A stretch of 64,000 bases of DNA from Thalassomonas sp. RHCl1 (GTDB taxonomy: Bacteria; Pseudomonadota; Gammaproteobacteria; Enterobacterales; Alteromonadaceae). Made by a program: the position numbers and the translations under genes. Within the stretch, counting starts at the first letter, position 1; the number at the start of each line of letters is the position of its first letter. This document shows, piece after piece, positions 1 through 64,000 of the stretch. Below the pieces are notes generated by a model. The model saw nothing but the letters and a program-made list of their open reading frames with translations, made no database searches and was not told the DNA's origin. Location of the stretch: NCBI RefSeq assembly GCF_947387555.1, contig NZ_CANDNZ010000007.1, forward strand, positions 62,001 through 126,000, given 5' to 3'.

Positions 1-1
1 C

Positions 2-811
2 TTTGAATTTGCCCCGGTATTCTTAAATGCCGATCAGGAATATGCCATCGTGGTACTAACCGATGATGCCGACTATGAAGTGTCGGTAGCGGAGCTGGGT
101 AAATATGATAAAGAAGAGGGTTGGGTAACCAGCCAGCCGTACCAGGTAGGGGTATTACTGTCATCCAGTAACGCCAGTACCTGGACCCCGCACCAAAGCA
201 TGGATTTAACCTTCCGTTTATTGGCGGCGAAATTCGATGAAACTTCCATGGTCTTGCCTTTGGGTGAAATGGAGGTTGCTGATATGTCCAACTGGTTGCC
301 GCTGGGCACCGTTGAACGTCCGGGCACGGAAACCGACCTGCGCTTTGAATTTACCCCGCAGGGGGAAAACCAGCCGGTTTATACCTGCCAGGAAGGGGAG
401 CCGGTTAATTTGTCGGCCAACTTTACCGGCAAACTGGATGTCCAGGCGCGTCTCACCGGTACCGAGACCCTGAGCCCGGTATTATATCCGGGGGTACAAG
501 CGGCATCGGGTACTTTGGCGCAAACCGCTGATTATATCACCCGGGCCATTACCTGCGGCGCTAACAAAAAAGTAACCGTAGTGTTCGAATCTTTTGTTCC
601 CGGGCTGGCCAGCGTGGATGTCTTTGCCGAACTTAACGGTGAGTGGCAGCAGATGACAGTGAATTCCGCCAGCGCTGTCGGGGATGAGTGGCAGAGTCTG
701 AAGTTTATCTTTGATGATGTGACCAGCGATACCGTGCGCGTGAAGCTGGTGCTTACCGGCAGCGCCCAGGACAGACCCCGGGTGCGTGATTTACGGGTAA
801 TGACCACTTAA
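2..811 (+). CDS. Phage tail structural protein, DUF4815-like C-terminal part (5' end outside window)
   Basis: The reading frame is open from base 2, so the gene starts left of the window and only its last ~270 residues are seen; the GTG at 50 is internal. The visible part begins with a segment resembling the end of DUF4815-type phage proteins (LNADQEYAIVVLTDDADYEV, then QPY and the SSNASTWTPHQ stretch). It continues into a beta-rich tail ending RVRDLRVMTT. Such proteins are large baseplate or fibre-base components of contractile-tailed phages. Position, directly before an adaptor and two fibre genes, supports a role at the distal end of the tail. The DUF4815 assignment is from pattern memory; the structural-protein call is safer than the exact family. 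Confidence 0.6.
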   Translation, partial: FEFAPVFLNADQEYAIVVLTDDADYEVSVAELGKYDKEEGWVTSQPYQVGVLLSSSNASTWTPHQSMDLTFRLLAAKFDETSMVLPLGEMEVADMSNWLPLGTVERPGTETDLRFEFTPQGENQPVYTCQEGEPVNLSANFTGKLDVQARLTGTETLSPVLYPGVQAASGTLAQTADYITRAITCGANKKVTVVFESFVPGLASVDVFAELNGEWQQMTVNSASAVGDEWQSLKFIFDDVTSDTVRVKLVLTGSAQDRPRVRDLRVMTT

Positions 812-928
812 TACTTGCGTTATAACCGCCGGTATGAACTTCAACAATTACATTCAAGTGGCCGGCTTTATCCCTGGTCACTTGATTCTCTGGTATTTCA
901 TTACCTCATTTACATTTCAGGAGGATTT

Positions 929-1159
929 ATGTTCGATAACAGAACACTCCACCAGGACTACCCCTTGCCGGATGCCGATAACTTCCTGCAGGACGACGTG
1001 GTCCGCATCGCTGAAGCGATCACCGCCATCGATAATGATTTCTTTCAAAACTCCGTCGATCTCCAGGAAAAACTGGAGCAGGAAGAAAGGATCAACGCAG
1101 AAAGATTCCGCCGCATCAAGATCAACCACCTGGTGGATGACCAGTTGTTTAACGTTTAA
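929..1159 (+). CDS. Small tail-fibre adaptor-like protein
   Basis: A 76-residue protein starting at the ATG at 929, which has a strong GGAGG ribosome site just upstream; the longer reading from 815 has no such signal. It contains the segment DNFLQDDVVRIAEAITAIDN, a pattern seen at the N-termini of many prophage tail-fibre and fibre-base proteins. A charged helical stretch rich in Glu and Arg follows. It lies between the DUF4815-like gene and the first fibre. Likely role: connecting fibres to the baseplate, or assembling that joint. This is inference from motif and place; no enzymatic motif is visible. Confidence 0.55.
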   Translation: MFDNRTLHQDYPLPDADNFLQDDVVRIAEAITAIDNDFFQNSVDLQEKLEQEERINAERFRRIKINHLVDDQLFNV

Positions 1160-1179
1160 GTAAGCTTTAAGGAAATTAC

Positions 1180-2565
1180 ATGTCAACAATATCCAATGCT
1201 GCACAAATCATGGTTGACAAGCTGGTCGCCGATTTAAACAGCGAAACACCGCTTAGCGCCGAAGACCAGTTACTGGTGGCAAAAGCGCTGGACACCATGA
1301 AAAACAGCACCACTTTTGAAACCGCCTTGATTGCGGTTGTCGAGGAACACTTTAATACCGCAGATGCCGCGTTAACCGCAGCGAAAAACGATATTAATGC
1401 CGCCAAAGCCTCGATAGAGACTCAATCGACAAATTTAAATTTAATTCCCGGGTTACAAACCAGTATCGACACCAGTTTATCGGGTATGAACTCTAGCTTA
1501 GACAGCTCTCTGGCAACGATAGCGCCGACGGTGCGTGATACTATCGGTGGTAGCTTTAACAAGTTTCAGATAGGTTATAATGCCTACGAGCATCAACTAC
1601 ATAGAAATCATGATAGTAATGGCTATTCTAAACGGGCGGCTAATGTTACCTGTTTAGACAACTATGTTACTGGTGAGTTTTATGCGTACTTGGATTTTGG
1701 TAGTCAAACAACCACCTATAGAAGAGCTCATATTGTTCGGGTTACAAAAGATCAGTCTGTACAAGTTGCTTCCAAAACCAGTCAGCTTTTTACCGGCGGC
1801 ACTTTTGGTTTTTGTCCGTTCGCCGATGATACTAGCAGGCTTTGCCACTATCAGTCGGGAACTTTGAATATTCAACATGTGGGCGCCTTTAGCTGGGAAT
1901 TTAGTAAGGCAGTGGATTATCAGGAGATTTATTATGATAAAGCCACTAAAGACTTGTATGTTGTTAGTGGCGGCTTCTTAAATAAGATCAATACCGACGG
2001 TTTCGTTGTTGTCGCAGATACTACCTTTGTTGACCAGGCTGCTTTCACGGCTTGGGCACAGGCGGCAGGATACTTGAGAGCCGACTCTTTTAAGACCTAT
2101 TTACATAGCCACTCGAGTACCAGTTCTATTAGTAATAGTTCCAGCTACTTTTCCGCTGCATATCTTACTTCCTATATTGGAGGTGAGAGTGCTTCTTATA
2201 CTAATTTTACCGGTTTTGATGCTACCAGCGGGATTAAGGCGGTAACCCGGTTGGCTCCGCAACACTTTTTGATCGGCGAGACTGCGATAACTCCTAAAAG
2301 CGGTACCACTACATATCCAATGTTGAGTACCTTACGCGGGCAGACTTCGTTTGTTGATATTTATGGCAATTATGCCCGGTTAGCGGTTGAATATCATGCC
2401 AATGCGAATTTGTACAACCCCAGTAGCCAGAATATGCAATCTCCTGTTTTTATCGCTTACTCGCATATTCATAAATGCCTGATTTGGTCCATAGGTGGCT
2501 ATGATCATTATCAAACTACCTCGGGTAATTATCATTCAAATACTAGCTTATCATTCGGGAGGTAA
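1180..2565 (+). CDS. Tail fibre / receptor-binding protein 1
   Basis: 461 residues. Residues ~1-95 are predicted helical and rich in Ala, Asp and Glu, and clearly related to the same region of the second fibre at 3195 (both have a PLSAEDQLLVAKAL / QMTAEELLLLSKAV type segment, then ALIAVVEEH / SLIAIAEQH). The remaining ~360 residues are rich in Ser, Thr, Tyr, Gly and aromatic residues with no recognised enzyme motif, as expected for a receptor-binding shaft and head. A small gene follows 3 bp downstream. By eye the distal part is richer in A and T than the baseplate and sheath genes, fitting exchange of receptor-binding domains. Role inferred from place and layout; the receptor is unknown. Confidence 0.65.
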   Translation: MSTISNAAQIMVDKLVADLNSETPLSAEDQLLVAKALDTMKNSTTFETALIAVVEEHFNTADAALTAAKNDINAAKASIETQSTNLNLIPGLQTSIDTSLSGMNSSLDSSLATIAPTVRDTIGGSFNKFQIGYNAYEHQLHRNHDSNGYSKRAANVTCLDNYVTGEFYAYLDFGSQTTTYRRAHIVRVTKDQSVQVASKTSQLFTGGTFGFCPFADDTSRLCHYQSGTLNIQHVGAFSWEFSKAVDYQEIYYDKATKDLYVVSGGFLNKINTDGFVVVADTTFVDQAAFTAWAQAAGYLRADSFKTYLHSHSSTSSISNSSSYFSAAYLTSYIGGESASYTNFTGFDATSGIKAVTRLAPQHFLIGETAITPKSGTTTYPMLSTLRGQTSFVDIYGNYARLAVEYHANANLYNPSSQNMQSPVFIAYSHIHKCLIWSIGGYDHYQTTSGNYHSNTSLSFGR

Positions 2566-2568
2566 CAG

Positions 2569-3192
2569 ATGACAGAACTTACCTGGAATACAGAAAAATA
2601 TGCACTGGTGTCGGCTGATGGCACTGAGTTTACCAACAATCCGGAAACTGGTTTGCTTTGGCAAAGTGAAGACGAAGCGCTCGCTTTTGCGCAGTCAGAA
2701 ACCGAATATCAGGCTGAGCAGAAAAAAGTTGAGGAAAATTATACGGCGTATGTGGTCTTCGATACACCGGCAGTTGCTGCTGATAGTGGGGTCATTCTAC
2801 AGGCCCCTAACCCGGAAGCGGAGTTCAGTGAAACGACAGTGACTTTAGGTTCGACTTTACAGCTGACGGCGAAATTGTTAAAAGATAAAGAAAACCCTGA
2901 GTCACTCTTAACTAGTGTAGCTAAAGATCTATTTCGGATCCCGGTACAGAACGAGAGTACCGGTGAACAGGATTTATTTGCTGGTATCCTGGAGAATGGG
3001 GTGATCACCGTTAATGCACCTATGACCAAGGCTGGTTATTGGGAAGTTAATGAAGAACTGATTAACAGCAAGTTAGCCGATAACTTTCGTTTAGGTCTGG
3101 ACAAAACTGTTTTTGCCGTAGTTAATGTTGATGCAAGCATAGCGGCAACATTAACCGCTAGTGAGCTTTCAACTGAAGCTGCAGGAGTTTAA
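2569..3192 (+). CDS. Fibre-associated accessory protein 1 (possible fibre chaperone)
   Basis: 207 residues, separated by 3 bp from both the fibre gene before it and the fibre gene after it, so certainly co-translated. The N-terminus carries NNPETGLLWQSEDEALAFAQ, closely matched by NPETSQTWLSEQEALAFIAA in the short gene at 4874. The remaining ~160 residues are acidic and beta-rich (for example SETTVTLGSTLQLTAKLLKD) with no recognised catalytic motif. A gene directly after a fibre gene is often a fibre-assembly chaperone, so that role is inferred; a fibre cap or decoration protein is an alternative. Confidence 0.5.
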   Translation: MTELTWNTEKYALVSADGTEFTNNPETGLLWQSEDEALAFAQSETEYQAEQKKVEENYTAYVVFDTPAVAADSGVILQAPNPEAEFSETTVTLGSTLQLTAKLLKDKENPESLLTSVAKDLFRIPVQNESTGEQDLFAGILENGVITVNAPMTKAGYWEVNEELINSKLADNFRLGLDKTVFAVVNVDASIAATLTASELSTEAAGV

Positions 3193-3194
3193 CC

Positions 3195-4874
3195 ATGGCG
3201 ACTAATATATCAGCCTCGGTGCAATCTCTGCTGACGAAACTCAAGGCCGGCGCCGAAGCGCAAATGACCGCCGAAGAGCTGTTGCTGTTGTCTAAAGCTG
3301 TGCAGGCATTATCCGATAATAAAGACTTTGAACAGTCGCTTATCGCCATTGCCGAGCAACATTTAGATACTGCAGAGCAGAGCATGACTGATGCAGTGGC
3401 TCAGGCGGTAGCCAATATGAGCACGGCAAAAGATGATGTCAATAGTGCCACTAGCGCGCTGGAAAGTGCCAAAACTACTTTTGACAGTAAAACCGATGAA
3501 TTAAACCTGGTGAATGAGCTGCGTCATATGCTTGAAGGTTTAAAGCGTCGGGAAGATGGGGCTATCGGCAGTACCTATAACTTGACGGTGCTAGATGGTG
3601 ACAATGAAATAATAGATGAAGCATTAAGTAATTGCCCGCAGCAGTCGGTAATTTTCAGTGATAATGGTCAGGTGAATATCTGCTCTTCGGCATATACTGA
3701 GACAACCGGAGGGCCGAGCTCGGTACAGCACAGCCATAACTGGTATGAGCTTGCTGCGGGTAGTGATTTTCATAAAGGAACTTTTACTCGTAAAGATTAT
3801 ATGGGCTGTTCTAGCAATAGCGTCAGAACGTCTACTTCGCATCGTTATGGCTATAAACCGGTAGCCGGTGAATATCCTTTAGCCAAATCAGATGATGCCA
3901 ATAACATAAAATTCTCAATGGTGTGTGCCGACCATAGTTCAGCATCGCTTACTCAGGCCAACTGGCGGGGGATAGGGTTATATAATGATACCGATTATGG
4001 CATGACTGTCGGCCATTATAATGATGCTTTACTAACCGATAAATATGGCCGTAAAGCGACGCAGACCACAAACCGCACCGGTAATTATCCTGTGACTGCT
4101 TTTTATGATAACAGCAAAAATTGCCTGGTGGTGGTTGAGTCGTTAAAGGCCTGGTACTTGTATAGTGACGGCTGGGTGGATCCCAATATTCCAACTTTTG
4201 CCAACCTGTCTTTTGCGCAAGCCTGGGTAGATGCGCAAGAGGATATGTTTTTAGTGGCTCTTAGAGCGCCGGGCACGACGAATCCGGCTCACCCGTTAAA
4301 GTATAATTCCTACCATGATAAGACGGAGTTGAACGGGCAGGTTAATCAGTATTCTTCTCACTATATTGGCCGTTTGGGCAGCACTACAACGGGTGACAGC
4401 CATTCCACTAGTTACTACTATTATGCCGGTCTGGATTATATGACCAGTGAATGTGGCAGCGATGAAAGGGAAAATACCTCTTCAAGCTGGACTGGGAGTC
4501 AGACCTTTTTATGGGAAGTGGCAACTAAAACTTTAGTCCCGGTGTTTAATGAACTGGTTGCTGAAATTGTCGGCGGTACGCATCTTGGTGCTAATACCAG
4601 TAGTGGTGATGATGAGTGGGTGAAGGTAAAATTAAATGCCAAAGCTATTCGTATGGACAGCCAGAAAATATTGGGGGAGTGTGTACATATAGTACAAACG
4701 AAAGGAACCGGCGCCTACCGAGGTGTTTATTATATTGATATGCCTCATTATAACCCTTATGCCGATGCCTGGTTATTCAGCCACGCTCAATATACCAATA
4801 GTGTTTTTTATTATAAGCTCGCCCGGCTTTCAAGAGCCAGCCGTTATCATGGCATACACGGGGAGTATAAATAA
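3195..4874 (+). CDS. Tail fibre / receptor-binding protein 2
   Basis: 559 residues. Residues ~1-110 are an Ala/Glu/Asp-rich helical region homologous to the N-terminus of the 461-residue fibre at 1180, including a coiled-coil-like run (NSATSALESAKTTFDSKTDE). The distal ~440 residues are rich in Ser, Thr, Tyr, Gly and His and do not obviously align with fibre 1. A common anchoring end with different heads suggests that both proteins attach to the same site on the particle and recognise different receptors. Its stop codon overlaps the start of the next gene (TAATG). No enzymatic motif was recognised. Confidence 0.65.
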   Translation: MATNISASVQSLLTKLKAGAEAQMTAEELLLLSKAVQALSDNKDFEQSLIAIAEQHLDTAEQSMTDAVAQAVANMSTAKDDVNSATSALESAKTTFDSKTDELNLVNELRHMLEGLKRREDGAIGSTYNLTVLDGDNEIIDEALSNCPQQSVIFSDNGQVNICSSAYTETTGGPSSVQHSHNWYELAAGSDFHKGTFTRKDYMGCSSNSVRTSTSHRYGYKPVAGEYPLAKSDDANNIKFSMVCADHSSASLTQANWRGIGLYNDTDYGMTVGHYNDALLTDKYGRKATQTTNRTGNYPVTAFYDNSKNCLVVVESLKAWYLYSDGWVDPNIPTFANLSFAQAWVDAQEDMFLVALRAPGTTNPAHPLKYNSYHDKTELNGQVNQYSSHYIGRLGSTTTGDSHSTSYYYYAGLDYMTSECGSDERENTSSSWTGSQTFLWEVATKTLVPVFNELVAEIVGGTHLGANTSSGDDEWVKVKLNAKAIRMDSQKILGECVHIVQTKGTGAYRGVYYIDMPHYNPYADAWLFSHAQYTNSVFYYKLARLSRASRYHGIHGEYK

Positions 4875-5095
4875 TGAAAGCACCTTATTACGATAAAGCA
4901 ACCAACAGCGTGTTTATGCGCGGGGCGTTAAACCCCATTAACCCTGAAACCAGTCAGACATGGTTAAGTGAACAAGAGGCATTGGCCTTTATTGCGGCTT
5001 TGCCCTGTGATCGTAAAGCAGAAAGTCTCGATAAAGTTAGCACAGGGCTCACCGCTAAGCTGATGTCCGCACTGGCAGTATTCAAGCGCCGCTAG
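4874..5095 (+). CDS. Fibre-associated accessory protein 2 (short form)
   Basis: 73 residues; its ATG overlaps the stop codon of fibre 2 by one base. It shares NPETSQTWLSEQEALAFIAA with the N-terminal part of the 207-residue protein at 2569, but lacks that protein's long C-terminal domain. The remainder is a basic tail ending FKRR. It is either a naturally short chaperone for fibre 2 or a shortened duplicate of the first accessory gene. The pairing of each fibre with one of these proteins argues for a fibre-assembly role. Function is inferred. Confidence 0.5.
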   Translation: MKAPYYDKATNSVFMRGALNPINPETSQTWLSEQEALAFIAALPCDRKAESLDKVSTGLTAKLMSALAVFKRR

Positions 5096-5141
5096 GCATT
5101 TATCTGTCTTATTCTTTTCGTTCAATAACGAGATAAAAATC

Positions 5142-5747
5142 ATGGTAATTAACCGTAGTGCCTTGCTGCAGCAATTAGTGCTGCGGTTAAAGGCTGGGCT
5201 GTCGGCCCAATCCTTAGAGCATACCTTAGTGTCCCTGCTGCTGCCGAGCCAGGCGCAAAACCAGGTGCCGGCCTTGCCGGAAGTAGTGCTTAATGTTCAA
5301 AGTGAACAAGTACTGTCGCCCGCAGTAGCTAAGAGTGATGATAGTTATGTCGCAATTAGTGAAGGGGTGCAGAATCACGTTGATCACAAACGTAAACTCG
5401 AACTGATGTTAACGACCCGGGTTGGGGCTGCTGACAGTGATGCTTTAATGCTGCTGGTGGATCAACTAGCCACGGCGCTGGAAAGCAGTTTACAGGCACT
5501 TGACCCCTTAGAGGAACAAACTGAAAGCCAGGTGCTGCCCTGGCAGGGAGCCCAACCGGTAAGTTGTGATTTCAGCTTTGAAGTTATTGACACTAGTATG
5601 GTTGCCACTGTCAGCCAAAAAGTGAATCTTTACTATTATACAGAGCCGGATGCAGAAATACCGGGTCATGATATTCATGAGGTCTACCTTGGTATACAGG
5701 GGGAGAATTATCAGTTGGTTGCTTCAATTCCCGAGGTGGCAGAATGA
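5142..5747 (+). CDS. Uncharacterised tail-locus protein
   Basis: 201 residues, starting at the ATG at 5142 after a 46-bp spacer. I do not recognise the family. The N-terminal ~60 residues are hydrophobic and helical (VINRSALLQQLVLRLKAGLS). The middle has an Asp/Leu-rich helix (ADSDALMLLVDQLATALESS), and the C-terminal third looks beta-stranded (VNLYYYTEP, HEVYLGIQG). The mixed alpha/beta layout and the place just before gpV would suit a tail-completion or tail-terminator protein (gpR/gpS-like), but this is a guess from context. Confidence 0.4.
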   Translation: MVINRSALLQQLVLRLKAGLSAQSLEHTLVSLLLPSQAQNQVPALPEVVLNVQSEQVLSPAVAKSDDSYVAISEGVQNHVDHKRKLELMLTTRVGAADSDALMLLVDQLATALESSLQALDPLEEQTESQVLPWQGAQPVSCDFSFEVIDTSMVATVSQKVNLYYYTEPDAEIPGHDIHEVYLGIQGENYQLVASIPEVAE

Positions 5748-5799
5748 TATCGCTAACCCTTAAGCATAAGAGGTTTGCTTTAATTCCGGGGAGGGTTTT

Positions 5800-6471
5800 A
5801 TGAATTTAAATCAGGTCTTTGCCGAGATCGGTACTGCCGATGTACCCCACAGGTTAGCTAAGCTGATCAGTGTCGGCACTATCGCTGAGGTGGACTATCA
5901 AACTGCCCGGGTTAAGGTAACTATTGGCGACTGGCTGACAAGCTGGCTACCCTGGTTAACGGCCCGGGCCAGCAATAATTTGAACTGGCAGGCGCCGGAA
6001 ATTGATGAGCAGGTATTGGTACTGGCCCCCTGTGGGGACATTGCCCAGGCAGTGGTGCTCGGCGCTGTTTATCAGCAGCAACAGCAAGAGCTGGTATCCG
6101 ATATCCCCGCCGAAGAGCGCCAGGATATCGAGCGGATGCAATATCTTGATGGCACTGTGGTGGAATATAACCGTAAAACCCACAGATATTTTATCGATAT
6201 CAAAGGGGAGGATGCCACCTTAGATATTGTTTCCGCGGGTACTTTAAATATCAATACCGCTGCTGATATTACTGTTGTTACTGAAGCGAATGCCAAAGTG
6301 ACGGCAAAGGAAAATATTGATCTGGAGGCCAAATCGGTCAGTGTCAAAGCCAGCGAAAATATCAGCCTGGATGCCGGTAAAGATCTTGGTATCAAGGCGG
6401 GCGGCAATATGACTCTGGAAGCCGGCGGCAATATGAAACTCAATGCCAGCCATATCAGTGCCCAGGAATAG
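5800..6471 (+). CDS. V: Baseplate assembly protein V (central spike)
   Basis: 223 residues, preceded by a GGGGAGGG ribosome site. Residues ~20-110 form the OB-fold-like domain typical of gpV (VKVTIGDWLTSWLPWLTARA, then DEQVLVLAPCGDIAQAVVLG). Residues ~125-223 contain short beta repeats (ITVVTEANAKV, IDLEAKSVSVKA, ISLDAGKDLGIKAGG, MTLEAGGNMKLNA) characteristic of the triangular beta-helix of membrane-piercing spikes. In P2-type tails the trimer sits at the tube tip and punctures the target envelope. The PAAR gene that follows supports this role. T6SS VgrG proteins share the architecture but are far longer. Confidence 0.88.
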   Translation: MNLNQVFAEIGTADVPHRLAKLISVGTIAEVDYQTARVKVTIGDWLTSWLPWLTARASNNLNWQAPEIDEQVLVLAPCGDIAQAVVLGAVYQQQQQELVSDIPAEERQDIERMQYLDGTVVEYNRKTHRYFIDIKGEDATLDIVSAGTLNINTAADITVVTEANAKVTAKENIDLEAKSVSVKASENISLDAGKDLGIKAGGNMTLEAGGNMKLNASHISAQE

Positions 6472-6501
6472 CGGCATTTATGGTTAATAACGGGAGGTCA
6501 G

Positions 6502-6801
6502 ATGCCACAGGTATCACTTGACGGTCATGTTACCGATGTTCATTCGCTTTTTCTACCGGGTGCCGGTTCGGCTACTGTTGGTAACTTTACCATAGGCGGT
6601 ATCGCGCCGCTGCGCCTTGGCGACGAAATCAGCACCCATGTGCTCAGCACAGATCCTAAGGTCAAGCATGAAAAAATTACCATAGCCGCAGGCTCAGGTA
6701 GTTTTAGCATCGGTGGCAAAGCCGTTGCCCGTATTGGTGATGCTTGCGGCTGTGGCGCAAAAATGGCCCAGGGCTTTGGCACTTTTACCGCCGGAGGCTG
6801 A
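6502..6801 (+). CDS. PAAR-domain spike tip protein
   Basis: 99 residues, with GGGAGG upstream. The protein consists of PAAR-type beta segments: ATVGNFTIGGIAPLRLGDEI near residue 30 and a second copy, GSFSIGGKAVARIGDACGCG, near residue 70. PAAR proteins form a small cone that binds metal and sharpens the tip of phage, tailocin and type VI spikes. It lies directly after gpV, its expected partner. Classical P2 has no separate PAAR gene, so this tip is of the type seen in other contractile injection systems and many prophages. Confidence 0.88.
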   Translation: MPQVSLDGHVTDVHSLFLPGAGSATVGNFTIGGIAPLRLGDEISTHVLSTDPKVKHEKITIAAGSGSFSIGGKAVARIGDACGCGAKMAQGFGTFTAGG

Positions 6802-6837
6802 TTGCCGGTCACATCACAAAAGCAGGAGCGATAACAT

Positions 6838-7173
6838 ATGTTAGGTATGAATGCACAAACCGGGCGCAGCCTTTCTGGCTTAGCCCATTTAAAACAAAGT
6901 ATTGTTGATATTTTAACTACGCCCAAGGGCAGTCGGGTAATGCGCCGTGATTATGGCTGCGGCCTGTTCGACTTGGTCGACCGGCCCTATTCGCCGTCAC
7001 TGGTGGGGGATGTCACTATGGATATTTCTCAGTCGCTGGCCTTATGGGAGCCAAGATTTGAGCTGGAAAGTGTTGCCGTTTCCAGGATTGAAAACGGCAA
7101 GCTTGGCCTGGACATTACCGGCCGTTATCTGCTTAACGGCGAGCCGGTAAAACTAGAAGGCCTGGTGGTTTAA
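6838..7173 (+). CDS. W: Baseplate wedge protein W (gp25-like)
   Basis: 111 residues with an AGGAG ribosome site 9 bases before the ATG. The central region matches the gp25/W family: LKQSIVDILTTPKGSRVMRR, then the DYGCGLFDLVD segment and a beta C-terminus. These proteins form the inner baseplate wedge and have lysozyme-like folds without the catalytic residues; in contractile machines they help start sheath assembly. In P2 the next genes would be J and I. Here a terminator follows and then the sheath, so J and I are missing from the expected place. Confidence 0.88.
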   Translation: MLGMNAQTGRSLSGLAHLKQSIVDILTTPKGSRVMRRDYGCGLFDLVDRPYSPSLVGDVTMDISQSLALWEPRFELESVAVSRIENGKLGLDITGRYLLNGEPVKLEGLVV

Positions 7174-7235
7174 GGCTTGATGCAATACTTCATTATTCTT
7201 TTATATTAACTGAAATCAGTTAATTCATTTTATTG

Positions 7236-7260
7236 AAGCCGGGTATTCACCCGGCTTTTT
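7236..7260 (+). terminator. Rho-independent terminator after baseplate genes
   Basis: A perfect 9-bp stem (AAGCCGGGT at 7236-7244 and ACCCGGCTT at 7249-7257) with an ATTC loop, followed by further T residues. It separates the fibre/baseplate genes from the sheath/tube genes. Confidence 0.85.
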
Positions 7261-7280
7261 ACATTTACTTTGCTTAATCC

Positions 7281-7309
7281 CCCGATAAGTTCGCTTACCG
7301 GGTATTTTT
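7281..7309 (+). terminator. Second terminator-like hairpin
   Basis: CCCGATAAG (7281-7289), a TTCG loop and CTTACCGGG (7294-7302) form a 9-bp stem with one A-C mismatch, followed by TATTTTT. The TTCG loop is of a highly stable class. It may back up the first terminator or act in the leader of the sheath gene at 7349. I could not assign a convincing promoter between it and the sheath start. Confidence 0.55.
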
Positions 7310-7348
7310 GCATGGTTTTTTTACTGACGACTTTCAAAGGAGAAACAT

Positions 7349-8509
7349 ATGTCAGATATTTTCCACGGGGTAGAAGTGATCGAACTCGATCAGGGAACAC
7401 GTCCAATTAAGACGGTAACAAGTTCGGTTATTGGTGTTATCGGTACCGCGCCTGGTGCTGATACTGCTAAGTTTCCGGCAAACAAGCCGGTATTAATTGC
7501 CGGTAAAAGAAGCGAGGCCGCTGCATTAGTTGCCGATAAGGATAAAGCAGAAGGTACTTTGCCGGCGGCCCTTGATGGTATTTTTGATCAGGTTGGCGCT
7601 GTAGTTGTGGTTATCCGTGTTGAGGAAGGTCAGGATGATGCCGCGACGCTCAGTAACGTGATTGGCTCGGATCTTTCCGCCGAGTTTGAAGGCATCCATG
7701 CCTTTTTAGGCGCTGAGTCGGTATTAGGTGTTACCCCGCGTATCTTAGTTGCGCCTGGTTTCAGTCATGAGGTGGGTGTAGCCCAGGCGTTGACTTCGGC
7801 GGCCAATAGTTTACGTGCAGTGGTGATTGCCGATGGTCCGAATGACACCGATGCGGCAGCTATTGCGCAGGTAGACAGTATTGCTTCTAAGCGTTTATTC
7901 CTTGTCGATCCTCATGTTCAGGTATTAAAAAATGGTGTTCCTGCGACTGAGCCTGCCAGTGCCCGTGTTGCCGGTATGATTGCCAAGTCCGACAATGAAC
8001 GTGGCTTCTGGTGGAGCCCAAGTAACCAGATCATGAACGGTATTACCGGTCTTGCGCGCTCTATTGACTTCCAATTGGGTAATGATGCTTCTCGCGCCAA
8101 CCTGCTGAACAAGGGTAAAGTGGCCACTATCATCCGTCAGGACGGCTTCCGTTTATGGGGTAACCGCACCACTTCCGGTGATGATAAATGGGCATTCTTA
8201 TCGGTTGTCCGTACCGCAGACATGGTAAATGACTCGCTATTACGCGCTCATATGTGGGCGGTGGATCGTAACATCACCAAAACTTACATCGAAGATGTTA
8301 CCAACGGCGTGCAGTCCTTCCTGGATGGCTTAAAAGCACAGGGTGCTATCTTGGGCGGTAAAATCTGGGCGGATGAAGACCTTAACAGCAAGGAAAGCAT
8401 CCAGGCCGGCAAAATCTACTTCAACTTTGATTTCACCCCGCCAACACCTGCCGAGCACATCGTATTCCGCAGCATCTTAACTAATGACTACTTAGAGGAG
8501 CTTGTATAA
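7349..8509 (+). CDS. FI: Contractile tail sheath protein (FI family)
   Basis: 386 residues, close to the P2 FI length, with AAAGGAG 8 bases upstream. It begins FHGVEVIELDQGTRPIKTV, the characteristic sheath start whose first strands are donated to neighbouring subunits. The C-terminal half has the conserved WGNRT segment and ends with NFDFTPPTPAEHIVFR, typical of the sheath handshake domain. The protein forms the helical sheath whose contraction drives the tube through the target envelope. Its stop codon overlaps the start of the tube gene (TAATGG). The family is of phage/R-pyocin type, not the two-protein TssBC type. Confidence 0.95.
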   Translation: MSDIFHGVEVIELDQGTRPIKTVTSSVIGVIGTAPGADTAKFPANKPVLIAGKRSEAAALVADKDKAEGTLPAALDGIFDQVGAVVVVIRVEEGQDDAATLSNVIGSDLSAEFEGIHAFLGAESVLGVTPRILVAPGFSHEVGVAQALTSAANSLRAVVIADGPNDTDAAAIAQVDSIASKRLFLVDPHVQVLKNGVPATEPASARVAGMIAKSDNERGFWWSPSNQIMNGITGLARSIDFQLGNDASRANLLNKGKVATIIRQDGFRLWGNRTTSGDDKWAFLSVVRTADMVNDSLLRAHMWAVDRNITKTYIEDVTNGVQSFLDGLKAQGAILGGKIWADEDLNSKESIQAGKIYFNFDFTPPTPAEHIVFRSILTNDYLEELV

Positions 8510-9018
8510 TGGCTATTTCTCCTAAAATCTTAAAAAAATTCAAATTGTTCGTTGACGGTAAAGGTTACCTGGGCATTGCCGATGAAATCACGTTACCTAA
8601 AGTGACGGTAAAAACCCGTGAAGTAACTTCCGGTTTTCAGGCACCAATCGAACTTGATGTCGGCCAGCTGGAAAAACTTGAAGGCTCCATTTCCTTACTG
8701 GAATATAACACCGATGTGATGAAGCTGATGGGCGGCTGGGGTGGTAAAACCACTACCATGACAGCCCGTGGTGCTATCCAGGCGCAAGGTAAAGATCCTG
8801 AGCCGGTTGTTGTTACCCTGGAAGGTTTCTTCAAAGAAATGGACATGGGTAACTGGAAAGACGGCGAAGAAGCCAAGCTTTCAATGCAATATGCCGTACA
8901 AAAATACAAGTTAGAGATCAACGGCGAATCTATCTACGAGATTGATCTTTATAACGATACTCGTGTAATCAACGGTGTCGACCAAATGACTAAACTACGT
9001 GCCGCTCTAGGAGAGTAA
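8509..9018 (+). CDS. FII: Major tail tube protein (FII family)
   Basis: 169 residues, the usual FII length, translationally coupled to the sheath gene by a one-base overlap. Family features include LFVDGKGYLGIADEITLPKV near the start, then GFQAPIELDVGQLEKLEGSI, GGWGGKTTTMTARGAIQAQG and the C-terminal GVDQMTKLRAALG. It polymerises as stacked hexameric rings to make the rigid inner tube, its length set by the tape measure encoded downstream. Confidence 0.95.
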   Translation: MAISPKILKKFKLFVDGKGYLGIADEITLPKVTVKTREVTSGFQAPIELDVGQLEKLEGSISLLEYNTDVMKLMGGWGGKTTTMTARGAIQAQGKDPEPVVVTLEGFFKEMDMGNWKDGEEAKLSMQYAVQKYKLEINGESIYEIDLYNDTRVINGVDQMTKLRAALGE

Positions 9019-9024
9019 TAGACA

Positions 9025-9282
9025 ATGAAAGAACATATCAAGTTAGCCTTCCCCATTAAAATAGATGGCCATGAATATACGAATCTTTCTATGCGTCGAC
9101 CTAAGGTACGTGACCGTCTGATGATTGACCGTAATGACCTGCATGAATCGGAAAGTGAAATTCACTACTTCTCGCATTTATGTGAAGTCTCTCCCGATGT
9201 TATTGAAGAGTTAGACTGGAGTGATTTCGTGCAGTTAAGGGAAAAATTGCAACTTTTTCTCGCATCCCGCCCCAGCGCTTAA
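9025..9282 (+). CDS. E: Tail assembly chaperone E
   Basis: 85 residues, starting 6 bp after the tube gene. Content (IKLAFPIKIDGHEYTNLSMR, then RDRLMIDR and EVSPDVIEELDWSDF) matches the short tail assembly chaperones found between tube and tape-measure genes in P2-like phages. These bind the tape measure during tail assembly and are not part of the finished tail. The gene after it lies in the -1 frame and that frame is open back through the last ~58 bases of this gene, the layout used for the P2 E+E' frameshift product. Confidence 0.8.
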   Translation: MKEHIKLAFPIKIDGHEYTNLSMRRPKVRDRLMIDRNDLHESESEIHYFSHLCEVSPDVIEELDWSDFVQLREKLQLFLASRPSA

Positions 9283-9287
9283 AAGCT

Positions 9288-9410
9288 ATGGTTATTGCCT
9301 TAGCTAAGTATACCGGGTGGGGCATGCAGGAACTGACGGCCCTAACAGAGCAGGACTTAACCGATTGGTTTGAGGCTGCTCTGAGTTATAAGCAGGAAAC
9401 GGAGTCCTGA
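9288..9410 (+). CDS. E': GpE-family small tail protein (E' part)
   Basis: A 40-residue ORF: MVIALAKYTGWGMQELTALT followed by an EQDLTDWFEAAL segment. The conserved W-x-x-x-E-L and later Trp match the P2 GpE-type domain. It lies in the -1 frame relative to the preceding gene, and that frame stays open from 9225, so the functional product may be a frameshift fusion rather than a separately started protein. A run of T residues (9254-9258) in the overlap is one possible slip point, though no canonical slippery heptamer is present. No good ribosome site precedes the ATG at 9288, which favours the fusion. Confidence 0.7.
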   Translation: MVIALAKYTGWGMQELTALTEQDLTDWFEAALSYKQETES

Positions 9411-9470
9411 GCGCTTTAACAAGCGCGGGAGGCACTTAGCTTTCCTCATCTTTAAGCAGGGATGCACAAC

Positions 9471-9505
9471 AGCAAAGGGTGACACGGATAGGGTCCCCCT
9501 TTGCT
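9471..9505 (+). repeat. Hairpin 1 of tape-measure leader
   Basis: AGCAAAGGG (9471-9479) and CCCTTTGCT (9497-9505) form a perfect 9-bp stem with a 17-base loop. No T-run follows directly. Confidence 0.7.
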
Positions 9506-9530
9506 GCAGATAAAAAATCATGGATGCTCA

Positions 9531-9590
9531 AGAGCGGCTTTACATATGGAGATGTTTATCCTGCGGGATAAGGGCTGCTCTTTTTATTTT
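9531..9590 (+). terminator. Terminator-like branched structure inside the tail operon
   Basis: AGAGCGGC (9531-9538) pairs with GCTGCTCT (9574-9581) with one G-T wobble, followed by TTTTATTTT. The 35-base loop contains its own perfect 6-bp hairpin, TTATCC (9556-9561) with GGATAA (9566-9571). As a rho-independent terminator or attenuator it would reduce expression of the tape measure and everything after it relative to sheath and tube. Confidence 0.6.
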
Positions 9591-9642
9591 CCCAGGTTAA
9601 CGCTGCAATTAATCACCTAACTATCACCTCGTAATAATCCCT

Positions 9643-9684
9643 TTGCTAATAGCAAGTCCGTTGATGCGTGCTTGTTATTAGCAA
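9643..9684 (+). repeat. Hairpin 3 of tape-measure leader
   Basis: TTGCTAATAGCAAG (9643-9656) and CTTGTTATTAGCAA (9671-9684) form a 14-bp stem with one G-T wobble and a 14-base loop. It ends about 70 bases before the tape-measure ATG. No T-run follows, so it is more likely a processing, stability or translation-control element than a terminator. Confidence 0.65.
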
Positions 9685-9752
9685 GCGGATATTTATTCAA
9701 GCCGGGAAGCCTCTCGTTTCCTTATTTTTCTTTGCATTCTTTGGATTACGTT

Positions 9753-12473
9753 ATGCCACTCAAGAAAAACAAAGGTGAAAAGAACCTTGCGACTTCGCAA
9801 AAATCTTCAAAACAAGCGCAATCAAAACAAAGGCAGCTTGCGCAAAAGCAATCAAAACAAAACCAATCAAGACAAAAAAAAGCGGCACAACAGCAGGTTT
9901 CGGTTAATAAGCAGGTAAAAACACAATTAGCGGCTGAGCAAGCTCAAGCAGCTGCTGCCGGAGAAGAAATGCCGGATCTCGGCGAGAGCCTGGGCTCAAT
10001 TGTTAAGCAATTGACGCAACTGGGTTTTAAAACAAAATCGCCGGAATTGGTTAAGGCGATGGACGGCCTGGCGAAATTAGACTTCCACAACCTGATGGCG
10101 GAAGATCTGACGAAAATTACCGGTGCTGCGCCGCAATTTCTCCGGGCTTTTAAGCTTGATGACGCCGCCGATGTGGTGGAAAAAGCCCAGTCCGGTATTG
10201 CCAAGCTTGATATTAACGGTGTACTCGATGGCGATTTAAGCTCATTGAGTGTCGCTGCGCCTGAGCTGTTGCGCTCATTCGATCTTAACGATGCCGCGAA
10301 AACCTTTGAACAGGGCAAGGCGGTTATTGACAAGCTCAATGTCAAAGGCGTACTCGAAGGGGATCTCACTTCTCTGCTTGATGCCGGTCCCGAGCTGCTA
10401 AAAGGTTTGGGTTATGACAGTGCGGCGCAGGCCTTAGTCAAAGGCACTGCCGGTTTTAAAAAGCTTGATCCCAAAGCTATTGTCGAAGGCGATCTTAACT
10501 CCTTACTTGATGCCGGTCCCGAACTGCTACAGAGCTTAGGTTACGATGACGCGGCAGCCGCCCTGGTTAAGGGCACCGCGGGCTTTAAAAAGCTCGATCC
10601 TAAAGCAATCCTAAATGGCGACATCAACTCCTTGTTTGATGCCGGTCCCGAGTTATTGCAGGGGCTTGGTTTTGACGGTGCAGCCGAAGTACTGGCCGGT
10701 CATGCGGCGGGACTGAAAAAACTCGATCCCAAAGCGATCTTAAATGGCGATCTCAACTCCCTGGTGGATGCCGGGCCCGAGCTGTTAAAAGGCTTAGGTT
10801 ATGACGGCGCGGCCGAAGCCCTGGCTCACGGCACCGCCGGTTTTAAAAAGCTCGATCCTCAGGCGATATTATCCGGTGATATCAGCTCACTGTTTGATGC
10901 CGGCCCCGAGCTGTTAAAAGGCTTAGGTTACGAGGGGGCGGCCGATATCCTAGCCAACAGTGCCGAGGGCTTTAAAAAGCTTGATCCTAAGGCGATGTTA
11001 GACGGTGATCTCAGTTCATTGTTTGATGCCGGTCCGGAAATTTTGCAGGGACTGGGCTACGGTGATGCTGCCGATGCCTTGGCCAAAGGCACAGCAGGTT
11101 TTAAAAAGCTTGATCCCAAGGCCATTCTTGATGGCGATCTCAGCTCATTACTCGATGCCGGCCCTGAATTATTACAGAGCTTAGGTTTAGACGAAGCCGC
11201 AGATGTGATGGCGAAAGGCCAGGCGGCTTTTGACAAGCTTGATGTCAACAGCATCATGAGCGGCGATATCAGCTCGATTGCCAGCGCCGGCTCAGATTTA
11301 TTCCGCTCCCTCGATATGGGCGGCGTGGCCGATATTTTTGATCAAAGTATTGCTGGCCTGGAACAGGTTAATTTTAAAGAGGTGATGTCGGGGGATCTTT
11401 CTTCCGTACTTGATGCCGCCCCTGATTTATTAAAAGGCTTTGGCTTTGACGGTGCTGCCGACATTTTTGAGTCTATGGACGGTCTGTACGATAACCTGTT
11501 TGGTGAGGCGCAGGATGAAGCCATGGCTGAGGTAGAAGCCGAAAAAGAGAAGAAAAAACAGCGTAAAAACCAAGGCAAGGGTAAAGGCAATAAGAATAAA
11601 AAGGGCAAAGCAAAGCATAAGGGCAAAAAAGGTTTTAAACCGTCTCAGCTAACGGATGTTGATGATGAAGGCGACGGGGCGAAGAAAAAAGCTAAGGCCA
11701 AAGCGAAACCTAAACCCAGCCCTAAACAGGGTAAGTTAGGCTCATTTGGCAAGGTGCTGGGCGGTAAAGGCAAGGGGGGACTGTTTAAATCCCTGCTTAA
11801 AGGCCCGGCGTCCAAACTCTTAGGAAGGGTTGCGGCTCCGGTAACCGCACTGATGGGAGCGGCTAATATTGCCACCACTTTATCCGACGACAGCCTCAGC
11901 ACCGATGAAAAAACCAAGCAGGTAGGGGCAGCTGCAGGTGGGATGGGCGGAGCCCTGGCAGGAGCCGCCGCAGGCGCGGCCATGGGCTCCGTCATCCCGG
12001 TGTTCGGTACCGCTATCGGTGGTTTGATCGGCGGCGCTCTGGGAGCATTTGGCGGTGAAAGCTTAGGTGGCTCTGTCGGTGGCCTGGTATCGGGCTTTTT
12101 TGGTGGTGACGACGCTGAAAAAGTATCGGCACAAAACCCTCAGAGCCAGCAAGGTGTAGCAGCAGGAAATGTTTTAAATAATCAAGTTTCCGATGCGGCA
12201 ATATCTGCTGGCACCACAGCTCCTCAGGGATTGTCATCGGCCAAGGTGAGTGCATTAAACCAGCAAGAGGCGAATATTGCCTCGGTTAACTCTGGCGCAG
12301 GTGCGGCTCAGCCAGGCAATGCTTCGGTGACGGTCAATGCCGAAATCACGGTGAACGCCAGTGACGGTATGGATGAGCACAAACTCGCCATGCAAATTAG
12401 ACAACAACTTGAAGAAAAAGAACGTGAAGCCCTGCGTGGCGTGCGTTTACGTTATATGGATGAGGTGGCCTGA
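9753..12473 (+). CDS. T: Tape measure protein with eleven 43-residue repeats
   Basis: 906 residues from the ATG at 9753 (MPLKKNKGEKNLATSQKSSK). Residues ~1-50 are extremely rich in Lys and Gln. Residues 105-577 are eleven tandem repeats of exactly 43 residues, with consensus pieces GFKKLDPKAIL, GDLSSL, DAGPELLQGLGYD and AADALAKGTA. A Lys/Gly-rich linker (~590-690) follows, then a hydrophobic Gly/Ala-rich segment (GGALAGAAAGAAMGSVIPVF, AIGGLIGGALGAFGG), typical of tape-measure ends that may insert in the target membrane. The C-terminus is charged and helical. Tape measures set tube length and are ejected ahead of the payload; the position after E/E' and before U fits. The strict internal periodicity is unusual for this family. 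Confidence 0.85.
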   Translation: MPLKKNKGEKNLATSQKSSKQAQSKQRQLAQKQSKQNQSRQKKAAQQQVSVNKQVKTQLAAEQAQAAAAGEEMPDLGESLGSIVKQLTQLGFKTKSPELVKAMDGLAKLDFHNLMAEDLTKITGAAPQFLRAFKLDDAADVVEKAQSGIAKLDINGVLDGDLSSLSVAAPELLRSFDLNDAAKTFEQGKAVIDKLNVKGVLEGDLTSLLDAGPELLKGLGYDSAAQALVKGTAGFKKLDPKAIVEGDLNSLLDAGPELLQSLGYDDAAAALVKGTAGFKKLDPKAILNGDINSLFDAGPELLQGLGFDGAAEVLAGHAAGLKKLDPKAILNGDLNSLVDAGPELLKGLGYDGAAEALAHGTAGFKKLDPQAILSGDISSLFDAGPELLKGLGYEGAADILANSAEGFKKLDPKAMLDGDLSSLFDAGPEILQGLGYGDAADALAKGTAGFKKLDPKAILDGDLSSLLDAGPELLQSLGLDEAADVMAKGQAAFDKLDVNSIMSGDISSIASAGSDLFRSLDMGGVADIFDQSIAGLEQVNFKEVMSGDLSSVLDAAPDLLKGFGFDGAADIFESMDGLYDNLFGEAQDEAMAEVEAEKEKKKQRKNQGKGKGNKNKKGKAKHKGKKGFKPSQLTDVDDEGDGAKKKAKAKAKPKPSPKQGKLGSFGKVLGGKGKGGLFKSLLKGPASKLLGRVAAPVTALMGAANIATTLSDDSLSTDEKTKQVGAAAGGMGGALAGAAAGAAMGSVIPVFGTAIGGLIGGALGAFGGESLGGSVGGLVSGFFGGDDAEKVSAQNPQSQQGVAAGNVLNNQVSDAAISAGTTAPQGLSSAKVSALNQQEANIASVNSGAGAAQPGNASVTVNAEITVNASDGMDEHKLAMQIRQQLEEKEREALRGVRLRYMDEVA
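10065..11483 (+). repeat. Eleven in-frame tandem 129-bp repeats within the tape measure gene
   Basis: Beginning at GGC 10065 and ending at GGT 11483, the gene comprises eleven consecutive units of 129 bp (43 codons) without any insertion or deletion. Units 4-9 are the most alike at protein level (GFKKLDP, DAGPELL, LGY shared); units 1, 2, 10 and 11 are diverged. The DNA differs between units mainly at third codon positions, so these are old, selected repeats rather than a recent expansion. Confidence 0.93.
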
Positions 12474-12475
12474 TC

Positions 12476-12919
12476 ATGGCGGCAAGCAATAAAAACTACA
12501 TGATGAAGTTGGGGGAATTTGAGTTTGCGGTGAAAGCCGCAAGCTTTCATAAGCTCAGTTATGCTTCCAGCTATCGCTGGGAGCCCAATGAGGCGCCAAC
12601 AAAGACGAATAGTCCGTTAATGCAATATATCGGACCGGGGGAGCGTACCCTGGATATTGAAGGGATTATTTATCCGCAAATGGCGCCCAATGGCTTAAAG
12701 CAGGTTGATGATATGCGTAAGCAGGCCAGTAAAGGTGAGCCGCTTCAACTTTGTTATGTCGAAGCCGCCTCCGGAGGCATTGGCGGAGTCGGCCGAATAT
12801 TAGGTAAATGGTGTATCAGCTCTATCAATGAGGAACGTACCTTGTTTTTAGCCGACGGTAACCCGAGAGAAATTACCTTTACCATGTCATTAAAAGCATA
12901 CAAATTCAAAGTCGAGTAG
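12476..12919 (+). CDS. U: Tail protein U (P2 gpU family)
   Basis: 147 residues, starting 2 bp after the tape-measure stop. Matches the P2 GpU family in length and content: MKLGEFEFAVKAASFHKLSY at the start, GERTLDIEGIIYPQ in the middle and a C-terminal LGKWCISSINEE segment. gpU is a structural/assembly protein needed for contractile tail formation; in R-pyocins the homologue lies in the same T-U-X-D order as here. Confidence 0.9.
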   Translation: MAASNKNYMMKLGEFEFAVKAASFHKLSYASSYRWEPNEAPTKTNSPLMQYIGPGERTLDIEGIIYPQMAPNGLKQVDDMRKQASKGEPLQLCYVEAASGGIGGVGRILGKWCISSINEERTLFLADGNPREITFTMSLKAYKFKVE

Positions 12920-12931
12920 CAGGGGGGAATT

Positions 12932-13144
12932 ATGGCAAGTGTTAAATATCAAACCCGCCAGGGGGATTCGCTGGATTATATCTGCTGGAAACATTATGGC
13001 CGTCAGTCGGGGGCGGTAGAGCAAGTCTTAGCCGTTAACCCGGGTCTGGCGGAACTTGGCGTGATATATCCGGAAAATGTCACGATCGTGTTACCTGAAC
13101 TGGCGGTGGTTAAAACCGAAAACACCATCAATATCTGGGACTAA
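12932..13144 (+). CDS. X: Tail protein X (LysM-like)
   Basis: 70 residues. YQTRQGDSLDYICWKHYGRQ, then VLAVNPGLAELGVIYPENVTI and a C-terminal INIWD are diagnostic of P2 gpX, a small LysM-like protein. It is thought to join parts of the baseplate hub or to bind peptidoglycan. It lies between U and D as in P2 and R-pyocins, with 12- and 2-bp spacers. Confidence 0.92.
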   Translation: MASVKYQTRQGDSLDYICWKHYGRQSGAVEQVLAVNPGLAELGVIYPENVTIVLPELAVVKTENTINIWD

Positions 13145-13146
13145 GC

Positions 13147-14154
13147 ATGAAAAAATTTCCAATATTTAATATCGAAGCCAACAACAAGGACATCAGCAAT
13201 AAACTGATGGAGCGTGTGATCTCTGTCCGGGTAAACCAGAAAATGGGCCTGGTCAGCGACAGCTGCGAGCTGGTGGTGGACGACCATGTCGATCACCGTA
13301 TCCAGCTGCCCGGTGATGACGACAAAGTGCGTATTTCCCTGGGCTATGGCAAAGAAGAAGATGAAAAGGAGATCTTGCATGATTTTGGTGAGTATAATGT
13401 TGGCGAGTTTGCTCTTAATGGCCCACGAGACAAATTAACCTTATATGGCGATAAGCGTCTGTGGACAAAAAGTTTAAAGGCGCCGGTGAAATTCAGCTGG
13501 TTATCGACACCGGAAGAACCTTTATTGCTCAAAGATTTGTTTGCTAAGGTTGCCGGTAACCACGGCCTTGAGGCAAAAATATCGCCTGAGCTTGAGAGCA
13601 TAGTGTTGCCGCAAATAGAGCAAAGCGAAAGCGATATCCAGCTATTGACCCGGCTGGCAAGTTATTATGATGCGGTTTGCAAGGTACAGGAAAATGTGAT
13701 CTTTTTCATGCCGCGTGGCACAGGTAAAACCCTCAGTGGCAAGGGCATAGCCGAAGTGGCGCTGGATATTGAAGATTTACTCAGCTGGCGCACCCTGCAA
13801 AGCCAATACCCTGCTTATCAATCGTGCCGGGCCTGGTATCACGACTTTATCAGTGCCACCCGCACTATGGTGGAAGTGGGCTCCGGCTCTCCCTGCTTTG
13901 ATTTAAGTTATACCTATGCCGATGAAACCACGGCCAAATGGGCGGCGCAAACCCGGTTAAACCATGCCAGCCGGGTGGCGAAAACCATAGAAATTATGGT
14001 CATTGGTGAACCTGATATCAGGGCCGGCGGTACCGTGAGTATCAGTCAGGTCAGGGAAGGGGTTGACGGTGCCTGGTTTGTGGCGGAAGTTGAGCACCTG
14101 ATTGATAAAAAAGGGTTTGTCACTAAAGCGATTTGCCAGCAACTTAAGGGATGA
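13147..14154 (+). CDS. D: Baseplate hub protein D (late control gene D family)
   Basis: 335 residues, the usual gpD length. It begins FPIFNIEANNKDISNKLMER and has the family's hub features: DSCELVVDD, LSYTYADETTAKWAAQTRL and GGTVSISQ near the C-terminus. gpD is the hub ring equivalent to T4 gp27 and to the N-terminal part of VgrG, on which the gpV spike sits. It is the last gene of the tail locus. Downstream only a weak GCTAG hairpin (~14225-14240) is visible before a gene on the opposite strand. Confidence 0.93.
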   Translation: MKKFPIFNIEANNKDISNKLMERVISVRVNQKMGLVSDSCELVVDDHVDHRIQLPGDDDKVRISLGYGKEEDEKEILHDFGEYNVGEFALNGPRDKLTLYGDKRLWTKSLKAPVKFSWLSTPEEPLLLKDLFAKVAGNHGLEAKISPELESIVLPQIEQSESDIQLLTRLASYYDAVCKVQENVIFFMPRGTGKTLSGKGIAEVALDIEDLLSWRTLQSQYPAYQSCRAWYHDFISATRTMVEVGSGSPCFDLSYTYADETTAKWAAQTRLNHASRVAKTIEIMVIGEPDIRAGGTVSISQVREGVDGAWFVAEVEHLIDKKGFVTKAICQQLKG

Positions 14155-14267
14155 TGCTGCTGGCTTATTGTCGTTGGGCAAGTTTCTTTGCCTGGTTGCT
14201 AAAAAAGGTATGGCGTCCTTGCCGCTAGCAAAAGGCTAGTTTCAATAGCAACATTATCCGTTATCAA

Positions 14268-14720
14268 TTAACCTGTGATTAACTGTTTAAGCAGTTTATT
14301 TTCTACTACTCCTTTGGAAATACAGGTTAAGGTGATGTCCTGGTCTACTCTGCCGGGTTTGTATTCACCGTGGATGTTGGATTTCACGGTAACTTCTTTT
14401 TCCGTCACGATAATGTTCAGGGCCAGTTCGGTTTTGGTGCGGTTATCTTTGAGATAATCAAGCCCCATGGTTTGTCCGCAATCGGCTTCCTGTGGCGTGA
14501 GCTTTTTATTTTTTAATGAGGTGGAAATAATACCTGCTTCATCATCAAAGGTCTGGATCCGGTAGCCATCCATTAAAAGTGTTCTTTTAGCATTTTTAAG
14601 GATATCTTTTACCGATTGGCTATGGTTGGCTTTAACTACCGGCTCTACCGTATGTGGCGCTTCATAAGTGACAGAACATGCTGACAATAAAGTTGCGCTT
14701 AAGAAAATGTACTTCTTCAT
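14268..14720 (-). CDS. Predicted lipoprotein of unknown function
   Basis: 150 residues with a lipoprotein signal (MKKYIFLSATLLSAC; lipobox LSAC, Cys 15). The mature part has no recognised enzymatic motif: it contains SVKDILKNAKRTLLMDGYRI and two further Cys (ADCGQ and LTCIS) that could form a disulfide. It faces the tail operon and marks its right boundary; nothing suggests it belongs to the phage-like locus. It resembles a chromosomal envelope lipoprotein. Confidence 0.7.
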   Translation of the reverse strand: MKKYIFLSATLLSACSVTYEAPHTVEPVVKANHSQSVKDILKNAKRTLLMDGYRIQTFDDEAGIISTSLKNKKLTPQEADCGQTMGLDYLKDNRTKTELALNIIVTEKEVTVKSNIHGEYKPGRVDQDITLTCISKGVVENKLLKQLITG

Positions 14721-15206
14721 TCATTTTTCCTTATTTTTATTCTTGATAATAAAACGCTTATAACCTGCCTCTCTGGCCGATGGCGTCCTTAAATTATTTG
14801 TTGCTAAAAGTTAATACGGCGTTAATCTAACATGGCCGCCAATACGGATGACATTACACAACATTACAAAGGCTTATCTGAACAACTGTTCCTGATTTTT
14901 TACCTCTCCAAGCTGCCTGCCACTTTTCCCCCTGTTATTTTTCACTTTAATATTTCGCTTTCCGACTCCTGGCAATCAGGACAAATCTTTCATCGACTCT
15001 TTGTTTGCGTTAACGGGACATAAAGCCTCTCCTGTACCTTTCATGACCCCATAGCCATTGTTTTTTACCGTTAGGGGGTAAATTGTTTTTTATTTCTTTG
15101 AAAACAAATAAAAATTAAAAAATTATCCTTTCCTTTAAACCCTTTTCCGGCATACTGCATCTAATCTTTTAACACGACACATTTGGTTAATACGAGAGCA
15201 GGCTGA
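14721..15206. other. Intergenic region between divergent lipoprotein and sigma factor genes
   Basis: 486 bases with no convincing gene; a 63-codon reading at 14832 has no ribosome site or protein-like composition. The right half is very A/T-rich (~15090-15145). A small stem TTTACC/GGTAAA (15064-15082) is present. It must hold the promoters for both neighbours, but I could not identify them. Confidence 0.5.
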
Positions 15207-15764
15207 TTGGACAATTCAACAATAATTGATGCGCAGAAAGTTTTTCTTGCCGATCAGGAGCAGCAGTGGATTAAAGCTGCCCAGCAAGGAGATCAGCAGG
15301 CATTTCATCACTTATATCAGCAGCATCATCGCAGGGTTTACGCGTTGTGCTGGCGTATGCTGGCGGATAAAAACAGTGCCGAAGATGTTTGTCAGGAAGT
15401 TTTTGTGCAGTTATGGCAAAAAATTGCCAATTTTCGCGGTGAAAGTAAGTTCACCACCTGGCTGCACAGTGTGGCCACCAACATAGTACTGGCGCATTTG
15501 AGAAAGCAGAAGAACTGGCTGCAGCGGGTTTTCAGTATCGAAGACCAGCCGCAGGCGGAAGACAGTGCCGAGATGCCTGAACTGCACGAGCTGGATAAAC
15601 AAATTTTGAAATTACCCGAGCGCGCCCGGTTAGTGTTTGTTTTATTTGCCGTTGAAGGCTACCGGCATGAGGAAATTGCCAAAATGCTCAATATGGCGGT
15701 CGGTTCAAGTAAGGCGCAATATCACAGGGCAAGAAGTTTGCTAAAAGAGTGGGTGGAAGAATGA
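15207..15764 (+). CDS. ECF-family RNA polymerase sigma factor
   Basis: 185 residues, starting at a TTG (15207); no upstream in-frame ATG is available and the next Met lies inside region 2. Region 2 is at ~residues 27-95 (AFHHLYQQHHRRVYALCWRM, then the EDVCQEVFVQLW segment and FTTWLHSVATNIVLAHLRKQ). Region 4 is at ~125-180 (LPERARLVFVLFAVEGYRHE, EEIAKMLNMAVGSSKAQYHR). It directs polymerase to a small regulon, probably including its own operon. A 4-base ATGA overlap couples it to the next gene. The target promoter and signal are unknown. Confidence 0.93.
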   Translation: MDNSTIIDAQKVFLADQEQQWIKAAQQGDQQAFHHLYQQHHRRVYALCWRMLADKNSAEDVCQEVFVQLWQKIANFRGESKFTTWLHSVATNIVLAHLRKQKNWLQRVFSIEDQPQAEDSAEMPELHELDKQILKLPERARLVFVLFAVEGYRHEEIAKMLNMAVGSSKAQYHRARSLLKEWVEE

Positions 15765-16306
15765 GTAACGAGATGAACAAACCACTATCTGACCAGGCAT
15801 TACAGAGCCGGATAGATCAATTGCCTGAAGAAATGTCACCGGAGCGTGATTTGTGGCCGGGTATTGAGCGGGCGCTGGTGCAGCTGCCGCAACAAAAGCC
15901 GCAGCAGACAAATGAGCCGGTATTATCCGTTGGTATGAAAACCAATAACATGAAAATGCCACTGGCCTGGGCGGCGTCCGTAGTTGCCGCGGTATTATTG
16001 ACCTGGATGAATTTAGCCCCGCAGCAGGGCCAGCCAGGCCAGTTAAATTTAGTGGTGGCGATGCAGCAAGATTTTGAATTACAAAAAAATACCATGTTGG
16101 TGAGTTTTGGCCAGCCGAAAATAAGCGAGCTACCGCTTGATATGCAGAACCAGCTGAATCAGCTGGCGGCGGCAAGGTCATCAATAAATAAAGCCCTGGC
16201 AGAAGATCCCAACAATGCCGATTTGTTGAATTTATTGCGCTGGACCCAGCAGCAAGAGCTGGATTTAATCGAACAGTTATACAGCCCGCAGTGGCAATCG
16301 ATTTAG
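15761..16306 (+). CDS. Putative membrane anti-sigma factor
   Basis: 181 residues from the ATG overlapping the sigma-factor stop (15761). The N-terminal ~60 residues are soluble and charged, followed by a single membrane segment (~65-85, KMPLAWAASVVAAVLLTWMN) and a ~95-residue Gln/Leu-rich outer domain. Topology and coupling to an ECF gene fit an anti-sigma factor that holds its sigma at the membrane. No zinc-binding ZAS motif (HxxxCxxC) is present, so it is not of that class. Confidence 0.65.
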   Translation: MSNEMNKPLSDQALQSRIDQLPEEMSPERDLWPGIERALVQLPQQKPQQTNEPVLSVGMKTNNMKMPLAWAASVVAAVLLTWMNLAPQQGQPGQLNLVVAMQQDFELQKNTMLVSFGQPKISELPLDMQNQLNQLAAARSSINKALAEDPNNADLLNLLRWTQQQELDLIEQLYSPQWQSI

Positions 16307-16403
16307 TCTGGCTTTGACTATTGGTTTTGAGTGTTGTGTTAAGTAACGAATTTTAAGAAAGTAATTTTACCGGCGAAAGAGACTTGCCGGAAAGAGGTTG
16401 ATT

Positions 16404-17351
16404 ATGAAGGTTTTTCAATACATTTTACCGGTTTTACTGACAAGTTTGGCGTTGCCGGCCTTGGCCGGGGAAAAAATAGATAAAGTCTTGCCCGCCTCCG
16501 GGGACAGCAATATCAGCATCGAAAGTCCAAACGGGGAAGTGAGTATTACCGGCTGGGATAAAGACCAGGTCTCGGTTAAAGGGGAGCTGGACGATAACGC
16601 AGAGGGGCTTACCTTTGAACAAAAGGGCTCGTTGATTGAAATAAAAGTGATGATGCCGCATAACAGCAACAATCGCTGGAATGAGCAAGGCTCAGATCTG
16701 ACCATCTTCGTGCCTAAAAATGCCCGGGTAAGTTTTGGCGGTGTTTCCAGCGATGTTACCTTGGCGGAGTTAACCCGTAATGTTGACGTGAAAACGGTGA
16801 GCGGCGATCTTACCGGGGAAAACCTCAGCAATCATGTGGAACTGTTAACCGTCAGCGGCCATATTAAAGTTAAGGGATTATCTGGCAAGGTGCAGCTCTC
16901 TACCGTCAGCGGAGATATTCGGGATAAGGCATCAAGTGGCCGCCTTCAGTTGAAAGCCGTCAGTGGCGATATCAAGAGTCAGTCCGAGGCCAGTGAAGTC
17001 CAGGTGACAAGTGTTTCGGGTGAAATCGAACTTAATCTGGCGCAGGTCGATGAATTGGCGATATCCACCGTCAGCGGCGATGTGGAAGGGCAGTTGAACT
17101 TAAATGACAGCGGTTTGGTTAAACTCAGTAGTGTCAGCGGTGATATGGCGTTGAAATTTCAGCCGGACGTTCAGGCAAGTTTCCGCCTGAAGGCCAATGC
17201 CGGGGGCGACTTAGTCAATAAACTCACCTCAGACAAGGCGGTGGAAGCTAAATATGGCCCGAGCTCAAAATTGGAATTTGTGACCGGCAATGGTAACGGT
17301 TCGGTCAGGGGTAATACCGTTAGCGGCAATATCAGGGTTGCCAGCCGCTAA
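16404..17351 (+). CDS. Exported DUF4097-type beta-repeat protein
   Basis: 315 residues from the ATG at 16404 (AAGAGG at 16391 as ribosome site; the TTG at 16398 is less likely). Signal peptide: MKVFQYILPVLLTSLALPALA. The mature protein has repeated short strands with the signature (T/S/A)VSG(D/E/H), seven or more times between ~residues 125 and 245, as in DUF4097 beta-helix/adhesin-like proteins. It is the third gene of the sigma/anti-sigma group, so probably part of that envelope-stress regulon. Biochemical role unknown. Confidence 0.75.
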   Translation: MKVFQYILPVLLTSLALPALAGEKIDKVLPASGDSNISIESPNGEVSITGWDKDQVSVKGELDDNAEGLTFEQKGSLIEIKVMMPHNSNNRWNEQGSDLTIFVPKNARVSFGGVSSDVTLAELTRNVDVKTVSGDLTGENLSNHVELLTVSGHIKVKGLSGKVQLSTVSGDIRDKASSGRLQLKAVSGDIKSQSEASEVQVTSVSGEIELNLAQVDELAISTVSGDVEGQLNLNDSGLVKLSSVSGDMALKFQPDVQASFRLKANAGGDLVNKLTSDKAVEAKYGPSSKLEFVTGNGNGSVRGNTVSGNIRVASR

Positions 17352-17366
17352 AGTGTACACGAACAT

Positions 17367-17397
17367 GCCCGGAAAGTTCTTTTCCGGGCGCATTTTT
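17367..17397 (+). terminator. Rho-independent terminator
   Basis: GCCCGGAAA (17367-17375) and TTTCCGGGC (17381-17389) make a perfect 9-bp stem, followed by GCATTTTTAATT. It ends the sigma-factor operon before dnaB. Confidence 0.85.
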
Positions 17398-17524
17398 AAT
17401 TCCTTTCTTTATGCTTTGATATTCTTCTTAGCGCCATAATCTGCTACATTAGCGGTCTTATACAATGACCGTGATATTTGTCCTTATATCCCGGTGATCA
17501 GCACAATCGTCAAGGTAGTTATTC

Positions 17525-18943
17525 ATGGCCGAGCGCAAGCCACCTAAATTTAAAAAGAACAAAGATTTTGATCGTGACCAGCAGGTTGACGCATTAAAAG
17601 TACCGCCGCATTCGCTCGAAGCCGAGCAATCGGTGATCGGCGGCCTGCTGCTCGATAACGATACCTGGGACCGGGTCAGCGAAAGGGTGGTTGCCCCCGA
17701 CTTCTACAGCCGGGCACACCGGGTGATCTTTGAATCTATCGGCGCCTTGATTGAATTAGGCGAACCCGTGGATTTGATCACTTTGTCGGAATCGCTGGAA
17801 AACGATCAAAAACTCGAAGATGCCGGCGGTTTTGTTTATCTCGCCGAGATGATGAAAAACACCCCGAGTGCCGCCAATATTACCGCTTATGCGGAAATCG
17901 TCCGTGAACGTGCGGTTACCCGGGAAATGATCAGTGTCGCCAATGAAATAGCCGAGGCCGGTTATGATACCCAGGGGCGCACCAGTGCCGACCTGCTTGA
18001 TTTTGCCGAAACCAAAGTCTTTAAAATTGCCGAACAAAGGGCCAATAAATCCGAAGGTCCGGAAAATATCACCTCGGTGTTGGAAAAAACCGTAGACCGT
18101 ATCGAAAAACTGTACCAGCAGCCCCATGACGGTGTTACCGGGGTCTCCACCGGCTTTGCCGATCTCGATAAGATGACTGCCGGGATGCAGCCCTCAGACT
18201 TAATTATCGTCGCGGCCCGTCCGTCTATGGGTAAAACCACCTTTGCCATGAACTTGGCGGAAAATGCCGCCATGATGCAGGACAAACCCGCGCTTATTTT
18301 CAGCCTGGAGATGCCTTCAGAGCAATTGATGATGAGGATGCTGGCCTCCCTCGGCCGCATTGATCAGACAAAAATCCGTACCGGTCAGCTCGATGACGAG
18401 GATTGGGCGCGGTTATCATCAACCATGGGCTTGATGATGGAACAAGGCAAGATGTATATCGATGATGCCGCGGGTCTTACCCCGACCGATGTCCGCTCCC
18501 GCGCCCGGCGTATCGCCAGGGATCACGGCGGTTTAAGCATGATCATGATAGATTACCTGCAGCTGATGCGGGTACCGGCGCTGGCGGACAACCGTACCTT
18601 GGAAATCTCGGAAATCTCCCGTTCATTAAAAGCACTGGCGAAAGAGCTGGAAGTACCGGTCATCGCCCTGTCGCAGCTAAACCGTAGTTTGGAGCAGCGT
18701 GCCGATAAACGCCCGGTAAACTCGGATTTGCGTGAATCGGGAGCGATCGAGCAGGATGCCGATTTGATCATGTTCATCTACCGGGATGAGGTCTACCATG
18801 ACGACTCGGAATTTAAAGGTATGGCGGAGATCATTATCGGTAAACAGCGTAACGGTCCGATAGGCCGGGTGCCGCTGACCTTCCAGGGGCAATTCTCCCG
18901 CTTTGACAATTACGCCGGTCCACATGTATTAGAAGAAGATTAA
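17525..18943 (+). CDS. dnaB: Replicative DNA helicase DnaB
   Basis: 472 residues, full family length. Residues ~25-130 are the N-terminal collar domain (PPHSLEAEQSVIGGLLLDND). The RecA-like motor has Walker A ARPSMGKTT (~231-239, Lys 237) and Walker B SMIMIDYLQLM. The conserved SQLNRSLEQR and RESGAIEQDADLIMFIYRDE motifs follow. The hexamer unwinds DNA at the chromosomal fork and loads primase. It is followed 13 bp later by alr, a common gammaproteobacterial order. No intein or other interruption. Confidence 0.98.
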   Translation: MAERKPPKFKKNKDFDRDQQVDALKVPPHSLEAEQSVIGGLLLDNDTWDRVSERVVAPDFYSRAHRVIFESIGALIELGEPVDLITLSESLENDQKLEDAGGFVYLAEMMKNTPSAANITAYAEIVRERAVTREMISVANEIAEAGYDTQGRTSADLLDFAETKVFKIAEQRANKSEGPENITSVLEKTVDRIEKLYQQPHDGVTGVSTGFADLDKMTAGMQPSDLIIVAARPSMGKTTFAMNLAENAAMMQDKPALIFSLEMPSEQLMMRMLASLGRIDQTKIRTGQLDDEDWARLSSTMGLMMEQGKMYIDDAAGLTPTDVRSRARRIARDHGGLSMIMIDYLQLMRVPALADNRTLEISEISRSLKALAKELEVPVIALSQLNRSLEQRADKRPVNSDLRESGAIEQDADLIMFIYRDEVYHDDSEFKGMAEIIIGKQRNGPIGRVPLTFQGQFSRFDNYAGPHVLEED

Positions 18944-18956
18944 GGCTGTTATCCCA

Positions 18957-20042
18957 GTGACTTTAACAACAGCAACGGCGGTGATCGACCGCCAGGCCCT
19001 GGTGGATAATTTCAACCGGGTAAAAACGTTTGCTCCCAAGGCCAAGGTCCTGGCGGTGCTTAAAGCCAATGGTTATGGCCATGGCCTGGAGCGCATCGCC
19101 CGCGCCTTGCCCCAGGCGGATGCCTTCGGCGTTGCCCGCCTCGATGAAGCGCTGGCCCTGCGTGCCGCCGGTGTGGTTAAACCTATCGTTTTGCTGGAAG
19201 GTTTTTTTACCGAGCAGGACTTGCCGATTCTGGCGGTCAATAACCTGCAAACCATAGTACACAACCGGCAACAGCTTGACGCCCTTACCCGGGCGAGACT
19301 GGAAAAGCCGCTCAAAGTCTGGCTGAAAATAGATACCGGCATGCACAGGTTAGGTATCAATCCGGAAGAATTTGATGAATTTTATCAGGCACTTTCGGCA
19401 AGCGATAATGTTGACCCCGATATAGTGTTGATGAGCCATTTAGGCTGCGCCGATGACAAAGAAAACCCCGTCACCAACAGCCAGCTGGCATTGTTTGAGC
19501 AATTAACCTCGACTTATAACAATGAAAAATCGCTGGCCAATTCCGCCGGCAGTTATGCCTGGCCGCAAACCCGCTATGACTGGATCCGCCCCGGACTGAT
19601 TTTATACGGGGTATCGCCCATGGCGTCGCCGGAGCAAAGTGCACAAAGCCTGGGGATCAAACCTGTGATGACCCTGCAGTCGAGCCTGATTGCGGTGCGC
19701 TCCCTGAAAGCAGGGGAGGCCGTGGGTTATGGCGCTGCCTGGGTAAGCTCAGAAGATACCACTATCGGTGTGATTGCCATAGGTTATGGCGACGGTTATC
19801 CCCGCCATGCCGGCAATGGCACCCCGGTACTGGTGAACGGCCGCCGGGTACCGCTGGTCGGGCGGGTGTCCATGGATATGATCACTGTAGATCTTGGTAA
19901 AGACTCCCAGGATCAAGTAGGAGATTTGGCAATCTTATGGGGGCAGGGCTTGCCGGTGGAGGAAATAGCCCTGCATGCGACCACTATACCCTACGAGCTG
20001 TTATGTAATATTACCCGGCGAGTACAGATAGAAGTGGTTTAA
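18957..20042 (+). CDS. alr: Alanine racemase
   Basis: 361 residues, start GTG at 18957 just after dnaB. The PLP lysine is in VLKANGYGHG (Lys 36 counting from the GTG). The second catalytic residue is the Tyr in VGYGAAWVS, and the substrate loop is in MSMDMI-like VGRVSMDMITVDLG. It interconverts L- and D-alanine to supply D-Ala for peptidoglycan. Co-directional and only 13 bp from dnaB, so probably co-transcribed. Confidence 0.97.
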   Translation: MTLTTATAVIDRQALVDNFNRVKTFAPKAKVLAVLKANGYGHGLERIARALPQADAFGVARLDEALALRAAGVVKPIVLLEGFFTEQDLPILAVNNLQTIVHNRQQLDALTRARLEKPLKVWLKIDTGMHRLGINPEEFDEFYQALSASDNVDPDIVLMSHLGCADDKENPVTNSQLALFEQLTSTYNNEKSLANSAGSYAWPQTRYDWIRPGLILYGVSPMASPEQSAQSLGIKPVMTLQSSLIAVRSLKAGEAVGYGAAWVSSEDTTIGVIAIGYGDGYPRHAGNGTPVLVNGRRVPLVGRVSMDMITVDLGKDSQDQVGDLAILWGQGLPVEEIALHATTIPYELLCNITRRVQIEVV

Positions 20043-20162
20043 ACAGCTGGCTAACGGTTAATTACTTTATGAGAGCGGGCTAGGGGATATATGTCTAATT
20101 CTGCTTTCGGCTCGCTCGGACGCCCTCTTTACAATTAAGCAAAAGACCTGCAAATTTACCTC

Positions 20163-20209
20163 AAAAAAAGACCAATTCACTATTGATTTCCCCGCAAATT
20201 GGTCTTTCC
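20163..20209 (-). terminator. Inverted repeat, possible bidirectional terminator
   Basis: AAAGACCAATT (20167-20177) and AATTGGTCTTT (20197-20207) form a perfect 11-bp stem with a 19-base loop. Read on the minus strand it is followed by a continuous run of seven T residues, the stronger terminator direction. Read on the plus strand it has TTTCCTT and could end alr. Confidence 0.65.
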
Positions 20210-20243
20210 TTAATAGTGCTATCCCAGTCCAAAAGGAGAGCAT

Positions 20244-20280
20244 TTATTGCAGCAATTCCACCAATGAACTGCTGCAATAA
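20244..20280 (+). repeat. Perfect 11-bp hairpin in symE leader
   Basis: TTATTGCAGCA (20244-20254) and TGCTGCAATAA (20270-20280), 15-base loop, no T-run after it. Confidence 0.7.
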
Positions 20281-20285
20281 CAGGC

Positions 20286-20318
20286 GTTATTACTAAGCAA
20301 TAAAGCAAAAGTAATAAC
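20286..20318 (+). repeat. Perfect 9-bp hairpin in symE leader
   Basis: GTTATTACT (20286-20294) and AGTAATAAC (20310-20318), 15-base loop. It begins only 5 bases after the previous hairpin. Confidence 0.6.
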
Positions 20319-20325
20319 TTAAGTC

Positions 20326-20359
20326 GCAACCCCTGAGTGCGTCAACACCCAGAGGTCGC
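20326..20359 (+). repeat. Imperfect hairpin in symE leader
   Basis: GCAACCCCTGAGTG (20326-20339) pairs with CACCCAGAGGTCGC (20346-20359) at 11 of 14 positions around a 6-base loop. It ends about 20 bases before the symE-like ribosome site. Confidence 0.5.
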
Positions 20360-20388
20360 TAACCACAACGAACTCACCGGAGTACGTC

Positions 20389-20673
20389 ATGGCTGAATAT
20401 CATCATACGCCAGAGCCCGTCTCGGCAAAAGTAAAATATCCCATTTATCGGCAACTTACCGTGCAGGAAACGGTTTGCAACACGGCAACGAAAACCCGCG
20501 GCATAGGCATTAACTATGTGCCCGTCAAGCTTGAACCCTGTGTGATACTCAGGGGAAAATGGTTGCGGTTGGCCGGTTTCCCTGTCGGACAAAAGATCAG
20601 TATTGTTGTCAATCAGGCAGAGTTGGTCGTCACACCTAAGCAGGCGGCACCAAGCCTGTCCGCTGAAAACTAG
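20389..20673 (+). CDS. symE: SymE-like type I toxin
   Basis: 94 residues, with GGAG 6 bases before the ATG. The layout follows E. coli SymE: YRQLTVQET near the start, then a central AbrB-like core (VKLEPCVILRGKWLRLAGFP, VGQKISIVVNQAELVVTP). SymE proteins are SOS-induced toxins related to AbrB-type DNA-binding folds. In E. coli the message is silenced by the antisense RNA SymR and the product affects nucleic acid integrity. No LexA box was recognised upstream here. The dense hairpins around the gene suggest RNA-level control. Shorter than E. coli SymE at the C-terminus. Confidence 0.75.
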   Translation: MAEYHHTPEPVSAKVKYPIYRQLTVQETVCNTATKTRGIGINYVPVKLEPCVILRGKWLRLAGFPVGQKISIVVNQAELVVTPKQAAPSLSAEN

Positions 20674-20701
20674 CCCAGGTTTTTTTAAAAGGCCATAAGC
20701 C

Positions 20702-20735
20702 AAGCTGCTGTACCTTAAAGCAGGTACCGCAGCTT
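20702..20735 (+). repeat. Hairpin after the symE-like gene
   Basis: AAGCTGCTGTACC (20702-20714) and GGTACCGCAGCTT (20723-20735) pair at 12 of 13 positions with an 8-base loop. It could end the symE-like transcript although no T-run follows. Confidence 0.6.
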
Positions 20736-20816
20736 TATCATAGCGAATAAGGCTGATTAATCTTGATAACTGCTGGCGGCTGTTAAAGCAGATAAAACAT
20801 GTGAGCTAAGTAAAAG

Positions 20817-21245
20817 TTAAAGTGTTTCCCCCTGAATGGTAGCCACCAGGGTGCGTTTACCGCCGTGGTTCCTGTGCTCACCCAGATAAATACCTTGCCA
20901 TATGCCCATATTGAGCTGGCCCTTGCTGATCGGGATAGTGACATTATTGCCTAAAGTGCTGGCCTTGATATGGGCGGGCATATCGTCGCTGCCTTCATAA
21001 ATATGCTGGTAATAGATGGCATCGGCGGGGACAAAGTGGTTAAAGTGCTCTTCCATATCCGATCTTACCGTGGGGTCGGCGTTTTCATTGATGGTCAACG
21101 AAGCGGAAGTGTGTTTAATAAATAAATGCAGCAAGCCGCATTTGATTGAGGCCAGCTGGGGCAGGTTATGTTCAACTTCATCCGTGATTAAATGAAAACC
21201 ACGCCCCCTCGCCGCCAGAGTTATTTCCGTCTGAAACCACATCAT
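20817..21245 (-). CDS. yjbQ: YjbQ family protein (UPF0047)
   Basis: 142 residues (or 141 from the second Met, giving the usual MWFQ start). Conserved family segments are present: GLLHLFIKHTSASLTINENA, then DPTVRSDMEEHF, ADDMPAHIK-like SDDMPAHIKASTLG and GIWQGIYLGEHRNHGG. E. coli YjbQ has weak thiamine-phosphate synthase activity in vitro; its physiological role is not settled. Stand-alone gene here. Confidence 0.93.
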   Translation of the reverse strand: MMWFQTEITLAARGRGFHLITDEVEHNLPQLASIKCGLLHLFIKHTSASLTINENADPTVRSDMEEHFNHFVPADAIYYQHIYEGSDDMPAHIKASTLGNNVTIPISKGQLNMGIWQGIYLGEHRNHGGKRTLVATIQGETL

Positions 21246-21403
21246 TACTCTCCCGCTTTATTCTTGCTAAACGATTGCTAAAACATCTTTGCTGACAGGT
21301 ATTTTTAGCAGATAACCCGGGGCCGGGCAATCAGCAATAAAACTTTTCAAATGAATGTTATCTTATTTATGCTGATTGTCCGTTGTTGTCTTACAAGTAG
21401 GGC

Positions 21404-23152
21404 CTAATGGGCAGCGATTTCAGTTTTTTTTGCACTGACAGGAAATAAGCTCTCTTGCTGTTTTGCCAGCTCGGCGAGCAGTTGAGGATGGTTCGCCCGG
21501 GCATTTAGCAGCAATACCTTGACCCCGTGTGCTTTCACCCGGGTATTGATGGCGGCATTACTATCGTCAACCAGGTATTGTTCGCCGCTGATGGCGTCCG
21601 TCCAGCGGCCGCTGCTCAGCTTTTCGCTGATGTTAAAATCGGCGGCCTTGTCCCCTTTGTTTAACAGTACTAACGCGGTTTGGCTGATGCCCTTGTCCTG
21701 ATAAACCCGGTAGAAACTCGCGGTTTGTCCGTTAAAGTCAAGGTTAAGCTGTAATCCCCGCTGCAGGGCCGGAGTGGTTTTTCTCAGTCCGGCGATTTTT
21801 TTGAGTTCGTTATGGATAACATGACTTTTCGCCTCTTCGATCCTCTCCTGGCCGAGATAGTTGCGGTTGCCCTGGTGCTCCGGCTTACCGGTCATAAAGT
21901 TCATTTCTGAGCCGTAATAAATCACCGGAATACCGCGGGAAGTAAATAGCCAGTTATTGGCATCAACAAAGCCCATGTCGGAGGCATTCATGCGCTCCAT
22001 ATCGTGGTTGTCGTAAAAGGTCATCAGCTCATAGGGATTCTGGTATACGCCGTCATCTAAATGCAGGTAAGACAAAAGATCCCCGAAGTCGCTTTCGGGA
22101 TTTTCAAACACGCCTGTGATGGCTTTTCTGCCGGGAAAGTCCAGTACGCTGGCGCCGCCGTTTTCTTCCCGGGTATGTTCGGCAATAAATTCTGCCTCGT
22201 AGGAATAGCTTTCGCCGAAAATAAAGATCTCCGGATGAACCGCGCGGATGCGGTCAAACAATTTTTTCCAGAAAGCATGGGGCATTTCCTTGATGGTATC
22301 TACCCTGAGAGCATGTACCCCCTGGTCGATCCATTTCAAATAAGCCCCGGTAAAATAATCAAGTGCCGCTTCGTTGTTTTCATCTACATCCGAAAGCTGG
22401 GCCAGGCCGGTATGGGTATTATAAAAGGCATGCAGGGGATTGTGCTTATCCAGCTTTTCCGGGTGGATATTTTGGTGGTCGGCAATCAGCTCTCCCTGTT
22501 CATTGAAGATTTTGCCGAAATTCCCCTGTTGCTCGGGCATGCTGTAGGCCGGTGAGCCGTGGTTGGCCACTATGTCGAGGATAAAATTCAGTTGGTGTTC
22601 CTGCTTTAACTTACGGGTAAAATCGGCAAAAGTTAAATCTTTTGACGGCAGGTGTTCGTCTACCTTGTAGAAGTTTGTGCCCCAGTAGCCGTGATAACCG
22701 GTTTTACCGCCGTCTTTGTAATAGGCGCCATAGGTGACTTCTTCTCCGCCGCTAAAGGCCTGGTCCGGGTTATCGACTATCGGTGTCAGCCATACCGAAG
22801 TAAAGCCCATGTCCCTGATATAATCTGCGTTATCCAGTACCCCTTTAAAGTCACCCCCCATATAGCCGACATTGGCCTGTTCGCCGTTTTCCCCCTTGAG
22901 TACCCGGTTAAAGGTGGGATATTCTCCCCCCTGATTTTCCTGGTTATTGCTGGGGTCGCCATCGACAAACCTGTCGGTTAACAGGAAATAAACCGACTCT
23001 GAAGCAAAGGGATTTTGACTGCCATAAAAGGCTGGCTTCATGCTCTGTTCATGAGGTAAATTTGCTTTTTGTCCCGGCTGTGACACACAGGCGCCAAGGG
23101 AGAGGGTTAAGATTGCCGAAACCGGCAGTAAAGCCAGGCGGGTCAGGTTCAT
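21404..23152 (-). CDS. Secreted lipoprotein alpha-amylase (GH13)
   Basis: 582 residues. Lipoprotein signal with lipobox LGAC (Cys 22), so anchored in the outer envelope. The (beta/alpha)8 barrel has the four GH13 regions: DIVANH (193-198), GVHALRVDT with nucleophile Asp 285 and Arg 283, FGES with acid/base Glu 314, and YDNHD with Asp 384 and His 383. A Ca-binding type N-terminal segment (YFLLTDRFVDGDPSNN) and a C-terminal beta domain complete it. It should cleave alpha-1,4 glucans; a maltogenic or cyclodextrin-acting specificity is possible. It faces away from the GH31 gene at 23454, with a shared intergenic region. Confidence 0.92.
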   Translation of the reverse strand: MNLTRLALLPVSAILTLSLGACVSQPGQKANLPHEQSMKPAFYGSQNPFASESVYFLLTDRFVDGDPSNNQENQGGEYPTFNRVLKGENGEQANVGYMGGDFKGVLDNADYIRDMGFTSVWLTPIVDNPDQAFSGGEEVTYGAYYKDGGKTGYHGYWGTNFYKVDEHLPSKDLTFADFTRKLKQEHQLNFILDIVANHGSPAYSMPEQQGNFGKIFNEQGELIADHQNIHPEKLDKHNPLHAFYNTHTGLAQLSDVDENNEAALDYFTGAYLKWIDQGVHALRVDTIKEMPHAFWKKLFDRIRAVHPEIFIFGESYSYEAEFIAEHTREENGGASVLDFPGRKAITGVFENPESDFGDLLSYLHLDDGVYQNPYELMTFYDNHDMERMNASDMGFVDANNWLFTSRGIPVIYYGSEMNFMTGKPEHQGNRNYLGQERIEEAKSHVIHNELKKIAGLRKTTPALQRGLQLNLDFNGQTASFYRVYQDKGISQTALVLLNKGDKAADFNISEKLSSGRWTDAISGEQYLVDDSNAAINTRVKAHGVKVLLLNARANHPQLLAELAKQQESLFPVSAKKTEIAAH

Positions 23153-23453
23153 GGTTAATTATTCCTATTTTTTATTGCTGTTTATATGGCCAATATTCAG
23201 GGATTAAGGCCAGGTTTGTCGGCTTCCGGCATTTTGGCCTCCGGCGTTAGTGTTATTTATATTATCCGGCCGGGTACTGCTTCGAGTGAGTTTATCCTAT
23301 TCATTCGGGCACGGATATGACAAGCAGTTGCATACGTATTCACCCTGGCGGGGCTGGCCTGGGCCATTTTATGCGGGTTATATTGCCCTGATATTATGGC
23401 GTTTTGACGCCTGCTCTCAGCCTGAAAAGCCGCCAGCAAATGGAACAAACCTT
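23153..23453. other. Divergent intergenic region between GH13 and GH31 genes
   Basis: 301 bases. It must carry promoters for both glucan enzymes. An open frame continues from 23250 into the GH31 gene but has no signal-peptide character, so I treat it as untranslated. No operator or promoter could be named with confidence. Confidence 0.45.
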
Positions 23454-25922
23454 ATGAAGTTATTAACTAAACTGTTGTTAGCCCTGAGTATCTCCTTATC
23501 TCCGGCTTTATTCCTGCCGGTACAGGCTTTGGCTCCAGATACAGTGACGCAACCGGCTTTTGCTGAAAAGTGGCAAAGTTACCGGCACCAGGGCAATACA
23601 CTTGTGCTGCACTCGCCCCGGGGACAGATTGCTATCGAATATATTACCGATAACAGTGTTTATGTCCATTATCAGGCCAATGGCGTCAAGCAATTGCCCG
23701 GTTATTTACTTGATGAGAAAAGGCTAGATGAAAACTTACTGCTTGATAAGCAAAGCATAACGACGTCAGTCACTGAAAAAACAGATGCGCTGAGCTTTAG
23801 CAGTACTACCTCTTCGGTAGTGATCCAACAATCACCTTTTAAACTTGCTTTTTATCATCAGGGGCAGCTGAAACTCGAGGAAGAGCTGGGTTATATCGCC
23901 GCTAAAAACAGCCAGGGCTTTCGTTTTAAGTTAACGGCGGATGAGAAGCTCTTTGCCGGCGGGCAAAGGGTGCTGGGCATGGACAGGCGCGGTTTTAAAC
24001 TGCCTTTGTATAACAAGGCCCATTACGGTTATGAAAATAACTCCAAACAGATGTATTTTGGTTTGCCCGGTTTGATGTCCAGCAATAAATATATGCTGAT
24101 GTTCGATAACAGCGCCAAAGGTTCGCTTGATTTAGGGGCCAGTGAACAAGATATTCTGGCCTTCAGCGCCGGTGGCGGCAGAACGGCCTACCTGGTGACT
24201 ATGGCGGACGATTATGCTGACTTGCTCGATCATTATACCTCGGCCAGCGGCAAGCAGCCTATGCCGCCTATGTGGGCCCTGGGTAGTATGGCATCGCGTT
24301 TTGGTTACCGCAGCGAAGCCCAGGCCAGGGCGGTGGTGGCCGAATACCAAAAACAAAACATGCCGCTTGATGCTATTATTTTCGATCTTTACTGGTTTGG
24401 TCCGGATATCAAAGGGCATATGGGGAATCTCGACTGGGACAGGAAAACCTTCCCCCATGGCGAGCAGATGGTAAAAGATTTTGCCGACATGGGCATTCAG
24501 AGCATCTTGATCAGTGAACCTTTTGTTTTAACCAGCTCCGGTAACTGGCAGGCAGGGAGTGATGCCGGGGCGTTTGCCAAAGACACCTCGGGTAAGGCAA
24601 AAACCTTTGATTTTTATTTCGGTAATACCTCGCTGGTGGATATTTTTTCCGAAACCGGGCAGAACTGGTTCTGGCCTTTTTACCAAAAACAGCTCGACTG
24701 GGGCATAGCAGGTTTTTGGGGGGATTTGGGCGAGCCGGAAGTGCATCCCGCGGATGCCGTACATAGCTTAAGCGAGTCCGGACAAAGCGCATTGGCGGAT
24801 GAAGTGCATAATGTTTACGGCCATCAATGGGCGAAAACCCTTTATCAGGGCTTTAACCGGGCGAAACCAAAGCAACGTCCTTTTATCATGATGCGTTCGG
24901 GTTTTGCCGGCAGTCAGCGCTACGGCATGATCCCCTGGACCGGGGATGTCAGCCGCAGCTGGGCGGCATTAGCGTCCCAGGTAGAGTTATCGCTGCAAAT
25001 GGGCTTATTGGGCCTGGGCTACACCCATTCTGATTTAGGCGGTTTTGTTGCGGCAGAAACCTTTGATGCCGAACTTTACGTACGTTGGCTGCAATTTGGC
25101 GCCTTTTCGCCGGTATTTCGCCCCCATGCTGACGACAGTGTCTTGCCTGAGCCTGTGTTTCATGGTGAAGAAGTGGCGGCGCGGGTGAAGGAGGCTTTAA
25201 GCTGGCGTTATCAACTCTTGCCTTATAACTATACTCTGGCCTGGGAAAATCATAGCAAGGGCACGCCGTTGATGCGCCCGGTGTTTTTTGAAGATGACAC
25301 CTTAGCCGGTGATGCTTTATTGGACACTAAGGCTTACTTCTGGGGGCCGAACTTGCTGGTGTTGCCGGTTACCGCTCCCGGGGTGACAGCGCTTGATTAT
25401 CAGTTGCTGGCCGGTAACTGGTATGATTACTTTACCGGTAAGCGCTATTCAAGGGCTAAAGAGGGCGCTAAGTCAAAGATCCCCGTTAATAAGGAAACGA
25501 TTCCGGTATTGGTGAAGGGGGGCGCTATTATTCCCCATGCCCCGGATATGCAAAACACCCGGGAGTATTCCGGCGATGAACTTATTATCCATTATTGGTT
25601 TGATGCCGGTGTCGGCGAGTCACGTTTTCAGCTTTACCAGGATGACGGGCAAACGCAGGAGTATCAGCAAGGTGAGTTTACTAAGATCGACTTTGTCGCG
25701 AAAGCAAGGGAGCAGCAGCTCAGCTTTAACATAGCCCTGGCCGATCTCACCAAAAAACAGCTACCGGGTAAGCAATTGAGCCTGGTGGTGCATAATGCGC
25801 CGCATTTTAAAGCGGTATACCTGGAAGGCAAGCGTCTCAACAGCAGTTATGATCACAGCAGCAAGCAGCTGAAGTTATCACTGACTTTTGACGGTAAGCC
25901 GCTGGCACTGACCTTTAACTAG
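23454..25922 (+). CDS. Exported alpha-glucosidase family GH31
   Basis: 822 residues from the ATG at 23454, chosen because it opens a clear signal peptide (KLLTKLLLALSISLSPALFL). The N-terminal beta domain spans ~30-240. The GH31 barrel has the catalytic nucleophile Asp 424 in GFWGDLGEPE (family WxDMNE motif) and the acid/base Asp 498 in WTGDVSRSW; RPHADD follows. C-terminal beta domains end the protein. GH31 enzymes release glucose from alpha-glucans and oligosaccharides, which suits pairing with the divergent GH13 amylase for starch use in periplasm or outside the cell. Other GH31 activities (alpha-xylosidase, transglucosidase) cannot be excluded. Confidence 0.92.
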   Translation: MKLLTKLLLALSISLSPALFLPVQALAPDTVTQPAFAEKWQSYRHQGNTLVLHSPRGQIAIEYITDNSVYVHYQANGVKQLPGYLLDEKRLDENLLLDKQSITTSVTEKTDALSFSSTTSSVVIQQSPFKLAFYHQGQLKLEEELGYIAAKNSQGFRFKLTADEKLFAGGQRVLGMDRRGFKLPLYNKAHYGYENNSKQMYFGLPGLMSSNKYMLMFDNSAKGSLDLGASEQDILAFSAGGGRTAYLVTMADDYADLLDHYTSASGKQPMPPMWALGSMASRFGYRSEAQARAVVAEYQKQNMPLDAIIFDLYWFGPDIKGHMGNLDWDRKTFPHGEQMVKDFADMGIQSILISEPFVLTSSGNWQAGSDAGAFAKDTSGKAKTFDFYFGNTSLVDIFSETGQNWFWPFYQKQLDWGIAGFWGDLGEPEVHPADAVHSLSESGQSALADEVHNVYGHQWAKTLYQGFNRAKPKQRPFIMMRSGFAGSQRYGMIPWTGDVSRSWAALASQVELSLQMGLLGLGYTHSDLGGFVAAETFDAELYVRWLQFGAFSPVFRPHADDSVLPEPVFHGEEVAARVKEALSWRYQLLPYNYTLAWENHSKGTPLMRPVFFEDDTLAGDALLDTKAYFWGPNLLVLPVTAPGVTALDYQLLAGNWYDYFTGKRYSRAKEGAKSKIPVNKETIPVLVKGGAIIPHAPDMQNTREYSGDELIIHYWFDAGVGESRFQLYQDDGQTQEYQQGEFTKIDFVAKAREQQLSFNIALADLTKKQLPGKQLSLVVHNAPHFKAVYLEGKRLNSSYDHSSKQLKLSLTFDGKPLALTFN

Positions 25923-25931
25923 AGCATGATG

Positions 25932-26813
25932 TTATCGGTACAGCGCCTTAAAGGCGTCGATGGCCCGGGGCAGGAAGGCTGTTATTTCAGTCAGCTTGCT
26001 ATTGGTCGGGCGATAACTGGCATATAAGGTTTTAAACAGGCCGGTTTTGCCCAATGGCAATCTTTTCAACAGCGCAGGCGTGGCCAGGCTGGTGACCAGC
26101 CAGTCGGGCAATACCGCCACCCCCATATCTGCCGCTGCCATTTGCAACATCATATGGCTGTTTTCCACCTGCTTTATCTTGTTCGGGGTTATTGCATGCG
26201 GGCTCAGAAATAGGTTAAAAATATCCAGGCGTTGTGTTTTCACCGGATAAGTCAGCAGGTTTATTTCCTGAAAATCCTGCGGCGATAAAAATGTCTTCTG
26301 CGCCAGCGGGTGCTGATTTGCCACGACGGCAACCAGCTCAAACTGGCCTATTTCCTCCAACTCCAGGTCGTTTTTTTCAGTTAATTCATCGGTAAACAGA
26401 ATATCTGCCTGTTGATACTCCTCTATAAACAAAGGATCGGCAAAGCTGAACCTTAATCCCGGATTTTGCTGACTTAATGCCTGGGTTACCGGTAATAACC
26501 ATTGAAAACAGGCGTGGCAGGCAAAAGCCAGGGTTAATGTTTTTTCAGCACCGCTCTGGCCTTTCAGGGCTGACATTGTGTTTTCCACTTCCGGCAGTAC
26601 CTTGTGGGCCAGTTCAAGCAAAAGCTGGCCCGGGCGGGTAAATTGCACCGGGGAGGTATTGCGGATGAAAATTTTATCGCCGAGTTTAAACTCCAGCTCT
26701 TTAAGCTGGTGGGATAAGGCCGACTGGCTTAAAAAAAGTTTTTCCGCCGTTTTACGAATCGTGCCGCTGGCATTAAGGGCCGAAATGGTTTTTAAATGTT
26801 TAAGCTCGAACAT
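25932..26813 (-). CDS. metR: LysR-family regulator MetR
   Basis: 293 residues. N-terminal winged helix (~1-60: FELKHLKTISALNASGTIRK, then AEKLFLSQSALSHQLKELE) followed by a LysR substrate-binding domain. It is divergent from metE, 111 bp away, as in enterobacteria, where MetR with homocysteine activates metE and metH. The protein matches MetR rather than other LysR regulators in the FACHACFQWLLP segment. A perfect MetR box lies just upstream of its own start. Its 3' end is 9 bp from the convergent GH31 gene. Confidence 0.93.
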   Translation of the reverse strand: MFELKHLKTISALNASGTIRKTAEKLFLSQSALSHQLKELEFKLGDKIFIRNTSPVQFTRPGQLLLELAHKVLPEVENTMSALKGQSGAEKTLTLAFACHACFQWLLPVTQALSQQNPGLRFSFADPLFIEEYQQADILFTDELTEKNDLELEEIGQFELVAVVANQHPLAQKTFLSPQDFQEINLLTYPVKTQRLDIFNLFLSPHAITPNKIKQVENSHMMLQMAAADMGVAVLPDWLVTSLATPALLKRLPLGKTGLFKTLYASYRPTNSKLTEITAFLPRAIDAFKALYR

Positions 26814-26815
26814 GA

Positions 26816-26828
26816 TGAAGTTTCTTCA
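26816..26828. promoter_or_regulatory. MetR binding site
   Basis: TGAAGTTTCTTCA fits the MetR consensus TGAA-N5-TTCA exactly. It begins 2 bases before the metR start codon (minus strand) and ~97 bases before metE, in the position expected for autoregulation of metR and activation of metE. Confidence 0.8.
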
Positions 26829-26887
26829 TACCCCGTTGAATATTTTGCGCTTGTTTGTCTTCCTTTATTGGATAAGTATATCCGTAT

Positions 26888-26903
26888 AAACATCTAGACG
26901 TCC
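26888..26903. promoter_or_regulatory. MetJ operator (two tandem met boxes)
   Basis: AAACATCT (26888-26895) and AGACGTCC (26896-26903) match the met-box consensus AGACGTCT at 6 and 7 of 8 positions and are directly adjacent, as MetJ dimers require. The site is 22 bases before the metE start. MetJ with S-adenosylmethionine should repress metE here. metJ itself is not in the window. Confidence 0.7.
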
Positions 26904-26924
26904 ATGTAAATATTTGGAGACAAT

Positions 26925-29204
26925 ATGCAAATTCATAACTTAGGTTTTCCCCGCATCGGCGCAAAGCGGGAATTGAAATTTTCCCTGGAAAGGTACTGGC
27001 GCGGTGAAAGCTCGCAAGAAACCTTGCTGGCAGAGTGCCGGAATATTCGTAAAACAAACTGGCAAACCCAGCTGGATGAGGGCATTGAATATTTGCCGGT
27101 GGGAGATTTCGCCCATTACGATCATGTCCTCAATACTTCTTTACTGTTGGGCATAGTGCCGGAGCGTTTTCGTCACAGCAGCGATGACAATGAGTTGGAT
27201 CTGGAGTTTCGTATTGCCCGTGGCCAGGCTCCTTCCGGCTGCCAGTGTGCGGCAAGTGATATGACCAAGTGGTTTAATACCAACTATCACTATATCGTGC
27301 CTGAGCTTAGTGACGGGCTGGATATTAAGGTGAATACGCCCCGGTTGCTGGCGCAAATAGCCGAAGCACAACAGCTTAGCGACAAGGTGAAGCCTGTATT
27401 GCTGGGGCCGGTGAGTTATTTGTATTTAAGTGTTGCCAAGGACGTAGAGAAGCTATCCCTGCTACCGCAGTTACTCAAAGGTTATCAGCAGATTTTGACT
27501 CAATTGGCAGATGCCGGTATCAACTGGCTGCAAATTGATGAGCCGGTGTTGGGACTGGAATTAAGCCCAGATTGGCAGCAGGCGTTTAAAAGTAGTTATC
27601 AGCAGCTGGATAAGGGGACAGTAAAGTTATTGTTAACCACCTATTTTGCTTCCATTGATCATCATCTTGAGCTGATCAAGGCGTTGCCTGTTGACGGTAT
27701 TCACCTGGATACTGTGGCTGAAGAAACGGATATGATTAATGTTATTGATACTTTGCCAGATTCCTGGGTGATCTCATTAGGGGTGATCAACGGTCGCAAT
27801 GTCTGGAAAACCGATCTGGTTTCTGTTTATCAAACTCTGTTGCCGCTATATCGCCGCCTGGGGGAGCGCTTGTGGCTGGCGCCTTCGTGTTCTTTGCTGC
27901 ACTCCCCGGTTGATTTGGCCCAGGAGCAAAAGCTGGATGCGGAATTTAGCTCCTGGCTGGCCTTTGCCCGGCAAAAATGCACTGAGCTGGCGTTATTAAA
28001 GTCTGCCCTGGTAAAGGAGAACAGCGATGCCATTACCCTGTATTCTGCCCCGGCGATAGCGCGCAGGGTGTCTGAACGTATTCATAATCAAGCGGTACAG
28101 CAACGCATTGGCCTGTTGAAGCCGGAAGATTTTCATCGTAAACAAACCTTTAGCGAGCGTAAGGCTATACAGCAAAGAGAGCTTAACTTACCCTTGCTGC
28201 CGACAACGACCATAGGTTCTTTCCCGCAGACCGGGAAGATCCGGGAAGTCAGGGCCAAATGGCGCCGTGGTGAGATCAGCGATCAGCAATATCAGGAATA
28301 TATCCGTGGGGAAATCGCCGATGTTGTCGCTAAGCAGGAAGCCATAGGTTTAGATGTGCTGGTGCACGGTGAAGCCGAACGCAATGATATGGTGGAGTAT
28401 TTTGGTGAACTACTGGAAGGAGTGGCTTTTACCCAGTTTGCCTGGGTGCAAAGTTACGGCTCACGCTGCGTAAAACCGCCGATCATTTTCGGCGATATCA
28501 GCCGTAAGCAGGCCATGACCCTGGAATGGATCAACTATGCCCAGTCGCTGACAGACAAACCGGTGAAGGCGATGCTAACCGGCCCGGTGACTATCCTCGC
28601 CTGGTCTTTTGTCCGCGATGACCTGCCGCGGCAACAGGTGGCGGAGCAAATCGCGTTGGCGATAGGGGATGAAGTGGCGGAGTTAGTAGCCAACGGCACG
28701 CAAATCATTCAAATCGATGAACCGGCGATCCGTGAAGGCATGCCGGTGAAACAGAGTTTATGGCAGGAGTACCTTGACTGGGCTACCGCTGCCTTCCGGT
28801 TATCGGCGGCAACGGCGCCGTCGGCGACCCAGATCCACAGCCATATGTGTTACTCGGAGTTTAATGACATTCTGGAGGCGATTATTGCCCTCGATGCCGA
28901 TGTATTAACGGTGGAGACTTCCCGCTCGAATATGGCGTTGCTGGATGCCTTTGAGCAGCAGGCGTACCCCAATGACCTAGGGCCCGGGGTTTATGACATT
29001 CACAGCCCTAATGTACCGGATGTCGACTGGATGGTGAATTTATTGGATAAAGCACTGGATTATGTACCGGCACAGCGTTTATGGGTCAACCCGGATTGCG
29101 GTCTGAAAACCCGTGGCTGGCCGGAAACTAAGGCGGCACTGGAGAATATGGTGCTGGCGGCAAAAGCCCTCAGGGCGCAATTGCAGGATAAAGTGGTTTC
29201 ATAG
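26925..29204 (+). CDS. metE: Cobalamin-independent methionine synthase MetE
   Basis: 759 residues, full length. N-terminal domain begins IHNLGFPRIGAKRELKFSLE. The C-terminal catalytic domain begins near LPLLPTTTIGSFPQTGKIRE. Zinc ligands of the family are present: the His and Cys in HSHMCYSEF and the Cys in NPDCGLKTRGW; the Glu between them lies in the ETSRSNM segment. It transfers the methyl group of methyltetrahydropteroyl-polyglutamate to homocysteine. It is controlled by divergent metR and by the met boxes upstream. Confidence 0.98.
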   Translation: MQIHNLGFPRIGAKRELKFSLERYWRGESSQETLLAECRNIRKTNWQTQLDEGIEYLPVGDFAHYDHVLNTSLLLGIVPERFRHSSDDNELDLEFRIARGQAPSGCQCAASDMTKWFNTNYHYIVPELSDGLDIKVNTPRLLAQIAEAQQLSDKVKPVLLGPVSYLYLSVAKDVEKLSLLPQLLKGYQQILTQLADAGINWLQIDEPVLGLELSPDWQQAFKSSYQQLDKGTVKLLLTTYFASIDHHLELIKALPVDGIHLDTVAEETDMINVIDTLPDSWVISLGVINGRNVWKTDLVSVYQTLLPLYRRLGERLWLAPSCSLLHSPVDLAQEQKLDAEFSSWLAFARQKCTELALLKSALVKENSDAITLYSAPAIARRVSERIHNQAVQQRIGLLKPEDFHRKQTFSERKAIQQRELNLPLLPTTTIGSFPQTGKIREVRAKWRRGEISDQQYQEYIRGEIADVVAKQEAIGLDVLVHGEAERNDMVEYFGELLEGVAFTQFAWVQSYGSRCVKPPIIFGDISRKQAMTLEWINYAQSLTDKPVKAMLTGPVTILAWSFVRDDLPRQQVAEQIALAIGDEVAELVANGTQIIQIDEPAIREGMPVKQSLWQEYLDWATAAFRLSAATAPSATQIHSHMCYSEFNDILEAIIALDADVLTVETSRSNMALLDAFEQQAYPNDLGPGVYDIHSPNVPDVDWMVNLLDKALDYVPAQRLWVNPDCGLKTRGWPETKAALENMVLAAKALRAQLQDKVVS

Positions 29205-29233
29205 CGTTTTGCCTGTTTGGGCCGGGGACAATC

Positions 29234-29390
29234 ATGTATTGCCCGGCTCCTGACTATCCCCGCCTCGCCGGATACATACCTCCATGTATTATCCGGCTCT
29301 TGGCTATCCCTGTCTCGCTGGATACATACCTCGATGTATTACCTGGCTCCTGGCTATCCCAGCCTTGGAGGATACACACGTCCATGTATT
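29234..29390. repeat. 50-bp tandem repeat (minisatellite), three units plus partial
   Basis: The heptamer ATGTATT recurs at 29234, 29284, 29334 and 29384, exactly 50 bp apart. Units share CCGGCTC-TGGCTATCCC and GGATACATACCTCCATGTATT-type blocks with scattered changes. The repeat lies between metE and its terminator. A 67-codon reading through it reflects the repeat, not a gene. Confidence 0.92.
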
Positions 29391-29394
29391 AAAA

Positions 29395-29418
29395 AGCCCT
29401 GCTTTAGCAGGGCTTTTT
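29395..29418. terminator. Bidirectional rho-independent terminator (metE / cheX)
   Basis: AGCCCTGC (29395-29402), loop TTTA, GCAGGGCT (29407-29414), then TTTT; the 5' side is preceded by AAAA. It can end metE and also the minus-strand gene at 29445. Confidence 0.93.
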
Positions 29419-29444
29419 AGGTTTTGATAATTGATTTGATCTGA

Positions 29445-29909
29445 TTACTTATCGAAGCTGAACTCGATAAAGGCTTTACCGTGAGGGGAGTTTAACGGAA
29501 TAATCACCACTGGCCCTTCGGCTTTGTGGTGTATGGTGTGGTTATTACCGGAAACTACCATAGGGGTTGCCATATCAAATTCGATACCCTTTTCACTTAA
29601 CATGCGCTTGGCGCCGCCGGTGACCATGTTAGTGATTTCACCCACCAGATCGGTGATTTCTTCGTTGATCTCATCAGGTCCTTCCCCGACCATGTTTTTC
29701 ATGGTGGCTATGGCTAATGGGCCTTCAAAGGTTATGGATAATGAGCCTTTAGCCTGATCACTGACCATGCCGATTAATCCCGAGACATCACCCATGGCTA
29801 CTTCATCTTTCTTCAGCTTAGGCTTCTCCGGGGACAGCTCCATTTGTGCCATAGTGGACATTACATTGAGCATTGAAGCTAAAAAAGGATTAATAAACTC
29901 TACATTCAT
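29445..29909 (-). CDS. cheX: CheX-family protein
   Basis: 154 residues, the usual length of CheX-type proteins. The CheX/CheC-type active helix is visible in EEITDLVGEITNMVTGGAKR (E-x2-N arrangement). Flanking segments are MNVEFINPFLASMLNVMSTM and the C-terminal GKAFIEFSFD. Such proteins dephosphorylate CheY~P in chemotaxis or related response regulators. No other chemotaxis genes are next to it, so it may serve a distant signalling cluster. Confidence 0.82.
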   Translation of the reverse strand: MNVEFINPFLASMLNVMSTMAQMELSPEKPKLKKDEVAMGDVSGLIGMVSDQAKGSLSITFEGPLAIATMKNMVGEGPDEINEEITDLVGEITNMVTGGAKRMLSEKGIEFDMATPMVVSGNNHTIHHKAEGPVVIIPLNSPHGKAFIEFSFDK

Positions 29910-29985
29910 GAAGTTTTCCGGACCTTGATTGTTTCTTAGTAGATTGATTTTGCATGCTTATCGGGCAAATGTAAATCCATCTGGG

Positions 29986-30483
29986 TTAGTTATTAGACTC
30001 AATTTTAGCAATTTTCCTTAATTGAGTAAAAGTTAAGCTACCTTTGATATCATTATCTTGATAATTCAAGGTATTTATCTGCTCAGGGTAAGTATCGACG
30101 AGTAATGTATTTTTTACCACTAAACCCGACAAAAAGTTTTTTGCCGGTCCTTCCTGATAAACAAAGACTTTTCCGCGCACAACTTCCAGCCCTACCCAGG
30201 TCAGGGGCAAAACCTGCTGCTCTTCCATCACGGAAAAGTGTTGCTCGAACAATTGCCGGATCAGTCCCCGGTAGTTTTTATGCTCGGGGGAAAAATGTGT
30301 TTGCTGCTGTTCGGCAATGGCATTTTCAATATCATGGGCGGTAAATTGGTGGATAATTTCGATATGCTTGCTGCTAGGGTTCACCGACAAGTCGGTGATA
30401 GCGAAGAAAAAGTTATGGGCGGCAGCGGGTGCTGCCCCCCAATAGGCCGAGAAAACCAGGCAAAGCAATAATGGCTTAAGCAT
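29986..30483 (-). CDS. Exported DUF6702-like protein
   Basis: 165 residues with a signal peptide ending around AAPAAAH. The mature start HNFFFAITDLSVNPSSKHIE, followed by IIHQFTAHDIENA, resembles the DUF6702 pattern (HPFYVS... then F-x-D-DLE). Function of that family is unknown. It begins 8 bp after the stop of the M1 peptidase gene upstream, so the two form an operon. That pairing is also seen in other marine bacteria as far as I recall. Confidence 0.6.
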   Translation of the reverse strand: MLKPLLLCLVFSAYWGAAPAAAHNFFFAITDLSVNPSSKHIEIIHQFTAHDIENAIAEQQQTHFSPEHKNYRGLIRQLFEQHFSVMEEQQVLPLTWVGLEVVRGKVFVYQEGPAKNFLSGLVVKNTLLVDTYPEQINTLNYQDNDIKGSLTFTQLRKIAKIESNN

Positions 30484-30491
30484 AAGTGCGC

Positions 30492-32888
30492 TTATCGAGC
30501 CTCATTATTTGCAGAAGTTTCATCTTCTGATTTACCCGCTGATGGCTCTTTACCTGCTGAAGGCTCCTCATCCGCTGATTTTAGCGCTTCATTATAATCA
30601 CGCATCATATCTGCTTTCTTCTTCTTATATAGGTCGAAGCGGGATTTGATTGGTCTGGCCGGCCAGTAGTTGTTATTGACATTAACATCGGCGGTTTCCC
30701 AGTTAGGATCAACGGCAATGGCGGTGATTTCCTTGTCGGTGATCAGCATTTTCGAGGTCTTCTTCGGGTTTTTCCGCCAGATTTCTGCCGGCAGGATTAA
30801 CCGCTCCTTGCTGCCGTCATGGTAGCTGACTTCAAGGATAATCGGCATCACCAAGCCGCCTATATTGCGAAAATCCAGGATATAAAAGTTGCTGTCATTT
30901 ACCAGCAGCTCTTTTTGCCATTGTTCCAGATCTTTTTGCGCCTTGTTGTATTTATTGCGGTCGGCATTGGTGGCGGTAAATTTATCATGCTCATTGTAGA
31001 AGTCTAACAACTCAGGTTTGTCCTGGGTGCGTAACCACTGGCCTTTGTTGCGTAAGTTGCTGATAAACTCAGGGCTTTCATTATTCAGCGCACGTTCCCA
31101 GGCTTCTTCGGTATCCGGGTTCTGGCTGTTGGGGCGGTATAAGTGAATGTCTTCCAGGGCAATGTCGACATGATCTGTGGTGTAGAACCAGCCATGCCAG
31201 AACCAGTCTAAGTCGGTGCCGGAAGCATCTTCCATGGTGCGGAAGAAATCTGCCGGGGTCGGACGCTTAAACTTCCAGCGCAGGGCATATTCTTTAAAGG
31301 CAAAATCAAACAGTTCCCGGCCGAGAACAGTTTCACGCAGGATATTCAGGGCTGCCGCCGGTTTGCCGTAGGCATTGTTGCCAAACTGCATAATAGACTC
31401 GGAGTTGGTCATGATAGGCACCTGGTTGCTGCTTTTCATATAGCTGGTGATATCATTGGCGTGGCCGCGGCGGGACGGGTAGTTTTCTTCCCAGGATTGC
31501 TCGGCGATAAATTGCAAAAAGGTATTTAAGCCTTCATCCATCCAGGTCCACTGGCGTTCGTCGGAATTAACTATCATAGGGAAGTAGTTGTGGCCCACTT
31601 CGTGGATGATCACGCCGATCAAACCGTATTTGGTCTTGCGGGAATAGGTTTTTTCACCGGTTTCTTCATTCAGGGTCGGACGCGGGCCGTTGAAGGTGAT
31701 CATCGGGTATTCCATGCCGCCTACCGGGCCGTTTACAGAAATCGATACCGGGTAGGGGTAATCGAAGGTGTACTTATTGTACTGCTCCATGGTGTGAATG
31801 ATGGCTTCGGTGGAGTAGCGCTCCCATAACGGGTTACCTTCATTAGGGTAATAGGACATGGCCATGGTATCTGTGTTGCCGGCTTTATAACCCTGGGCGT
31901 CCCAGATAAATTTACGGCTTGATGCCCAGGCAAAGTCACGGACATTCTTGGCTTTGAACTGCCAGGTTTTCGTTGTTGTCGCGCGGGATTTTTCGTTGGC
32001 CAGGGCTTCTTCCGGGGTGATTACCAGCACAGGTTTTTTGGCATTTTCAGCCTTTTTCAGGCGTTTTTGCTGGGTTTTCGTCAGGACTTTTTTCGGGTTT
32101 TGCAATACCCCGGTGGCGGCAACGATATGATCCGCCGGTACGGTAATGTCGACTTCATAATCGCCAAATTCCAGGGTAAATTCACCGCGGCCGAGGAATT
32201 GTTTGTTTTGCCAGCCCATGACATCGTAGTAGGCTACGGCGCGCGGGAACCACTGGGCGAGTTCATAAAGATAGTTGTCATCTTTTTCAAAATATTCATA
32301 ACCTGAGCGGCCGCCGAGCACTTTTTGCTCATGCAGTTGGTAATTCCAGTCGATATTGACTTCAACGCTGTCACCGGATTTTAGTGCCTTGGGTAAGTCG
32401 ACCCGCATCATGGTGCCGTTGATCACATAATGTAACGGCTTGTCGTTGCTGTCGGTGACTTTGGTGATTTGATAACCGCCGTCAAATTTCGGCGTTTCCA
32501 CCAGGGTGCGGAACTTTTTATAGGTGATCTTTTTCTTGGCGGGAGCACTTTCGCTCATTTTATAGCCTGAGCCCGGCTTCATCCGGTTTTGATCTAGCTG
32601 CAACCACAGATAGCGCAGGCTGTCGGGAGAGTTGTTCTGGTAGTCTAAGGTTTCACTTCCCGTGAGGCGCTGAGTTTTATCATCCAATGAAATGTCGATG
32701 TCGTAATTGACTTGCTGTTGCCAGTACTGGTGGCCGGGGGCCCCTGAGGCGGTACGATAGCTGTTGGGAGTCGGTAAAATTTCTTCTAACTGACGAAACT
32801 TGTCATCAAAAGCTAATTTTCCTGCGGTAACATTGCCGCTCACGGCAAGGCATAAGCAGACAAAAGCTGTGCGCATTGAGTATTTCAT
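30492..32888 (-). CDS. M1-family zinc aminopeptidase, exported
   Basis: 798 residues with a signal peptide (TAFVCLCLAVSGNVTAG). The catalytic domain has the substrate-anchoring motif GGMEY at 390-394 (GAMEN equivalent), the zinc motif HEVGH at 429-433 and the third ligand Glu 452 in WMDEGLNTF. The C-terminus is Glu/Ser/Lys-rich with the near-repeat DEEPSAGKEPSAGKSEDE. It probably acts in the periplasm or at the cell surface on peptides. It is the first gene of a two-gene operon with the DUF6702-like gene. Confidence 0.9.
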   Translation of the reverse strand: MKYSMRTAFVCLCLAVSGNVTAGKLAFDDKFRQLEEILPTPNSYRTASGAPGHQYWQQQVNYDIDISLDDKTQRLTGSETLDYQNNSPDSLRYLWLQLDQNRMKPGSGYKMSESAPAKKKITYKKFRTLVETPKFDGGYQITKVTDSNDKPLHYVINGTMMRVDLPKALKSGDSVEVNIDWNYQLHEQKVLGGRSGYEYFEKDDNYLYELAQWFPRAVAYYDVMGWQNKQFLGRGEFTLEFGDYEVDITVPADHIVAATGVLQNPKKVLTKTQQKRLKKAENAKKPVLVITPEEALANEKSRATTTKTWQFKAKNVRDFAWASSRKFIWDAQGYKAGNTDTMAMSYYPNEGNPLWERYSTEAIIHTMEQYNKYTFDYPYPVSISVNGPVGGMEYPMITFNGPRPTLNEETGEKTYSRKTKYGLIGVIIHEVGHNYFPMIVNSDERQWTWMDEGLNTFLQFIAEQSWEENYPSRRGHANDITSYMKSSNQVPIMTNSESIMQFGNNAYGKPAAALNILRETVLGRELFDFAFKEYALRWKFKRPTPADFFRTMEDASGTDLDWFWHGWFYTTDHVDIALEDIHLYRPNSQNPDTEEAWERALNNESPEFISNLRNKGQWLRTQDKPELLDFYNEHDKFTATNADRNKYNKAQKDLEQWQKELLVNDSNFYILDFRNIGGLVMPIILEVSYHDGSKERLILPAEIWRKNPKKTSKMLITDKEITAIAVDPNWETADVNVNNNYWPARPIKSRFDLYKKKKADMMRDYNEALKSADEEPSAGKEPSAGKSEDETSANNEAR

Positions 32889-33006
32889 GGATTTCCTAAC
32901 GTGGTGGATGATTATTTATAACGCCATATTCTTTTGATATGGTCTGGTGGCTGACACGCCTTATTAACTTATAAAAATAGTTTATAAATAGTTAAATTAT
33001 GCTCTC

Positions 33007-33441
33007 TTAATTACATGCCTGGCAGGTGCCGTGGGCTTCGATGATTTGGTGGCTGATATTGAAACCGCTGGCGTCTGCCATTGAGCGTAATGCCAGGTCA
33101 AAATTGTTTGACTGAATTTCTTCCACATGGCCGCATTCATCGCAGATCAGCAGTTGTACTGGATGATTGCATTCACTGAAATGGTGGCACATCACAAAGG
33201 CATTAATAGATTCTATTTTATGGACAAACCCCTGCTTGCTGAGGAAGTCCAGCGCCCGGTAGATGGTGGCGGGTTTTGCTGCCGGATCTATGGCTTTCAG
33301 TTCCTCCAGCAATTCATAAGCGCCGACGGCACCGTCATGTTCGGCAAGCAGCAAAAAGACTTGTTCGCGAATTTTTGTCAACCGGGCGCCCCGTTGCTGG
33401 CACACCTGTTGAGCTTGTTGTAGTAGTCCCTGAATAGCCAT
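33007..33441 (-). CDS. zur: Fur-family regulator, Zur type
   Basis: 144 residues. Winged helix (TKIREQVFLLLAEHDGAVGA, then KPATIYRALDFLSKQGFVHK) followed by the dimerisation domain with metal sites: MCHHFSECNH, structural zinc CDECG and C-terminal CQAC. The double CxxC pattern and overall sequence match Zur, the zinc-responsive repressor of zinc uptake, better than Fur. No zinc transporter genes are adjacent. Confidence 0.88.
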   Translation of the reverse strand: MAIQGLLQQAQQVCQQRGARLTKIREQVFLLLAEHDGAVGAYELLEELKAIDPAAKPATIYRALDFLSKQGFVHKIESINAFVMCHHFSECNHPVQLLICDECGHVEEIQSNNFDLALRSMADASGFNISHQIIEAHGTCQACN

Positions 33442-33555
33442 ATCGTTATCGTTTGAGAGTTTGCCTCAGTTTATCATATGAGTGCGCTGCTGCAAAATAG
33501 CGCTGGCGATAAACTGGTCTGAACTGGTTTTGGCTGAGCTGCTACTGCCGAAGGG

Positions 33556-35055
33556 CTATTGCACTTGATGGTTATTTAGAAAAACCTGGTTGAAATAACG
33601 GGTAAACTCGTTTTGATTGTTTTTTGCCACCCCTTGCAATTGCATCTGGTAAAAGGCTTGGGTGGGGATGCGTTTCTTTAATGAGAAATTAAAATCGTCA
33701 ATTAATTGCGCGGTTTTCGCCGATTTTGCACACATCATATGTCCTAAAAGATAGCTGTCGGCTCCTTCAATAGCGTAGCTGTATATCTCTTCTTTGCTGA
33801 TTTGCGGCCAGTAAAAGTCAACTTCGGAAGGATATTCTATCAGGAGTTCAAAACGGCCGTTATTGAGTTGTTTTAAGGCGGTTTTAGCATCTACCGGGGT
33901 CGGGTAGCGATGCGTCTGGTCTATCTGGCTAAGCTGTTGATCTAAGCCTTTGCCATAACTCCTGCCGCTGATTTTTGCCAGCCTGAGCTGTTTTCCCCCT
34001 CTCGACGCTTGCTTAGCGAAAAACTGTGGCAAATTAATGGCTTCTTTATCGCTAAGCAGGATTTTACTGTAAAGGTGCTGGCCTAAATAAAGGGAAAAAG
34101 GCTCGCTAAAGGCAAAGTGCGCCTGTCGTTGCCGGGTTTTGAGCATATCGATAAAACAAACGTTATTTCTTTGCTTGTATTGATATATCTTGGAAAAGTC
34201 ATGCATGACCTTATAGGTAAAGTGGTAATTATCCAGTGAGTCCAGTGTCAGGTTGAGGATACGGTTCAGGCTGGGCTCCAGCATAAGCTGTTCTGAATGT
34301 GGTTCTTTTAAAACATTGACTTCATCGGTGTAAATAATAATTTCTTTTTTATCGGGATTAAAATCGGCAAGTCCGGTGCGTTGATAATCATCTGAAAATA
34401 ATTTTTCCAGCTCTCCTGATTGCCTTAATTGCGCCATTTTTTGATCGAACTGTAATGCCAGCTTTTTGCCATGCCGGTTGCGCTGAAAGGCGATATAAAT
34501 ACGGCGGGACGGTAATACTTCAAAGGAGGAAAATTGGTCCTGATATTGCTCCGGCAGGTTATAGCTATAGTCGATAAAAGTATCAATACGTTGATTGGCC
34601 AGCATTTTAAAACCCAGATTGATATCGTCAATCAGGTAGGTGTTTTCAGACTGCGGCAGGTAGCGCTGAAAAGAATAACCCCTGAGCCAGGAAATACTCA
34701 GTTGTTTGAAGTCGTTTAAGTGATTGATGGTTAATGACTTAGGATTGTAAAAAGCCATGATCGGATATTCGGTATCCAGATACCAGTTGGGAAAAAGGGC
34801 GCGTGCTAAGTCTTCTTTATAGACTCCGATAATGATATCAAGTTTCTTCTGGTTGAATTTTTTCAGGGTGCGGTTGAAACTGTCGAGTTTAAAGTCTAGC
34901 TGGTAGTCAGGATAAATTTTCTTCAATAACTCAAAATAGATGCCGCTGCCGTCATTATGGGTATATCCCTGCCACTCATCGGCACCGATAGAAATTTGTT
35001 CGGTGTAGCCGGGGCTTATCAGCATAAAGAACAATAATGCGGTGATTAACTTCAA
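33556..35055 (-). CDS. Periplasmic protein with two tandem solute-binding domains (SBP family 3 like)
   Basis: 499 residues with a signal peptide (KLITALLFFMLISPGYT). Residues ~20-220 form one amino-acid-type binding domain (ISIGADEWQGYTHNDGSGIY, GSGIYFELLKKIYPDYQLDF, KKLDIIIGVYKEDL). Residues ~228-480 form a second, diverged copy (IIIYTDEVNVLKEP; LDSLDNYHFTYKVMHDFSKI). No permease or ATPase gene is adjacent and no membrane or output domain is fused. It may be a sensor or scavenger rather than a transporter component. Ligand unknown. Confidence 0.7.
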   Translation of the reverse strand: MKLITALLFFMLISPGYTEQISIGADEWQGYTHNDGSGIYFELLKKIYPDYQLDFKLDSFNRTLKKFNQKKLDIIIGVYKEDLARALFPNWYLDTEYPIMAFYNPKSLTINHLNDFKQLSISWLRGYSFQRYLPQSENTYLIDDINLGFKMLANQRIDTFIDYSYNLPEQYQDQFSSFEVLPSRRIYIAFQRNRHGKKLALQFDQKMAQLRQSGELEKLFSDDYQRTGLADFNPDKKEIIIYTDEVNVLKEPHSEQLMLEPSLNRILNLTLDSLDNYHFTYKVMHDFSKIYQYKQRNNVCFIDMLKTRQRQAHFAFSEPFSLYLGQHLYSKILLSDKEAINLPQFFAKQASRGGKQLRLAKISGRSYGKGLDQQLSQIDQTHRYPTPVDAKTALKQLNNGRFELLIEYPSEVDFYWPQISKEEIYSYAIEGADSYLLGHMMCAKSAKTAQLIDDFNFSLKKRIPTQAFYQMQLQGVAKNNQNEFTRYFNQVFLNNHQVQ

Positions 35056-35455
35056 AAGATCTGACCTGCGTTAACAAAATATATATATACTCTTTACCGA
35101 TTTGCTTAATTTCTTATCGGTTTAGCTCATACGTTATATCTAACTGTCGGCGAGAGTCAATTAATCAGCAAAGAATTCACGGGAGCGGGAATAGGGGAAT
35201 TGACCGGGATTATCTCATTCTTGTTGAATTTCTGCATATTCTTTACCGGGATAATTGTAATGAAGTATTGTTTGCAAAGTATCCTGGTGCAAATCAAACC
35301 GGTAACATCATTTGTGGCTCTTATCTCGTAAGTAACCCTACCTGTCATTATTTTTGTTTAGTTCTTGTGTGGGGGCTCTGTTAAAGGCCTTATTATCCTT
35401 GGTTAGGGTTTTGTCCTGGCGACAAATGAATGGGGCCCGTTTCATGAAAAGTTAT
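35056..35455. other. Intergenic region
   Basis: 400 bases between two minus-strand genes. Near the left end is an alternating TA run (35079-35089) and an inverted repeat ACCGAT/ATCGGT (35096-35121) that could belong to the promoter of the binding-protein gene. The 63-codon frame at 35157-35348 has no ribosome site or recognisable composition. Nothing else is supported. Confidence 0.45.
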
Positions 35456-36379
35456 TCAAACAAATCTGGCTTTAAAAGCTGACGGGCTTAGTCCAATGAC
35501 TTTAATGAAAACTTTACGAAAACTGTTGACGTCATCATAGCCGATATTCAGGGATATTTGCTCAAAACTCTGTGTGCTCGATTCTAAGAGTTCGCATGCC
35601 TTTTGTACTCGAATTCTTTGAATATATTGTATAGGTTTCATTGTTGTTGCCTGGGTAAACTGGCGCAGGAAGGTACGTTCACTCATACAGGCCAAAGCAG
35701 CCAACATAGCAATATTCAAGGCTTGGTTATAATGTGCCTGTATATAGTGCTGAACTTGCAATATCTGTTGATTGCCGTGGCTGAGTTTGGGGGTAAAGCT
35801 GTCGTAATAGCGCTGTTCTCTTTTGCCTGTATCGACAATAAGGTATTTGCCAAGTGTGCGCATGATATGTGGCCGGGTGAATTGTGCGACTATTTCCAGT
35901 CCCAGGTCGACCCACGACATCAAACCACCGGCACTGATTATATCTCCATCATTAATGAGCAAGCTTTCTATCTTAAGGCAGACTTTGGGGTATTGCTTAT
36001 TGAATTTATCTGCCAACTGCCAATGTGTGGTCGCTGCCCGGTGATCTAAAAGCTTTGTTTGAGCAAGTATAAAGGTGCCTGCACAGGCTGAACATAAGAT
36101 TGCCCCGCTTTGGTGGGCGTGGTTGAGAAATGTTAATAATCCGCTTTCGGGGGCACGGTAATAATCACCGTCTAAGTTGGGAGGAAGAATAACGATATCG
36201 CTTTGTACGACAGAGCCCAATTCTTTCTCTGGGCAGGCTACGGTTATTGCAAACCGGGTATCCAGCTGGCTTTCCGCAATTATCCGGTTAGCGATTAAAA
36301 AAAGTTCTTTTAACCCCTGTACCGCACTTTGCAGTGCATTAGGATAGTCGATAATAACGACATGAACATTTTTTGTCAT
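35456..36379 (-). CDS. GlxA/FtrA-type transcription regulator (DJ-1/PfpI plus AraC)
   Basis: 307 residues. The N-terminal ~180 residues form a DJ-1/PfpI-like sensor domain (VHVVIIDYPNALQSAVQGLK; the GAILCSACAGTFILAQTKLL elbow with its Cys; DHRAATTHWQ). The C-terminal ~100 residues are two AraC helix-turn-helix motifs (MLAALACMSERTFLRQFTQA; ISLNIGYDDVNSFRKVFIKV). It is divergent from the isochorismatase-like gene at 36479, so it probably regulates that gene and its neighbours. Inducer unknown. Confidence 0.88.
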   Translation of the reverse strand: MTKNVHVVIIDYPNALQSAVQGLKELFLIANRIIAESQLDTRFAITVACPEKELGSVVQSDIVILPPNLDGDYYRAPESGLLTFLNHAHQSGAILCSACAGTFILAQTKLLDHRAATTHWQLADKFNKQYPKVCLKIESLLINDGDIISAGGLMSWVDLGLEIVAQFTRPHIMRTLGKYLIVDTGKREQRYYDSFTPKLSHGNQQILQVQHYIQAHYNQALNIAMLAALACMSERTFLRQFTQATTMKPIQYIQRIRVQKACELLESSTQSFEQISLNIGYDDVNSFRKVFIKVIGLSPSAFKARFV

Positions 36380-36478
36380 TTTTGAACTGGTTTATGGCAG
36401 TTACGCCATAGGTGTGATTGATATGTGTTTTGCATAATAGTGCCTACAACACGTTGAAACAATACACGAGAGATGATT

Positions 36479-37042
36479 ATGTCAAATACAGCTTTATTAT
36501 TAATTGATTTTCAAAACGACTATTATGCAAGTTACCCGGGCGCTAAATGGGCGTTATCGGCGACTGAAGCCGCTGCAGCGAATGCTGCTGCTCTGCTGGC
36601 TGAGTTTCGTAAGCAGGCATTGCCGGTTATTCATGTCCGCCATGAGTTTCCTTCACATGATGCACCTTTCTTTTTGCCTGAATCCGAGGGAGCAAAAATT
36701 CACACCAGAGTAGCCCCGGCTAAAGGTGAGCCGGTTATTTTGAAGCATCAAATAAACAGTTTTCGTGATACTGAATTAAAAAGCCTCTTGCAGCGTCTTA
36801 ATGTCGAAAAACTGGTTATTGTTGGTGCAATGAGCCATATGTGCATAGATGCTGTGACCCGTGCTGCTGTCGATTTTGGTTATGAATGCCATGTTGCCCA
36901 CGATGCTTGTGCAACGCTGGATCTGGAATTTAACGGGGTGGTCGTACCTGCTCATCATGTCCATCATGCGTTTATGGCGGCATTAAGTTTCGGTTATTGT
37001 AATGTTGACAGTTCCGAAAATTTGCTGAGTTTAGTCCGGTAG
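36479..37042 (+). CDS. Cysteine hydrolase, isochorismatase family
   Basis: 187 residues from the ATG at 36479, which has GAGAG 6 bases upstream; the ATG at 36473 overlaps that site. Catalytic triad of the family: Asp 10 (LLLIDFQND), Lys 89 (ILKHQINSF) and Cys 122 (GAMSHMCIDA). Such enzymes hydrolyse isochorismate, nicotinamide or related amides; the substrate cannot be told from sequence. Divergent to the GlxA-type regulator, followed by a monooxygenase-like gene and a second family member. Confidence 0.88.
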   Translation: MSNTALLLIDFQNDYYASYPGAKWALSATEAAAANAAALLAEFRKQALPVIHVRHEFPSHDAPFFLPESEGAKIHTRVAPAKGEPVILKHQINSFRDTELKSLLQRLNVEKLVIVGAMSHMCIDAVTRAAVDFGYECHVAHDACATLDLEFNGVVVPAHHVHHAFMAALSFGYCNVDSSENLLSLVR

Positions 37043-37128
37043 GAGAGTTGTCTTAAGGGCTGATGCCGGTAAATAGCCTTAATCAGCCCGGATGAACAGT
37101 GTTTGGATTATCGATTAGGAATTATATT

Positions 37129-37419
37129 GTGAGCCGAATGACAACATTTGCATTTGAAGCAAAACCCGGGCAATCAGAAGCGCTTTTATCTTTTTTTAAA
37201 AAAATTCTACCGGGAACCAGGAGCTTTATAGGGAATAACGGCGCCGAGCTTTCACGCTTATCTGAAAATGAATTTATGATCATAACCTATTGGCAGCAGG
37301 AGCAAAATTTAGAACTGTATCTGAGCTGGAGAGAGAAGAAGGGAGATTTTGCCATCCTGCTGAGCTTTCTTAATCAAGCTCCTGAAATAGTCACTTATGA
37401 GGTGCTTGAAGATATCTAG
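37129..37419 (+). CDS. Antibiotic biosynthesis monooxygenase (ABM) domain protein
   Basis: 96 residues from a GTG at 37129, with AGGA 8 bases upstream; a GTG at 37099 is a less likely start. The sequence FEAKPGQSEALLSFFKKILP, then ENEFMIITYWQQEQNLELYL and SWREK, follows the ABM dimeric alpha/beta barrel pattern found in small quinol monooxygenases. It lies between two isochorismatase-family genes and is probably expressed with them. Substrate unknown. Confidence 0.65.
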   Translation: MSRMTTFAFEAKPGQSEALLSFFKKILPGTRSFIGNNGAELSRLSENEFMIITYWQQEQNLELYLSWREKKGDFAILLSFLNQAPEIVTYEVLEDI

Positions 37420-37516
37420 CCTCACACAGTGGTGTCGCTGTAAGTGATAATAGTGCTACATTGGGTCAAGGTTATTTTACTCTAGCCAGGAGAGCGTTTT
37501 GGCTTTAGGGGGATTT

Positions 37517-38056
37517 ATGCTTGAAAAAGAAAATTGCGGTCTGATCCTGGTGGATATACAGGGCAGTTTAGCCAGGATGGTGCAGCATAGTGAGCTATTT
37601 CTTGCTAATACCAAAAAATTGCTTCAGTGCAGTAAATTGCTGGCGATGCCGGTTATATGGCTAGAGCAAAATCCCAAAGGCTTAGGTGCAACAGTTCCGG
37701 AAATAGTTGAATTGATGAAGGGAGCGGATGCAATTGAGAAGTTTCATTTTAATGCTATGTGTGAACCACAGGTCAATAAGGCTATTAAAGCCACGGGAAG
37801 GCAGGAGTGGCTGGTTGCCGGCATTGAAGCCCATATTTGTGTCTATCAAAGTGTGTTAGGTTTGTTAAATGAAGGGTTTAAAGTTGATGTGGTTTCGGAT
37901 TGCATTTCCTCTCGTTTACAATCAAATATAGATTTGGCGTTAATAAAGATGAGGGATAGCGGCGCCCGTTTAACCAGCTTAGAAATGTGTATTTTTGAAT
38001 TGATGAAAACGTCTAAAATTGAAAACTTTCGCAAGATTCTTTCGATCATAAAGTAA
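37517..38056 (+). CDS. Isochorismatase-family hydrolase (YcaC-like)
   Basis: 179 residues from the ATG at 37517, with AGGGGGA upstream. Triad: Asp 13 (LILVDIQG), Lys 75 (AIEKFHFN) and Cys 108 (GIEAHICVYQS). The GIEAHICV segment resembles the YcaC-like branch rather than the first gene of this group, with which it shares only the fold. Substrate unknown. Confidence 0.85.
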   Translation: MLEKENCGLILVDIQGSLARMVQHSELFLANTKKLLQCSKLLAMPVIWLEQNPKGLGATVPEIVELMKGADAIEKFHFNAMCEPQVNKAIKATGRQEWLVAGIEAHICVYQSVLGLLNEGFKVDVVSDCISSRLQSNIDLALIKMRDSGARLTSLEMCIFELMKTSKIENFRKILSIIK

Positions 38057-38199
38057 GTGATAGGCAGCAATAGTTTGTTTAATCATAGATTATTATTTTT
38101 TTGTTCAGCACTTTATAATCCCGTATAATTTAGCCATCTTTCAGCTGTTACTTCCAATGCCTGAACTCGCTTTAAATTTAAAGGTTTTTTGTTAACTAT

Positions 38200-39165
38200 A
38201 TGATTTCTCATAAACTATCCGTGGCTCCCATGCTCGACTGGACCGATCGTCATTGTCGTTATTTTTACCGGACTATGTCAAAAAAGACTGTTTTATATAC
38301 AGAAATGGTGACAACAGGGGCAATTTTATTTGGCAAAGGGGAGTATTTGGCATTTAATGATGAGGAACATCCACTGGTGTTGCAGTTGGGAGGCAGTGAT
38401 CCGCTTGCCATGACCGAGTGCGCAAAAATTGCTGAGCAGCGTGGTTATGATGAAATCAATATTAATGTCGGTTGCCCTTCGGATCGGGTCCAAAACGGCC
38501 GTTTTGGTGCTTGTTTGATGGCGGAGCCGTCCCTGGTGGCCCAGTGTGTTGAGCAAATGCAAGCGGCGGTGAATATTCCGATCACGGTAAAATCCCGTAT
38601 TGGTATTGACGATCAGGACAGTTACGAGTTTTTGCACCAGTTTATCAGCGAAGTTTCGCAAGCAGGTTGTCAGCATTTCATTATTCATGCGCGAAAAGCC
38701 TGGTTAAGCGGTTTGAGTCCGAAGCAAAACCGTGAAGTGCCGCCGCTGGATTACCAGCGGGTTTACCAGATTAAACAGGATTTTGCTGATCTGGAAATCT
38801 CCATTAATGGCGGGATTAAGTCCTTGGCGGAAGCGAATGAGCATTTAGGCCATCTCGACGGTGTTATGATCGGCCGGGAAATTTACCAGAACCCTTATTT
38901 GCTGGCACAGGCAGATCAAAGCCTGTGGCAAAGCTTTTCACCTGTGATTAGCCGGGCGCAGGTGATCGATGAAATGGCCGATTATATTGACCGTTATGTT
39001 GCAGGCGGCGGCAGGGCCTGGCATGTGCTCAGGCATATGCTGGGGCTGTGCAACGGTTTTGCCGGTGCCAGGTTGTTTCGTCGTCATTTAAGTGAGAGCT
39101 CAAGTAAATCGGGCGCTGACAGTAAAGTGTTGCGGGATGCTTTCGCCCAAGTGTCTTTTGATTAA
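38200..39165 (+). CDS. dusA: tRNA-dihydrouridine synthase A
   Basis: 321 residues. FMN barrel with PMLDWTDRHCRYFYR near the start, ININVGCPSDRVQNGRFGAC containing catalytic Cys 105, IHARKAWLSGLSPKQNREVP (DusA-specific) and INGGIKS / GVMIGREIYQNP at the end. It reduces U20 and U20a in the tRNA D-loop. Stand-alone gene followed by two hairpins. Confidence 0.96.
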   Translation: MISHKLSVAPMLDWTDRHCRYFYRTMSKKTVLYTEMVTTGAILFGKGEYLAFNDEEHPLVLQLGGSDPLAMTECAKIAEQRGYDEININVGCPSDRVQNGRFGACLMAEPSLVAQCVEQMQAAVNIPITVKSRIGIDDQDSYEFLHQFISEVSQAGCQHFIIHARKAWLSGLSPKQNREVPPLDYQRVYQIKQDFADLEISINGGIKSLAEANEHLGHLDGVMIGREIYQNPYLLAQADQSLWQSFSPVISRAQVIDEMADYIDRYVAGGGRAWHVLRHMLGLCNGFAGARLFRRHLSESSSKSGADSKVLRDAFAQVSFD

Positions 39166-39220
39166 CGCGGCATCCGTTTCTTTGGCTTCTGTCTGTCGTT
39201 TAAAATATTTTTTGTGATTA

Positions 39221-39271
39221 AGATTTCCCGTTTTCGGGAAATCTGATCCCTAATTCGGGATCTTGTTTCTT
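39221..39271 (+). terminator. Tandem hairpins after dusA
   Basis: AGATTTCCCG/CGGGAAATCT (39221-39230 and 39235-39244; 10 bp, loop TTTT), directly followed by GATCCC/GGGATC (39245-39250 and 39257-39262) and then TTGTTTCTTCT. Likely dusA terminator. Confidence 0.75.
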
Positions 39272-39326
39272 CTACCCTTCTTACTGTTTTATAACCTCAT
39301 TGTTATTTAATCATTATTTTTACCAA

Positions 39327-39346
39327 TTAGTGGTTTTTTTCACTAA
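39327..39346. promoter_or_regulatory. Putative activator (PspF-like) upstream site
   Basis: TTAGTG (39327-39332) and CACTAA (39341-39346) form a 6-bp inverted repeat about 140 bases before the expected start of the sigma-54 transcript. The adjoining TTTCACT...TTTCAG resembles a TTTCACT...TTCAG block at 41111-41125, which lies ~150 bases before the second sigma-54 start. Position and symmetry suit an enhancer-binding protein such as PspF. Confidence 0.5.
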
Positions 39347-39451
39347 CTTTCAGCTGTTCAATGGCTTTCCTTGTTAGTTCTTTTTCTATCTTAATTTGCC
39401 ATCAAAACTAAATTTCATTAAAAATCATGGTTTTATGATTTTTTTCATTTG

Positions 39452-39468
39452 CTGGCACAACCTTTGTA
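39452..39468 (+). promoter_or_regulatory. Sigma-54 promoter 1
   Basis: CTGGCACAACCTTTGTA fits the -24/-12 pattern TGGCAC-N5-TTGYA, with GG and GT separated by 10 bases. The -12 element TTGTA also occurs in the E. coli pspA promoter. It lies about 90 bases before the small exported protein at 39556 and shares its downstream TTGTAATAG with the second promoter at 41235. Confidence 0.75.
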
Positions 39469-39555
39469 ATAGTTATGTCGACTTAATAATTAATACCGAA
39501 TGAAAGGGAGCTGATTTGGCTACCTTTTTTAATAACAGACTTGTGGAGAATAGTG

Positions 39556-39825
39556 ATGAAATCTTTAGTTACCGTAGTGATGACCGGCTTGTTTTTAACC
39601 TCTTTATCCGTACAAGCCAATGAAGAACTATCAGTAAAGCAGGCAGTTGAAAATATGATGCAGCAAAATGCTGTGCAGTTGAACAAACAAATGCAGCAGG
39701 AAAATCGCCAGGCGATCAGGAAAAACCTGTTATCGGTGCAAGAGCTAAGCAAAGCGAATGAATTGCTGGTACAGACTGGTTATTTCAGCGGTGCTAAAAA
39801 CAATGTCCAGGTTAACGCAAAATAA
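39556..39825 (+). CDS. Small exported protein in Psp-type unit 1
   Basis: 89 residues from the ATG at 39556 (GGAGAA upstream). Signal peptide KSLVTVVMTGLFLTSLSVQA, then a short Gln/Asn-rich helical mature region (AVENMMQQNAVQLNKQMQQE). No family recognised. It has the same build as the 96-residue protein at 41322 (signal peptide, then Gln-rich amphipathic helix) and is preceded by a matching sigma-54 promoter. This suggests a periplasmic partner in envelope-stress response; function inferred only from context. Confidence 0.7.
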   Translation: MKSLVTVVMTGLFLTSLSVQANEELSVKQAVENMMQQNAVQLNKQMQQENRQAIRKNLLSVQELSKANELLVQTGYFSGAKNNVQVNAK

Positions 39826-39839
39826 GTGGGGTTGTGGTT

Positions 39840-39983
39840 ATGATCAGTTTGAGCATGTTATTTATTTTGATGATGCTGCCCGGGGTTGGTTTGTTAGCCG
39901 TGTCATTAATCGTCGCTTATTTTGAAGGTAAGCAAACAAGTTTGCTCAACGATGAATCGTCTATGATTACCGGCTGTGATTAA
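39840..39983 (+). CDS. Small single-span membrane protein
   Basis: 47 residues, 14 bp after the preceding gene and preceded by a GGGG-containing site. MISLSMLFILMMLPGVGLLA continues with VSLIVAYF, forming one membrane helix (~5-29), followed by a short polar tail ending TGCD. Size and topology recall small Psp proteins such as PspB, but I see no PspB signature. Probably co-transcribed with the gene at 39556 from the sigma-54 promoter. Confidence 0.55.
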   Translation: MISLSMLFILMMLPGVGLLAVSLIVAYFEGKQTSLLNDESSMITGCD

Positions 39984-40142
39984 ACGGATGGTGCTGGCTG
40001 TCCGTTTTATCTCTATTTTTTCTTTGCTGCCTAAGCCATAGGCTATTCCCTTTATTGCCTTTCTTTTCGGCGCTTGGCTGCTGATTTAGTGGTTGAAACC
40101 GGCCATTTTTAAAATTAAGCTAGTTTAATTCTTGTTCTATAA

Positions 40143-41000
40143 ATGCTAGCTATGTCAATTACTTTTAAGCATATCATTACCCCCGAACAGCTTTTATCAA
40201 ACCTGGAAGCTGCTAATTTAATTATTCTTGATGCCAGTATTCCTCCTGTGGGAAATAATCCAGCTCCGGTATGCCAGTGGCCGCAATATGCCATTGCCAA
40301 TGCCCGTCGTTTTGATTTGGAAGGACTCTTTTCTGATCAGCAAAGTGATTTACCCCATACCATGGTCTCAGCCGAAGCTTTTACCCGCGAGGCGAGAAAG
40401 CTGGGAATAAATCAGGATAGCCAGATTGTGGTTTATGATGATCTGGGGATTTTTTCCAGTGCCCGGGCCTGGTGGATGTTTAAAGCCATGGGCTTTGACA
40501 ATGTGGCGGTATTAGACGGGGGCTTGCCCCTGTGGTGTCAAAAGCAACTCCCGCAGGCGCCAGCTACAACGCAGGAAATAACACAAGGGAATTTTATTGC
40601 CAGCCCCAGGGGCGGGTATTTTTGTGATTATCATAAGGTGAGCCAGGTATTGACGGATACTGATGTTACTGTGATGGATGCCAGGGGAGCGCCCCGCTTT
40701 TATGGTAAGGAAGCTGAGCCCAGAGCCGGTGTCCGCAGCGGCCATATGCCGGGGGCGGTAAATTTACCTTATCGCGAGTTGCTCAGCGACGGGCAATTTA
40801 AAACAAAAGATGAATTGCAGCAGAAGCTTCGGGCATTAACCGGGGAGAAAAATAGCCTGGTGATGACTTGCGGTTCAGGTATCACCGCCTGTATCCTGGC
40901 GCTTGCCGCCGATTATTGCGGTTATCGGGATATCAGTGTTTATGACGGTTCCTGGAGTGAATGGGGACAAAAGCTGAATTTACCCGTTACTTGCGATTAA
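40143..41000 (+). CDS. sseA: Two-domain sulfurtransferase (rhodanese / SseA-like)
   Basis: 285 residues, two rhodanese domains. The inactive N-terminal domain is at ~1-135 (IILDASIPPVG, DSQIVVYDDLGIFSSARAWW). The catalytic domain has MDARGAPRFYG, RSGHMPGAVNLPY and the active loop CGSGITAC with Cys 243. The CGSG-type loop is characteristic of 3-mercaptopyruvate sulfurtransferase. It lies between the two sigma-54 units of the phage-shock region; E. coli psp also carries a rhodanese (PspE), so a stress link is possible but not shown. Confidence 0.9.
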   Translation: MLAMSITFKHIITPEQLLSNLEAANLIILDASIPPVGNNPAPVCQWPQYAIANARRFDLEGLFSDQQSDLPHTMVSAEAFTREARKLGINQDSQIVVYDDLGIFSSARAWWMFKAMGFDNVAVLDGGLPLWCQKQLPQAPATTQEITQGNFIASPRGGYFCDYHKVSQVLTDTDVTVMDARGAPRFYGKEAEPRAGVRSGHMPGAVNLPYRELLSDGQFKTKDELQQKLRALTGEKNSLVMTCGSGITACILALAADYCGYRDISVYDGSWSEWGQKLNLPVTCD

Positions 41001-41018
41001 TATTGAACGCTGCAACAG

Positions 41019-41042
41019 GCCCGTATGTAATTGCGGGCTTTT
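41019..41042 (+). terminator. Rho-independent terminator after sulfurtransferase
   Basis: GCCCG (41019-41023) and CGGGC (41034-41038) with a 10-base loop, followed by TTTT. Confidence 0.65.
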
Positions 41043-41150
41043 CCTGATCTTTCTCCTTAGTTACCTTTAACGAAAACACCCATTTGCACTTAACTTTTTT
41101 TGTTGGTCAATTTCACTCCTTCAGTGGTTAAAATCGCTATATTTTAGTTT

Positions 41151-41163
41151 GACATAATATGTC
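41151..41163. promoter_or_regulatory. 13-bp palindrome upstream of sigma-54 promoter 2
   Basis: GACATAATATGTC is a 6-bp inverted repeat about a single centre base, ~105 bases before the expected transcript start. A possible activator site, though TTGACA within it could also be a sigma-70 -35 element. Confidence 0.35.
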
Positions 41164-41234
41164 TTTGTTTGGGGTGTCAATCCTTACTTTTGAATTTGTC
41201 TTTATTTATCAGTTGTTTATTTTTTATTTTTAAC

Positions 41235-41251
41235 TTGGCATGTGGATTGTA
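41235..41251 (+). promoter_or_regulatory. Sigma-54 promoter 2 (psp operon)
   Basis: TTGGCATGTGGATTGTA, with GG and GT separated by 10 bases and continuing as ATAG, repeats the pattern of the promoter at 39452. It lies ~70 bases before the exported-protein gene at 41322 that precedes pspA, and matches how psp operons are normally driven (sigma-54 with PspF). Confidence 0.75.
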
Positions 41252-41321
41252 ATAGATAGTTCAAAGCTTATGTGATTAAGCACTTTTATCAGGTTATTTA
41301 AAGGCTATAAGGATCTCGGTT

Positions 41322-41612
41322 ATGAATAAACGAATGAATAAAAAACTGGCACTAGCAGGTATTTTATTAACGGCTTTAGCAACTAACGCCAATGCCCAAC
41401 AGGTGTCGGTAGAAGCGACGGTAAGCCAGTTTGTTGTTGCCCAGGGACAGCAGATGGTGACTGAGCTGACACAGCAGTTGAGCCATTCTATCAGCCAGGA
41501 GATCCGCGAGTTTAAAGCCGAAAGTGCCCAGTTGTTTTCCGGCGAAACGGCCAAAACGACAACGGATAAAAAACAAAACAGTCAAGAATATAAAAATTAT
41601 TTACAAGAGTAG
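41322..41612 (+). CDS. Small exported protein preceding pspA
   Basis: 96 residues (or 92 from the second Met), with AAGG upstream. Signal peptide KKLALAGILLTALATNANA, then a short mature helix rich in Gln, Ser and Glu (SQFVVAQGQQMVTELTQQLS). No family recognised. It is the first gene after the sigma-54 promoter, 12 bp before pspA, so part of the psp operon. Its build parallels the 89-residue protein at 39556. Role unknown. Confidence 0.7.
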   Translation: MNKRMNKKLALAGILLTALATNANAQQVSVEATVSQFVVAQGQQMVTELTQQLSHSISQEIREFKAESAQLFSGETAKTTTDKKQNSQEYKNYLQE

Positions 41613-41624
41613 GAGAGTGCCATT

Positions 41625-42287
41625 ATGGGTATGTTTTCAAGATTTGCCGATATCATCAACGCCAATATCAACAGCATGTTAGATAAGGCTGAACATCCGG
41701 AAAAAATGATCAAATTGATCATTCAGGAAATGGAAGAAACCCTGGTTGAAGTGCGGGCGGCGGCGGCAAAACATATTGCCGAGAAGAAAACGTTATTACG
41801 GCAAAAACGCACCATAGAGACCAGTATTAGCCATTGGCAGGAGAAAGCCGAACTGGCGGTTAGTAAAGATAGAGAAGATTTGGCCCGTTCGGCACTGGCA
41901 GAAAAAAACAAAAGCAAAGAGCAGGCGCAGCTCATTCAGGAAGAGCTGGATACGCTGGAAGAATATTTAAGCAAGGTGCAGGAAGACAGCCAGCGCTTGC
42001 AGGATAAGTTAACCGAAGCCAAACGTCGCCAGCAGGCATATGTGGTGCGTGAGCAAAGCGTCCAGGCCAGATTGAAAGTACGTCAGCAGGCGGCGGTGGT
42101 CAATATTGATGAAGCGATAGCCAAGTTTGAACGTTACCAGCAAAAAATCGACCGGGTCGAGGCGGAAGTTGAGGCTTATGATCTGACGGAAAACAAAGAT
42201 CTTAATAGCCAGTTCCGTGAGCTGGAAAATGACGACAACATAGAGCAGGAGCTGGCGCAGCTGAAAAAGCAGGTGGCTAACGGTTAG
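41625..42287 (+). CDS. pspA: Phage shock protein A
   Basis: 220 residues, the usual PspA length. It begins MGMFSRFADIINANINSMLD, followed by the EHPEKMIKLIIQEMEETLVE segment that binds membranes and PspF. The rest is long coiled coil. PspA is an ESCRT-III-related protein that coats damaged inner membrane and keeps PspF inactive in unstressed cells. pspC follows; pspB and pspF are not adjacent. Confidence 0.97.
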   Translation: MGMFSRFADIINANINSMLDKAEHPEKMIKLIIQEMEETLVEVRAAAAKHIAEKKTLLRQKRTIETSISHWQEKAELAVSKDREDLARSALAEKNKSKEQAQLIQEELDTLEEYLSKVQEDSQRLQDKLTEAKRRQQAYVVREQSVQARLKVRQQAAVVNIDEAIAKFERYQQKIDRVEAEVEAYDLTENKDLNSQFRELENDDNIEQELAQLKKQVANG

Positions 42288-42400
42288 TTATTAACCAGGC
42301 TCCGGCCGCCAACCCTGGTTGGCAATGATTTTATCAACAAGTAATCCGGTATGCCTTCAATGATGGAATCGCCTTGAAGGTGCCGGAAAGGGGAGTAGAG

Positions 42401-42610
42401 ATGCAATACGAGAGAAGTTATTCAGTTAAAAAAACACTGAGCAAAGATGTCCACCATAAAAAACTATCCGGGGTCTGCGCCGGCCTGGCCAAGTATTATC
42501 AGTTACCCAGATTAGTGGTAAGGGTGGCAGCAATTGTAGCACTGATCACCTTTCCGGTAGCAACCGGCGTGGCTTACCTGGTGTCGGCCTTGCTGATGTC
42601 GGACAGGTAA
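42401..42610 (+). CDS. pspC: PspC-domain membrane protein
   Basis: 69 residues from the ATG at 42401 (AGGGGAG upstream); the earlier TTG at 42374 is not needed. The PspC domain is seen in KKLSGVCAGLAKYYQLPRLV, followed by VVRVAAIVALITFPVATGVA and YLVSALLM, one or two membrane segments. It senses envelope stress and recruits PspA. Shorter than E. coli PspC (119 residues), lacking its C-terminal periplasmic part. Confidence 0.9.
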   Translation: MQYERSYSVKKTLSKDVHHKKLSGVCAGLAKYYQLPRLVVRVAAIVALITFPVATGVAYLVSALLMSDR

Positions 42611-42656
42611 TCAAAACCGTAAAAGCTGCGGTGGAAGAACTAAAGAAGGAGGTTTT

Positions 42657-42995
42657 ATGTCATTTATGAAGTCGTTATTGCTGGCCATTATTGCCACATT
42701 ATTTTTAACCTATGTGTTTGGCGCCAGTGTTATCGATTGGTTTAACGTAGATGTTTATATGGACAATGAGTTGCTTGAGCCGGTTCAGGCGGTCAGTTTT
42801 GCTGCCTTGTTTGTGGTGGTGCTGGTGATAGCGGCGTTAGCCATAGTATTAAGTGTCTTTGGTTCGATTATTTTTATTATCTTGTTGATCTTCGGTGGCG
42901 CTTTAATGTTGATGCTGGGCATGTTCTGGCCGATCATTTTGATTGCCTGTGCTATTTGGCTGGTTAGCCGCGGTGGCCGCCAACCAGCCCATTAA
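42657..42995 (+). CDS. Psp-linked integral membrane protein
   Basis: 112 residues with AAGGAGG before the ATG. Three hydrophobic segments: ~5-25, ~45-70 and ~72-105 (SIIFIILLIFGGALMLMLGM), with a short polar loop (DVYMDNELLEP) after the first. The C-terminus is basic (SRGGRQPAH). No family recognised beyond its place at the end of the psp operon. It may replace the missing PspB or the C-terminal part of PspC; that is conjecture. Confidence 0.7.
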   Translation: MSFMKSLLLAIIATLFLTYVFGASVIDWFNVDVYMDNELLEPVQAVSFAALFVVVLVIAALAIVLSVFGSIIFIILLIFGGALMLMLGMFWPIILIACAIWLVSRGGRQPAH

Positions 42996-43027
42996 AGAGA
43001 GGTTTTTACTTTTTTATCGTGAAGAAA

Positions 43028-43061
43028 AAAGCCAGATAACTTGTGGTCATTATCTGGCTTT
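43028..43061. terminator. Bidirectional terminator (psp operon / enoyl-CoA hydratase)
   Basis: AAAGCCAGATAA (43028-43039) and TTATCTGGCTTT (43050-43061): perfect 12-bp stem, 10-base loop, A-run on the left for the minus strand and T residues on the right. Confidence 0.88.
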
Positions 43062-43078
43062 AAGGTTAGATAAAACAA

Positions 43079-43816
43079 TTATTTGAAGAATTTAGCCAGG
43101 ATATTCTTGCAACTATCGGTGGCCATCAGCCGGACAAACTCCTTACCTTCATTTTCAATGACTGCCGGTAATATTGCCTGGCTGGCTTGATGAATAAGGG
43201 CCCGGCTGGTTTTAACGGCATCTTGCGGCAGGGCGGCAATTTCAGCGGCCAGGGTTGCGGCACGTGACAGTACTTCATCCGGCTGGCATACCTGGTTTAC
43301 CAGGCCATATTCCAGCGCCTGCTCCGCTTCGAAGGACTTGCCTAAGACCAGGAGTTCAAAGGCGCGGTTATGACCAAGGCGTTGGGTCAACAATAAGCTG
43401 GAGCCGGCTTCCGGGCACAGGCCTAACTGGGTGAAGGGCAGTTTAAAGTGACTGTTGTTGGCGGCGACCACCATGTCGCAGTGCAGCAGCAAGGTGGTGC
43501 CTATACCCACGGCAACACCGGCGACAGCGGCAATAATTGGCTTGTCGAAAGCGGCCAGGGCCCTGACAAAATCCATTGCCACCAGGTCTCCGCTTTCGGC
43601 GCTTTCAATAAAGTCCTGCAGGTCGTTACCTGCGGTGAAGCAATTTTGATCCCCCTGGATCAGCAGGCAATGCACAGTGTCGCTTTCGCTGGCATAAGCA
43701 AAGTGTTTGATCAGGGACTGGTACATGGCCGTGTTAAGGGCATTTTTTTTATCAAGGCGATTCAAGGTGATAGTGAAAACACCTTGGTGTTCATGAGTAA
43801 GAATTAAATTATCCAT
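43079..43816 (-). CDS. Enoyl-CoA hydratase/isomerase family protein
   Basis: 245 residues. Crotonase fold: NRLDKKNALNTAMYQSLIKH, oxyanion region AVAGVAVGIGTTLLLHCDMV, and FTQLGLCPEAGSSLLLTQRL. In place of the two catalytic Glu of a classical hydratase, the first position is Gly/Thr-rich (GIGTT) and only the Glu of CPEAG is present. An isomerase or thioesterase-like activity is therefore as likely as hydration. Stand-alone gene, divergent from the copper-chaperone gene. Confidence 0.85.
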   Translation of the reverse strand: MDNLILTHEHQGVFTITLNRLDKKNALNTAMYQSLIKHFAYASESDTVHCLLIQGDQNCFTAGNDLQDFIESAESGDLVAMDFVRALAAFDKPIIAAVAGVAVGIGTTLLLHCDMVVAANNSHFKLPFTQLGLCPEAGSSLLLTQRLGHNRAFELLVLGKSFEAEQALEYGLVNQVCQPDEVLSRAATLAAEIAALPQDAVKTSRALIHQASQAILPAVIENEGKEFVRLMATDSCKNILAKFFK

Positions 43817-43887
43817 TTTGTCTTAGCTTAGTTACAATAGCGGGCACCACAACCATAATGCGTCTGGATAAGGAAGTATAGAGAGAG

Positions 43888-44385
43888 ATGAAAAAATTTT
43901 ACCCGGCTTTTTCATTGTTTATATGTTGTTTTTTAACTGTTTGCAGCTTCAGGGCCTTAAGTTTTACCGCAAGCGGAGCAATCGCTGTTGATGGCGGCTA
44001 CGTCAGGGAAACCATTCCCGGCACCGTTATTTCCTCAGCCTACATGACCATCACCAATAGCAGCGATAAGACCTTTACTTTAACCGGCGCCAGCAGCAAA
44101 CGCAGCCCGCGCATTGAAATTCATGAGCATACCATGTCCGACGGCATGATGCGTATGAGGCAAAAGGCGTCAATCACTATCAAGGGCAAGGAAAGTGTGA
44201 CCTTACAACCCTCAGGACTGCATTTAATGGTGTTCGATTTACCTGGGCCGTTAAAGCATGGGGAAAACATGCCGGTCACCTTGCATTTTTCCGGGGGGCA
44301 GGATGTCAATATCGAGTTGCCGGTGCAGGGCTTAAAGAAAAAAAACACTCATCAGAAGAAAGACAATCACCATCACCATCATTAG
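43888..44385 (+). CDS. Periplasmic copper chaperone PCu(A)C with natural His5 tail
   Basis: 165 residues. Signal or anchor segment ~5-25 (AFSLFICCFLTVCSFRALSF). The PCu(A)C copper site is complete: His 79, Met 90, His 112 and Met 114, spaced as H-x10-M-x21-H-x-M. The C-terminus ends in Lys-rich HQKKDNHHHHH, an additional metal-binding tail. Such proteins deliver Cu(I) to the cytochrome c oxidase CuA centre. It is followed by DUF2333 and an outer-membrane protein gene, 17 and 3 bp apart, probably one operon. Confidence 0.9.
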   Translation: MKKFYPAFSLFICCFLTVCSFRALSFTASGAIAVDGGYVRETIPGTVISSAYMTITNSSDKTFTLTGASSKRSPRIEIHEHTMSDGMMRMRQKASITIKGKESVTLQPSGLHLMVFDLPGPLKHGENMPVTLHFSGGQDVNIELPVQGLKKKNTHQKKDNHHHHH

Positions 44386-44402
44386 GAGATTAGGAGCCGT
44401 TT

Positions 44403-45395
44403 ATGAAAGTTAGTTTTTCCACAAAAACAGTCGTGACTATGGTCGTGGCTGTGTTTTTTATTTTTTATTTTGTCGGGGTGTGGTGGAGTTTTGAGCCGGA
44501 TGAATTTGATATCAAGACCCAGGTGACCCAGGATGCCACCCTTGATAATGTTGCGCCTGTGGTCGGTTATACCACAACCACGTCTTTGATCCGGGTGATC
44601 GAAACCATGCTGGATAAACCCGGCGGTTATTTATCCAACGATGCCATCCCGCCGTCGGTGTTTTTAGATAATATTCCCGCCTGGGAATTTGGCGCCCTGG
44701 AAATGGTGCGGGATATGGCCCTGGTGATGCGCCAGGAGTTTAGCCGCTCCCAGTCCCAGTCGCTGGAAAATCAGCATTTAAAAAATGCCCATCCGCAATT
44801 GAATATCGACCATACCAGCTGGGCGATGCCGAGTGCCGAAGGGGAATATAAGAAAGCGATCAAAGAGTTATATGCCTATCGCAGTGCGCTTACCGATGTC
44901 AGCAGCCAGAATGCGCAGTTTTATGCCCGTGCCGATAACCTGCGCGACTGGCTTAAAGAAGTGGAAAAACGCTTAGGCAGCTATTCCCAGCGGTTAAGTG
45001 CCAGTGTCGGCCGGGAGCAGATGAATACCGATCTGGCGGGTGACAGTGTGGCCCAGCAGTCCACCAGTGCGGCATCGAGTCTGCAAATGAAAACCAGCTG
45101 GTGGAAAATCGACGATGAATTTTATGAAGCCAGGGGCGCCTGCTGGGCGTTATTGCACTTTTTGCAGGCGATAGAAATCGATTTTAATGATGTCCTGGAG
45201 AAGAAAAATGCCAAAGTCAGCGTGCAGCAAATCATCCGGGAATTAAAAGCGAGCCAGCAGCCGGTATGGAGTCCGATGATCCTTAATGGCGACGGTTTTG
45301 GTTTTCTTGCCAACCACTCGTTAGTGATGGCCAATTATATTTCGCGGGCCAATGCCGCATTAATTGATTTAAATGAATTATTAAGTCAGGGATAA
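44403..45395 (+). CDS. DUF2333 family protein
   Basis: 330 residues, usual family length. One N-terminal membrane segment (~10-28, TVVTMVVAVFFIFYFVGVWW) followed by a large domain with conserved segments VGYTTTTSLIRVIETMLDKP, GGYLSNDAIPPSVFLDNIPA, WEFGALEMVRDMALVMR and a C-terminal SWWKIDDEFYEARGACWALL. Function unknown. It lies 3 bp from the next gene, so translationally linked to it. Confidence 0.88.
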   Translation: MKVSFSTKTVVTMVVAVFFIFYFVGVWWSFEPDEFDIKTQVTQDATLDNVAPVVGYTTTTSLIRVIETMLDKPGGYLSNDAIPPSVFLDNIPAWEFGALEMVRDMALVMRQEFSRSQSQSLENQHLKNAHPQLNIDHTSWAMPSAEGEYKKAIKELYAYRSALTDVSSQNAQFYARADNLRDWLKEVEKRLGSYSQRLSASVGREQMNTDLAGDSVAQQSTSAASSLQMKTSWWKIDDEFYEARGACWALLHFLQAIEIDFNDVLEKKNAKVSVQQIIRELKASQQPVWSPMILNGDGFGFLANHSLVMANYISRANAALIDLNELLSQG

Positions 45396-45398
45396 AAC

Positions 45399-46151
45399 AT
45401 GAAAAAAGCAGCAATAGCATTAACTCTTACCACCTTGTTATCGGCATCGGTACAGGCGGACACTTTATTGGGGGTCTATTTCGGCGGCCAGGTATGGGAT
45501 AACGAAGCCGAAGGGGTATTCGGGGAAAGCACCACCCAAAGCGATTTTAATTTAAAGGATGAGCAGCAGGGCAGTTTTTTCGTTGCCGTGGAGCATCCGC
45601 TGCCGTTTTTACCGAATGTGAAACTGGCGCACACCAATTTGGATACCGACGGTAATACTACGCTGACAACTGATTTTGAATTTAACGATCAAACTTTTAG
45701 CGCAGATACCAGTGTCGATGCGGTTTTTGATGTCAGCTATAACGATTACACTTTTTATTATGAGTTGTTTGACAATGATCTGCTGACCTTTGATTTTGGT
45801 TTAACCGCCAGGGATCTCGACGGTGATGTAAAGGTTGCCGATACCGGTAATACTCAAAGTGCCAGCCGTTCGGTGTCGGAAATCATACCTATGGCCTATA
45901 GCTCGGTGATCATAGGTTTGCCTTTTACCGACTGGAACCTGTTTGCCGAAGGTAACTATTTAACTTTTGATGATCATACCTTATATGATTACCAGGTCGG
46001 GGTCAGCTATGCCCTGACGGATAACTTTGCCCTGGATGTTAACTTAACTGCAGGTTACCGGGCAGTGAAATTTGAATTAGATGATCTTGATGACTTTTAT
46101 GCAGATCTTGAATTTAAAGGTCTGTTTGCCGGGGTTATCATGCACTTTTAA
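45399..46151 (+). CDS. TIGR04219-family outer membrane beta-barrel protein
   Basis: 250 residues with signal peptide KKAAIALTLTTLLSASVQA. The mature protein begins DTLLGVYFGGQVWDNEAEGV and has alternating aromatic/hydrophobic strands throughout. It ends in a terminal Phe (AGVIMHF), the usual outer-membrane barrel signature. Family members are small barrels of unknown transport role. Last gene of the PCu(A)C/DUF2333 group. Confidence 0.85.
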   Translation: MKKAAIALTLTTLLSASVQADTLLGVYFGGQVWDNEAEGVFGESTTQSDFNLKDEQQGSFFVAVEHPLPFLPNVKLAHTNLDTDGNTTLTTDFEFNDQTFSADTSVDAVFDVSYNDYTFYYELFDNDLLTFDFGLTARDLDGDVKVADTGNTQSASRSVSEIIPMAYSSVIIGLPFTDWNLFAEGNYLTFDDHTLYDYQVGVSYALTDNFALDVNLTAGYRAVKFELDDLDDFYADLEFKGLFAGVIMHF

Positions 46152-46159
46152 TCTTTATC

Positions 46160-46200
46160 AGCCGGTGCTGGTTTTTCCGGTACCGGTTATTTCTCTCTGT
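46160..46200 (+). terminator. Probable terminator
   Basis: AGCCGGTG (46160-46167) pairs with TACCGGTT (46181-46188) with two G-T wobbles, followed by a T/C-rich run. Moderate strength. Confidence 0.5.
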
Positions 46201-46347
46201 TTTCTCCCCGTTATCAAATAAAAAAATAACCTGATTAAATCCAAATACTTTACATGAGTTGCAACCGGCTCGTCGAAAACCTGTGCTTTTTTAAACTAGA
46301 ATTAAAGGTGTATATGCTCAAAAACAGCTGTACAGGAGGAGCGGGTT

Positions 46348-48525
46348 ATGACACAAAAAAGGTGGATTTTCCTTGGGGTTACACTTCTATTTTTAGTCAC
46401 TATCATTGGTTTTTTCTTTATTAAACTTTGGCAGCCGGCTAAATCTTTTGCTTACCGGCAGGTAAAAGCCGTGGCAGTGGCGCCGGATAATTTTCAACTG
46501 CCGGTTACGCGCCATATTCGATTGCTGCCGAGACCGCAAGAAACCTTTGCCTTCCCGATTGCTATCGGTGAAACCGGGCCGGTCAACAGCTTATATGCCG
46601 GAAAAATGCAATATCCCTTTTATTGCATGACCTTAGATTCCGGGCTTGGACAGCCTGAAGTGGATAACCAGCTTGGTCTGGGAGTACCCGTCTACCGCTC
46701 AATAACGGACAAAAAAGAGGTTATCGGCTACAGCAAAGATTGCTCTTTACCAACATCCGTGGCCTATTACAGGGTTGACGCCGGGGATAAGGTTGAGCGG
46801 GTTACTCAGGACTTGCTGGAGCAGCAGGCACATGGCCAAATGAGCAAAGGGAATTTATTTCGGGTGGAGCAGGGCACCATTAACCGCTTTATTTATACCC
46901 TGGTGGTGCCGGTATCCCCGGATGACTTGGATTCTCGCACGGCAACATCCAAGTGGAATCAGCGTTTGATCTATCAGTTTAACGGCGGCTCCGGCATAGG
47001 CTACCGCCAGGGGCGGCAAACGGCGCGCCGGGTGATCACCCGACAGCTGCAGCAGTTACAGGACGGTTATGCGGTGATCAGCTCCAGCGGCAACCGCACC
47101 AGTTATACTTATAATATGTTGCTGGCAGAAGATACTGCGCGGCGGGTGAAACAACAATTTGTCAGCTTATATGGTGAGCCCCTTTACACTGTTGGTATCG
47201 GTGGCTCAGGCGGCGGGTTGGCTCAATACCTGATAGGCCAGAACAGCAGGGGTATACTCGACGGTTTGATCCCCCTATATTCTTATCCCGATATGATCAC
47301 CCAAACCACTTATGCCTTAGATTGCGATTTATTAAATAACTACTTCACTTTCCGCAGCCGGGATAAGGCGACTTGGAATGACTGGCAAAAAAGGCAGCTG
47401 ATCGAAGGCATGAATGCCATTAATGACTTTCCTCAAAGAGCCGGCTTCCTGCAGCCGGTTAACCAGTTGATGGCGGGCTTTGTTCCTTCCCTGCCTAAGG
47501 GCAACAGTGAATGCATCAATGGTTATTTTGGTTTGTCCAGTTTTATCAATAATCCCAGGCAGGGCTTTATCCGCGATTTTTTCCACCCCGATGTGGTAGA
47601 GAAGGTCAACTGGAGTTACTGGCAGGATATGGCAAATGTATTGGGCAAGGATAACCAGGGTTTTGGCCTGACCACCTGGGATAATGTCGGCGTGCAGTAT
47701 GGTTTATCGGCTTTTGTTGATAACAGTATCAGTTTTGAAGAGTTTCTGGATATCAATAAACATATCGGTAGCTGGAAACCCCAGGATAAGATGAAAGCAG
47801 AATCGCTGATCACGCCATTTGGTAAAAAACTCCCCTTATGGCTTTCCTTATGGGGCAATCAGAATATCACTAAAGTGAACGGGCATGCGGCGCAAAGAAG
47901 GACCGGTTCCCTTGCTGCTATGCAGGCGGCCTACCGCTCCGGCCAGGTCTTTATCGGTAAGGTGGCGTTGCCGGTGATCGATGTGCGCCATTATTTAGAG
48001 GATGATCTGGATATGCACCATGTTTCCGCATCATTTTACAGCCGGCTGAGGATGCAGCAAGCCAATGGCCATGCGGATAATCATGTGATCTGGATCTCTC
48101 ACAAAGAGCATAATCCGTTGCAACAGGCGTTTAATATGATGGATAGCTGGCTGTTAAATAAAAAAGAGGACTCTTTTGCCGGTGTACTTGAAGCCAAGCC
48201 GGAGCAGTTGCAAGATACCTGTTTTGCTGCCGACGGCGCCATCTTGCACCGGGGGAAGGATGTCTGGGATGGCCAGTGGAATCAAAAACAGAGCGGCAGT
48301 TGTCAGCAAGTATATCCCATGTACAGCACCAGCCGTATCCAGGCCGGTGGCGGCTGGGCCGGAGATGTCTTCAAATGCCAGTTGATGCCGGTGAAACAGG
48401 CAGTAAAAGCAGGTCTTTACGGAGAGCATGATATGAGCGGATATATAGCGCAGCTTGAAGCGGTTTTCCCCGACGGCGTCTGTGATTATCAACAAGGTGA
48501 TCTTGGTCGCCCGGATGATATTTGA
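46348..48525 (+). CDS. DUF6351 family protein, alpha/beta-hydrolase like
   Basis: 725 residues. One N-terminal membrane segment (~5-25, WIFLGVTLLFLVTIIGFFFI), so membrane-anchored or exported. The body has FNGGSGIGYRQG and the nucleophile-elbow-like GIGGSGGGLAQYLIGQNSRG (~residues 291-310), as in DUF6351 proteins. Downstream are a possible acid region (VIDVRHYLEDDLDMHHVSAS) and several Cys. Probably a hydrolase acting in the periplasm; substrate unknown. Strong GGAGGAG ribosome site. It converges with the AraC-type gene on the other strand. Confidence 0.75.
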   Translation: MTQKRWIFLGVTLLFLVTIIGFFFIKLWQPAKSFAYRQVKAVAVAPDNFQLPVTRHIRLLPRPQETFAFPIAIGETGPVNSLYAGKMQYPFYCMTLDSGLGQPEVDNQLGLGVPVYRSITDKKEVIGYSKDCSLPTSVAYYRVDAGDKVERVTQDLLEQQAHGQMSKGNLFRVEQGTINRFIYTLVVPVSPDDLDSRTATSKWNQRLIYQFNGGSGIGYRQGRQTARRVITRQLQQLQDGYAVISSSGNRTSYTYNMLLAEDTARRVKQQFVSLYGEPLYTVGIGGSGGGLAQYLIGQNSRGILDGLIPLYSYPDMITQTTYALDCDLLNNYFTFRSRDKATWNDWQKRQLIEGMNAINDFPQRAGFLQPVNQLMAGFVPSLPKGNSECINGYFGLSSFINNPRQGFIRDFFHPDVVEKVNWSYWQDMANVLGKDNQGFGLTTWDNVGVQYGLSAFVDNSISFEEFLDINKHIGSWKPQDKMKAESLITPFGKKLPLWLSLWGNQNITKVNGHAAQRRTGSLAAMQAAYRSGQVFIGKVALPVIDVRHYLEDDLDMHHVSASFYSRLRMQQANGHADNHVIWISHKEHNPLQQAFNMMDSWLLNKKEDSFAGVLEAKPEQLQDTCFAADGAILHRGKDVWDGQWNQKQSGSCQQVYPMYSTSRIQAGGGWAGDVFKCQLMPVKQAVKAGLYGEHDMSGYIAQLEAVFPDGVCDYQQGDLGRPDDI

Positions 48526-48547
48526 CTCCGGCTGATAAGGGCTGGCT

Positions 48548-49546
48548 TTATTCCTGGCTGAAGAGTTTTTTACGTACCATCTGGCGGTAATCCTTCGGGG
48601 TTAGCGCCAGATGTTTTTTAAATAACCGGGTCAGATCTCCCTGGTTCGGATATCCCACCTGGTAGGATATTTCCTGGATCGATAAATTACTCGAAGATAG
48701 CAGCTCTTTGGCGGTCTCCAGTTTTAATTGCTGCCAGTAGTCCCCGGCGCTGCTGCCGGTAGCCGTTTTAAAGCGCCGGGTAAAAGAGCGCTGGCTTAAA
48801 CCGAACTGAGCGGCGACCTGGTTTAGGGTCAGGGGGGAAGAGACATTGGTTTTTAACCAGAACTGGATTTGGGAAATCAATTCATCTGGGTGGCGATCTA
48901 CCGCTCCTTCCCTGTACCTCTGCTCTTCATAGGGTTTCCGGATCTCATGGGAGAAATTACGCTCCACCTGCTGGGCAGCCGCGCGGCCGTATGTCTGATC
49001 TATGATATGAACAATGATATCTGCCAGGGCATTTAAGCTGGCGGCACAATAAATCCGCTCCGACTGGGTGATAAAAAAATCCGGTTTTAGCACTACAGCC
49101 GGATAGTCACGTTTAAACTGTTCGACATAATGCCAATGGGTGGTGGCGGGATGGTTATCGAGTAACCCCGACTGTGCCAGAAAACATACCCCGGTGCCTG
49201 TGCCTATCAGGGTGGTGCCCTGTTGCCATAAATCATGTAACCATTGAATCAGCTCCTGCTGCTGGCGTAACACCGGCCTGGGATTTCGCCACAGGCTGGG
49301 TACGATCACAATATCCGGAGTCGGGCAGTCCCGAAGCTGGGCATCAGGTGTGAGTCGAATACCGGCACGGGAGGCAATTGCCCGGTCATCCTGGCTGACC
49401 AGCTGGATATTCAATGAAGTTGCATTTCTGTCATGGCGTCTGGCAAAGGCTTCTCCGGCAAGTAACATTTCTATCGGTAAGGTCAAGCTGGTTGCCAGCA
49501 CATGCTGATAAATCGGCAGGGCTATGGTGATTTGCTTTTGGCTCAT
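48548..49546 (-). CDS. GlxA-type AraC family regulator
   Basis: 332 residues. N-terminal DJ-1/PfpI-like domain (~1-190) with GTTLIGTGTGVCFLAQSGLL and DNHPATTHWHYVEQF. The C-terminal AraC domain has VAAQFGLSQRSFTRRFKTAT and ISYQVGYPNQGDLTRLFKKH. Same architecture as the protein at 35456 but a distinct branch. Divergent from fabY; no direct evidence that it controls fabY, which is normally housekeeping. Confidence 0.9.
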   Translation of the reverse strand: MSQKQITIALPIYQHVLATSLTLPIEMLLAGEAFARRHDRNATSLNIQLVSQDDRAIASRAGIRLTPDAQLRDCPTPDIVIVPSLWRNPRPVLRQQQELIQWLHDLWQQGTTLIGTGTGVCFLAQSGLLDNHPATTHWHYVEQFKRDYPAVVLKPDFFITQSERIYCAASLNALADIIVHIIDQTYGRAAAQQVERNFSHEIRKPYEEQRYREGAVDRHPDELISQIQFWLKTNVSSPLTLNQVAAQFGLSQRSFTRRFKTATGSSAGDYWQQLKLETAKELLSSSNLSIQEISYQVGYPNQGDLTRLFKKHLALTPKDYRQMVRKKLFSQE

Positions 49547-49697
49547 GAGGGTTCTGTTTTTTCTTTATATTGAGTCAGTTTACTTTTGTTTGGCCTTTTT
49601 TGCATCTTATATGGCCTGATATGCTAATTATTTTTAGGGTAAAGCACATAAACTAATAACATCTGAGAAAACTATTGAATTAAGTAAAGGTTTATTA

Positions 49698-51593
49698 ATG
49701 ACGGCTTTACCTCTTATTGTTGGCATGGGCGGCATCAACGCTGCAGGACGTACATCGTTTCATCAGGGCTTTCGCCGAATCGTTATCGATAAACTCAATG
49801 CCCGGGCACGGCAGGAAACTTTTGTCGGTTTGGCGACATTAATGAACCTGGTGAGCTACCGTGAAGGCCAGCTCTTTGATCAAGAAGGTAAGGCGATTGC
49901 ACCTGCCGATATTGAAAGCGTGTTTGGCGAACAGATCCTCAACGGCACCCTGATCCGGAAAATAGAAAACAACCACTTTGATCCGGATGCGACCCCCTGG
50001 CATCAGAAAATGACCCTGACCCCAAGCGAGCAGGGTTTTAGTTTTGAAACCCGTAAACGTGATCTACCAACGCCATTACCATCAAGCTGGCAAGTCACTG
50101 AGCTTGATGATGGCCGGGTGAAGGTGGACATTCCGGATAATTTGGATATTAAACATCACTCGGTGCGCGACAATCCCATTAAGGCGGCAGGACAGTTTCC
50201 TACCGGTTTTAAGCCGGAAAATCTTTATAACAGCCGTTATCAGCCCAGAGGTTTGCAGGCGACCATTTTTGGCGCCAGCGATGCCATACATTCAACCGGG
50301 ATTGCCTGGGAAGATATCCTGGAAAAGATCGGCGCCGATCAGATCGGAGTGTACTCGGCTTCCGTGATGGGGCAGGTACAAAATGAAGGTCTGGGCGGCA
50401 TGATGAACAACCGCTTACGCGGTGACCGGGTGTCAACGAAAAACCTGGCATTAGGTTTAAATACTATGTCTACCGATTTTATCAATGCCTATGTTACCGG
50501 TAATGTCGGTACCACCTTTACCGCTTCCGGTGCCTGCGCTACTTTTCTTTATAATATGCGCGCCGCCGTGCAGGATATGCAGGCAGGTAGGATCCGGGTA
50601 GCGATTGTCGGTAGTGCTGAAGCAGCTGTGACCCCTGAAGTGGTAGAAGGTTTTGGTAATATGAGCGCCCTGGCCAATGAAGAAGGCCTGAAAAGACTCG
50701 ATGGCACAGACAGTGTCGATCACCGCAGAACCAGCCGTCCGTTCGGGGAGAATTGCGGCTTTACCATAGGTGAAGGCGCTCAGTTTGCGGTATTAATGGA
50801 CGATGAATTGGCGCTGGAAATGGGCGCCCAGGTGATGGGATCAGTAGCCGATGTTTTTGTTAATGCCGACGGCTTTAAGAAATCTATTACTGCCCCGGGT
50901 CCGGGTAATTATATCACCATGGCAAAATCGGTGGCGCTGGCAAAAAGCATTTTAGGGGGCGAAGCCCTGGAACAGCGCAGCTTTATTCTCGCCCACGGTT
51001 CCAGTACCCCGCAAAACCGGGTAACAGAGTCCTTGATTTATGATCGCATTGCCGACAGTTTTAATATCAGCAACTGGCCGGTAGCAGCCCCTAAAGCCTT
51101 TGTCGGTCATACCATAGGCCCTGCCAGTGGTGATCAGCTGGCGATGGCGCTGGGTATTTTTGCCCATAACATTATGCCGGGAGTGACCACAATCGATAAG
51201 GTGGCGGATGATGTTCATGATGAAAGATTAAACATTGCCACCGAGCACTGGACTTGCCCGGATATGGACGTGGCTTTTATCAACTCCAAGGGTTTTGGCG
51301 GCAATAATGCCACGGCGGCTATCTTTTCACCTAAGGTGACGCTGTCGATGATGGAAAAACGTTACGGTAAAGAAGCCTTTGCCGGTTATCAGCAGAAGCT
51401 GCAGCAGGTAGAACAGGCGCAGGCCCGTTACCAGCAAAATGCCGATAATGGCCAGTTTGGCTTGATCTATAAGTTTGGCCAGGGCCAGATTGATGAGAAT
51501 GACATCAAGATCAGCGAACAGTCGATATCCGTGCCCGGGTTTAAGCATGACATCACTTTACCGACATCTAATCCGTTTGAAGATATGGTCTAG
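49698..51593 (+). CDS. fabY: Beta-ketoacyl-ACP synthase FabY
   Basis: 631 residues, matching the long FabY type first described in Pseudomonas (begins LPLIVGMGGINAAGRTSFHQ, as FabY proteins do). Thiolase-fold catalytic residues: Cys 280 in ASGACATF, His 433 in AHGSSTPQNR and His 471 in VGHTIGPASGDQ, with the closing GFGGNNATAA loop. FabY condenses acetyl-CoA with malonyl-ACP to start fatty acid synthesis in place of FabH. A full terminator follows. Confidence 0.9.
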   Translation: MTALPLIVGMGGINAAGRTSFHQGFRRIVIDKLNARARQETFVGLATLMNLVSYREGQLFDQEGKAIAPADIESVFGEQILNGTLIRKIENNHFDPDATPWHQKMTLTPSEQGFSFETRKRDLPTPLPSSWQVTELDDGRVKVDIPDNLDIKHHSVRDNPIKAAGQFPTGFKPENLYNSRYQPRGLQATIFGASDAIHSTGIAWEDILEKIGADQIGVYSASVMGQVQNEGLGGMMNNRLRGDRVSTKNLALGLNTMSTDFINAYVTGNVGTTFTASGACATFLYNMRAAVQDMQAGRIRVAIVGSAEAAVTPEVVEGFGNMSALANEEGLKRLDGTDSVDHRRTSRPFGENCGFTIGEGAQFAVLMDDELALEMGAQVMGSVADVFVNADGFKKSITAPGPGNYITMAKSVALAKSILGGEALEQRSFILAHGSSTPQNRVTESLIYDRIADSFNISNWPVAAPKAFVGHTIGPASGDQLAMALGIFAHNIMPGVTTIDKVADDVHDERLNIATEHWTCPDMDVAFINSKGFGGNNATAAIFSPKVTLSMMEKRYGKEAFAGYQQKLQQVEQAQARYQQNADNGQFGLIYKFGQGQIDENDIKISEQSISVPGFKHDITLPTSNPFEDMV

Positions 51594-51620
51594 GGTTAAC
51601 AACTAAACCTTTGTTATTTG

Positions 51621-51644
51621 AAAAGAGGCTACGGCCTCTTTTTT
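51621..51644 (+). terminator. Rho-independent terminator of fabY
   Basis: AAAAGAGGC (51621-51629), loop TACG, GCCTCTTTT (51634-51642), then TT. Perfect 9-bp stem. Confidence 0.92.
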
Positions 51645-51763
51645 ATGTTCAGGAGGAACGGTATGCCATGATCACATGGATGTGAAAGAATGGCGATGTT
51701 CAGGAGGCACGGTATGCCATGATTACATGGATGTGAAAGAATGGCGATGTTCAGGAGGAACGG
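51645..51763. repeat. 51-bp tandem repeat (minisatellite), two units plus partial
   Basis: ATGTTCAGGAGG recurs at 51645, 51696 and 51747, exactly 51 bp apart; the two full units differ at very few positions. Each full unit holds AGGAGG, a 6-base spacer and ATG CCA TGA, i.e. a strong ribosome-site look-alike before a two-codon frame. The rest of the gap to cysJ (51764-51956) is A/T-rich with no gene. Confidence 0.93.
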
Positions 51764-51956
51764 TATTTTACACCTTCCTTAGTAACAGCAGGAATAAACA
51801 AGTGCAAACCTGTTTGTTATCTGAACGAAAAGCACTTTTTCACTTCATTAACGCTTATATACACTTTTGGAATAAAAAATCATTTTCTATTCTTTTTAAT
51901 TTCGTTTTGCTTTGTCTATCCTGTCGCTATCAAATTTAATGGGCGAAGTATCTGTT

Positions 51957-53768
51957 ATGTTGCCAAAGCAGCGAAATTTAAGTCAAACCATGTTGGATGC
52001 GGATCAGTTGGCATCCCTTCAACAAACCATAGGTAGTTATTCTCCACTTCAGCTTGCCTGGGCCAGTGGTTATTTAGCCGCGAAAAGCGAGCAGTCTTCG
52101 GTGGCGGTATTACCGGCGGCGCAAGCGGCGGTTTCATCGACGTTAACCATTTTATACGTTTCCCAAACAGGTAATGCCAAAGGTGTGGCGCAGCAGTTGG
52201 CGCAAAGCGCTGAAGCGGCGGGGATCACAGTTAATTTAAAAAATGTTGCCGACTATAAAGCGAAGTCGCTGAAGTCGGAAACACACCTGTTAATCGTTGC
52301 CAGTACCAACGGCGAAGGTGAAGCGCCGGATGACGGCCTTGAATTCCATGAGTTCTTGTTTTCGAAAAAAGCCCCTAAACTGCCGAACTTGAAATATAGT
52401 GTTTTGGCATTAGGGGACAGCAGTTATGAGTTCTTCTGCCAGACGGGTAAAGATTTTGATGAACGCCTTAAAGCCTTGGGTGCAACCCAGGTAAGCGCCA
52501 GGGTTGACTGTGACGTCGACTACGACAGCGATGCCAAGGCCTGGAGCACACAAATTGTTGAAACCTTAAAGGAAGAGCTGACGTCATCTGCTGACGCCCT
52601 GGCGCCTGTAGTGAACCTGCCGGTTTCAAACAGCGCTGACAGCAGTTACAACAAGCAAAACCCTTATGCTGCAGAGTTTCTGGTAAGTCAGAAAATTACC
52701 GGTCGGGAGTCGGCAAAAGATGTCCGTCATATCGAAATTGACCTGGGCGAGTCCGGATTAACTTATCAGCCGGGTGATGCTCTGGGTGTCTGGTTCGAAA
52801 ATGACCAGGTCCTGGTAGATGAATTGCTCCAGCTGTTGGCTTTTTCCGGGGATGAGCAGGTTACTTTCAGCAAAGACGATAGTGAACAAACGCTTGCTAT
52901 TAGCGAAGCCCTGGTTTCTGTGTTTGAAATTACCCAGACGGCACCGTCATTTGTTGATTTTTGGGCAAAAACATCCGGTTCGGCCGAGCTATTGACTCTG
53001 GCGGAAGATAAAAATGCTTTAAGGGAGTTTGCCGCTAATCATCAGCTGGTGGATATCCTGAAATTAGCTCCGGCACAAGTAACGCCTCAGGAACTGATTG
53101 ACACCTTACGTAAAATGACGCCACGTCTGTATTCTATTGCTTCGAGCCAGGCAGAGGTAGATGAAGAAGTTCATTTAACCGTAGGCCTGGTGAGTTATGA
53201 GCGAGATGGCAAAACCCGCCTTGGCGGCGCATCCGGCTATCTGGCCCAGCGTCTTGAAGAAGGCGCTAAGGTAAAAGTTTTTGTTGAGCATAATGATAAC
53301 TTCCGCTTGCCGGAAAGTGATGATACCCCGGTGATCATGATCGGGCCGGGCACAGGTGTTGCACCGTTCAGGGCCTTTATGCAAGAGCGTGAAGCCCGGG
53401 ATGCCGGTGGTGATAACTGGATGTTCTTCGGCGATCAAACCTTTACCCAGGACTTTCTCTACCAGGTGGAATGGCAAAATTACCTGAAATCCGGCCTGCT
53501 GACTAAGATGAATGTTGCCTTCTCCCGGGATCAGGCAGAGAAAATCTATGTTCAGGACAGGTTAAAAGAGCAGGCAAAAGAAGTTTTTGCCTGGTTAGAG
53601 CGCGGTGCTCATCTGTATGTCTGTGGTGATGCCAATCGTATGGCCAAAGATGTTCACAATACGCTGCTTGAGATCATTGCCGAACAAGGCGGTTTATCTA
53701 CAGAGCAGGCAGAAGATTATTTAAAAACGTTACGGGTAAGTAAACGTTACCAGAAGGATGTGTACTAA
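51957..53768 (+). CDS. cysJ: Sulfite reductase flavoprotein alpha subunit
   Basis: 603 residues from the ATG at 51957 ([11 protein letters not shown], the usual CysJ-like start); the TTG at 51912 and the ATG at 51939 would add non-conserved residues. Flavodoxin domain ~60-210 ([45 protein letters not shown]). FAD domain contains [14 protein letters not shown] domain has [18 protein letters not shown] and ends KRYQKDVY. It passes electrons from NADPH via FAD and FMN to CysI. Its stop overlaps the start of cysI. CysB control is expected but no site was identified. Confidence 0.96.
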
Positions 53769-55492
53769 TGAGCACCACAGAAATTAATCCGGATTTAGTT
53801 GTTGACGGCAAGCTGGCAGACAACGAACGTTTAAAAGGCCAGAGCGACTTGTTGCGCGGCACTATTACCCAGGATTTAGGCGATCAGATGACAGGTGGTT
53901 TTACCGCCGATAACTTCCAGCTGATCCGCTTCCACGGCATGTACCAGCAGGATGACCGGGATATTCGCGCCGAGCGCCAGAAGCAAAAACTGGAGCCTTT
54001 GCATAACGTGATGTTACGTGCCCGTATGCCCGGCGGTATTATTACCCCGAAGCAATGGTTGGCGATCGATAAGTTTTCCCAGGAAAAAACCAGTTACGGC
54101 AGTATCCGTATTACTACCCGCCAGACTTTCCAGTTTCACGGGGTATTAAAGCCGAACATTAAGCTGATGCACCAAACCCTGAACGACTACGGCATAGACT
54201 CTATCGCCACGGCAGGGGACGTGAACCGTAACGTACTTTGTACTTCTAACCCGGTGGAGTCTGAGCTGCACCAGGAAGCCTATGAATGGGCCAAAAAAAT
54301 CAGTGAGCATTTATTGCCTAAGACCAAGGCCTATGCCGAAATCTGGCTAGACGGCGAAAAAGTGCAGGGCGGTAAGGTTGAAGAAGAGCCTATTTTAGGC
54401 AGTAATTATCTGCCCCGTAAATTTAAAACCACGGTTGTGATCCCGCCGCAAAACGATGTGGATGTGCATGCCAATGATCTCAACTTTGTCGCCATTGCCG
54501 AAAACGGCAAGCTGGTTGGTTTTAACGTCCTGGTCGGCGGCGGTCTGGCCATGACCCATGGCGATAAGAGTACTTACCCGCGTAAAGCGGAAGACTTTGG
54601 TTTTGTGCCGCTGGAAAATACCCTGGACGTTGCCGCAGCTGTGGTCACCACCCAGCGGGATTATGGTAACCGGGTTAACCGGAAAAATGCCAAAACCAAA
54701 TACACTTTAGACCGTATCGGCGTTGACGTCTTTAAGGCGGAAGTCGAGCAAAGAGCCGGCGTTAAATTCAGCGACAGCCGTCCTTATGAATTTACCGGTC
54801 GTGGCGATCGTATCGGCTGGGTTGAAGGCATAGATAATAAACATCACTTAACCCTGTTTATTCAAAGCGGCCGTTTACTGGACTATCCGGATAAGCCCCT
54901 TAAATCAGGTGTTGCGGAAATCGCAAAAATCCATAAAGGGGATTTTCGCATGACCGCCAACCAGAACCTGATCATTGCCGGTGTTGCCGAGCAGGATAAG
55001 GCAAAAATTGAAGAAATTGCCCGAGCCCACGGCCTGATTGATGACAATAATACCGTGCAGCGGGAAAACTCCATGGCCTGTGTGTCATTGCCGACTTGTC
55101 CGTTAGCCATGGCAGAAGCCGAACGTTACCTGCCGACGATGATCGGCCATGTTGAAGGTTTGCTGGCCAAGCATGAATTAACGGATGAGCATATTATTTT
55201 CCGTATCGTCGGTTGCCCTAACGGCTGTGGCCGGGCAATGCTGGCGGAAATCGGCTTAGTGGGTAAAGGACCGGGTAAATATAATGTTTATCTGGGGGGC
55301 AATAAGAACGGTACCCGTATTCCTAAGTTATTTAAAGAGAACCTCGACGAACAGGCGATATTGGCGGAGCTGGATCAGCTGATTGGCCGTTGGGGACGTG
55401 AGCGCAATGAAAACGAAGATTTTGGCGATTTTGTTATCCGTGTCGGGGTAGTGGCCGAAGTCATCGTCAGCGTAAGGGACTTTCATGACTAA
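53768..55492 (+). CDS. cysI: Sulfite reductase hemoprotein beta subunit
   Basis: 574 residues, overlapping cysJ by one base (TAATG). N-terminal [20 protein letters not shown] and [15 protein letters not shown] bind sulfite/siroheme. The [4Fe-4S]-siroheme cysteines are in [10 protein letters not shown] and CPNGCGRA. It reduces sulfite to sulfide with six electrons from CysJ. Full family length. Its end overlaps cysH by 8 bases, so the three genes are a tightly coupled operon. Confidence 0.97.
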
Positions 55493-56225
55493 AGCGGCAA
55501 TTAATAACAGGTTTCCGGCATCTTTGCCGGAGCCCTGGTTAAACCAGTGGAATGAATTGCTGGAACAGCAGTCTCCGATGGAGCGGGTGGAATGGGCAAT
55601 GGAAAACTTGCCCGGCCATTTCGTGCTGTCATCCAGTTTTGGTATCCAGTCGGCGGTGATGTTGCATATGATGACGCAAATCGACCCTGATATTCCGGTG
55701 CTGGTGACCGATACCGGGCATTTGTTTCCGGAAACCTATCGTTTCATCGATGAACTGACCGAGCGTTTTAACTTAAACCTGCAGGTATACAGCGCCAAAG
55801 AAAGTGCCTCCTGGCAGCTGGCCAAATATGGCAAGGCGTGGGAGCAGGGCAGTGATGCGCTGAAAAAATATAACCGTCTTAACAAGGTGGAACCGCTTGA
55901 GCGTGGCTTGTCCGAGTTAAATGCCGGTACCTGGTTTTCCGGGGTGCGCCGCCAGCAGACGGAGCACAGGAAAGGTTTGTCTGTGGTCAGCATTTTACGG
56001 GGGCGCTTTAAAGTACACCCGATCATCGACTGGAGTAATAAAGATATTCACCAGTACCTGACTAAACATGGTCTGCCTTATCATCCTTTATGGGATCAAG
56101 GTTATGTTTCCGTGGGGGATGTGCATAGCACCAGGCCGTTAACCTTAGGCATGGATGAAAGCGATACCCGTTTTGCCGGGATGCAGCGCGAATGTGGTCT
56201 GCATACGGATGGTGACGGTATTTAG
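55485..56225 (+). CDS. cysH: Phosphoadenylyl-sulfate (PAPS) reductase
   Basis: 246 residues. ATP-pyrophosphatase-like fold: [20 protein letters not shown] (P-loop region), [36 protein letters not shown]. The C-terminal ECGLH motif holds the catalytic Cys. No additional CC-type iron-sulfur cysteines, so the thioredoxin-dependent PAPS type. Reduces PAPS to sulfite, feeding CysJI. Last gene of the operon; a GC-rich stem (AGCCCC/GGGGCT, 56224-56250) follows and may terminate it. Confidence 0.96.
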
Positions 56226-56292
56226 CCCCTCTGCCTGTTTATCGGGGGCTGGAACCGGCTTTTTAGCGCAGGGCTAATAATAGAAAGGCATG

Positions 56293-57198
56293 CTATAACT
56301 GGAAATGATGGCCGAGTTTGAGCTTTAATTCATCCAGGTATTTAGTCTCGGCATTATCGCCGATTAAAGAGGCTAACTCTGTACCCACAGGTGTGAACTT
56401 ATAAAAGCGGATCACGGTATTTGCCCCTTTAGCCGTTAAATCCAGCGGCGAACCATTATAAAGGAAGTGCAGTTGCTCTCCTTTGGCCAGAGAGCTGGAC
56501 TCGGTTTCCTGGATGAACAGCAAGTTATTGTCCGATAAGGTCAACAGGTCGGCATAACTTAAACCGTGGTGGCTTAAATTGAGGTTTTGCTCGCGGTTCT
56601 TATCGAAAAAATTAAACAGGCCGGGTTGTATATAGCTGCCGGAGATGATCCGGATGTTTTTCTTGCCCTGATCTTTAACCGCCAGCGAGCAGGCCTTGGC
56701 CAGCAGCTTGGCGTCATTGATACTCATATTACGGAATATTTTCAAAGCCTTTAATGAAAAGGTCCCGGGCTGGGAAATTTCACCCGAGAGGATTTTCGCC
56801 CATAACTCCTGCATGGTTTTATTGCTGACTTCTTCCGCCAGGGAAATAAAGCGGTTAAACCAGTCTTGATCTGCCTTGTCGGTGATTTCACTTTCAGAGC
56901 AGTAGGCCAGGGCTTTTTGGATGATGCTTTCCATATTCTGCTGTTTGCGTAAACTGAGCAGTCGTTCGCGTTTGCGGGATCTGTCTTCTAATGGCATCTG
57001 CTTATCGGGTGACACCAGGCCGCCGTCTAAGACAAATTGTTTGGCCAGATTGAGTAGTTGCATTTGTGAACTGGCGCCGGAAACCGATGTCTGATGACCG
57101 CTCTCTTTGGCGGGAACTTTAGCCGGGGTAGCTTCAAGTTTGGTGCTACTTGCCGGTACCACTGCCGGAGTGTTCGTTGCGGGTTTCGTTATCTTCAT
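56293..57198 (-). CDS. TIGR03899 family protein
   Basis: 301 residues. The N-terminal ~45 residues are Pro/Ala/Lys/Thr-rich and probably disordered. Residues ~70-301 carry the conserved part: RSRKRERLLSLRKQQNMESI, then KADQDWFNRFISLAEEVSNK, MQELWAKILSGEISQPGTFS and a C-terminal half with FYKFTPVGTELASLIG. The family is known from marine gammaproteobacteria with unknown function. Soluble, no signal peptide. Stand-alone gene converging on cysH. Confidence 0.82.
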   Translation of the reverse strand: MKITKPATNTPAVVPASSTKLEATPAKVPAKESGHQTSVSGASSQMQLLNLAKQFVLDGGLVSPDKQMPLEDRSRKRERLLSLRKQQNMESIIQKALAYCSESEITDKADQDWFNRFISLAEEVSNKTMQELWAKILSGEISQPGTFSLKALKIFRNMSINDAKLLAKACSLAVKDQGKKNIRIISGSYIQPGLFNFFDKNREQNLNLSHHGLSYADLLTLSDNNLLFIQETESSSLAKGEQLHFLYNGSPLDLTAKGANTVIRFYKFTPVGTELASLIGDNAETKYLDELKLKLGHHFQL

Positions 57199-57554
57199 CT
57201 TGCTACCTTAAACTCAAACCTGTGCTTATGCGGTCAATGTGATTAACAGCGGTAAATAAAGGGAATATTCATCGCAAATTCCGGACAAAATCGGGGGATT
57301 TTTGCCTGCTCCAGTGTAATCATATTTAACGGCGATTCCTATATAAGTGTCTTGTTTACCTTTCATTTTTTAATATACTTAGAACAAAGCATTGAAAGAT
57401 TGTATTTTATTACATTGATTTGTTGAATATTTAGAATCTGACTTTTATTATGTAGTAGAATGTTATATAAAAATAGTTTCAAGTTACAGTGATAATAATC
57501 CAACGAGAAGCAGACTTAACTAGTTGAAGTTTTTACTAGTTATTTGAGGACAGT
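57199..57554. other. A/T-rich divergent intergenic region
   Basis: 356 bases between two divergent genes, strongly A/T-rich from about 57355 to 57545. It should carry promoters for both. I could not assign specific elements, and no small gene is convincing. Confidence 0.45.
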
Positions 57555-59780
57555 ATGCAGGCTACAGAAAACACTAACGACGATTTTTTGTTTATTGATG
57601 ATAGCGACGAAGATGACATTATCGATGAACTAAATGGTGATGCTTGGAAAGTGTTGATCGTTGATGATGATCCGGAAATTCATTCTGTTACTCAATTAGC
57701 CTTATCTGACCTTGTGGTATTGGGGCGCCGCCTCGAATATTTACACGCCTATTCCGGCAAAGATGCCTGCGAACTTATTGAAGAACATGATGACATAGTG
57801 CTGGTATTGCTCGATGTGGTTATGGAAACGGATGATGCCGGTTTGAATGTTGTTAAGCATATCCGTGAAGAATTATGCCGCGAAGATATACGCATAGTAT
57901 TGCGCACCGGGCAACCCGGTTATGCTCCGGAAGAAAGTGTCATTAAAGATTATGATATTAATGACTATAAAACTAAAACCGAATTGACCCGCCGTAAACT
58001 GGTGACCACAGTTTATGCGGCTATCCGCTCCTACCAGCAAATTTCTACCGTCAGCCAAAACCGTATCGGGCTGGAAAAAATTATTGAAGCCGCTGCCGAC
58101 TTACTCGAACTGCATTCGGTGCAGGCATTCGGGCAGGGAGTCTTACAACAACTTAACCGCTTGCTGGGCGATGACGTCTGTGGTTTGTTCTGCGCCCGCG
58201 GTCAGGGCATTATCAGCAGCGCCGATGATTTAAGTTTTTATATTTTAGGCCAGCAGGGGCACTCCGCAGTTATTGTTAACCAAAAACTCGATACCCTGAA
58301 AAATGAGCAGATCAGCTCGCAGGTCGCTTCTTGTTTCGGGCAAAAGCAGCATAATTTCGATGATAAAAATGTCAGCTTATATCTGGCCAGCGGCGGTTAT
58401 CGTGCCGTTATTTATTTAGAGTTAGCCAATGAGTTAACGGAAACCCAGCAGCAGCTGATCGAGGTTTTTCTTACCAATATCGCTATTGGTTATGAGAATG
58501 TACATTTATTCCAGAAATTACGTAATGCTGCCTATAAAGACTGGTTAACCGAACTGCCCAACCGGCTGGAATTTGTTAATTTATTAGATCAGTTTTCCAA
58601 CAGCGATAATCAGGACCTGGTCGCGGCCCTGGTGGATATCAATCATTTCAGTGATATCAATGACGGTTTAGGACAAGATGTCGGTAATCTCTTGCTAGCG
58701 GCTGTGGCAAGGCGTTTGTCCGGATTAAGTGAGGAGTGTCAGATTGCCCGTGTCGGCGCCGATGTTTTTGGTGTGATAGGGCCGAGTGAGTTTATCAATC
58801 CCGATCACCTCAGTGCTTTGTTCTACCAGCCTTTTGATGCCGGCGAGCAGAAGTTGCCTATTAATGCTTGTATTGGTTTTTGCACCAAAGAATATGCCCG
58901 CCTGCCGGGAGTTAAAGTATTAAACCAAATTAACATCGCCCTGAATTTGGCCAAGAAAAATCGTGAACAACACTGCATGTACTATATGCAGGAAATGGAA
59001 GACAAGACCCTGTGGCGCCTGGGTATGATACGTCAGTTAAGAACTGATTTTTCCGAAAATCGCCTGGAACTTTGGTATCAGCCGCAGCTGAGTTTGGAAA
59101 CGGGAAAAGTGATAGGAGCCGAAGCCTTATTGCGCTGGCGCACCGCCGACGGCGCTTTTATTTCTCCGGAAATCTTTATCCCGCTGGCGGAATATTCCGG
59201 CTTGATCATCGAAATCGGCGACTGGGTCATCAATCAGGCCTGTTTACAAATCACGACCCTGGAAGAGCAGGGCTTTGACCAGGTCAGTATCTCCGTTAAT
59301 GTCTCCATTCCTCAGTTCAGACGCAGTAATTTCGTCGATAATATTATCGAGACTACTAAGGCCCATCAAGTACAAGCAAGTAAGTTAGAGCTGGAAATCA
59401 CTGAAAATATCCTGATGGATGAACCTCAGGTGGTCATTGATTCTTTATTAAAGCTGAAAGAGCAGGGGATCAGTATTGCCCTGGATGATTTTGGTACCGG
59501 TTACTCTTCTTTGAGTTACCTGCAAAAACTGCCTTTTGATCGCTTGAAAGTGGATCGCTCTTTTGTCAACGACATTACCCAGCCGGGACAGTCTCTAATT
59601 GCCGATACTATTATTAATTTAGGCAAGCAAATGAACCTTAAGGTGATTGCCGAAGGGGTTGAAGATCTCGCCCAAGAGGCGCACCTGAAAGAGCAGGGAT
59701 GTCATGAAGTGCAGGGTTACTATTATGCCAAGCCTATGCCGGAACAAGACTTCTTAGCTTTTTTGCAAAAAAATAAATAA
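57555..59780 (+). CDS. Response regulator with DUF3369, degenerate GGDEF and EAL domains
   Basis: 741 residues. Receiver domain ~30-150 with acidic pocket DDD (37-39) and phosphoacceptor Asp 87 (LVLLDVVME). A DUF3369 sensor-like region (~165-330) begins QNRIGLEKIIEAAADLLELH. The GGDEF domain (~335-470) has the signature replaced by GADVF (401-405), so it should not make cyclic di-GMP. EAL domain ~490-741 keeps EAL (523-525), ITENILMDEP, DDFGTGYSSLSYLQ and EGVE, so is probably an active phosphodiesterase. No histidine kinase gene is adjacent. Confidence 0.93.
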   Translation: MQATENTNDDFLFIDDSDEDDIIDELNGDAWKVLIVDDDPEIHSVTQLALSDLVVLGRRLEYLHAYSGKDACELIEEHDDIVLVLLDVVMETDDAGLNVVKHIREELCREDIRIVLRTGQPGYAPEESVIKDYDINDYKTKTELTRRKLVTTVYAAIRSYQQISTVSQNRIGLEKIIEAAADLLELHSVQAFGQGVLQQLNRLLGDDVCGLFCARGQGIISSADDLSFYILGQQGHSAVIVNQKLDTLKNEQISSQVASCFGQKQHNFDDKNVSLYLASGGYRAVIYLELANELTETQQQLIEVFLTNIAIGYENVHLFQKLRNAAYKDWLTELPNRLEFVNLLDQFSNSDNQDLVAALVDINHFSDINDGLGQDVGNLLLAAVARRLSGLSEECQIARVGADVFGVIGPSEFINPDHLSALFYQPFDAGEQKLPINACIGFCTKEYARLPGVKVLNQINIALNLAKKNREQHCMYYMQEMEDKTLWRLGMIRQLRTDFSENRLELWYQPQLSLETGKVIGAEALLRWRTADGAFISPEIFIPLAEYSGLIIEIGDWVINQACLQITTLEEQGFDQVSISVNVSIPQFRRSNFVDNIIETTKAHQVQASKLELEITENILMDEPQVVIDSLLKLKEQGISIALDDFGTGYSSLSYLQKLPFDRLKVDRSFVNDITQPGQSLIADTIINLGKQMNLKVIAEGVEDLAQEAHLKEQGCHEVQGYYYAKPMPEQDFLAFLQKNK

Positions 59781-59823
59781 CTGCCCTTTCTGTCTATTCT
59801 TTTAATAAATAAAACCTTATTGC

Positions 59824-59852
59824 ACCACTTAGCCGCTGAGCAGCTAAGTGGT
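59824..59852. terminator. Hairpin between convergent genes
   Basis: ACCACTTAGC (59824-59833) and GCTAAGTGGT (59843-59852): perfect 10-bp stem with a 9-base loop; likely ends the convergent transcripts. Confidence 0.75.
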
Positions 59853-59877
59853 AGTGTTTGTTGCTTTGTACGCTGAA

Positions 59878-61068
59878 TTATCTGATTGCCAGCCGCTTTT
59901 CCTGATAACGTAGCTCAATACCTGATTTAGGTGCTACAGGGATCAATAAAGATAACAGTAAAGAGCAAGCAGCAAACCCGGCCCCGATATAAAATACCCA
60001 GGAGCTGTTGATCACCCATAACATGCCCAGCAAGGCCGGAATAACGACGGCGGCAATGTGGTTAATGGAGAAGCTGACGCCGGCAGTGGAAGCTATGTCT
60101 TCGGGAGCGGCGATTTTCTGAAAATAAGTCTTGATGGCGATGGCCAGGGCAAAAAATAAATGGTCGACCACGTAAAGCACCGCAGCAACCGTGGCATTGT
60201 CTACCAGGCCATAGGCAATAAAAACGACGATCAAACCTATATATTCAAATTTGAGTATTTTGCGCTCTCCGAGCTTGCCGATAAGTTTTCCTATCTTGGC
60301 GGCAAAGAGCCAGTTAAAGACATAGTTGATCAGGAACAAGCTGCTGATTTCAGCAACGCTGTAATGAAATTTCTCAACCATTAAAAAGCCGGCAAATACC
60401 ACAAAAATCTGTCTGCGGGCGCCGCTGAAAAAAGTTAAGGCGTAGAACAGCCAGTAACGTTTTCTTAAAACGAGTTTTTTGCTTTGCTCGGTATGGGGTG
60501 TAAATTGTTTAAAAGACAGGGCGATAAAGCAGGTAAAAACCAGCGCCAGCGCGCCGAATAATAAATAGGTGGCTTGATAGGACCAGGTGAAATGCTCCAT
60601 CAGCAGCCATACGCCGCTAAAGGCCATTAAGGAGGCGGCGGATTTAGCCGATAACATTTTCCCCATAAAATGCGCTGTTTTCTCTTTTTTGATCCACTGT
60701 AAAGTCAATGATTGATTGACGGTTTCAAAATAGTGAAAACCAACAGACATCAATACCGTAGTGAAATACAACCCGGCGGCATAAGGAAAGTAACCTGTCA
60801 GCGCTACCCCTAAGCTGGTCAGGGCCAGGGCGGCGATTGCCAGGCGTTGCTCTTTGATAAAAAGCAGTACATAGACCACGGTAAAAGCAAGAAAACCGGG
60901 GATTTCCCGCAGGCTCTGCAATATGCCTATCTCGGTACCGGTAAAGGCTGCTTTTTCCACGACAAAGTTATTGAGCAATACCATCCACACAGAAAAGACC
61001 AGCGGCATAATAAACGCCATTGCCAGGAGTAAATGTTCAGGCTGGTTAAATCTGCTGACGAGTTTCAT
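59878..61068 (-). CDS. MFS transporter
   Basis: 396 residues with about 12 hydrophobic membrane segments in two halves around a basic central loop (~195-215, SFKQFTPHTEQSKKLVLRKR). N-terminal half begins HLLLAMAFIMPLVFSVWMVL. No specific substrate motif recognised. The expected major-facilitator fold is inferred from topology and length. Its 5' end is 174 bp from the divergent pyrophosphatase gene. Confidence 0.8.
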   Translation of the reverse strand: MKLVSRFNQPEHLLLAMAFIMPLVFSVWMVLLNNFVVEKAAFTGTEIGILQSLREIPGFLAFTVVYVLLFIKEQRLAIAALALTSLGVALTGYFPYAAGLYFTTVLMSVGFHYFETVNQSLTLQWIKKEKTAHFMGKMLSAKSAASLMAFSGVWLLMEHFTWSYQATYLLFGALALVFTCFIALSFKQFTPHTEQSKKLVLRKRYWLFYALTFFSGARRQIFVVFAGFLMVEKFHYSVAEISSLFLINYVFNWLFAAKIGKLIGKLGERKILKFEYIGLIVVFIAYGLVDNATVAAVLYVVDHLFFALAIAIKTYFQKIAAPEDIASTAGVSFSINHIAAVVIPALLGMLWVINSSWVFYIGAGFAACSLLLSLLIPVAPKSGIELRYQEKRLAIR

Positions 61069-61242
61069 CGAAAAGGTTTCCTTGTTGACTGTACTTGAGT
61101 ATTGGCTGGGGAATTGTACGTGAATTCGCCGGTTATAACATTAATGGTGGGAAATTCAGACAAAAAATTACCGATTGCTGCTGAAATAACGACTAGAGTA
61201 ATAATAGTTACCGTTATTTTCTCAGTAAAACCGGGAGTAGCT

Positions 61243-61782
61243 ATGAGTTTAAATCAGGTACCGGCAGGTAAAAGTATTCCGGAAGATATTAATGTGATCA
61301 TTGAAATCCCCGCTTGTGCTTCACCGATAAAATATGAGGTAGATAAGGATACCGGGGCAATTTTTGTTGACCGTTTTATGTCGAGCTGTATGTTTTATCC
61401 CTGTAATTATGGCTATATCAACCATACGCTTTCAGAGGATGGCGACCCGGTAGATGTACTGGTGCCGACTCCTTTTCCTTTGATCCCCGGCGCGGTGATC
61501 CGCTGTCGCCCGGTGGGGGTGCTGAATATGTCGGATGAAGCCGGTCAGGATGCCAAGGTGCTGGCATTACCGCTGGATAAATTAACCCCGATATACAGCA
61601 ATATTACCGAGGCGAGTGAGCTGCCGCCGTTGCTGCTCAACCAAATCAGTCATTTTTTTGAACGTTACAAAGATCTTGAACCGGGCAAGTGGGTTAAAAT
61701 TTCCGGCTGGGGTAATGCTGCTGCCGCCAGGGCAGAAATATTAGCCAGCGTGAAACGCTTTGAAGACACAACTAAGGGGTGA
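61243..61782 (+). CDS. ppa: Inorganic pyrophosphatase
   Basis: 179 residues from the ATG at 61243 with GGGAG upstream; an open frame from 61102 adds an unrelated segment that is not conserved. Family I soluble pyrophosphatase: [40 protein letters not shown] with the metal-binding Asp residues of DGDPVDVLV, and [17 protein letters not shown]. It hydrolyses pyrophosphate and drives biosynthesis forward; essential in most bacteria. Confidence 0.96.
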
Positions 61783-62310
61783 GAAAAGCGGTTATTTGCC
61801 ACCGGGAAAGCGATTCAAAGCCAGGCAAGGTGCTTAATCAGGTTGCTTTCCCGTCACGCGGTAAACCTTTGTTGCAATCTAATCCCTGTGCTTGTTGAAA
61901 TTCCTGTCATTTGAGTATGGCTTTCGCTCCCGGTTTAATAGTAAAATGTCTGTTAAAGGGAATGAATAAATGTAAATGGAATGTTTTTATGCGCTCCGCC
62001 ATTCCCTTGGTTTAAATTTGACCATGGATGAATGGAAATCGACTGGCTTAGTTGTAATTTAGTAGTGTCTTCAAAGTACGACCATCATTGTTACCTTAGC
62101 GGCAATTCCTCTTTCTGTAATATATCCGGTAAAGCACTGTTTAACAGAGTCTTTACTCGGTGTTTTCAGTTTTTATCCTGTCAAAAATAAAAATTAAAGA
62201 GCAACTTATTTGTTTTAATAGCATTAACTTAATAGTTAACGGCAGAACAAGCAGGTGAAACCTGGTTTTATCTATAGTTGGCCGTTGGTTTATTTAAAAG
62301 GAATTTAAAA
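61783..62310. other. Long intergenic / leader region before the cold-shock gene
   Basis: 528 bases without a convincing gene. It contains the inverted repeat at 61803-61853 and a small CAGGT/ACCTG hairpin (62252-62264) shortly before the cold-shock gene. Cold-shock mRNAs often have long structured 5' leaders, and this region could supply one. No canonical cold box was recognised. Confidence 0.5.
61803..61853 (+). repeat. Perfect 9-bp inverted repeat after ppa
   Basis: CGGGAAAGC (61803-61811) and GCTTTCCCG (61845-61853) with a 33-base loop, no T-run. Could be the end of the ppa mRNA or part of an unannotated RNA. Confidence 0.5.
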
Positions 62311-62538
62311 ATGGCAGTAGAAAATCTTCAAGGCATTGTAAAATGGTTTAATAATACTAAAGGATTTGGTTTTATTAATACTGAAAGCTTAGCCGGTGAT
62401 ATTTTTGCACATTATTCATCTATTCAGATGGAAGGGTATTTAACCTTAAAGGCGGGGCAATCCGTGACCTTTAATGTCGAAGAAACACCCACGGGCTTCC
62501 ATGCGAAAAATATTATTCCCGCACCTCCTCAAGCCTAA
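62311..62538 (+). CDS. Cold-shock domain protein
   Basis: 75 residues from the ATG at 62311 (AAAGGAA upstream). A single cold-shock domain: GIVKWFNNTKGFGFI with RNP1 and DIFAHYSSIQ with RNP2, then GQSVTFNVEETPTGFHAKNI. It binds single-stranded RNA and DNA as a chaperone. The C-terminus NIIPAPPQA is short. CspA-like versus CspD-like assignment is not possible from sequence alone, so no symbol is given. Confidence 0.95.
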   Translation: MAVENLQGIVKWFNNTKGFGFINTESLAGDIFAHYSSIQMEGYLTLKAGQSVTFNVEETPTGFHAKNIIPAPPQA

Positions 62539-62604
62539 TTGATATCGGGCACAAGCGCTACCCGAAGCATTTAAAAAGCGTCAGGCAATGAGACGCTGAC
62601 AATT

Positions 62605-62646
62605 CATTAACTTTAGCAGGCAGAGTTTTTGCGGCTAAAGTTAATG
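62605..62646 (+). repeat. Perfect 13-bp hairpin after the cold-shock gene
   Basis: CATTAACTTTAGC (62605-62617) and GCTAAAGTTAATG (62634-62646) with a 16-base loop. It follows a smaller AGCGTC/GACGCT hairpin (62577-62597). No T-run follows, so ordinary termination is not obvious. Confidence 0.75.
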
Positions 62647-62729
62647 GATATATTGCTTAATTCAGAAGCTCTCGTCTATAACATCACTTGATTATTTAAT
62701 CCGTGATCAAATGATTAAGAGGGAATATT

Positions 62730-63656
62730 ATGCCGATGCCAACGACTTTATTTTTGAGTCATAAAACTTGCCAGCGTCATGATATGGGGCAAGGACATCC
62801 CGAGTCGCCACTGCGCTTGCAGGCCATTGACCAGCTGGTGCGGGCAACCGACTGGCAGGGCAAACTGACTTTTGTCGATGCTCCGAAAATTGATTTAAAT
62901 TGCCTCAGTAACATCCATCCCAAACACCATATCCAAGCCCTGATGGAGCTTGTGCCGCAACACGGCTTTGCTGACATTGACGGCGATACCCGGTTAAATC
63001 CCTATAGCCTGGACGCAGCGCTCTATGCGGTAGGAGCGGCCTTGCATGCTACAGATGAAGTGATCGCGGGGCGGGCCAAAAATGCCTTTTGTGCGGTGCG
63101 TCCGCCGGGACACCATGCCGAGTCGGCAATTGCCATGGGCTTTTGTTTGTTTAACAGTGTTGCCCTGGCGGCTGAGCGGGCATTGGCATCGGGTATGTCA
63201 CGGGTCGCTATTTTAGATTTTGATGTTCATCACGGTAACGGTACGGTGGAAATATTTCAGGACCGTCCCGAGGTGCTGGTGTGCTCCAGTTTTCAGTATC
63301 CGTTTTATCCGGGGCGTTTTGATGATGTAATCCGCCCTAATATTTGTCTGACTCCCTTAAGTGCCGGGAGTGACGGTGAGGATTTTCGCAAGGCGGTAGA
63401 GCCGGACTGGACTCAGGCGCTACGTCAGCACCAGCCGGAAATGATTTTTATTTCCGCGGGCTTTGATGCCCACCGTGATGATCCCCTGGGAGGCCTTAAT
63501 TTGCATGACGGAGATTTTTTATACATCAGTCAGTTAATCACAGATCTTGCCACGGGAGGTGCCGGAGGGCGTGTTGTCTCTTTGCTTGAAGGCGGCTATC
63601 AGCTTCAAGCCTTATCTCGCTCTGTGGTGCAACACCTTAAAGCCTTGACAGAATAA
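62730..63656 (+). CDS. Histone deacetylase family protein
   Basis: 308 residues. Arginase/deacetylase fold with zinc and catalytic motifs: GHPESPLRLQAI at the start, AVRPPGHHAE (catalytic His pair), LDFDVHHGNGT (zinc Asp and His), FISAGFDAHRDDPLGGLNL (zinc Asp) and LLEGGYQ with the stabilising segment. Bacterial members deacetylate acetyl-lysine, acetylpolyamines or small molecules. Substrate unknown. Start at ATG 62730; the second Met two codons later is equally possible. Confidence 0.93.
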   Translation: MPMPTTLFLSHKTCQRHDMGQGHPESPLRLQAIDQLVRATDWQGKLTFVDAPKIDLNCLSNIHPKHHIQALMELVPQHGFADIDGDTRLNPYSLDAALYAVGAALHATDEVIAGRAKNAFCAVRPPGHHAESAIAMGFCLFNSVALAAERALASGMSRVAILDFDVHHGNGTVEIFQDRPEVLVCSSFQYPFYPGRFDDVIRPNICLTPLSAGSDGEDFRKAVEPDWTQALRQHQPEMIFISAGFDAHRDDPLGGLNLHDGDFLYISQLITDLATGGAGGRVVSLLEGGYQLQALSRSVVQHLKALTE

Positions 63657-63797
63657 GTCTGGTTGAAGAGGCATTTAATTTAACACTAGATAATGTCTAT
63701 TTTATTTATCGTTTCACACCCTTTCTTTATTGGTTTTTTTCTGTAGTATCTAAGGTTGTACAAAAAACACCCAATCATTTTCAGTTAAGGAAGAGCC

Positions 63798-63977
63798 ATG
63801 AAAATAAAATTAAAAAAGACACATCTAAAAAAGCTTTCACAAGACAAAAAAATATTGCCGGCAGATATGACACCGAGAGTTGGTGGTGGGGGAGATTATG
63901 CGACGGATACCTGTCTTCCTACTTATAAAGCCTGTTTGACCGTAAATCAATGGTGTGGCCCTACAGGGGTTTGTTAA
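63798..63977 (+). CDS. Putative RiPP (lanthipeptide-like) precursor peptide
   Basis: 59 residues with AAGGAAGAG before the ATG. The leader is very basic (MKIKLKKTHLKKLSQDKK), continuing ILPADMTPRVGGGG, which ends in a Gly run like a double-Gly cleavage site. The core begins DYATDTCLPTYKAC and ends NQWCGPTGVC: 4 Cys and 5 Thr in 27 residues. This is the build of short lanthipeptide or bacteriocin precursors of marine gammaproteobacteria (KLKK...LS...LP...TP.V.GG leaders). No modifying or transport gene is visible before the window ends 23 bases later. A disulfide-bonded, unmodified peptide is an alternative. Confidence 0.7.
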   Translation: MKIKLKKTHLKKLSQDKKILPADMTPRVGGGGDYATDTCLPTYKACLTVNQWCGPTGVC

Positions 63978-64000
63978 CCGGGCTGATGCTTTATGAAGAC

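Follow-up and report, generated by a model that had tools for sequence, protein, structure and literature searches.

Class I lanthipeptides are already described from Thalassomonas. In the part of PMC11433236 available to us, thalassomonasins A and B of Thalassomonas actiniarum have cores of 25 and 26 aa that contain 3 and 2 Cys, respectively, and the viridisins of T. viridans (VdsA1-A3), also class I, have precursors with 4, 2 and 2 Cys. PciA of Pseudoalteromonas citrea is likewise a class I lanthipeptide and, according to the portion consulted of PMC9993889, was modified on expression in E. coli. Among class II systems, the excerpt at hand of PMC10783134 gives 29 ProcA precursors for ProcM (the prochlorosins) and 79 putative precursors for SyncM (the synechococsins).

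Here we analysed a short gene at the right edge of a 64,000-nt window of Thalassomonas sp. RHCl1, the window being the whole stretch of DNA under study (positions 62001-126000 of contig C7, which is ~385 kb long). The genome (G000) is 7.56 Mb in 39 contigs, and the congeners G001, G002 and G003 are near-complete. From sequence comparison, we consider it likely that the gene encodes a class I lanthipeptide precursor that belongs to a set scattered over the genome and is processed in trans. Like the thalassomonasins and viridisins, as PMC11433236 describes them, it would belong to a system of LanB and LanC with double-Gly-leader precursors, probably in the same genus; unlike those in-cluster precursors, the window peptide is unlinked, and it has another leader variant and an unrelated core. 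PciA shares with it the proposed class I assignment and an origin in a marine gammaproteobacterium, but PciA is described from a gene cluster, and this comparison is by description in PMC9993889. The prochlorosins and synechococsins, as partly seen in PMC10783134, offer the same arrangement of one synthetase and many scattered precursors with a conserved leader and a variable core, whereas the enzyme here would be LanB plus LanC and not LanM.

The features of the window gene, with their basis, are:
63787 to 63793, plus strand: ribosome-binding site AAGGAAG (sequence)
63798 to 63977, plus strand: precursor peptide gene, 59 aa, proposed LanA (sequence, paralogs, orthologs, dN/dS)
63798 to 63890, plus strand: leader, residues 1-31, a conserved family block ending V-G/A-G-G (alignment A1 of 19 paralogs, window peptide included)
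63891 to 63974, plus strand: core, residues 32-59, with 4 Cys, each preceded at a distance of 3-5 residues by a Thr (sequence, composition)

The ORF at 63798-63977 translates as MKIKLKKTHLKKLSQDKKILPADMTPRVGGGGDYATDTCLPTYKACLTVNQWCGPTGVC. The sequence-only reading had described it as a 59-residue ORF in the form of a RiPP precursor, having a strong ribosome site, a basic double-Gly leader, and a GGGG stretch followed by a 27-residue core that contains 4 Cys and 5 Thr. These elements are present as claimed: AAGGAAG lies 4 nt before the ATG, the leader is Lys-rich, and the 27 aa after GGGG include 4 Cys and 5 Thr but lack Ser. Its assignment as a double-Gly-leader RiPP precursor draws support from the paralogs, orthologs, core grammar and LanB co-occurrence given below, and the peptide has the N-terminal leader and the C-terminal core with Cys and Ser/Thr that a LanA should have. 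On the paralog alignment, cleavage after G31, leaving a 28-aa core that begins with Gly, fits better. The calculated mass of this core is 2979.29 Da unmodified, 2907.25 Da with four waters lost and 2889.24 Da with five; cleavage after G32 would give 2922.27, 2850.23 and 2832.22 Da. A stem-loop and then a T-rich stretch start 29 nt 3' of the stop, 6 bases outside the window (L002 6006-6026); the hairpin is of moderate stability, since 10 of 200 shuffled sequences folded equally well or better. Given this terminator-like hairpin just 3' of the stop, the gene looks monocistronic. A search for a sigma-70-like promoter of the window gene found none.

A cluster of maturation and export genes, with LanB, LanC and C39 peptidase near the window gene, had been predicted to begin right of the window, and this prediction failed. 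The next 14 kb hold other, housekeeping-type genes, for proteins that we take, from their translations, to be FadB-type, a thiolase, pyrophosphatase-like and fructose-bisphosphatase-like, among others. Whole-genome profile searches gave no LanB, LanC or C39 peptidase match on the 385 kb of C7, and at C7:140001-160000 (L003) neither the whole-genome family-profile search nor tblastn of enzymes returned anything. We rejected a local cluster; the machinery is on other contigs. LanB lies on C10, and in G002 ~268 kb separate the two genes. A LanA gene usually, though not obligatorily, lies next to its LanB, and the window gene does not.

The window peptide has many relatives in its own genome. As a query it matched 28 places at E <=10, and 20 of these, itself included, at E < 1e-4. 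A profile built from alignment A1 recovered 29 own-genome members at E < 1e-7 in a whole-genome search; the window peptide's own profile score is partly by construction, and the pairwise matches are free of that. We dropped a 30th profile row (E 0.66), which fell inside LanB, and the best profile match among reversed translations of 24,220 ORF segments had E 0.41. Across the 29 members the leader is conserved and the core hypervariable, and 25 have an AAGGA-type site 5' of the gene, as read by eye. All but one are intact, the exception being C27:12528, broken in its leader; this broken member (L058 ~12528-12653) is ~3 kb from another C39/HlyD pair. The window holds no second family member, and only two of the 29 adjoin LanB. 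The leaders of these two score 37 and 42 profile bits vs 79 for the window peptide. Since the LanB-linked leaders differ in this way from the dispersed leader, the genome's LanB might serve only its own two precursors.

The congeners show a similar dispersal. Counting profile matches, a few of them with internal stops, and sites >20 kb apart, we found 29 members at 22 sites in G002 (2 members within 20 kb of LanB), 15 at 12 sites in G003 (2 within 20 kb) and 23 at 18 sites in G001 (4 within 20 kb). In Pseudoalteromonas denitrificans DSM 6059 there are at least 8 members, distributed over 6 contigs; one of them adjoins LanC/LanB. Five intact own-genome members are poor in Cys, four with a single Cys and one with none. 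The Cys-free-core member (L073 10157-10354, plus strand, G000:C6:218157) ends up ~95 nt from the end of a convergent C39 gene, and Cys-free members of like kind occur near the same C39/HlyD exporter in G001-G003. Such a member could form no lanthionine and is perhaps a signal or inducer peptide.

Other origins for the dispersal were considered. Phage or plasmid origin was rejected, with no tblastn matches in phage and plasmid collections at E 1e-5 and no PHROG. Spread as a mobile repeat was rejected too: by eye, the 90 bases 5' of each own member share little but the ribosome site, tandem groups excepted. The precursor family had no solved-structure relatives at E 1. A Pfam scan of the window peptide alone at a maximum E of 10, in which the HMMER filters drop most matches with E above about 0.1, gave no family, Nif11 included; the Nif11-type leader of the prochlorosin kind was thus not found in the window peptide.

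Syntenic orthologs of the window gene, downstream of the same gene, which we presume to be of deacetylase type, are present in two of the three congeners, G002 and G003; in G001 the gene is absent at the syntenic place. In both orthologs the core differs by one change, L47F, and the leader by two changes in G002 and three in G003. Calculated on few sites, Nei-Gojobori dN/dS for the window ORF as a whole was 0.16 against G002 and 0.06 against G003; the leader gave 0.12 and 0.08, respectively, and the core 0.29 and 0.04. On own-genome matches, syntenic orthologs and purifying substitution, the ORF is confirmed as a real gene and not a chance one. The sequence-only reading was to be given up if modification and export genes were missing nearby and the ORF was also not conserved; the local genes are indeed missing, but the ORF is conserved.

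Constraint extends to the family. For pooled ortholog pairs of equal length with cores at least half identical, dN/dS was 0.09 in the leader and 0.07 in the core for 18 G000-G002 pairs, 0.07 and 0.14 for six G000-G003 pairs, and 0.03 and 0.17 for two G000-G001 pairs; the core figures lean low, because pairs failing this filter are left out. Matching by flank similarity assigned G002 counterparts to 26 of the 29 own-genome members, G003 counterparts to 15 and G001 counterparts to 18, the latter two figures being too high because four C3-group members were paired with unrelated cores; the pairing is also ambiguous inside other tandem groups. At C5:340423 (L072 ~10423) the flanks match G002 closely and the core is very different, which suggests rapid core replacement.

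The cores share a grammar. When all 29 own-genome cores are taken, that of the pseudogene among them, a Ser/Thr stands 2-6 residues before 75 of the 79 Cys, vs 53.5 +- 3.7 expected when Cys are held fixed and the other residues permuted, and none of 1000 shuffles reached the observed count. An earlier shuffle that moved Cys too gave 73/76 vs 44.1 and is superseded by the Cys-fixed version. Upstream controls stayed near expectation (DENQ 48 vs 53.0, AGV 57 vs 56.4, Pro 22 vs 22.5). Downstream of Cys, Ser/Thr were raised as well (49/79 vs 38.5), and AGV were lowered (33 vs 41.7, with 4 of 1000 shuffles as low). Across 66 similarity-reduced cores from nine genomes, upstream Ser/Thr again exceeded expectation (158/174 vs 116.7), and downstream DENQ was somewhat raised (96 vs 84.6; 19/1000). 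The signal was weaker in the cores of genome G020 alone (34/39 vs 27.1, reached by 3 of 1000 shuffles), where Thr alone was at expectation (19 vs 18.3). For the window core by itself the Thr-Cys spacing is not significant, as 12.8% of shuffles do as well. As read from the cores, the upstream Ser/Thr pattern is what lanthionine formation needs.

Machinery for such a modification is present elsewhere in the genome. A whole-genome search found exactly one LanB, on C10. It is 1064 aa long from its first start codon, has both lantibiotic dehydratase Pfam domains (N- and C-domains), counts NisB among its PDB-chain matches, and contains RPTPFG, RYGDP, HLRLRF, YDREVERYGG and HMHTNR, which we take as LanB motifs. 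It is flanked by a LanC gene immediately upstream and by two family precursors immediately downstream. LanC-like matches occur at three places, C26, C5 and C10; two of these are LanC besides LanM, and both contain GLAHG, GWCYG and CHG, presumably the zinc-ligand motifs. Two of these loci lie apart from LanB:
L055 3727-4947, on C5: unlinked LanC, with zinc-ligand motifs, no LanB nearby and counterparts in G001-G003
L056 9962-13297, on C26: LanM, class II synthetase, 1111 aa, with both domains; also in G001 and G002, not found in G003

The C5 LanC is about 40% identical to its own genome's LanB-linked LanC. It is closer to LanB-adjacent LanCs of other species: identity is ~65% to those of L088 and L086/L209 (L086 and L209 being one and the same contig), 54% to that of L089, for a range of 54-66% over these, and 50% to that of L208. 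In a tree it groups with the LanB-adjacent LanCs of L086/L209, L088 and L089, with several long branches and an unsure inner order. Its counterparts in G001-G003 are 83-97% identical, and the 20 kb fetched around them held no LanB match. Because its closest relatives found accompany LanB in species with this leader, the unlinked LanC is a candidate cyclase.

Six C39 peptidase matches were found in the genome (C1, C6, C2, C27, C3 and C13). The C6 protein, with an adjacent HlyD, is 97-99% identical in G001-G003 and 74-79% identical to the C39 proteins beside LanB/LanC in L089, L208 and L209. In L089 and L209, HlyD, C39, LanC and LanB stand together with precursors. In G020 (L208) the four genes stand in a single run; the 12 kb examined there contain no family member, and 16 matches lie elsewhere.

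The precursor family and LanB occur together across genomes. The family was present at E 0.001 in 10 of 78 genomes (own included) and LanB in 12 of 78, with a LanB match in all 10 genomes with the family vs 2 of the 68 without it. Fisher p was 5e-11 by genome and 2e-8 by genus (7/7 vs 2/65), values that are optimistic because the genomes are related (four of the 10 are of one genus). The LanB matches in the two non-family genomes, G039 and G046, are weak (E 1e-35 and 1e-22). Within the family genomes, the LanB match of G042 is in pieces (E 1e-27), and the sole family match of G044 has an internal stop. A wider draw from the taxonomic family, at E 1e-5, found the precursors in 24 of 246 genomes and in 11 of 52 genera. 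Two further genomes of G020's genus have at least 23 and at least 20 members, these counts being minimum values because no more than 26 candidates were scored in any genome.

These data bear on several alternatives. The peptide might be a double-Gly product that is cleaved by C39 and leaves through the lanthipeptide exporter without any lanthionine, as a disulfide or linear form. The six C39-type proteins suit this proposal, as does the Cys-free member close to the C6 C39 gene (~95 nt from its end), but disulfides do not need the Ser/Thr that specifically precede Cys family-wide, nor does it fit the LanB match in 10 of 10 family genomes, and we regard it as unlikely. The dispersed precursors might also be processed by the class II LanM of C26, which has both domains. 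LanM, present in 6 of 78 genomes, co-occurs weakly with the family (4/10 vs 2/68, Fisher p 0.002). It was not found in 6 of the 10 family genomes, which thus lack the LanM partner of the prochlorosin type; G003 (15 members) and G020 (16 members) have no LanM found and do have LanB. With this distribution across genomes LanM was rejected as the partner, and we give its involvement hardly any credence. Nor does decay account well for the gene. One paralog is a pseudogene and the gene is missing at its syntenic place in G001, as might be expected of a decaying relic left by a local cluster since lost, and now unprocessed, but dN/dS of 0.06 to G003 (16 synonymous and 5 nonsynonymous changes) argues against this, making a relic very unlikely.

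A radical-SAM-modified RiPP of the TIGR04149 kind appears highly improbable on the following evidence. Like these GG precursors, the window peptide has a short leader ending in Gly-Gly, and it matches their profile weakly (E 0.0047); unlike them, it scores 16.8 bits, below the cut-off of 25, and of 19 members two match with E <=0.1. Matches below cut-off to TIGR04148, the radical SAM that we take to be the partner of TIGR04149, occur in 4 of 10 family genomes, but also in 11 of 14 control genomes, and none of the 10 family genomes has a match over cut-off. Four sub-cut-off radical SAM matches do lie 2-8 kb from one G003 member, but in G000 the counterpart of that member (C2:724320) and the radical SAM match (C2:989126) are ~265 kb apart. 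Radical SAM was rejected as the partner, the profile match being weak and TIGR04148, the sole radical SAM family searched, staying below cut-off.

We return to the preferred reading, a class I precursor processed in trans. In this pathway the short window gene would be transcribed alone. Its leader would be recognised by the genome's only LanB, on another contig beside LanC, and LanB would dehydrate Thr/Ser of the core. LanC would then close thioether rings from Cys, the candidates being the LanB-linked LanC and the unlinked LanC. The unlinked C39-peptidase ABC exporter with its HlyD partner would cleave after the Gly-Gly motif and export the product. With many cores on one leader, one enzyme set could thus make a peptide library. 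We infer the action of LanB and LanC on the window peptide, its ring pattern, its export and its biological role from these comparisons. About 28 intact shared-leader precursors are probably all made ring-bearing by one distant dehydratase. On the best reading, one LanB would process ~26 unlinked precursors in trans, in a distributed class I pathway that parallels the prochlorosins of class II. We lean slightly towards a still broader view, in which the system is dispersed at every step: one LanB, two LanC of which one is dedicated and unlinked, an unlinked C39/HlyD exporter, ~26 LanB-unlinked precursors with one leader and hypervariable cores, and selection across species, making up an independently arisen class I counterpart of the prochlorosins in marine gammaproteobacteria.

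Cluster-based genome mining would most directly see 2 of the 29 precursors, those adjoining LanB in the own genome. Their cores (25 aa, 3 Cys; 26 aa, 2 Cys) let the own LanB cluster fit the thalassomonasin cluster as described in the part of PMC11433236 that we consulted. In G001, LanB has four precursors next to it, three with 4, 2 and 2 Cys and a fourth that is truncated; this cluster fits the viridisin of T. viridans in the same partial source. The partial literature covered, with the primary Thalassomonas cluster papers outside it, holds no recognisable description of scattered class I precursors in these bacteria. Should a single LanB act on every core, it would represent a naturally broad class I enzyme set. 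If true, this would raise the question of whether one-enzyme, many-product lanthipeptide libraries evolved twice, as class II in cyanobacteria and as class I in gammaproteobacteria, and would open the question of what such libraries are for.

We also observed radical SAM matches in two places. At G000:C2:986929-989647 (L077, L225), a sub-cut-off TIGR04148 match lies ~2 kb from a C39 match. The four sub-cut-off matches in G003, at C1:3214860-3220368, are those 2-8 kb from member C1:3212769. These groups possibly belong to another RiPP system.
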